Positions 1 through 20,754 of a stretch of 20,754 bases of DNA are shown here, piece after piece. The stretch is from a virus. A model generated the notes under the pieces. That model was not told where the DNA came from, made no database searches, and was given only the letters and a program-made list of their open reading frames with translations. The stretch's first letter is position 1. Each line of letters opens with the position of its first letter. Both the position numbers and the translations under genes were made by a program. The stretch spans positions 1 to 20,754 of the IMG/VR virus record IMGVR_UViG_3300028800_000942. One strand, given 5' to 3'.

Positions 1-1
1 G

Positions 2-67
2 GTTGCCGAGCCGTTGAAAGAGTCTGCTTACAAAACAAAACAATATCTCCGCCGAATAACTAAGTGA
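2..67 (+). CDS. 3' end of an upstream gene (partial)
   Basis: An open frame enters from the left edge and ends at a TGA, leaving about 21 residues that finish in YLRRITK. It stops four bases before the next start, which matches the tight packing of the following genes. The tail is basic and lysine/arginine-rich, but no function can be read from so little sequence. A second frame ending at TAA (58-60) is also open, so the frame choice rests mainly on spacing. Confidence 0.4.
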   Translation, partial: VAEPLKESAYKTKQYLRRITK

Positions 68-71
68 AATT

Positions 72-257
72 ATGAAACCTCAAATCACTCAAGACGTAAA
101 ACGCTGTGCCCGCTGCGGCGGCGATCACGCGAAGATAATTTTCCGCGCATTCCGGCGACCGCCGCCGAACACAACGCATTGGGGGAAATGTCCTACGACG
201 TTGGAACCGATTCTGATGGAAGTGACCGAAGATTCGGAAACCAAAAAGGAAGCATGA
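72..257 (+). CDS. Small CCHC zinc-binding protein
   Basis: A 61-residue protein with the pattern C12-x2-C15-G-G-x-H19-x4-F, then W37-x2-C40-P-x-T. Three cysteines and a histidine give a plausible single zinc site. The same spacing of residues recurs in the 63-residue protein at 8490-8681, so the two are related copies within one genome. The start is ATG in the context gaaattATG with no Shine-Dalgarno sequence. The gene ends in an ATGA overlap with the next one, suggesting translational coupling. Its role is unknown; a zinc-stabilised nucleic-acid or protein adaptor is possible. The call as a real gene is fairly secure because of the paralogue. Confidence 0.75.
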   Translation: MKPQITQDVKRCARCGGDHAKIIFRAFRRPPPNTTHWGKCPTTLEPILMEVTEDSETKKEA

Positions 258-520
258 CTCCATTCGCATTTCCAGAATGCAACGTGAAGTTAGTTGCGCC
301 GGCGGGGTATGATGAGAGCCAGGTGCAAACGATTGACGGATTCATCGGGCCGATTGTTGGCGGGGAATTGGACGGGCAAGAAATTTCAGTGGTAGCGTGG
401 AAGCCCGACGAATCGGAGCTGGAAGATTTAAAAAACGGCAACCCGATTTATCTAGTGGTATTCGGACGGTCATTGCCGCCGCACACTTTGAAAACGCAGA
501 TGCAATTTACAAACATATAA
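254..520 (+). CDS. Hypothetical protein, 88 aa
   Basis: The start chosen is the ATG at 254, which overlaps the upstream stop as ATGA. A longer frame opening at 179 would overlap the zinc gene by 79 bases and is less likely. The protein is acidic, with alternating hydrophobic and polar stretches (VKLVAPAGYDESQVQTIDGF; NPIYLVVFGRSLPPHTL) that suggest a small mixed alpha/beta fold. No recognised family, catalytic motif, membrane segment or signal peptide is visible. It lies in a run of small accessory genes ahead of the packaging module, where phages often keep host-interaction or replication-associated proteins. Confidence 0.65.
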   Translation: MTPFAFPECNVKLVAPAGYDESQVQTIDGFIGPIVGGELDGQEISVVAWKPDESELEDLKNGNPIYLVVFGRSLPPHTLKTQMQFTNI

Positions 521-526
521 TTGACT

Positions 527-751
527 ATGAGTGAACCAAAGCCAATTCAAACCGAAGTAAAACTGGTGTGGGGGATTCAATCACCTAAGCCGCTTGAAGG
601 GCTTCCAGCTTTCCGTCAAGAAGTGGAACTTGTGATTCGGGAAACAGGCTACGCTTACGCAGAGGTTGTGACACCTGATTCTACAACCCGTATTCTACTT
701 GAGGACACCGGAGAAACTTGGCTCTGCCTGCCGGATTTAAGAATTCGATAA
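527..751 (+). CDS. Hypothetical protein, 74 aa
   Basis: The frame is open from a TTG at 521, directly after the upstream stop. The ATG at 527 is preferred and gives MSEPKPIQTEVKL. The sequence contains a beta-like stretch (AYAEVVTPDSTTRILLEDTG) followed by a short aromatic tail. I do not recognise a family. It is followed by a 29-base gap carrying an AAGGA-type ribosome binding site for the next gene. No signs of membrane insertion or metal binding are visible. Confidence 0.6.
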   Translation: MSEPKPIQTEVKLVWGIQSPKPLEGLPAFRQEVELVIRETGYAYAEVVTPDSTTRILLEDTGETWLCLPDLRIR

Positions 752-780
752 AACATGATTGACAATGGAAAGGATTTGAA

Positions 781-1161
781 ATGCCAGTAACCGAAATTGA
801 AACCGAAGGGCCGGTTCTTATCATGGATGAGGACGACGCGCGGAAAAATGCAACCCGAGAGTGCGCGGTCAAGTTCATGGAGTTTTTCAACCGTTACGCA
901 ATGTTTGTCTGCGGAGGGAAGAAAGAGCGGGACCGTCTGTTGCGCTTCGATTGCGCGATGCTGGCGATGGGCAAGGGTGAAATCATCAATCACCTGACGG
1001 CGGCATCGCTGGCGCGGGTTCACGGCGTTACGTCGGCGCAGATCACGCAGACGATGAAACGATGTCAAGAGGCGTTGAACCTTCCGGCACTTGCGCCCGG
1101 CCAGGATTCAGAGTCAGAGCGTTTGAAGAAAGTTGCGGCGCGAAAAAGAAACTTGAAATAA
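781..1161 (+). CDS. Helix-turn-helix phage protein
   Basis: A 126-residue protein starting at ATG 781 with a real Shine-Dalgarno sequence (aaagga, six bases upstream), unlike most genes here. An acidic N-terminus (residues 1-25) is followed by a helical region. Residues about 73-97 (TAASLARVHGVTSAQITQTM) read as a helix-turn-helix: a short helix, a G-V-T turn and a recognition helix. The tail is strongly basic (KKVAARKRNLK). This suggests a DNA-binding protein, perhaps a regulator or an accessory to replication or packaging. It is not a close match to any regulator family I know, so the DNA-binding role is inferred from the motif and charge pattern. Confidence 0.65.
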   Translation: MPVTEIETEGPVLIMDEDDARKNATRECAVKFMEFFNRYAMFVCGGKKERDRLLRFDCAMLAMGKGEIINHLTAASLARVHGVTSAQITQTMKRCQEALNLPALAPGQDSESERLKKVAARKRNLK

Positions 1162-1165
1162 TTTT

Positions 1166-1543
1166 ATGATTTACACACCAGTAATGAACGATGGAAACCA
1201 CGTGTTTGTTTTCGGCTCGAACACCCGCGGGATTCATGGAGCAGGCGCGGCTAAGGATGCTTACCGAAACTGGGGCGCGGTATTGGGTGATGGCATCGGT
1301 AGAACCGGAAATGCCTATGCGATCCCCACAAAAGACTCGAAACTCGCCACGCTAAAACTTTCGACGATTGATGTTCACGTCTCGCATTTCCTGAACTACG
1401 CCGAGGCTCACCCTGAGCTGATTTTTCTGGTGACGAAAATCGGTTGCGGGCTGGCTGGGTGCGATGAGAAGGACATCGCGCCGATGTTTCACAACGCCCC
1501 AAGCAATTGCGTTTTACCGGAAGGTTGGAAATCGAATCAATAA
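1166..1543 (+). CDS. A1S_2505-family phage non-structural protein (macro-like)
   Basis: A 125-residue protein carrying the signature of a family common in phages and annotated as A1S_2505-like non-structural protein. VFVFGSNTRGIHGAGAA (residues 13-29) is a glycine-rich loop as in macro-like nucleotide-binding folds. It is followed by YAIPTKD (51-57), the LVTKIGCGLAGC block (88-99), DIAPMF (103-108) and a closing NCVLPEGW. Length and order of blocks match the family. Macro-like folds bind ADP-ribose-type ligands, but I do not know an established activity for this family. The start ATG follows an A/T-rich, Shine-Dalgarno-free leader. It sits four bases after the helix-turn-helix gene. Confidence 0.85.
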   Translation: MIYTPVMNDGNHVFVFGSNTRGIHGAGAAKDAYRNWGAVLGDGIGRTGNAYAIPTKDSKLATLKLSTIDVHVSHFLNYAEAHPELIFLVTKIGCGLAGCDEKDIAPMFHNAPSNCVLPEGWKSNQ

Positions 1544-1550
1544 TCTGTTT

Positions 1551-2507
1551 ATGAAAAAATCTCTGTCAATAAAACCGTCGAAGCAATATCTGGCCGACAA
1601 GGAAACAATTCGCAAGGGCGAGAAGACGTTTATCGAAGTCGGGTTGGCATTGCGGAGGATACGGGATACGCGCAGTTACAAATGCGAACACAAATCCTTC
1701 GAGGCATTCTGTCAAGATGAGTATGGGTGGGGCAGAATTCGCGGGCACCAGCTTATTCAGGCCGCGATTATCGCAACGACCGTGCCGGACAAACTGTTAA
1801 CAAATGTTAACACTGAGGGACAGATGCGGTCCTTGGCTGGCATCCCCGCCGGCCAAAGAACCGAGGCGTTGGAAATCGTCAAGTCCAGCGGAGAGAAACC
1901 GACCGCCACGGCTATCCGCGAAGCTGGCAAGCAATTGCAAGAACCGAAACTTGCAGCCGAACAAATCAACGAACTCCATCGGAACCTCGGCAAAGAGCAG
2001 TTGCGCCCGGATCAATCGCTGTTGCAAATGCTTCACGACATCCGGGAGATGGGAGGGCTGCTCGAATCTCTGATGGGCCGCAAGCATTCCTGGAGCAAAG
2101 CGAAGTATCGGAGCCTCAAGCCGGCGGTTGAAATGCCATTCGACATCGCGCGGCTCTGTCTGGCTATTTACACCGATACCGATAAAGAACCGACATTCGA
2201 GGAAGCCCTGCGCGTTTCGGAAAAAATGTTTCGCGTTGCTGGAAAAATCAAAGGTGAGGAAAAGCGGCTCGACAAACAGAATCGGGTGAATGCTGGCGTC
2301 GCGGTGTGGAACTCCGTGCAAGCATTCATTGCCGGTGTCAACAAACGAATTGAGGACAAGCTGGACGATGATTCCAAACAGCGCGTTGGCGAATCCCTGC
2401 TCGAACTCAAAGAGTGGTTGGAACCGCTCTTGCAAAAATTCAAACCGGCCAAAGGTGGCTCAAAAGACATCGACGTGCTTTGCGCGGCGATTGAGAACGG
2501 AAAGTAA
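1551..2507 (+). CDS. ParB-like DNA-binding phage protein
   Basis: A 318-residue protein. The start at ATG 1551 (context ctgtttATG) is preferred to an upstream in-frame ATG at 1464 lying inside the previous gene. Residues 20-72 contain the block KTFIEVGLALRRIRDTRSYK...SFEAFC...WGRIRGHQLIQAA, a pattern I associate with phage and mobile-element DNA-binding proteins related to ParB or plasmid-partition factors. Residues 83-125 continue with a segment on sequence recognition (NTEGQMRSLAGIP...ATAIREAG) like ParB helix-turn-helix regions. The rest is helical and charged, with a likely coiled coil near 225-250. It may act in replication or early gene control. The DNA-binding call is good; the exact role is inference. 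Confidence 0.65.
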   Translation: MKKSLSIKPSKQYLADKETIRKGEKTFIEVGLALRRIRDTRSYKCEHKSFEAFCQDEYGWGRIRGHQLIQAAIIATTVPDKLLTNVNTEGQMRSLAGIPAGQRTEALEIVKSSGEKPTATAIREAGKQLQEPKLAAEQINELHRNLGKEQLRPDQSLLQMLHDIREMGGLLESLMGRKHSWSKAKYRSLKPAVEMPFDIARLCLAIYTDTDKEPTFEEALRVSEKMFRVAGKIKGEEKRLDKQNRVNAGVAVWNSVQAFIAGVNKRIEDKLDDDSKQRVGESLLELKEWLEPLLQKFKPAKGGSKDIDVLCAAIENGK

Positions 2508-2513
2508 AACATT

Positions 2514-2573
2514 ATGGATACACGAACTGGTCAAGTATTAAGTCAAGAAGAAGTCCAAAAACTTCGGCAATAA
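2514..2573 (+). CDS. Possible 19-residue micro-ORF
   Basis: Between the ParB-like gene and the small terminase, an ATG in the same aaacattATG context used by real genes here opens a frame of 19 codons ending in TAA. The peptide starts MDTRTGQVLSQEEV and looks like a compact helix-capping segment, not random translation. It exactly fills the gap between its neighbours (6 bases on each side). It could be a leader peptide for coupling to the terminase gene or simply spacer; there is no direct evidence of translation. Confidence 0.3.
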   Translation: MDTRTGQVLSQEEVQKLRQ

Positions 2574-2579
2574 ATTAAA

Positions 2580-3023
2580 ATGGCCAAACCTAAAACATCC
2601 ATCTCCGAATTATTCGAGTTGACAGGAGCCGACCGGCGTTTCATTAAGAAATGGCTGAAAGAGGCTGGCGTCGGATTGGACAATAAAAATCGGTGCATCG
2701 AAGTCATTCAGGAACACCAGAGGAGCGGGAAGCAACAGAAGGCCGGTAGTGCGGTTGATCCTGCGACCGGCTTGACCTACGCCCAGGCGAACGTCGCCGA
2801 GCAGATGCGCCAGCGTCGGCTGGAAAACAACGAGCGGGAAATGGAGATGTCCAAGGAATGGATGAAAACCGAGGAGCATTGCCAAATTCTCAAAGGACTC
2901 TGCACCGCCTTGGATAATGTCGCCAGCAAAGCCAAATCACAATTAGGATTGACAGAAGAACAGCGCATCGGGGTGCAAAGGATTTTGGATGATGCGCGGA
3001 AAGATTACTCAGGAACTTTATGA
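2580..3023 (+). CDS. Phage terminase small subunit, Nu1-like
   Basis: A 147-residue protein with an N-terminal winged helix-turn-helix as in lambda Nu1 (residues about 6-45: ISELFELTGADRRFIKKWLK...). A helical central part (LTYAQANVAEQMRQRRLENN, 65-84) probably serves in oligomerisation, and a C-terminal helix bundle should contact the large subunit. Small terminases recognise the packaging site and hand the DNA to TerL. Position at the head of the packaging cassette supports the call; sequence similarity to Nu1 is loose. The start is ATG in ttaaaATG with no Shine-Dalgarno sequence, and the end overlaps the next gene as ATGA. Confidence 0.7.
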   Translation: MAKPKTSISELFELTGADRRFIKKWLKEAGVGLDNKNRCIEVIQEHQRSGKQQKAGSAVDPATGLTYAQANVAEQMRQRRLENNEREMEMSKEWMKTEEHCQILKGLCTALDNVASKAKSQLGLTEEQRIGVQRILDDARKDYSGTL

Positions 3024-3187
3024 GCGCACAATTGAAACGGAAACCCCGCCGGAATGCTCCATGTATCTCATGCGGCAAACCCGCCGTCCTTCGGAACGAA
3101 GATGGAGTTTATTGCAAAGAGTGTATGCAGGCTCACCTTGTCGAGAAAATGTTTGTGAATTTGACCGCGCTTCAAGGGAAACTATGA
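3020..3187 (+). CDS. Small zinc-ribbon protein, 55 aa
   Basis: This short gene is easily overlooked. It starts at an ATG overlapping the terS stop (ATGA) and ends in a TGA overlapping the ATG of the HNH gene. The protein has a basic N-terminus (LKRKPRRNAP), then C-I-S-C-G-K-P-A and, after a short hairpin, Y-C-K-E-C, a classic two-CxxC zinc ribbon. A helical tail follows (MQAHLVEKMFVNLTALQGKL). Exact four-base overlaps on both sides make a real gene likely. In context it may be an accessory for terminase or HNH, or a DNA-binding adaptor; this is inferred from position only. Confidence 0.75.
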   Translation: MSAQLKRKPRRNAPCISCGKPAVLRNEDGVYCKECMQAHLVEKMFVNLTALQGKL

Positions 3188-3459
3188 GCCGCTTTGATCG
3201 ACAATATTCTTTACAGGCTGGAAGATGCTTCTGGTGCCAGCTATTTACGTTGCCGCAAAATTTGACGCGGGAGCACATTTATGTGCGGCGGAATAATCAG
3301 CGGAGAATGCATGGGAGCGGATATGTTTTGGCTCATGCGGCTTGCAACTCCGCTCGCGCCGGGCTGACCATTGGAAGCATTCGCTTTTGCAAATGGCTCC
3401 GTCGCGTGATGCGTGGGGACATTAGACGGTTTGAACGACGGGACAAAATGATTTTATGA
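3184..3459 (+). CDS. Compact HNH endonuclease-like protein
   Basis: A 91-residue protein from ATG 3184. A longer frame from 2989 exists but its extra part overlaps the zinc-ribbon gene and lacks protein-like features. The core is C15-F-W-C18, L-T-R-E-H31, and H51-A-A-C54-N55-S-A-R58: zinc cysteines, catalytic histidine and the asparagine region of HNH nucleases. The usual D-H pair appears as E-H. HNH proteins beside terminase genes are a known, often required part of packaging machines in HK97-like cos phages, where they help TerL make specific cuts. The basic tail (residues 68-87) would bind DNA. It is coupled to both neighbours by ATGA overlaps. Confidence 0.75.
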   Translation: MSRFDRQYSLQAGRCFWCQLFTLPQNLTREHIYVRRNNQRRMHGSGYVLAHAACNSARAGLTIGSIRFCKWLRRVMRGDIRRFERRDKMIL

Positions 3460-4073
3460 AAACAGAGCAAACATCATTTCCTCTTTGCTGGCCGGAAGGC
3501 TGGACAAGGTCGAAATTCAAAACAAGAGCGCGGTTTTTTTCCCGCTCTGGAGGGGGCGGCACCCGTCCGAAATCAATGGTCGAGGCGCGAACATTTCTTA
3601 GCGACGAATTGGATCGGCTGGGCGCATCCAGAGTCGTATTATCAACAAATGTAGAATTGAAGTTGGACGGCCAGCCGTATGCCAATCGGACGCCGCCGAA
3701 AGACCCTGGCGCGGCGGTCTATTTTCGTTTTCGAGAAAAACCAGTCACCCTTGCTTGCGACAAATGGGATCGCGTCGAAGATAACGTTTGGGCAATCGGT
3801 TGCCATATCGAAGCTTTGCGAGGCCAAGAGCGATGGGGTGTAGGAACGATTGAGCAAGCGTTTCGCGGCTACATGGCCATACCAGAGCGCACCGGCATGG
3901 ACTGGTGGACTGTTTTAGGTGTCGCAATCAACGCCAGCCTTGAGCAAGTCGAAGAAGCGTATCGAGCGAAAGCGAGAATAGCACATCCCGATTGCGGCGG
4001 TACCAATAGCGCGATGGCTCAACTTAATCTGGCAATTGAAGAAGCGAGAAAGATATTTGACAGCGCGAATTAA
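3456..4073 (+). CDS. J-domain (DnaJ-like) phage protein
   Basis: A 205-residue protein starting at an ATGA overlap with the HNH gene. The C-terminal 55 residues form a J domain: DWWTVLGVAINASLEQVEEAY, then the invariant HPD at 177-179, followed by GGTNSAMAQLNLAIEEAR. J domains stimulate DnaK-type chaperones. The N-terminus opens with a W-P-E-G-W-T-R motif and a basic patch, followed by an alpha/beta region (residues 42-125) seen in other mobile-element J proteins. In this place, between HNH and TerL, it may recruit host DnaK to terminase, portal or capsid assembly, or to replication. The J domain is certain; the target is unknown. Confidence 0.85.
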   Translation: MKTEQTSFPLCWPEGWTRSKFKTRARFFSRSGGGGTRPKSMVEARTFLSDELDRLGASRVVLSTNVELKLDGQPYANRTPPKDPGAAVYFRFREKPVTLACDKWDRVEDNVWAIGCHIEALRGQERWGVGTIEQAFRGYMAIPERTGMDWWTVLGVAINASLEQVEEAYRAKARIAHPDCGGTNSAMAQLNLAIEEARKIFDSAN

Positions 4074-4100
4074 ACCAAGAAAACGAAGATCAAAAAACAG

Positions 4101-6194
4101 GTGAACCCTGAAATCACTCAACGCACCAAAGAAATAATCTGCCCGCCGCCGCGATTGTCATGCGTGGAATTTGCAGAGCAGGTGACGGTCATCCCGCGAG
4201 GCAAAAACGCCGAGCCGGGTAAATATAGGCTGTCAAGAATGCCACATCAAGCTGCAATGCTGGCCGATACCGAAGACCCGAACATCAATGAAATCTTCTG
4301 GATGATGGCCAGCCAGTTTTCAGGAAAGACACTTTGCATGACGATAATCGTCCAATACCGATGCAAGGTGCATCAAGCGTCAACAATAGTCGTTTACCCG
4401 ACAATCAAATCCGCGAAGAAATGGATTCAAAAAAAACTAGAGCCGTTAATGAACGCCAGCGCGGAAACCCGAGGCTTGCTGATTGACCCGCGCAAACGCG
4501 ATGCTCAGTCAACAACACTCGATAGAGCGTTCCCTGGAGGCGAAGTGACAATGCTCGGAGCGAACTCCATGTCCGACTTTCGTGGCACCACGGTGGACGG
4601 CGTGTTGCAGGATGAAGTTGACGATTACGAAGATGACCCGAACGAAGGCGATGCGACCGCATTGGCCGACCGCGCAACTGAAACATTCACCGACCCGCTC
4701 AAACTGAAATGCTCTACGCCAACACTGGCGGGATTCTCGAAGATTCACGCGGGCTATCTGTCCGGAGATCAACAGAAATACTTTTTACCGTGTCCATGCT
4801 GCGGAGCATTTCAATGGCTCAAGACCGAGCGGTTGAAATTTAGTTTTACAGAGCAAGAACATCAAGAGCGATTGACCAAACATCCGAACGATTGCACCTG
4901 GACTGTATTTGACCAAGGCTCGAAATCGGCCGGTGCTTTGACTTACGATTTGCCGAACACGATTTACGTCTGCGAGGCTTGCAACCGCGGCTGGACAGAC
5001 CACCAGCGCATCGCGGCGTATATGTCCGGGCACAAGGACAACCCGGCGATTATCGTCAACGGCGTTGAGCTGCGGGCCGAATGGCGGGCAACCGTCCCAC
5101 CGACCGGGAAACGTTCCCGGCAATTCTCGGGCATGTATGCGACAATCGGACTCAAGAAAACCTACGCGAATTATTTGCACATGTTCGCGGACAAATTCCT
5201 GACAGCGGTCAAAGGTGGCCGGGCGAAGTTGCAAGCATGGACAAATACTTTCAAGTGCGAACCGTTCGAGGACGAATACGAAAAAGTGGACTGGCAGGAA
5301 CTTCAAAAACGGGCAGAAGACTACGGTCCTGAACTGCCAAACCAAGTCGTTATCGTCGTTGCGTCAATCGATATCCAAAAAGACCGAATCGAAATTCTGT
5401 CAATGGGATTCGGCGACGAGCAAGAGGCGTGGATTCTAGATTACACCGTGATGTATGGGGACTTCGACATGCCGGAGTTTCAGGCGCGCGTCGAAGAGAC
5501 TCTGCTCAATAAGCGATTCCAGCATTCCGTCCTTGGCTCCATCGGATATAAAGTAATTGCAATTGACAGCGGGCACCAAACCAAAGTGAAGTCCGTTTTC
5601 CGCTTTTGCAAAAAGCATCGGCTGAACAATTGGTATGCGATCAAAGGATTCGAGAGCATCTCCGGCGCGATTTATTCCGTGAGGAAAGAACGGGCGTTTC
5701 AGATTCCAGTTTTCAACCTTGGAACCGATTACCTGAAAAACACCATTGCGGCGAACCTGCAAAACGAACCTGGCCCGAATGCAATTCACTTTCCGAAGGG
5801 CAAACAATTTGACGAAAAATTCTTTCAATCGGTTTGCTCGGAAAAAAAGGTCATTACGAAATTGCCCAACGGCGGGGAAGTATCGAAGTGGCACAAAATC
5901 ACTTCAACCAAACGCAACGAAGTTTGGGACATGATGGTCTATTGCTTCGGCATGTTTGAAGTCTTGCGACGCGAAGGCATTATCGAGCATATTGCCCGGA
6001 AGTGGAAAGAGATTCAGTCAAAACTAAAATCAGAGGAGCCGGCGACCGCACCGAAGGAATACATTTTAAAACCGCCTACGGAAGCGAAGCAACCGGAACT
6101 GAAGGTGGAGCAGCCTAAAAAGCGCAACCCGTTTCGGCGTGACAGGCGATTTCAGCGAGGAAGACCCGGAATATGGAACCCGTTAGGACTGTGA
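4101..6194 (+). CDS. Phage terminase large subunit, GpA family
   Basis: A 697-residue packaging motor and nuclease. The start is GTG 4101; no ATG lies near in frame. ATPase domain: Walker A S-Q-F-S-G-K-T at 71-77, Walker B GVLQDEVDDY with D171/E172, and coupling motif CSTPT at 204-208. A zinc knuckle (CPCCG at 231-235 with CEAC at 291-294) is inserted, as is typical of the lambda GpA group. Nuclease domain: acidic residues at D424 (ASIDIQ), D489 (AIDSG) and D610 (EVWDMM). The length is near the family norm. The tail is basic and proline-rich. It uses ATP to drive DNA through the portal and cuts genome ends. All motifs are intact, so the enzyme looks functional. Confidence 0.93.
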   Translation: MNPEITQRTKEIICPPPRLSCVEFAEQVTVIPRGKNAEPGKYRLSRMPHQAAMLADTEDPNINEIFWMMASQFSGKTLCMTIIVQYRCKVHQASTIVVYPTIKSAKKWIQKKLEPLMNASAETRGLLIDPRKRDAQSTTLDRAFPGGEVTMLGANSMSDFRGTTVDGVLQDEVDDYEDDPNEGDATALADRATETFTDPLKLKCSTPTLAGFSKIHAGYLSGDQQKYFLPCPCCGAFQWLKTERLKFSFTEQEHQERLTKHPNDCTWTVFDQGSKSAGALTYDLPNTIYVCEACNRGWTDHQRIAAYMSGHKDNPAIIVNGVELRAEWRATVPPTGKRSRQFSGMYATIGLKKTYANYLHMFADKFLTAVKGGRAKLQAWTNTFKCEPFEDEYEKVDWQELQKRAEDYGPELPNQVVIVVASIDIQKDRIEILSMGFGDEQEAWILDYTVMYGDFDMPEFQARVEETLLNKRFQHSVLGSIGYKVIAIDSGHQTKVKSVFRFCKKHRLNNWYAIKGFESISGAIYSVRKERAFQIPVFNLGTDYLKNTIAANLQNEPGPNAIHFPKGKQFDEKFFQSVCSEKKVITKLPNGGEVSKWHKITSTKRNEVWDMMVYCFGMFEVLRREGIIEHIARKWKEIQSKLKSEEPATAPKEYILKPPTEAKQPELKVEQPKKRNPFRRDRRFQRGRPGIWNPLGL

Positions 6195-6219
6195 AAATAA
6201 AATTATGACTATTATAGAG

Positions 6220-6245
6220 TTGGGACTTATATACAACATTACCCC
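6220..6245. repeat. Left terminal inverted repeat of the IS element
   Basis: Pairs with 7780-7804. About 20 of 25 positions match, concentrated in the outer 16 bases (TTGGGAC, one mismatch, TATATACA) and in the inner TACCC. Confidence 0.75.
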
Positions 6246-6272
6246 AATTGGAGGGCGGAATGATGGGTAAAA

Positions 6273-6581
6273 TCAGGACTTTTTTACGGTGTCGGATGGA
6301 TATTTTATCCAATCTGGCGGTTCATCTAAAAAGAGGATACGCAGCGGAATTTGAAAATTATTCGCCCACTCGAATAGAACACATAGAAACCGCATTTCGG
6401 TATCTAGGGGTATCAGCCAGATATTGTCGTGAATCTTTTGTGTTTTTCCGTTTGTCGGTAATTTCGGCAGGACGCTGGATAGGAAATCATCCCATTTTCG
6501 CTCCTGTGGATTTGTTACGGCGTCGTATGGCGGCTTCTCGCCGATCACGAGGGCATATTTTACGTTTTCCGTCGGGATCAT
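6273..6581 (-). CDS. Unknown IS passenger protein, 102 aa
   Basis: Read on the minus strand from the ATG at 6581, which overlaps the stop of the winged-helix gene as ATGA. An earlier in-frame ATG at 6635 is less likely because it would overlap by 58 bases. The N-terminus has YALVIGEKPP; the second half, NIWLIPLDTEMRFLCVLFEW followed by IPLRILFLDEPPDWI, looks like a compact alpha/beta domain with conserved-looking aromatic and acidic residues. I do not recognise the family. It is cargo of the IS element, ending 27 bases from the left inverted repeat. A toxin, effector or immunity role is conceivable from the two-gene layout, but the sequence does not show it. Confidence 0.65.
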   Translation of the reverse strand: MIPTENVKYALVIGEKPPYDAVTNPQERKWDDFLSSVLPKLPTNGKTQKIHDNIWLIPLDTEMRFLCVLFEWANNFQIPLRILFLDEPPDWIKYPSDTVKKS

Positions 6582-6931
6582 GCGGGTCGAGTGGAAGTCA
6601 AAAGGATGTGGGTTCCGAGCGGGGATATTTTCCAAGCCAATTCAGCCCGGCCAATCATCCGAAGCCGCGCAATAGATGGATGGCCTACAAGGAGATTTTG
6701 ACCAGCGAGTATTGCAATATGGTGCTCCGCTATGTTTTCCTTAATCCCAAAATGCCCGGCAATTTGGGATGCAGTCAGCTCTCCGCTGGAATCGCCAATG
6801 AACTTCAAAACATCCCATACTTCCCGTTCCCATTCATTTTTAAGTTTTTGCTTTGGGTCGGCCTTCAACGCCGCATTCTCCCGAATAAGTTCCGCATTTT
6901 GCGCCTTCAAATCATCTATTTCTTTGCTCAT
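6578..6931 (-). CDS. Winged-helix protein with coiled-coil N-terminus (IS passenger)
   Basis: A 117-residue protein. Residues 4-24 (EIDDLKAQNAELIRENAALK) form a leucine-zipper-like coiled coil for dimerisation. Residues about 33-112 read as a winged helix: VWDVLKFIGDSSGELTASQIA, then a recognition helix (IAEHHIAILAGQNLL) and a wing ending in WKISPLGTHIL. This resembles ArsR/MarR-like folds. A good ribosome binding site (aaagg, five bases before the ATG) is present. It is translationally coupled to the 102-residue gene downstream and faces the transposase divergently. It probably regulates its own operon and perhaps the transposase; alternatively the wing domain could act as a DNA adaptor. Confidence 0.7.
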   Translation of the reverse strand: MSKEIDDLKAQNAELIRENAALKADPKQKLKNEWEREVWDVLKFIGDSSGELTASQIAGHFGIKENIAEHHIAILAGQNLLVGHPSIARLRMIGRAELAWKISPLGTHILLTSTRPA

Positions 6932-7105
6932 GGTTGCCTTTATAAATCAGAGGTTAATATTGCTTATCGCATAAATCCCGATATGGACTTGGACGCAGCC
7001 AACCGTATCGCCAATCCACAGGGTTATCAAGTGCAAAAAATAAATGGAGAAATCCTCATTTTGCCACTTGACGACCCTAATAAAATAGGGTAATCTGCTA
7101 CCAGA
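6932..7105. promoter_or_regulatory. Divergent intergenic region of the IS element
   Basis: This 174-base region separates the minus-strand passenger operon from the transposase and must hold their promoters. It is A/T-rich near both edges. On the minus strand it ends in tttataaaggcaaccATG, giving a ribosome binding site and a TATAAA-like box too close to the start to be a normal -10 for a leadered mRNA. No confident -35/-10 pair or operator repeat is seen. A 36-codon frame (6983-7093) crosses its right half. Confidence 0.4.
6983..7093 (+). CDS. Possible 36-residue ORF inside the IS element
   Basis: An ATG at 6983 opens a frame ending at TAA 7091-7093, twelve bases before the transposase start. 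The peptide contains LDAANRIANPQGYQVQKING and then ILILPLDDP, a composition more like real protein than chance translation. It is the end of a longer open frame running opposite the passenger genes, whose upstream part looks like a shadow. It may be a remnant of another passenger gene. Confidence 0.25.
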   Translation: MDLDAANRIANPQGYQVQKINGEILILPLDDPNKIG

Positions 7106-7597
7106 ATGAAAAGTATAGCGGAATTTGAAACGTTGTCGGACTTCTTGGAACACTTCAAGGATGAGGAAACCTGCCGAGCGCATTTTGCGGCCATCCGGTT
7201 TGCCAATGGGGAATATTGCCCTCATTGCGGCCATCAGAAAATATACAGCTTCGGCAACGGCAAGCGGTATCGTTGTGCATCCTGCAAGAAGGATTTTACC
7301 ATTGTGACAGGGACGGTGTTTGGTGAAACAAAGTTGCCGTTGCGCAAATGGTTCATCGCAATTTATTTGCTGTCCACTACCAGCAAAGGCATCTCCAGCG
7401 TTCAATTAGCCAAGCACGTCGGCGTGACTCAGAAAACCGGTTGGTTCATGGACCATCGGTTGCGTGAGGCGATCAAAGCCAACAAAGGGAAACTGTTTGG
7501 CGAGGTGGAAGTGGATGAGACTTACATTGGCGGCAAGGTTAAGATGGACGCGCTGGCACCCCTGAGTTCACGCTGCAAAGTTTCCTCATCCATTTAA
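7106..7597 (+). pseudogene. IS1595-family (ISXO2-like) transposase, C-terminally truncated
   Basis: A 163-residue fragment of a protein that is normally about 300 residues. It has the IS1595 zinc ribbon (C38-P-H-C41 and C57-A-S-C60, followed by FTIVTGTVF), the helical LPLRKWFIAIYLLS segment, a helix-turn-helix-like part (VQLAKHVGVTQKTGWFM) and the start of the DDE domain, VEVDETYIGGK, with first catalytic D137. Immediately after GGK the similarity ends and an unrelated 20-residue tail leads to a stop. The other catalytic residues are therefore missing through a deletion near 7540. The enzyme cannot be active, although it could be mobilised by an intact copy elsewhere. Confidence 0.88.
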
Positions 7598-7602
7598 ACA
7601 CT

Positions 7603-7749
7603 ATGAGCAGACCACAAAAAATACACAAGCCCATCAGGTTGGCTTTTAATTCCATCCTTGGAGCGGTGGCCATCGGGAAAGGCCAAGCCAAACGTGTCGG
7701 GTTAAAAGTGCTAAAACCCAAGCCAGGCAATCCGCCAGCCAAACCTTAA
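7603..7749 (+). CDS. Small ORF downstream of transposase, 48 aa
   Basis: An ATG six bases after the transposase fragment opens 48 codons ending at TAA just inside the right inverted repeat. The protein is basic and proline-rich (KIHKPIRLAFNSILGAVAIG, then a K/P-rich tail). Small basic ORFs often follow ISXO2-type transposases, and this one fits that position. Its frame also extends upstream across the deletion scar. It is probably an accessory or vestigial product of the IS element and not a phage protein. Confidence 0.45.
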   Translation: MSRPQKIHKPIRLAFNSILGAVAIGKGQAKRVGLKVLKPKPGNPPAKP

Positions 7750-7779
7750 GCATCAGATGAACCTTTCAGAGGAAAATAA

Positions 7780-7804
7780 GGGTAGCAATGTATATAGGTC
7801 CCAA
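7780..7804. repeat. Right terminal inverted repeat of the IS element
   Basis: Reads gggtagcaatgtatatagg and then tcccaa; its reverse complement matches the left end at 6220-6245 with about 20 of 25 positions. The matching is best at the outer end. Confidence 0.75.
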
Positions 7805-7816
7805 TTAAAATAATGT

Positions 7817-7852
7817 GACCTGGCGAGGGGATAGAATCTTCGCCAGGTCTTT
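7817..7852 (+). terminator. Hairpin terminator beside the IS right end
   Basis: A perfect 10-bp stem, GACCTGGCGA (7817-7826) with TCGCCAGGTC (7840-7849), and a 13-base loop, followed by TTT and then GATTT. It lies in the gap between the IS right end and the first head gene. It would weakly terminate transcription from upstream, or protect the mRNA 5' end of the head operon. The T tract is short and broken, so efficiency may be low. Confidence 0.6.
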
Positions 7853-7872
7853 GATTTAAGCCCGTTTTATGA

Positions 7873-8493
7873 ATGCTGGAAACATCATGGAGAGAGCCAA
7901 TCGAGTTTGCCGCCGGTGACACGCTGTCGTTTAAACGGCGATTGCCGCAGTTCCCTTCTGCCACTTGGACGTTGACTTACGAGATTCGCGGCGGGGCCGC
8001 AGCGATCCAGTTCCAATCAACTCCCGATACTGATAACGTCACGCATCAAATCCACGTTGCGCCAGCCGTCACCGCACTTTGGCTTCCCGGCTCGATGTTC
8101 ATGGAGGGTTACGCTGGCAATGGCGTTGACCGTGAGCGAATTTATTTCGGGGAATTGAGCATCGTTGCCAATCTCGAAGGCTCAGGGGCAAATATCCCTG
8201 TCAAGACTTTTAAGCAAATCCTTCTGGAACGGATGGAAACTTGCCTGCTGAATTTTACCACCAGCGGACTTCTGGAAACCCGCATCGGCGAAACGATGTT
8301 CCGCTATACTACACCCAAGGAATTATTTTTCGCCTACGGCTTGGCTTATCAAGCCCGTCAAAACGAAATCGCCAAACAGCGAGCGCAAAATGGACAGAAT
8401 CCGGGGAATAAGATTTTGCCACGCGCGAGAGTGGTCAAGCCCGGACCGTATATCGGCAATGGGATTTATCCATTTGTGAGCGGTGACGTATGA
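7873..8493 (+). CDS. Putative phage head or head-tail connector protein
   Basis: A 206-residue protein. ATG 7873 is used; the ATG four bases earlier is in a frame that stops quickly. The N-terminal half is beta-rich (IEFAAGDTLSFKRRL...TWTLTYEIRGG). Residues about 140-170 (SGLLETRIGETMFRYTTPKE LFFAYGLAYQARQ, written in two parts) resemble the turn and helix of gpW-like head-tail joining proteins, in which a short hairpin precedes a helix. Position between terL and portal is the gpW slot in lambda-like phages, usually with a smaller protein. I infer a fused or enlarged connector or head-stabilising protein. It ends in an ATGA overlap with the next gene. Confidence 0.55.
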   Translation: MLETSWREPIEFAAGDTLSFKRRLPQFPSATWTLTYEIRGGAAAIQFQSTPDTDNVTHQIHVAPAVTALWLPGSMFMEGYAGNGVDRERIYFGELSIVANLEGSGANIPVKTFKQILLERMETCLLNFTTSGLLETRIGETMFRYTTPKELFFAYGLAYQARQNEIAKQRAQNGQNPGNKILPRARVVKPGPYIGNGIYPFVSGDV

Positions 8494-8681
8494 GTAAAGT
8501 TAAATCCAACGTTTTGTTTGACATATCCAATTGCCTATCGTGCGGAGGAGTTCACAATGGATTGTTGTTTCGTCCAGATCAAAATCCAAATACGGAAGCT
8601 GACGTGATGTGGTCAACATGCCCCGTTACTGGAATGCTTATGACAAAAGAGATTCCACAGACTGCCAATGAATGCGTTTAA
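8490..8681 (+). CDS. Small CCHC zinc-binding protein, second copy
   Basis: A 63-residue protein with C15-x2-C18-G-G-x-H22-x4-F27 and W41-x2-C44-P-x-T, the same residue pattern as the protein at 72-257 although overall identity is low. The start overlaps the upstream stop (ATGA), and the end overlaps the portal start by 14 bases, so it is locked into the head operon. Coding of its flanking residues is more A/T-rich than the portal gene. Its place directly before the portal suggests a role near portal or packaging assembly, or a mobile accessory gene; neither is shown by sequence. Confidence 0.75.
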   Translation: MSKVKSNVLFDISNCLSCGGVHNGLLFRPDQNPNTEADVMWSTCPVTGMLMTKEIPQTANECV

Positions 8682-10485
8682 GAATTTGTTTCAATCTCTA
8701 AAAGCCAGGCCGACACCTGCGACTCGGTCACTGCCACGCACAAAGCGCACTCTTGGCGAAGTGCTGCAAAATCCGTCCAATAAAGACCGCGAGATTTACG
8801 GCGAAATCAACAAGCGCATGTTGAGAATGTATGATGCCGCTGTCACCAATAATCTTAATTTGGATTTTCCGATTTCGATCACTTCGGAGAATGCTGAAAT
8901 ATTCACCAGCATCATTGCGAGCCGTGGACGTGCCCGTCGGGTAGTGCGTGACAATCCGTTTGCGCGGTCGATTGTCGAAAGTCATATTGACAACGTTGGA
9001 GGCGATGATCCATTTCGATTGGAAATGAAGGTTGGCAAAAAGGGAGCGAACGGTCAATTTGTCGAAGAACGTGAAACGAATGAGGAAATCGAAGCATGGT
9101 GGAAAGAAGCCGGTGAGCCTGAAAACTGTTGCGCGAACGGGATGTATTCCCGCGCGGAAATGGATTGGCAGGCGATTGCCTGTATCGTTCGCGACGGTGG
9201 AGTGGTCTATCGGCATCACGAATTTTTTCCCGACAACGAATTTGGTTACGCCATTGAACCAATCGAAATTGACCGGCTTGACCATTACTACAACCGGCCA
9301 TCGAACGGGAAAAACAACGAGATTCAGTTTTCGATTGAACTGAACAGCTACAAGCGCCCCGTCGCTTATTGGATTCTTGACAGACACCCTGGAGACGTAT
9401 TCGCTTTCGCCAACACTACGCGCTATCGGACGCAGTATCCCGCCAAAGACATCATCGCGCTTTTCGACATTCGAACCCGCGCTGGACAGCTCGTCGGAAT
9501 GCCGCGCATCGCTGCGTCAATACAAAGATTGCATCGCATTGACCAGTTCGATATTGCCCATTGCACGGCGGCTATCTGGACGGCTTGCAAGCCGATTTTT
9601 TTTACTCAGGAATTCCCGAATGCGATGGAACTCGTCCCGGATTTTATCCGAGGCGCGATTGACAGGGCGCAACAAATCGCCAATGAAGGAGAAGGATTCG
9701 GCGGGGGTGAAAACCAGAAGTTCAACAACATGGACCCCGGCTCTGCTGAGGTCTTGCCGTTTGGCTACAAGCCGCATCAGATGGACGCGAAATTCCCCGT
9801 CGAGAGCGCACAGGGATTCACCAAGGACAATCTTCGCGCGGTCGGAGCCAGCGTGTCCATGCCTTATCACGCGTTGACCGGGGACTATTCCGAAATTAAT
9901 TTCTCAAGCGGACGACTGGGGGAAAACGCCTGGCATGACACCTGTAAACGGTTGCAACATCATTTGATTGTCAACTATCGTGTTCCGCATTTTCGCCGCG
10001 CACTCTACTTCGCATTGTTGACAGGAAAAGTTAATCTTCCTGTTTCCAGGTGGAAAGAATTTTGCAAGGCGGCAACATTTTACGGCCGTCGTTGGCCGTA
10101 TCTGCAACCCGTCCAGGATGCTCAAGCGGACTTGCTCAGACTCGAATCGAAAACCGATTCTCCGTCGCACATAATTGGGGAAAGCGAACGCGGCGGAAAG
10201 GCTGAGGATGTTTATTCCGAATGGGCATCGGACATCGAAGCTGCGAAGAAACACGGGTTGGATATTACCGGCGACTCTGTTTTGCCGGTTGTCAAGAAAG
10301 GCGATCCATTGCAGACAGAGAATCCGCCGGACGATAATCCTCCGCCGAAGGGCAAGAAATCGGCAATCTTTTGCCTTGAGTGCCATGCCCGCGCGCGCAA
10401 CGGAGAAACCGTTTGCCGGGAATGTGGCTCGGATTCAATTGCGGTTTACCGTCAAGCATTGGAGTTGACCCATGCTCGCCGGTAA
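8668..10485 (+). CDS. Portal protein, lambda GpB-like, with C-terminal zinc ribbon
   Basis: A 605-residue portal of the lambda family. Recognisable blocks are ASRGRARRVVRDNPFARSIV near residue 90, VRDGGVVYRHHEFF, IEIDRLDHYY, DIIALFDIRTRAGQLVGMPR, and GASVSMPYHALTGDYSEINF with SSGRLGE, a typical portal signature. The portal is the 12-subunit ring through which TerL pumps DNA and to which the neck attaches. After a proline-rich linker (ENPPDDNPPPKGKK) it adds C569-x2-C572 and C583-x2-C586, a zinc ribbon in the last 43 residues. That extension is not part of the standard family. It starts inside the preceding zinc gene and ends 68 bases before the protease-capsid gene. Confidence 0.92.
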   Translation: MNAFKNLFQSLKARPTPATRSLPRTKRTLGEVLQNPSNKDREIYGEINKRMLRMYDAAVTNNLNLDFPISITSENAEIFTSIIASRGRARRVVRDNPFARSIVESHIDNVGGDDPFRLEMKVGKKGANGQFVEERETNEEIEAWWKEAGEPENCCANGMYSRAEMDWQAIACIVRDGGVVYRHHEFFPDNEFGYAIEPIEIDRLDHYYNRPSNGKNNEIQFSIELNSYKRPVAYWILDRHPGDVFAFANTTRYRTQYPAKDIIALFDIRTRAGQLVGMPRIAASIQRLHRIDQFDIAHCTAAIWTACKPIFFTQEFPNAMELVPDFIRGAIDRAQQIANEGEGFGGGENQKFNNMDPGSAEVLPFGYKPHQMDAKFPVESAQGFTKDNLRAVGASVSMPYHALTGDYSEINFSSGRLGENAWHDTCKRLQHHLIVNYRVPHFRRALYFALLTGKVNLPVSRWKEFCKAATFYGRRWPYLQPVQDAQADLLRLESKTDSPSHIIGESERGGKAEDVYSEWASDIEAAKKHGLDITGDSVLPVVKKGDPLQTENPPDDNPPPKGKKSAIFCLECHARARNGETVCRECGSDSIAVYRQALELTHARR

Positions 10486-10532
10486 TCGCCAAAATACTCA
10501 GCGAACACCGCCGCGATTTAACCGCGAAGACT

Positions 10533-10556
10533 TTGATTCAACAGAAAAGTTGAATG
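10533..10556 (+). repeat. Imperfect direct repeat, copy 1
   Basis: A 24-base segment ending in the start codon of the protease-capsid gene. It matches 11080-11103 at 21 of 24 positions (TTGATTC, two differing bases, CA, one differing base, AAAAGTTGAATG). Confidence 0.4.
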
Positions 10557-12491
10557 GCCAAAGCCACACAGACGCGGGAAAAAGGGTTGAGTCGCTTCCT
10601 GAAAATCGACCGGAGCAAAATCGACAAAGAGAAACGGACGGTCGAGCTGGCGTTTGCTTCGGAAACACCAGTTGAACGGTGGGGCGAAAATGAAGTTCTC
10701 TGCCATGAGGACGGCGCTTTCGACTTTACACGAATCAACGATGGCACTCATCCCCTCATGGCCGGCCATGCCGAATGGGAACCGGATGATCAAATCGGAG
10801 TAGTGGAACGCGCCTGGGTTGACGCTGGCGACAAAACCAGTCGCGCAATGGTTCGCTTCGGTAATTCCCCAAAGGCTCAAGAATATTTTCAGGATGTCCA
10901 AGATGGCATCCGTCAAAACATTTCCGTGGGTTACGACCGGACTGGCATTGTCAAGCAAGACAAAGCGGCTGATGGAATGGTAACGACTCGTTACAAATGG
11001 ATGCCAACCCACATCGCAATTGTTCCCGTCCCGGCTGATACCAAGGCAGGTGTAGGCCGCGACAATTCCGAAACTGAAATTGATTCGTCACAAAAGTTGA
11101 ATGTTGAACAAATCGCACAGCGACTGAGCAACGAGGAAAAACAGACTATGAGAATTTTATTGACTCCTACACCGGCTGCTGGCGGCGGCGGAACGGCCAC
11201 TGAAGAGAATCCCGTCGTTATCGAGCGCAATCGCGTCAAGGAAATCCGCCACATCTCCACCGAGCTGTTGGAAAAGCGCCCGGAGGCCCGCGAGAAAATT
11301 GACGAATTGACCAACCGCGCTTTGACCACCGATATGAGCATCGGTGATTATCAGGTGGCCGCGATGAGGGAATGCTTGAACGCCAAGCCTGCCGTGCAAC
11401 GCACGATGGCCAGCGAGGGCATCAATGCCAGCGAATATTCAATTGGCCGAGCGATCAAAAGTTGCGTGGCCCGCAACGCCACAACCCCGGACGGGTTCGA
11501 AGGTGAAGTTCACCAGCATTTCGCCGCGCGGATGAGTGACCAAAAGCCGAAGGGTTTTATCATTCCGACCGATGCCCGCATTCGTCCCTCTCGCAACATG
11601 CTTCGTCGGATGCAGCGCGATTTGGTTGCCAATGTTTTCGGAGCAGGCGGCGCGACTGTAGCCACCGAACTCATGGTGCCGATTATCGAAATTCTCCGCA
11701 ACCGGATGAAATGTTTCGACTTCGGCGTTCAAACTTTGACCGGACTGGAAGGCAATGTTGTCATTCCCCGGCAGACCGGCGCCGCGACCGCTTACAGTGT
11801 TGCCGAAACTCAGGCACTCACCATTTCGACGCAGACGCTCGACCAAATCGCCCTGACGCCTCGGCGCGTTGGCGCTTACAACCAATATTCCAAGCAACTT
11901 CTGTTGCAATCTAGTATTGACGTTGAAAATTTCGTGCGCGATGACCTGATGAAAGTTCTGGCCATCGACATCGACCGGATCATTCTGAACGGCCAGGGCG
12001 GGAATTCCGAACCGCTCGGGATTATGAACACCGCCGGCATCGGTTCCGTTGTTCTAGGCGGTCCCGCAACATGGGGTTCCATCGTTTCGATGGAAACCAC
12101 AGTTGCTACTAGTAACGCCGACATCGGAGAAATGGGTTACTTGACAACCCCGACCGCCAAAGGCCGTCTTAAAACTTTGGGCAAATTGCCAGTCGGCGCA
12201 AACGTTGTTGCGACCGAAACTCTGTGGGGCGGAATGCTCGGCGACGGAAGCAACGACGGCGAAATGAACGGCTATCGCGCCGGTTCAACCAACCAGATCC
12301 CGAACAACCAGCTTTTGTTCGGAGTGTTCAGCCAGGCGATTCTGGCGATGTGGGGTGGTTACGATGTGGTCGTTAACCCCTACTCACTCGACATCAACGC
12401 CGAGGTGCGAATCACGGTGAATTGTTTTATCGACGTTGCGATTCGGCACCCGCAGAGCTTCTGCGTTACGGCGGATTCGGCGGCTCAATAA
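10554..12491 (+). CDS. Prohead protease-major capsid protein fusion (HK97 type)
   Basis: A 645-residue fusion; a TGA lies in frame immediately before ATG 10554, fixing the start. Residues 1-165 form an S78-type prohead protease with H72 (MAGHAEWEP) and S124 (RQNISVGY) as likely catalytic residues, followed by HIAIVPVPAD. Residues about 170-370 are helical and charged and probably act as the scaffold or delta domain. Residues about 370-645 are the HK97-fold major capsid protein (NVVIPRQTGAATAYSVAET, TPRRVGAYNQYSKQLLLQSS, VRDDLMKVLAIDIDRIILNG). The protease would cleave the scaffold and release itself during maturation. Fusions of this kind are known in several phage groups. It has no Shine-Dalgarno sequence; an internal start is possible at 11148. 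Confidence 0.92.
   Translation: MAKATQTREKGLSRFLKIDRSKIDKEKRTVELAFASETPVERWGENEVLCHEDGAFDFTRINDGTHPLMAGHAEWEPDDQIGVVERAWVDAGDKTSRAMVRFGNSPKAQEYFQDVQDGIRQNISVGYDRTGIVKQDKAADGMVTTRYKWMPTHIAIVPVPADTKAGVGRDNSETEIDSSQKLNVEQIAQRLSNEEKQTMRILLTPTPAAGGGGTATEENPVVIERNRVKEIRHISTELLEKRPEAREKIDELTNRALTTDMSIGDYQVAAMRECLNAKPAVQRTMASEGINASEYSIGRAIKSCVARNATTPDGFEGEVHQHFAARMSDQKPKGFIIPTDARIRPSRNMLRRMQRDLVANVFGAGGATVATELMVPIIEILRNRMKCFDFGVQTLTGLEGNVVIPRQTGAATAYSVAETQALTISTQTLDQIALTPRRVGAYNQYSKQLLLQSSIDVENFVRDDLMKVLAIDIDRIILNGQGGNSEPLGIMNTAGIGSVVLGGPATWGSIVSMETTVATSNADIGEMGYLTTPTAKGRLKTLGKLPVGANVVATETLWGGMLGDGSNDGEMNGYRAGSTNQIPNNQLLFGVFSQAILAMWGGYDVVVNPYSLDINAEVRITVNCFIDVAIRHPQSFCVTADSAAQ
11080..11103 (+). repeat. 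Imperfect direct repeat, copy 2
   Basis: The second copy of the 24-base repeat of 10533-10556, lying within the coding sequence shortly before the internal ATG at 11148. The frame is different from copy 1. Confidence 0.4.
11133..11150 (+). promoter_or_regulatory. Possible internal ribosome binding site and start for scaffold-capsid
   Basis: GAGGAAAA (11133-11140) lies before an in-frame ATG at 11148, which is codon 199 of the fusion. Initiation here would give a 447-residue scaffold-capsid protein without the protease, allowing excess capsid over protease. It is one of the better Shine-Dalgarno-like sequences in the window. Confidence 0.4.
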
Positions 12492-12522
12492 TTTCGACTC
12501 AAACTTTGACCAAAGAAAAATT

Positions 12523-13212
12523 ATGAAACAGTTGAAAAACTTTTGGATTGTTGCGGTGGCCGCAGTGCTGGCATTGGCCTATTGTCCGAACGCCGGTGCG
12601 CAGGGGCGCGGGTTTGATTTGTTCGGCCCGGTGCGCTCTGCCATCATCACCACGAACATTCGGCTGATCACGAACAGCTTTCAATCCGACCCGATTTTCG
12701 TTCGGGATTACGAAGGCATCGCCGTGATGGATATTTCGACGCTGACGAACTACGGCACCAACACGGTGCCGATTGAAATTCAAACCTCTTCGGATACCAC
12801 GAATTACAATGACCTGACCAACTATGCGGTTGGCGTATGGACTGGTGTTGTAAAGTCGAATTTCTATTACGGAGTGTCCAGCTACACTTACACCACGAAC
12901 GTGGTTACGAATTCCTACGGCCAGGGAATTACCAATATCACGGCCAGCGGCGCAGGATTGCAGTCAACCAACTGGCTGACGCTTCCAGGAACTCCGACAA
13001 CGCCAACGGCTTCCACGGCGGGATTTGCTACGCCGTATTTATTGCCAGCGCCATTCACCAATTCCGGGATTTACACCAATGCGAACTTCGATTCGACAAC
13101 GGAAATCGCATGGGTGTTGAGAGATCAAGGCCCGTATGTCCGCGTGAAGATTCCCGGCACTGGGACAAATTACCTTTACGCTCAGTTCAAGGCAGTCATC
13201 AGTGGCAATTAA
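12523..13212 (+). CDS. Exported beta-rich, Thr/Asn-rich protein in the head operon
   Basis: A 229-residue protein starting in aaaaattATG. It begins with a classical Sec signal peptide: MKQLKNFW, a hydrophobic core (IVAVAAVLALAY) and a likely cleavage after A-G-A. The cysteine at the end of the core is preceded by Y, so it is not a normal lipobox. The mature part is poor in charge and rich in T, N, S, G and Y, with alternating beta-like segments (VPIEIQTSSDTTNYNDLTNY), like beta-sandwich adhesin or decoration domains. It directly follows the capsid gene, where decoration proteins are common, but a signal peptide would send it out of the cytoplasm. The role is unknown; surface display, exclusion or receptor modification are options. 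Confidence 0.75.
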   Translation: MKQLKNFWIVAVAAVLALAYCPNAGAQGRGFDLFGPVRSAIITTNIRLITNSFQSDPIFVRDYEGIAVMDISTLTNYGTNTVPIEIQTSSDTTNYNDLTNYAVGVWTGVVKSNFYYGVSSYTYTTNVVTNSYGQGITNITASGAGLQSTNWLTLPGTPTTPTASTAGFATPYLLPAPFTNSGIYTNANFDSTTEIAWVLRDQGPYVRVKIPGTGTNYLYAQFKAVISGN

Positions 13213-13225
13213 ACAGGAAAACATT

Positions 13226-13606
13226 ATGCCAAAATTTATCGTCAAATCCGACTTCGCCAACAATTTTGACCCGCCTTTGAAAGTGGAAGGCGCTAAGCAC
13301 GAGCGCCACATTCACAAGGGCGCGGTGATTGTCATCGGTGACCCGAAGGTGGAATTCGAGGACATGGGCGACCGCGACAAAGACCGCGAGTTGTGTTTGC
13401 GCCTCATCGCCGCCGAACGCATCGTCGAGGAAAGCGACGAGAAGGCTGTCAAGAAAATCCGGCGCGAAGTCGAGGATGAAAAACAGCGCGATACCAACAC
13501 GGCGTCAATGACTGCTACCTCGCTCAAGGCGGACAATTTCAAGGCATCGGTTGCGGCGGAAGTTGATAAGGCTCTGGTTGCCGCCGGCGTCAAGAAGGCC
13601 GCATAA
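13226..13606 (+). CDS. Hypothetical head-module protein, 126 aa
   Basis: The start is ATG 13226 (aaacattATG). Residues 1-45 are beta-like (PKFIVKSDFANNFDPPLKVE, HIHKGAVIVIGDPKVEF). Residues 50-90 are highly charged (DRDKDRELCLRLIAAERIVE, EEDEKQRDT region) and likely helical. The C-terminus is an alanine- and lysine-rich helix. I do not recognise a family. Its position after the capsid gene and before the strong terminator suggests a head-completion or accessory capsid protein. No catalytic residues are evident. Confidence 0.65.
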   Translation: MPKFIVKSDFANNFDPPLKVEGAKHERHIHKGAVIVIGDPKVEFEDMGDRDKDRELCLRLIAAERIVEESDEKAVKKIRREVEDEKQRDTNTASMTATSLKADNFKASVAAEVDKALVAAGVKKAA

Positions 13607-13626
13607 ACGACTTACTTTTCGGTTGG

Positions 13627-13674
13627 ATGCGCCGCGCGGCTTTGGATGTTTGACCGCGCGGCGCATTTTTATTT
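13627..13674 (+). terminator. Strong intrinsic terminator between head and tail modules
   Basis: A perfect 13-bp GC-rich stem, ATGCGCCGCGCGG (13627-13639) with CCGCGCGGCGCAT (13654-13666), and a 14-base loop. A run of five T and then ATTT follows, ending exactly at the ATG of the next gene (13675). It should end or strongly reduce transcription from the capsid genes. The tail genes would then need read-through, anti-termination or a promoter not recognised here. Confidence 0.88.
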
Positions 13675-14028
13675 ATGGACGTGTTCCAATTTCACGCGCA
13701 GGCATTCGCCACGGCGCAACAGTTGACCGGCAATTGCCCGGTGTTCACTTGGGACGGGGTTGACTGGCTGGCGATCCCAAACGGCGCGTTGCTCAAAAAG
13801 AATCTGTCGGTTGGGGGGTTCTCCCTGGACTTCGATTTGAAGTTGTTCGCATTGGTGCAACAATTTATTGACAACGGCACCGCAGAAGATGCCGCGAGCC
13901 TCAAGAACCTGATGTTGGAAACACCGCTCGAATATTTTGGGGACAGTTACAAAATCGTTTCTGTCAATATCAATACCGGCGGACAGCAAATCGAAATCCT
14001 CTGCAACGCTCTGAGCCAAGGGGCATAA
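13675..14028 (+). CDS. Putative head-tail attachment (head-closure) protein
   Basis: A 117-residue protein starting on the last bases of the terminator, with no ribosome binding site. The N-terminus is aromatic and includes PVFTWDGVDWLAIPN. The C-terminal half has a beta-strand pattern, TPLEYFGDSYKIVSVNINTG followed by QQIEILCNA, that resembles the core of lambda FII-like head-tail attachment proteins, in which a 'g-x-x-Y-k-I' strand is typical. Such proteins seal the head and bind the tail. Position right after the head module fits. The assignment is by pattern and synteny only. Confidence 0.5.
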   Translation: MDVFQFHAQAFATAQQLTGNCPVFTWDGVDWLAIPNGALLKKNLSVGGFSLDFDLKLFALVQQFIDNGTAEDAASLKNLMLETPLEYFGDSYKIVSVNINTGGQQIEILCNALSQGA

Positions 14029-14032
14029 ACCG

Positions 14033-14851
14033 ATGGCCTCGATACTTCCACAATGCAAAGTCTCGACCAAGCAATTGAACGAGGCGATTGCTGAGAGAAT
14101 CAAAGTCGGCAATCGCACGTTGCCGGAAATCGTGAATACAGCGGCGTATTACATTGCCGTCAAAACCGTCAATAAAAGCCCCTACGTAAAGCAGGAACAA
14201 ATCGACAAGGACTTGAATGCTTACCTTGAACCAAAAGTTACAATTGACAAATTGGGCACGGTGAAGTTTGGACGGCAGAAACGCAAGTTTGGGCGTATCG
14301 GGGGAAAGACTTTGGTTGCGACCGGCAAGCGTGTGCCGCTGGCGGCTCTGATTATCGCCGCGCGCGCCAGCGGTCATTATCAAGGAAATCCACGTTGGAA
14401 ACTCGATAAAAATCCGTTCAAGGATGTTTCCCGAGTGGCCGGACGTTCTGCAATGGCCAGGCTCACAACCAAACTTCTCAAAGGCCGACATTCCAGCACG
14501 AGCTTTATCCGGTCCGGGTTTGTCGCGGCCATCGTAATCCTGCGCGACTTTGTGATTCGCCGGATGTCAGGCCCGAAACCAGATTCTCAAGCCACTGGTC
14601 AAAGTTACGGGCCTGGAAAATTCGGTGACGCAACCCCGGCGAAAGATAATGGAACCGGGAAGGCATTCGCACAAATCGTCAACAACATCGGCGCGGAAGG
14701 ATTCGACGCAGCCAAAGTCAACCAAGTAATGATTGACAAGGAATCTGGCCCACTTCAAGAGTCGATTGATGAGGAAGCGAAATCCATGTGGGAATACATC
14801 GCAACTCACCAAAACGAGGCGAATGCAAGGTTTAATCAAGCGACTAAGTAG
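14033..14851 (+). CDS. Putative tail-completion or neck protein, 272 aa
   Basis: Starts four bases after the previous stop. The N-terminal part (EAIAERIKVGNRTLPEIVNT AAYYIAVKTVNKSPYV, given as two blocks) is helical and similar in style to gpZ/HK97-gp10-type tail completion proteins, which begin with a helix bundle of this kind. A central basic stretch follows (KFGRQKRKFGRIGGK, residues 82-96), and then a helix with LAALIIAARAS. The C-terminus is acidic and helical. It is longer than typical gpZ. Function is inferred from its place between the head-closure-like and tail-terminator-like genes. Confidence 0.5.
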   Translation: MASILPQCKVSTKQLNEAIAERIKVGNRTLPEIVNTAAYYIAVKTVNKSPYVKQEQIDKDLNAYLEPKVTIDKLGTVKFGRQKRKFGRIGGKTLVATGKRVPLAALIIAARASGHYQGNPRWKLDKNPFKDVSRVAGRSAMARLTTKLLKGRHSSTSFIRSGFVAAIVILRDFVIRRMSGPKPDSQATGQSYGPGKFGDATPAKDNGTGKAFAQIVNNIGAEGFDAAKVNQVMIDKESGPLQESIDEEAKSMWEYIATHQNEANARFNQATK

Positions 14852-15421
14852 ATGGCAGCACCAGGCAACATACCAAACATCGGCTCGCAGATTGACCGGG
14901 CCATTGTCGCGTATTTGGCCAGCGTGAATGCGGGCTATATCACCGATGATTTGGCGGCGCAGATTCTCCCGGCGAATTCACCGGTTGAGAAGGGCCAATA
15001 TACCATCGTCGTTCACGCCGTGCGCGGCCAGAACCAGCCTGAACGTGTTGGCAATAAACTTTTCAACATCCAAATCCGAATCGAGTACTCTGCAGTTACG
15101 GAAGTGTCAGACCCGAACCCGGAAGGCGCACGAGTGTTGCTGGATCAGGTCGTCGGCCAGGTTGCCTATGCGCTTTTGCAATCCGACGACGGCCAATCAC
15201 TCAATTACACCGCTCGGGCCATTACGACGGCCGGACGGGCTTTGTCAAACACCGGGACTGCGCAATCGAAAGCCAACAATGCCGACATGGCGAATTTCAC
15301 ATTGCAATATTTATTTGACCAAGGCCAGACGCGCGGGGAACCGAATGAGGAAGGCGCGTCATGGGTGGAAGTTTTAAACTTTGACGCGACCTGTATCCCG
15401 GTTGCAGTTGACATGACATGA
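14852..15421 (+). CDS. Putative tail terminator-like protein
   Basis: A 189-residue protein whose ATG directly follows the upstream TAG. It has an N-terminal helix (GSQIDRAIVAYLASVNAGYI), a strand pattern around YTIVVHAVRGQNQPERVGNK with FNIQIRIEYSAV, and a long second helix (EGARVLLDQVVGQVAYALLQ). This order (helix, strands, helix, strands) is that of lambda gpU-like tail terminators, though the protein is longer than gpU. Tail terminators cap the tube at its final length and connect to the neck. Gene position fits. The end overlaps the next gene by four bases (ATGA). Confidence 0.5.
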   Translation: MAAPGNIPNIGSQIDRAIVAYLASVNAGYITDDLAAQILPANSPVEKGQYTIVVHAVRGQNQPERVGNKLFNIQIRIEYSAVTEVSDPNPEGARVLLDQVVGQVAYALLQSDDGQSLNYTARAITTAGRALSNTGTAQSKANNADMANFTLQYLFDQGQTRGEPNEEGASWVEVLNFDATCIPVAVDMT

Positions 15422-15759
15422 ACGAAGAAACACCAGCACCGAAGGATTCTCCGAAAACCGGCAAGCCGATTGTCCCCACAACCAAGCCCGGTCCAGGCCT
15501 TCCCGGAAAGGTCAAGCCAGCTTTGCGCGAAGCGAAGGTTCACATTCACGCTAAGAATCACGCCGGTGTGACCGCAGATGTTCTCGCTGAAATCGGCCAG
15601 TCCGAAGCGCCGAAGCACCTCAAAGACGCGCTTGCGGCTGAAATCGCGGCCTCTGGATGCCGAGGGGCATCCGTTGATATTCACCGGCATGAAATCGATG
15701 GGCCGAAAGGAAAAACCATTATCATTCACGCGACGGTGACGCCACTGTTTAATTTATGA
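15418..15759 (+). CDS. Hypothetical tail-module protein, 113 aa
   Basis: Coupled at both ends by ATGA overlaps. The N-terminal 35 residues are proline- and lysine-rich and look disordered (PAPKDSPKTGKPIVPTTKPG). The remainder has KVHIHAKNHAGVTADVLAEI, then a helix (KHLKDALAAEIAASG) and two strands ending TIIIHATVTPLFNL, a ferredoxin-like alpha/beta layout. Histidines cluster (HIHAKNH, IHRHE), possibly a metal site. I do not recognise the family. A small adaptor or accessory tail protein is the simplest reading. Confidence 0.6.
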   Translation: MNEETPAPKDSPKTGKPIVPTTKPGPGLPGKVKPALREAKVHIHAKNHAGVTADVLAEIGQSEAPKHLKDALAAEIAASGCRGASVDIHRHEIDGPKGKTIIIHATVTPLFNL

Positions 15760-15977
15760 GAATTTTCAAAATAAAAGTTGAAGACGACGGAATCAATGAA
15801 TTTCTTACCCCGGAAGCTGGCGGCCGAGTTTCCACCGTTGAGGAAATTGTAGCGTATGTGCGGGCTAACTTTGAAGACAGGGAAAACATGCCCGACAATG
15901 CAACCAGAATGCTCATAGAAGTAATCCGGTCAAACCTGCCGCCGAATTACGAGCCTAACCCCGATTTTCACTTGTGA
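15756..15977 (+). CDS. Hypothetical protein, 73 aa
   Basis: Starts in an ATGA overlap with the previous gene. The protein is acidic, with an N-terminal strand (MRIFKIKVEDDG), two amphipathic helices (TVEEIVAYVRANFE; ATRMLIEVIRSNLP) and a proline/asparagine-rich tail. No known family. It closes a coupled gene block and is followed by the largest gap in the tail module. Confidence 0.6.
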   Translation: MRIFKIKVEDDGINEFLTPEAGGRVSTVEEIVAYVRANFEDRENMPDNATRMLIEVIRSNLPPNYEPNPDFHL

Positions 15978-15988
15978 AATTTTTAAGT

Positions 15989-16084
15989 TGTGGCCCTCAG
16001 CCTTCCGACCGATTGCGGTCGTTGGATTTCTCGGGTAGCTAATCCGTTACATCCAATTCCGCAGCCAATTTGGTTCCGGCCACA
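15989..16084 (+). other. Cloverleaf-like inverted-repeat cluster in a noncoding gap
   Basis: The gap 15978-16191 has no gene. A 7-bp closing stem TGTGGCC (15989-15995) with GGCCACA (16078-16084) encloses three hairpins. Hairpin one is CGACCG with CGGTCG around a 4-base loop (16006-16021). Hairpin two is TTGGAT with ATCCAA (16022-16027, 16051-16056), containing an inner 5-bp stem with one G-U pair (16032-16036, 16042-16046). Hairpin three is a weaker 5-bp stem (16063-16075). It is not a tRNA: there is no D-arm pattern and no TTC T-loop. It could be a structured mRNA element, a processing site or a small RNA. The rest of the gap shows nothing I can name. Confidence 0.4.
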
Positions 16085-16191
16085 TTGAACTTATCACCAA
16101 AAGAGGAAGCAGCTCACCGCCTCAAGGTTTAAAATCAGCTCGCAGACCATACGCTATCAAGCCAACCGTTTTGATTCAAGCCCCATTTTTG

Positions 16192-16404
16192 ATGAGTGAA
16201 GCAGTTGACAATACCAATCAATTGACGGGCAAGCCCCGCAAAATCTCTGACGGCTCAAAGCTCGGCGATGCGACCGAGGCGTTCCATGCGGCGACTTCCC
16301 GCGTTGACCGTAAGAAACTTTTACTGGCGCACCCGGCATTGCAACGGCATTTCCGCATTGACGATTTTGCTGATGTGAAAATCGACGAAGCCCCGGCGAC
16401 TTAA
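16192..16404 (+). CDS. Hypothetical small tail-module protein, 70 aa
   Basis: ATG 16192 is preferred; the frame is open upstream to 16171 with only TTG codons. The protein has a polar N-terminus (SEAVDNTNQLTGKPRKISDG), a helix with LGDATEAFHAATSRVDRKKL and a C-terminal segment ending IDEAPAT. No family is recognised. The last base of its TAA is the first base of the next start (TAATG), so the two are likely coupled. Confidence 0.55.
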   Translation: MSEAVDNTNQLTGKPRKISDGSKLGDATEAFHAATSRVDRKKLLLAHPALQRHFRIDDFADVKIDEAPAT

Positions 16405-16769
16405 TGAAGCGATATTTTTTCATCCTCGCATTGATGTTCACTGTTGGTGCGGCGTTCGGCGCCATAGTGTTCGGCAGTCTGACCACGTTGAATAACTCAA
16501 CGGCAATTTCCGCTTCAAATTCCGTCGGCTCTTTCAGTCTTCCCGCGTTTACTTTGAACGTCACAAATAACGGACTTTCGCAGACGACGGATTTGAAAAT
16601 CATCCAGCGCACGAGTCTCGATGGAACGAACTGGGCAACGAACTACGTTTGGAACCCGCCATCAACAAACGCCGGGACTTATCAAATGGCTTGCCCGGCG
16701 GCGACTCTCACCGTCCTGCAAGACTTTCAGGCCGTCACAACCAACAGCGTTCAATTCGGAGCGTATTAG
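16404..16769 (+). CDS. Exported beta-rich protein, second signal-peptide gene
   Basis: A 121-residue protein with a clear Sec signal peptide: MKRY, a hydrophobic core (FFILALMFTVGAAFGAIVFG) and a probable cleavage near A-F-G. The mature part has S/T/N-rich beta segments, including LKIIQRTSLDGTNWATNYVW, which resembles the IEIQTSSDTTNYNDLTNY segment of the protein at 12523-13212. Both match the pattern of Ig-like beta-sandwich domains ('Q-x-S-x-D-g-T-N-W'). It directly precedes the tail tube gene and follows a coupled small gene. It is a probable relative of the first exported protein; function is not evident. Confidence 0.7.
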   Translation: MKRYFFILALMFTVGAAFGAIVFGSLTTLNNSTAISASNSVGSFSLPAFTLNVTNNGLSQTTDLKIIQRTSLDGTNWATNYVWNPPSTNAGTYQMACPAATLTVLQDFQAVTTNSVQFGAY

Positions 16770-16775
16770 AATTTT

Positions 16776-17264
16776 ATGGCACTTCCAAACGTATTATTGA
16801 CTGGACTGGCGCAGTTCACCGGGGTTGCTGGCGCGATTACCTACGCTTCGGCGGCAATCTATCCGTTGCAACGGAATATCAAGGTCAATCACGATTTCTC
16901 GGCTGAGGAAGGTAAAGACCCGAGCGGATTCGACATCTTCTGGGCCGCTCGCAATGAGTTTTACGAACTGACCATCGGCATGTATCTCGTGGACAGTTCC
17001 GGTTATACCAACAGTCCATCGGCTGGAACTGTTGACAACGCCATCAAAGGCGCGTTCTTTCCGACGCCGATTTCCATCGTCACGCTTTCGGGATTCGGCG
17101 GGGCTCATTCGGCAGATTTCCCGCTTATCAATTCCACGTTCCAAGTTCGGCCAGGTTCAACGATGGATCTCGACCAAATGAAGTGCAATGAACTGGAATG
17201 GAAGTTGCGCCGTTACACCAACGCTGCTCAACAGACTTTGATGGGATTGACGCCGACCGCTTAA
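16776..17264 (+). CDS. Putative major tail tube protein
   Basis: A 162-residue protein, start in gaattttATG. It is beta-rich with few cysteines: LPNVLLTGLAQFTGVAGAIT, FYELTIGMYLVDSSG, ISIVTLSGFGGAHSADFPLI and a C-terminal LEWKLRRYTNAAQ. Length, strand pattern and its position upstream of a tape-measure-like gene are those of tail tube proteins in long non-contractile tails. Sequence similarity to known families is not obvious to me, so the call relies on order and composition. Confidence 0.6.
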   Translation: MALPNVLLTGLAQFTGVAGAITYASAAIYPLQRNIKVNHDFSAEEGKDPSGFDIFWAARNEFYELTIGMYLVDSSGYTNSPSAGTVDNAIKGAFFPTPISIVTLSGFGGAHSADFPLINSTFQVRPGSTMDLDQMKCNELEWKLRRYTNAAQQTLMGLTPTA

Positions 17265-17272
17265 CTGTCAAT

Positions 17273-17914
17273 ATGAATGCGAGCGTTGCCTTTGCGGAAG
17301 CGGCTCGCCCGGCGCGAGCGGTTATCCTTCACACGCAGATGCTCCGATATTCCATCGGGCATGAACTCATTTTGACGGCGGAAAACAATCCGCTGCTTGG
17401 CGATCAAGAGCAATTCGATAAACTTCCCAGTCAACTGCAAGTCTTCGCCATCCGCCGATCGGTGCAAATTTGTTGCCGGACATGGAGGGAAAATGAAACC
17501 GAGCCTCTCTCATGGTGGTTTTTGAAACGGTGGAATTGGCTGAATCGAAAAGCTGATTATCCGACCGAGGTTGCGCTATTCCGAAATTACCGTCACGAGG
17601 GAACGACATTCCCGGCTGTTGGAAAAATCAGCACGGACTCGGAAGACTCACGGCCTTTGGGAGCACCGTTTATGTCGCGCCTGCTGGCGTTCCACGGCAC
17701 CGACAAGATGGACATGCCGCTTGGTCTAGCCCAGTGGACATACTTCGCCTGGGCGGAAGCTGAGGGCATGTGCAAGGTTCTGGATGAGGATGAGACAAGG
17801 ATTCAAGCCGAACTCGAAAAGATCAAAAAGCATGGCCTTCCCAAAGAGGAAAGCGAGCGCATCGAAATGCTTAAGAAAGCTGCGATGGAAAGGAACAAAT
17901 GCCAGCGTCCTTAA
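17273..17914 (+). CDS. Unknown protein in the tail assembly chaperone slot
   Basis: A 213-residue protein. ATG 17273 is preferred to an upstream in-frame ATG at 17198, which lies in the tube gene. The sequence is mainly helical: an N-terminal helix (MNASVAFAEAARPARAVILH), a tryptophan-rich middle (EPLSWWFLKRWNWLNRKADY), and a long charged C-terminal helix (RIQAELEKIKKHGLPKEESE). Its place between tube and tape measure is where tail assembly chaperones lie. It overlaps the tape measure by 16 bases in the -1 frame, but no convincing slippery site is seen at the overlap. Function inferred from position only. Confidence 0.45.
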   Translation: MNASVAFAEAARPARAVILHTQMLRYSIGHELILTAENNPLLGDQEQFDKLPSQLQVFAIRRSVQICCRTWRENETEPLSWWFLKRWNWLNRKADYPTEVALFRNYRHEGTTFPAVGKISTDSEDSRPLGAPFMSRLLAFHGTDKMDMPLGLAQWTYFAWAEAEGMCKVLDEDETRIQAELEKIKKHGLPKEESERIEMLKKAAMERNKCQRP

Positions 17915-19245
17915 TCGCGACAATGGGCGCAGACGCTGGACCGTTCAATCGTGAATTGGAAGCGGCGGCGGCGGCGGCGGCGGCGGCGGGAAATAAGATT
18001 GAACAAAATCTCAGTCCGGCTCATGCTAGAATCGGGGGCAGTGGATTTTTGCGCGAGACACTCGTTTTGCTTCGAGAGATTGGACGCGGAAACTGGACGC
18101 GAGTTCCCGGCTCGTTCACGCTTTGGATTCAATACGCACTTGTTAAATTCCCGGCTTTGAAAAGCCTGTTGAATTTGACGACATTGGCGTTCGGCGCAAT
18201 GGCGGCGGCGGCGGGATATGCGGCTTACAAGATTCAAAGCCTCACCAATGAATTTGTTTCCGGATCGGCTGTTTACAACACATTCGCCAACACTCTCGAA
18301 CATGCCGCGAATGCCTTGGAGCATTTGCAGACGCTTTCTGAAAATCAGGCAGAGTGGTTGCGCCGTTTGAACGAACACGAAATCACGTTGACAGAATCAA
18401 CGAATGAACGTGTGCGGGCCATGCGTGAAGAATTTGAAGCGCAACAGCGGGTAGCCCGCGCCAACGGCCAGACTCCACGAGAAGCGCAACGGGCCAATAT
18501 CGCAGAGCAAGAGCGCGAGCTTAGGGAAATCGAAATCGCCAAGCAAGAGGCGATCACCCGCGCCAACGATGCCAGACAAGCGGAGATTCGCGCGGCTCGT
18601 GAGAACGACCAATTGTTGCGCGGGCCTTTGGGTATGGCGCATACCGAAGATTTGAAAAGCCAGGCTGAGGAAGCTCGCGCAATTCTCAAAGCGGCAATGG
18701 AAGATGTCACTAAACAAAAAAGCAGCATTCTGAATTCATGGGGCATTACCACAGCCAATCCGATCCCTCACCGCTTCACCGAATCAGAATTAAACAGCCT
18801 CGACCGCTCCGTCCAAGGCCCGCGCGGGAATAAAGTATTGACAAATGTCAATTACGCCAAATACATGGCAGACCAAATCGAGGCGAATTATTTAGCGCAC
18901 AAAGCGCAACAAGATGCTTCGGCGAGAAACCTTGAGGACGCCAAACGTGCGGCGGAACGCGCGGCGCGGGACCGGGATTCGCTTTCCCAGGAAGAGCGCC
19001 GGCGGGCAGATGCGATTCAAGCTGAGCGCAATAACCCCGTGAATAATCGAGGGCAGTTATTGCGCGGTGAACTCAATTCTTTACAGCGCGTCGGCATTGG
19101 CTTCGCGTTACCCGCGCAAGTCGAAATGCTGGACGTTGCGCGAAAGAGCGAGCGGCATTTGAACCATATCAGCAACGCTATATCTGGCCGTGGAACTCAA
19201 GTGCGCGGGCCGTCAACTAATTCTGGCCGGGGAGTGAGGTTCTAA
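17899..19245 (+). CDS. Putative tape measure protein
   Basis: A 448-residue, mostly helical protein. It opens with ASLIATMGADAGPFNRELEA, similar to the opening of many tape measure proteins, followed by a nine-alanine run. A hydrophobic stretch (residues about 88-112, including LTTLAFGAMAAAAGYAAYKI) is membrane-like, as in many tape measures. Long charged coiled coils occupy about 140-260 and 335-385 (REAQRANIAEQERELREIEI; AERAARDRDSLSQEERRRAD). At roughly 1.5 angstrom per residue the helix implies a tail under 70 nm. Tape measures set tail length and reach the host membrane at injection. It lies right before tail-tip genes, as expected. Confidence 0.75.
   Translation: MPASLIATMGADAGPFNRELEAAAAAAAAAGNKIEQNLSPAHARIGGSGFLRETLVLLREIGRGNWTRVPGSFTLWIQYALVKFPALKSLLNLTTLAFGAMAAAAGYAAYKIQSLTNEFVSGSAVYNTFANTLEHAANALEHLQTLSENQAEWLRRLNEHEITLTESTNERVRAMREEFEAQQRVARANGQTPREAQRANIAEQERELREIEIAKQEAITRANDARQAEIRAARENDQLLRGPLGMAHTEDLKSQAEEARAILKAAMEDVTKQKSSILNSWGITTANPIPHRFTESELNSLDRSVQGPRGNKVLTNVNYAKYMADQIEANYLAHKAQQDASARNLEDAKRAAERAARDRDSLSQEERRRADAIQAERNNPVNNRGQLLRGELNSLQRVGIGFALPAQVEMLDVARKSERHLNHISNAISGRGTQVRGPSTNSGRGVRF
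17962..17988 (+). repeat. Perfect (GCG)9 trinucleotide repeat
   Basis: Nine consecutive GCG codons near the start of the tape measure gene give nine alanines. Shorter (GCG)4-GGA copies appear at 18202 and, in the tail gene, at 20243. Slippage would change length by whole codons without a frameshift. Confidence 0.9.
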
Positions 19246-19246
19246 A

Positions 19247-20089
19247 ATGTCGTTACCATTTACTCCATTTGAATCGACGATAAAAAAAGGAAGTCCATTT
19301 CCTCAAGGCCAGCGTTATACGATTGACTACGACCCGCAACGCGGATTCACGTATTACAGCGATTACTTTGGGGGATCGCAAGAGCAACTACTGGCCTTGC
19401 AGCAAACGATGATTCAGAATGGCGTTGCTTGCCGCCTCGAACTTTACGAGGACGTTGGGACACTTCACGTCGATGATTCCACTTCTCAATGGACAATCGA
19501 CTCTTGGGAAATTGCTGGTAGCAGTGAGAGTGTTGACGGATTGGCGCATCCGACAATGCTGGCGTTATTCGCCGGTGGCCTTGATACCAACGTGGCAAAG
19601 ATGCGCCAGGCATTGCAGGACAATCAATCCGTTGATGATTTTTACAATGACTTGGTAAATTCGGGATTCAGTCCAACCGATGCGGAGACAGCTTCCAATT
19701 TTTACATCCTGCAACAGCGCGGGCAAACAGCATTCCGCCAGCCTTCCTATGTCTTGCGCCATCGAACGAATGTCAGCAATCGCTGGCAGGCGAACGTCTC
19801 TGATGTTGGAGTCAACACGATTTACACACCGGCGCAATTGTTGACCGAAGTCACCAGCTCGGGCGTTTGGATTTTCCCCTTGCCGCCTCGATTGCAATTC
19901 AAGCTGGCGGCGATTCCACCGCTGGCGCCGGAAGCTGGTTATCTGTGGGGCTGGCTGAAATCACCGAGCGTGGAAACGACGGCTGCAAATAATAGAGTTG
20001 ACATCACAACGGAGTATCAAATCGGCTTAATCAGCCTCAACTATTACGCGCTATTCAACGGGATTTACAGCTCGCAACCCTACTACTAA
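19247..20089 (+). CDS. Putative tail-tip (distal tail) protein, 280 aa
   Basis: Starts one base after the tape measure stop. Residues 1-60 are beta-rich (RYTIDYDPQRGFTYYSDYFG) and 60-105 continue with ACRLELYEDVGTLHVDD. A helical centre follows (AETASNFYILQQRGQ). The C-terminal third is proline- and aromatic-rich (SGVWIFPLPPRLQFKLAAIP), ending in NYYALFNGIYSSQPYY. Gene order after the tape measure favours a distal tail or tip component, but no known family is recognised. Confidence 0.55.
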   Translation: MSLPFTPFESTIKKGSPFPQGQRYTIDYDPQRGFTYYSDYFGGSQEQLLALQQTMIQNGVACRLELYEDVGTLHVDDSTSQWTIDSWEIAGSSESVDGLAHPTMLALFAGGLDTNVAKMRQALQDNQSVDDFYNDLVNSGFSPTDAETASNFYILQQRGQTAFRQPSYVLRHRTNVSNRWQANVSDVGVNTIYTPAQLLTEVTSSGVWIFPLPPRLQFKLAAIPPLAPEAGYLWGWLKSPSVETTAANNRVDITTEYQIGLISLNYYALFNGIYSSQPYY

Positions 20090-20704
20090 ATGCGCGACGG
20101 AATTCCACCACGGCCATCGGGGTTTGACCGCGAGGCGGTTTTCATGCAAGCCGTTTGGGATCGCCTTTTCGGGAAGGCTTATCAGCTTGTTGATTCTCCT
20201 ACGCTCAAATGGAACAAAACTATTTCGGGAATTTCAGGGGTTGCGGCGGCGGCGGGACAGGGCGGCGGTTCGCTCACGCAATGCGTCATCACTCAACTTT
20301 ACAACGAGAATTATATCGGTGTGACGCGATATTCTGGCACCAGCGGGCTGGTAGGCTCTCAATTCTTTTGCGCAAAATGCGTTGCGGGGAGAATGCCAGC
20401 GCAAGAAACAATCGACGGGCAACTTGTCACCTACAGCCAATACGGAAGCGTTCTTTTGCCAGTGGATAATTCGGACAACGTCCGGCTGGCGACTTATGAT
20501 TCTGTCAACAATGAATATCAGGTAATGCACCGGCGCTACCTGACGCATCCAACAACCGACATCGGCCAATGCCTGGTTTACGTTTGCAGAATCAGCGGAA
20601 ACACCAACATCGATGATCCCGATGGAAACCCAATAACTTATCTCGAAGTCTCACCAAACAGGGAATGGGCTTACTCGCCTTATTTGAACGGGGGTAACTC
20701 GTGA
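20090..20704 (+). CDS. Putative tail protein, 204 aa
   Basis: Its ATG directly follows the stop of the previous gene. An N-terminal helix (DREAVFMQAVWDRLFGKAYQ) is followed by an alanine/glycine-rich linker (VAAAAGQGGG) and a beta-rich C-terminal domain with CAKC (one cysteine pair), VTYSQYGSVLLPVDNSDNVR and CLVYVCRISG. The layout, helix then linker then beta domain, suits an extended tail-tip or fibre-attachment protein. The cysteine pair alone is too few for a secure zinc site. No family recognised. Confidence 0.5.
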   Translation: MRDGIPPRPSGFDREAVFMQAVWDRLFGKAYQLVDSPTLKWNKTISGISGVAAAAGQGGGSLTQCVITQLYNENYIGVTRYSGTSGLVGSQFFCAKCVAGRMPAQETIDGQLVTYSQYGSVLLPVDNSDNVRLATYDSVNNEYQVMHRRYLTHPTTDIGQCLVYVCRISGNTNIDDPDGNPITYLEVSPNREWAYSPYLNGGNS

Positions 20705-20754
20705 GCAATATTCTTGAGTCAATCAAAGAATCGAATGTAGGCGGATTGTCTGAG
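20701..20754 (+). CDS. Start of a further tail gene (partial)
   Basis: GTG 20701 overlaps the previous stop as GTGA and opens a frame that runs off the right edge after 18 codons (SNILESIKESNVGGLSE). It is open and tightly coupled, so it is very likely a real gene, but nothing about its function can be seen. Confidence 0.6.
   Translation, partial: MSNILESIKESNVGGLSE

Follow-up and report, generated by a model that had tools for sequence, protein, structure and literature searches.

The window analysed here is the whole 20,754-nucleotide stretch of viral DNA spanning positions 1 to 20,754 of IMG/VR record IMGVR_UViG_3300028800_000942. Its major capsid protein (MCP) gene is followed by a gene whose start codon, at 12523, lies 31 nt past the capsid stop codon, in the slot referred to below as MCP+1. 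This gene, its predicted parts and its neighbours are collected in Table 1.

Table 1. Features at and around the MCP+1 gene of the window.
Feature	Coordinates	Strand	Basis and remarks
Putative Sec-leadered protein of the cement/decoration family	12523..13212	+	229 aa precursor, 203 aa mature; ATG at 12523, stop ends 13212
Predicted signal peptide, residues 1-26, AGA^Q cleavage	12523..12600	+	Rule-based score; conserved in 38 contigs; leader codons of homologue pairs under purifying selection
Mature N-terminal arm (conserved D32, F34, R38) and predicted first beta-sandwich half, residues 27-101	12601..12825	+	Alignments; matches short leaderless homologues
Central insertion (approximate, ~residues 102-175), clade-conserved PGTxTTPTAaTAG	12826..13047	+	Alignment, hhalign gap; absent in short homologues
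Predicted second sandwich half; RYxxxxxTxxGT motif common to 8cjz and 3j4u	13048..13209	+	Profile alignments
Major capsid protein with N-terminal prohead-protease region, 645 aa	10554..12491	+	phrog_617 E 2.8e-118; phrog_3244 head maturation protease E 1e-5; Phage_capsid PF05065 E 9e-33
MCP+2 gene, M.kF....F.......H..KG..f.iG	13226..13606	+	Conserved throughout clade; no family match above noise
Second predicted signal-peptide protein, 121 aa, 23% Thr+Asn	16404..16769	+	Adjoins putative tail-tube gene; same-slot counterparts in relatives
Putative tail tube protein	16776..17264	+	Position only (gene order versus relatives); no family match

The MCP+1 protein of the window begins MKQLKNFWIVAVAAVLALAYCPNAGA^QGRGFDLFGP, the caret marking the predicted cleavage site. 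The n-region of this leader bears two net positive charges (+2), its hydrophobic core averages 3.1 on the Kyte-Doolittle scale over 9 residues, and the AGA^Q at its end is a canonical Sec/signal-peptidase-I site. A lipobox with Cys at +1 is absent (Cys21 follows Tyr), so processing by signal peptidase I rather than II would be expected. Gln occupies +1 in most homologues, in contrast to the lipobox Cys of lipoprotein-type superinfection exclusion proteins. The mature window protein contains 15.8% Thr, 8.4% Asn and no Cys. Glycosylation was considered as a reason for export and set aside, the mature protein having only one N-x-S/T sequon and unremarkable counts.

Leaders were called with a simple rule written for this analysis, not with SignalP. 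The rule is positive in 24 of 25 aligned homologues, versus 6% of whole-protein shuffles and 21% when only the hydrophobic first 40 residues are shuffled. The 25th homologue (L071) narrowly misses it and has a signal peptide by eye. Among the short homologues discussed below, one call (L098) is convincing and another (L133, score 3.5) is a weak false positive. Across five informative homologue pairs, pN/pS of the leader codons ranges from 0 to 0.33, from which it follows that the leader is translated and that purifying selection acts on it. Such a hydrophobic leader could in principle serve assembly instead of Sec export, for example if the MCP-fused prohead protease removed it, and the MCP does carry a protease domain. 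This is a most improbable reading, as the charged n-region, h-region and AxA site follow the textbook Sec/signal peptidase I layout and similar leaders occur on fibre-slot genes, far from the action of a prohead protease.

The window protein used as sole query found no match in Pfam, PHROGs, GenBank phages (by tblastn) or IMG/VR viral contigs. Homologues were reached through the capsid gene, which led to five related contigs, each with a homologue directly behind its capsid gene, and from these by iterated searches to 38 contigs of uncultivated tailed phages, the window included. All 38 have an MCP+1 homologue, starting 8-73 nt past the capsid stop codon, and all 38 homologues have a signal-peptide-like leader (L071 being counted by eye, outside the rule). 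The leader mostly ends in AxA^Q and is strongly conserved, though identity between the proteins is only 30-40%. The first-pass annotation had pointed to a Sec signal peptide on a protein encoded directly after the capsid gene; the canonical layout found by rule and its recurrence in 38/38 contigs bear this out.

In a capsid-protein tree of 92 rows, all 27 leadered rows, the window among them, fall on one side of one branch (SH-aLRT 100). On this tree the leader is a single gain, one predicted change in the ancestor of the clade, which would also have acquired the central insertion. The arm that follows the cleavage site in leadered homologues aligns with the N-terminus of leaderless ones, which makes the leader look cleanly added. 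On a different branch, a short cement-type protein (L098:6868-7311), the only one of its type to do so, carries its own leader, MKFTNLIFAIVLILTAMIGSKSFA^AGG, apparently through a second, independent gain. The MCP+1 protein at L075:5660-6064 is also leadered and is matched by neither cement profile. No named bacterial genome was found with the leadered family except for one contig (L050) filed under a Patescibacteria MAG, which is probably a mis-binned phage. Judging from the length of the leaders (median 22), the clade may have a diderm host.

Distant phages with the same capsid type often have a leaderless protein of ~125 aa in the MCP+1 slot. Profile-profile comparison by hhalign joins the leadered and short MCP+1 families with a probability of 96.9% (E 1.4e-10), aligning both halves of the short protein and leaving a gap at the central stretch of the leadered branch. 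The family phrog_5707, annotated as function unknown, is matched by 14/14 short and 8/25 leadered homologues, the window protein itself falling short of the threshold. The short family in turn leads to the cement protein of BPP-1 (3j4u, E 6.9e-7). A joint profile retrieves 8cjz, deposited as 'Capsid Decoration Protein', with E 0.0039, followed by 3j4u with E 0.12, through both halves in each case. Pfam Bbp16, the family of BPP-1 cement, matches 2 of 41 family members, the window protein not among them. An assignment of 8cjz to phage JBD30 was dropped, since the JBD30 paper gives another, Soc-like fold; the depositors' name is kept. Through its relatives, the window protein is thus linked by sequence to the Bbp16-like/PHROG 5707 cement-decoration family, of which it is a predicted variant.

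The BPP-1 cement protein Bbp16 (PF21190) is among the closest known systems. It has a jelly-roll/beta-sandwich fold whose two conserved halves match those of the window protein in order, and it is an accessory to an HK97-fold capsid, as the window protein would be. Its N- and C-termini touch the capsid (eLife 2013, PMC3863775). Bbp16 is 140 aa long, is traced from Met1 and has no signal peptide, whereas the window protein has a leader and a central insertion. Adjacency to the MCP gene, seen in 38/38 contigs, and the profile relationship, indirect for the window protein itself, both accord with a cement protein, as does the predicted jelly-roll/beta-sandwich fold described below. The absence of an export signal that would be expected of such a protein does not hold: all leadered homologues and the short L098 protein carry one. 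Because this signal departs from the cement family, the window protein is filed as a variant rather than a standard member. The matches to the short family, the profiles and the fold together argue for a cement/decoration relative with an added leader and a central insertion.

An AlphaFold (AF2) model of the mature protein built with 41 sequences is all-beta (pLDDT 82.3, pTM 0.75); with 5 sequences pLDDT was 43 only. The first-pass annotation had described a Thr/Asn-rich beta protein in the decoration-protein slot and proposed structure prediction as a check. The predicted all-beta fold agrees with that description, as do the composition of the protein and its homology to the cement/decoration family. 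VIA-align ranks YomS first (Z 11.8, 2.7 Å over 108 residues) and the C-terminal domain of XepA second (Z 11.5), with a phage baseplate protein next; 3j4u is not among the VIA-align matches listed. Further matches are chain l1 (137 aa, Z 8.9) of a neck/portal-vertex entry of Agrobacterium phage Milano and chain 0 (135 aa, Z 8.8) of the 7-7-1 capsid. These two alignments cover 115-117 residues, but at an rmsd of ~6 Å they support the relationship without proving it. With Foldseek, no PDB entry matched at a value under 1e-3, and BFVD yielded uncharacterised phage proteins of 115-167 aa with E 2e-4 to 9e-4, mostly at probability 1.00. The fold claims rest on the VIA-align and BFVD matches for this reason.

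From their length and fold, the matched Milano and 7-7-1 chains would be the decoration proteins mCP gp10 (8fwg) and gp002 (9hz8), which would resemble the window protein both in fold and in being encoded next to the MCP gene. In the parts of the sources drawn on here, gp10 and gp002 are described as dimeric jelly rolls that strengthen the shell, and their genes adjoin those of the MCPs gp9 and gp003. The same parts mention no export signal, unlike the leader of the window protein, and describe the Milano protein as disulfide-linked to the capsid, whereas the window protein in its mature form is free of Cys.

The two best structural matches raise another reading. YomS (SPbeta, 6i5o) and XepA (PBSX, 6i56) of Bacillus subtilis are the closest folds, and the C2-like beta sandwich that they exemplify is also predicted for the window protein. 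In the part of the XepA study consulted (PMC6834076), XepA is reported to be exported and missing from phage particles. The window protein might accordingly be a XepA-type lysis helper, a jelly roll exported during phage development, absent from mature particles and acting on membranes. This is very unlikely, because the gene sits in the head cassette in all relatives, and not in a lysis cassette as do those of YomS and XepA, and because the sequence profiles point to cement proteins and not to XepA, no sequence link between the window protein and either protein having been found. The same portion of the study describes YomS and XepA as pentameric discs and attributes no signal peptide to XepA, in contrast to the leader of the window protein. 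It also finds that YomS, and the C-terminal domain of XepA alone, are not cytotoxic, and its authors themselves liken the jelly roll to BPP-1 cement. A brief Pfam look downstream in two longer relatives found no lysis genes.

The MCP+1 protein is not the only late product with a leader. The leadered protein next to the putative tail-tube gene has counterparts in the same region of L022 (10126-10530), L028 (11451-11915), L030 (11649-12125), L031 (13153-13563), L032 (11396-11851), L061 (9537-9938), L147 and probably L063. No known family was found for it, and homology to the MCP+1 protein was tested and none detected. In longer contigs of the clade, a gene in the fibre slot (418-1183 aa), without family matches, is also often leadered (L168:4737-8288; L172:11579-14773; L174:14112-15689; L174:15691-18294; L175:16405-19044; L178:13121-14377). 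Leadered genes make up 35/217 of the late-operon genes in the clade versus 9/274 in the controls, a set of 17 phages and prophages whose capsid genes are related (Fisher P 8e-7); the enrichment persists without the MCP+1 genes (P 0.001). Besides MCP+1, the late leaders of the clade fall on tail-tube-adjacent and fibre-slot genes, and terminase, portal and MCP genes have none. Three controls (G015, G017, G022) have a leadered gene of 220-805 aa far downstream, so a leadered fibre slot is not exclusive to the clade. Export of fibres and of cement would not be strictly coupled, because a few controls with a leaderless MCP+1 protein have leadered fibre slots.

Tailed-phage particles are held to be finished in the cytoplasm. 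A Sec leader in the decoration slot had been called unexpected from the window sequence, and the universality of the leader in the clade and the homology to the usual cement family of that slot make the combination more so. Computation supports homology to cement proteins, placement at MCP+1, conservation of a cleavable leader and a single origin of that leader. The leading reading, to which we give somewhat less than an even chance, is that the protein is exported by Sec to the periplasm and attaches to virions at lysis. The protein would be translated with the late genes, Sec would export the precursor, signal peptidase I would remove the leader just ahead of the conserved Gln27, and the mature protein would fold in the periplasm. 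When the membrane breaks at lysis, it would join the outside of finished heads. Other leadered virion-surface proteins, from the tail-tube-adjacent and fibre slots, may be added in the same late manner, and until release, export would keep sticky surface proteins out of the cytoplasm and out of contact with immature procapsids. Addition to the virion at lysis is favoured because of the cement family and the unbroken synteny. Against it count the best fold matches, YomS and XepA, which are not decoration proteins, the lack of any Pfam or PHROGs match to the window protein on its own, and the loose coupling of fibre and cement leaders. The open literature searched yielded no precedent for tailed-phage virion proteins with signal peptides or attachment after lysis, an absence that is weak evidence.

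A former cement protein could also have left the virion altogether and now serve only in the periplasm or at the cell surface, in blocking superinfection or changing the surface. The first-pass annotation had suggested such a role. The clade-wide conservation of the export signal and the restriction of the insertion to the exported branch speak for it, and late expression beside the capsid gene is compatible with it. The retention of the MCP+1 position in 38/38 contigs and the lack of a second, leaderless cement homologue in the stretches searched instead argue for a continuing head-related role. The window protein moreover has neither lipobox nor membrane anchor, nor a link to a receptor. No specific sign of superinfection exclusion or of a modified surface was found, and homology, position and the other leaders fit virion-surface proteins at least equally; a purely envelope role is thus considered unlikely. 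If the protein did leave the virion, it would illustrate clearly how a structural gene can be taken over for use at the host envelope.

It is also conceivable that the leader is inefficient or conditional, so that a cytoplasmic share cements heads in normal assembly and the exported share is a by-product or has a second job. Family and position would then be simply those of an ordinary decoration protein. An incidental leader would, however, be expected to decay, and the AxA-Q leader is strongly conserved and under purifying selection; nor was a conserved internal start seen. We regard leaky export as distinctly unlikely.

Attachment of a secreted protein to virions at lysis, the reading preferred here, can be extended to the whole particle. 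A two-compartment virion would have a core of head shell, portal and tail tube made in the cytoplasm, and cement, tail-tube partner and fibres that are secreted by Sec and joined at lysis, possibly after a modification available only in the periplasm. This wider scheme is rather doubtful. A cement relative with an export signal throughout a clade points to an unusual finishing or use of the virus particle, and a conserved leader on that relative, often accompanied by leaders on tail-associated and fibre-slot genes, makes the site at which the virion exterior is added testable.

By eye, one of the fibre-slot sequences resembles a beta-helix spike and one has an esterase-like stretch. Elsewhere in the window, an ORF at 7106-7597, between the terminase and portal genes, combines zinc-ribbon with transposase-like features of IS1595-type appearance and seems to be truncated.
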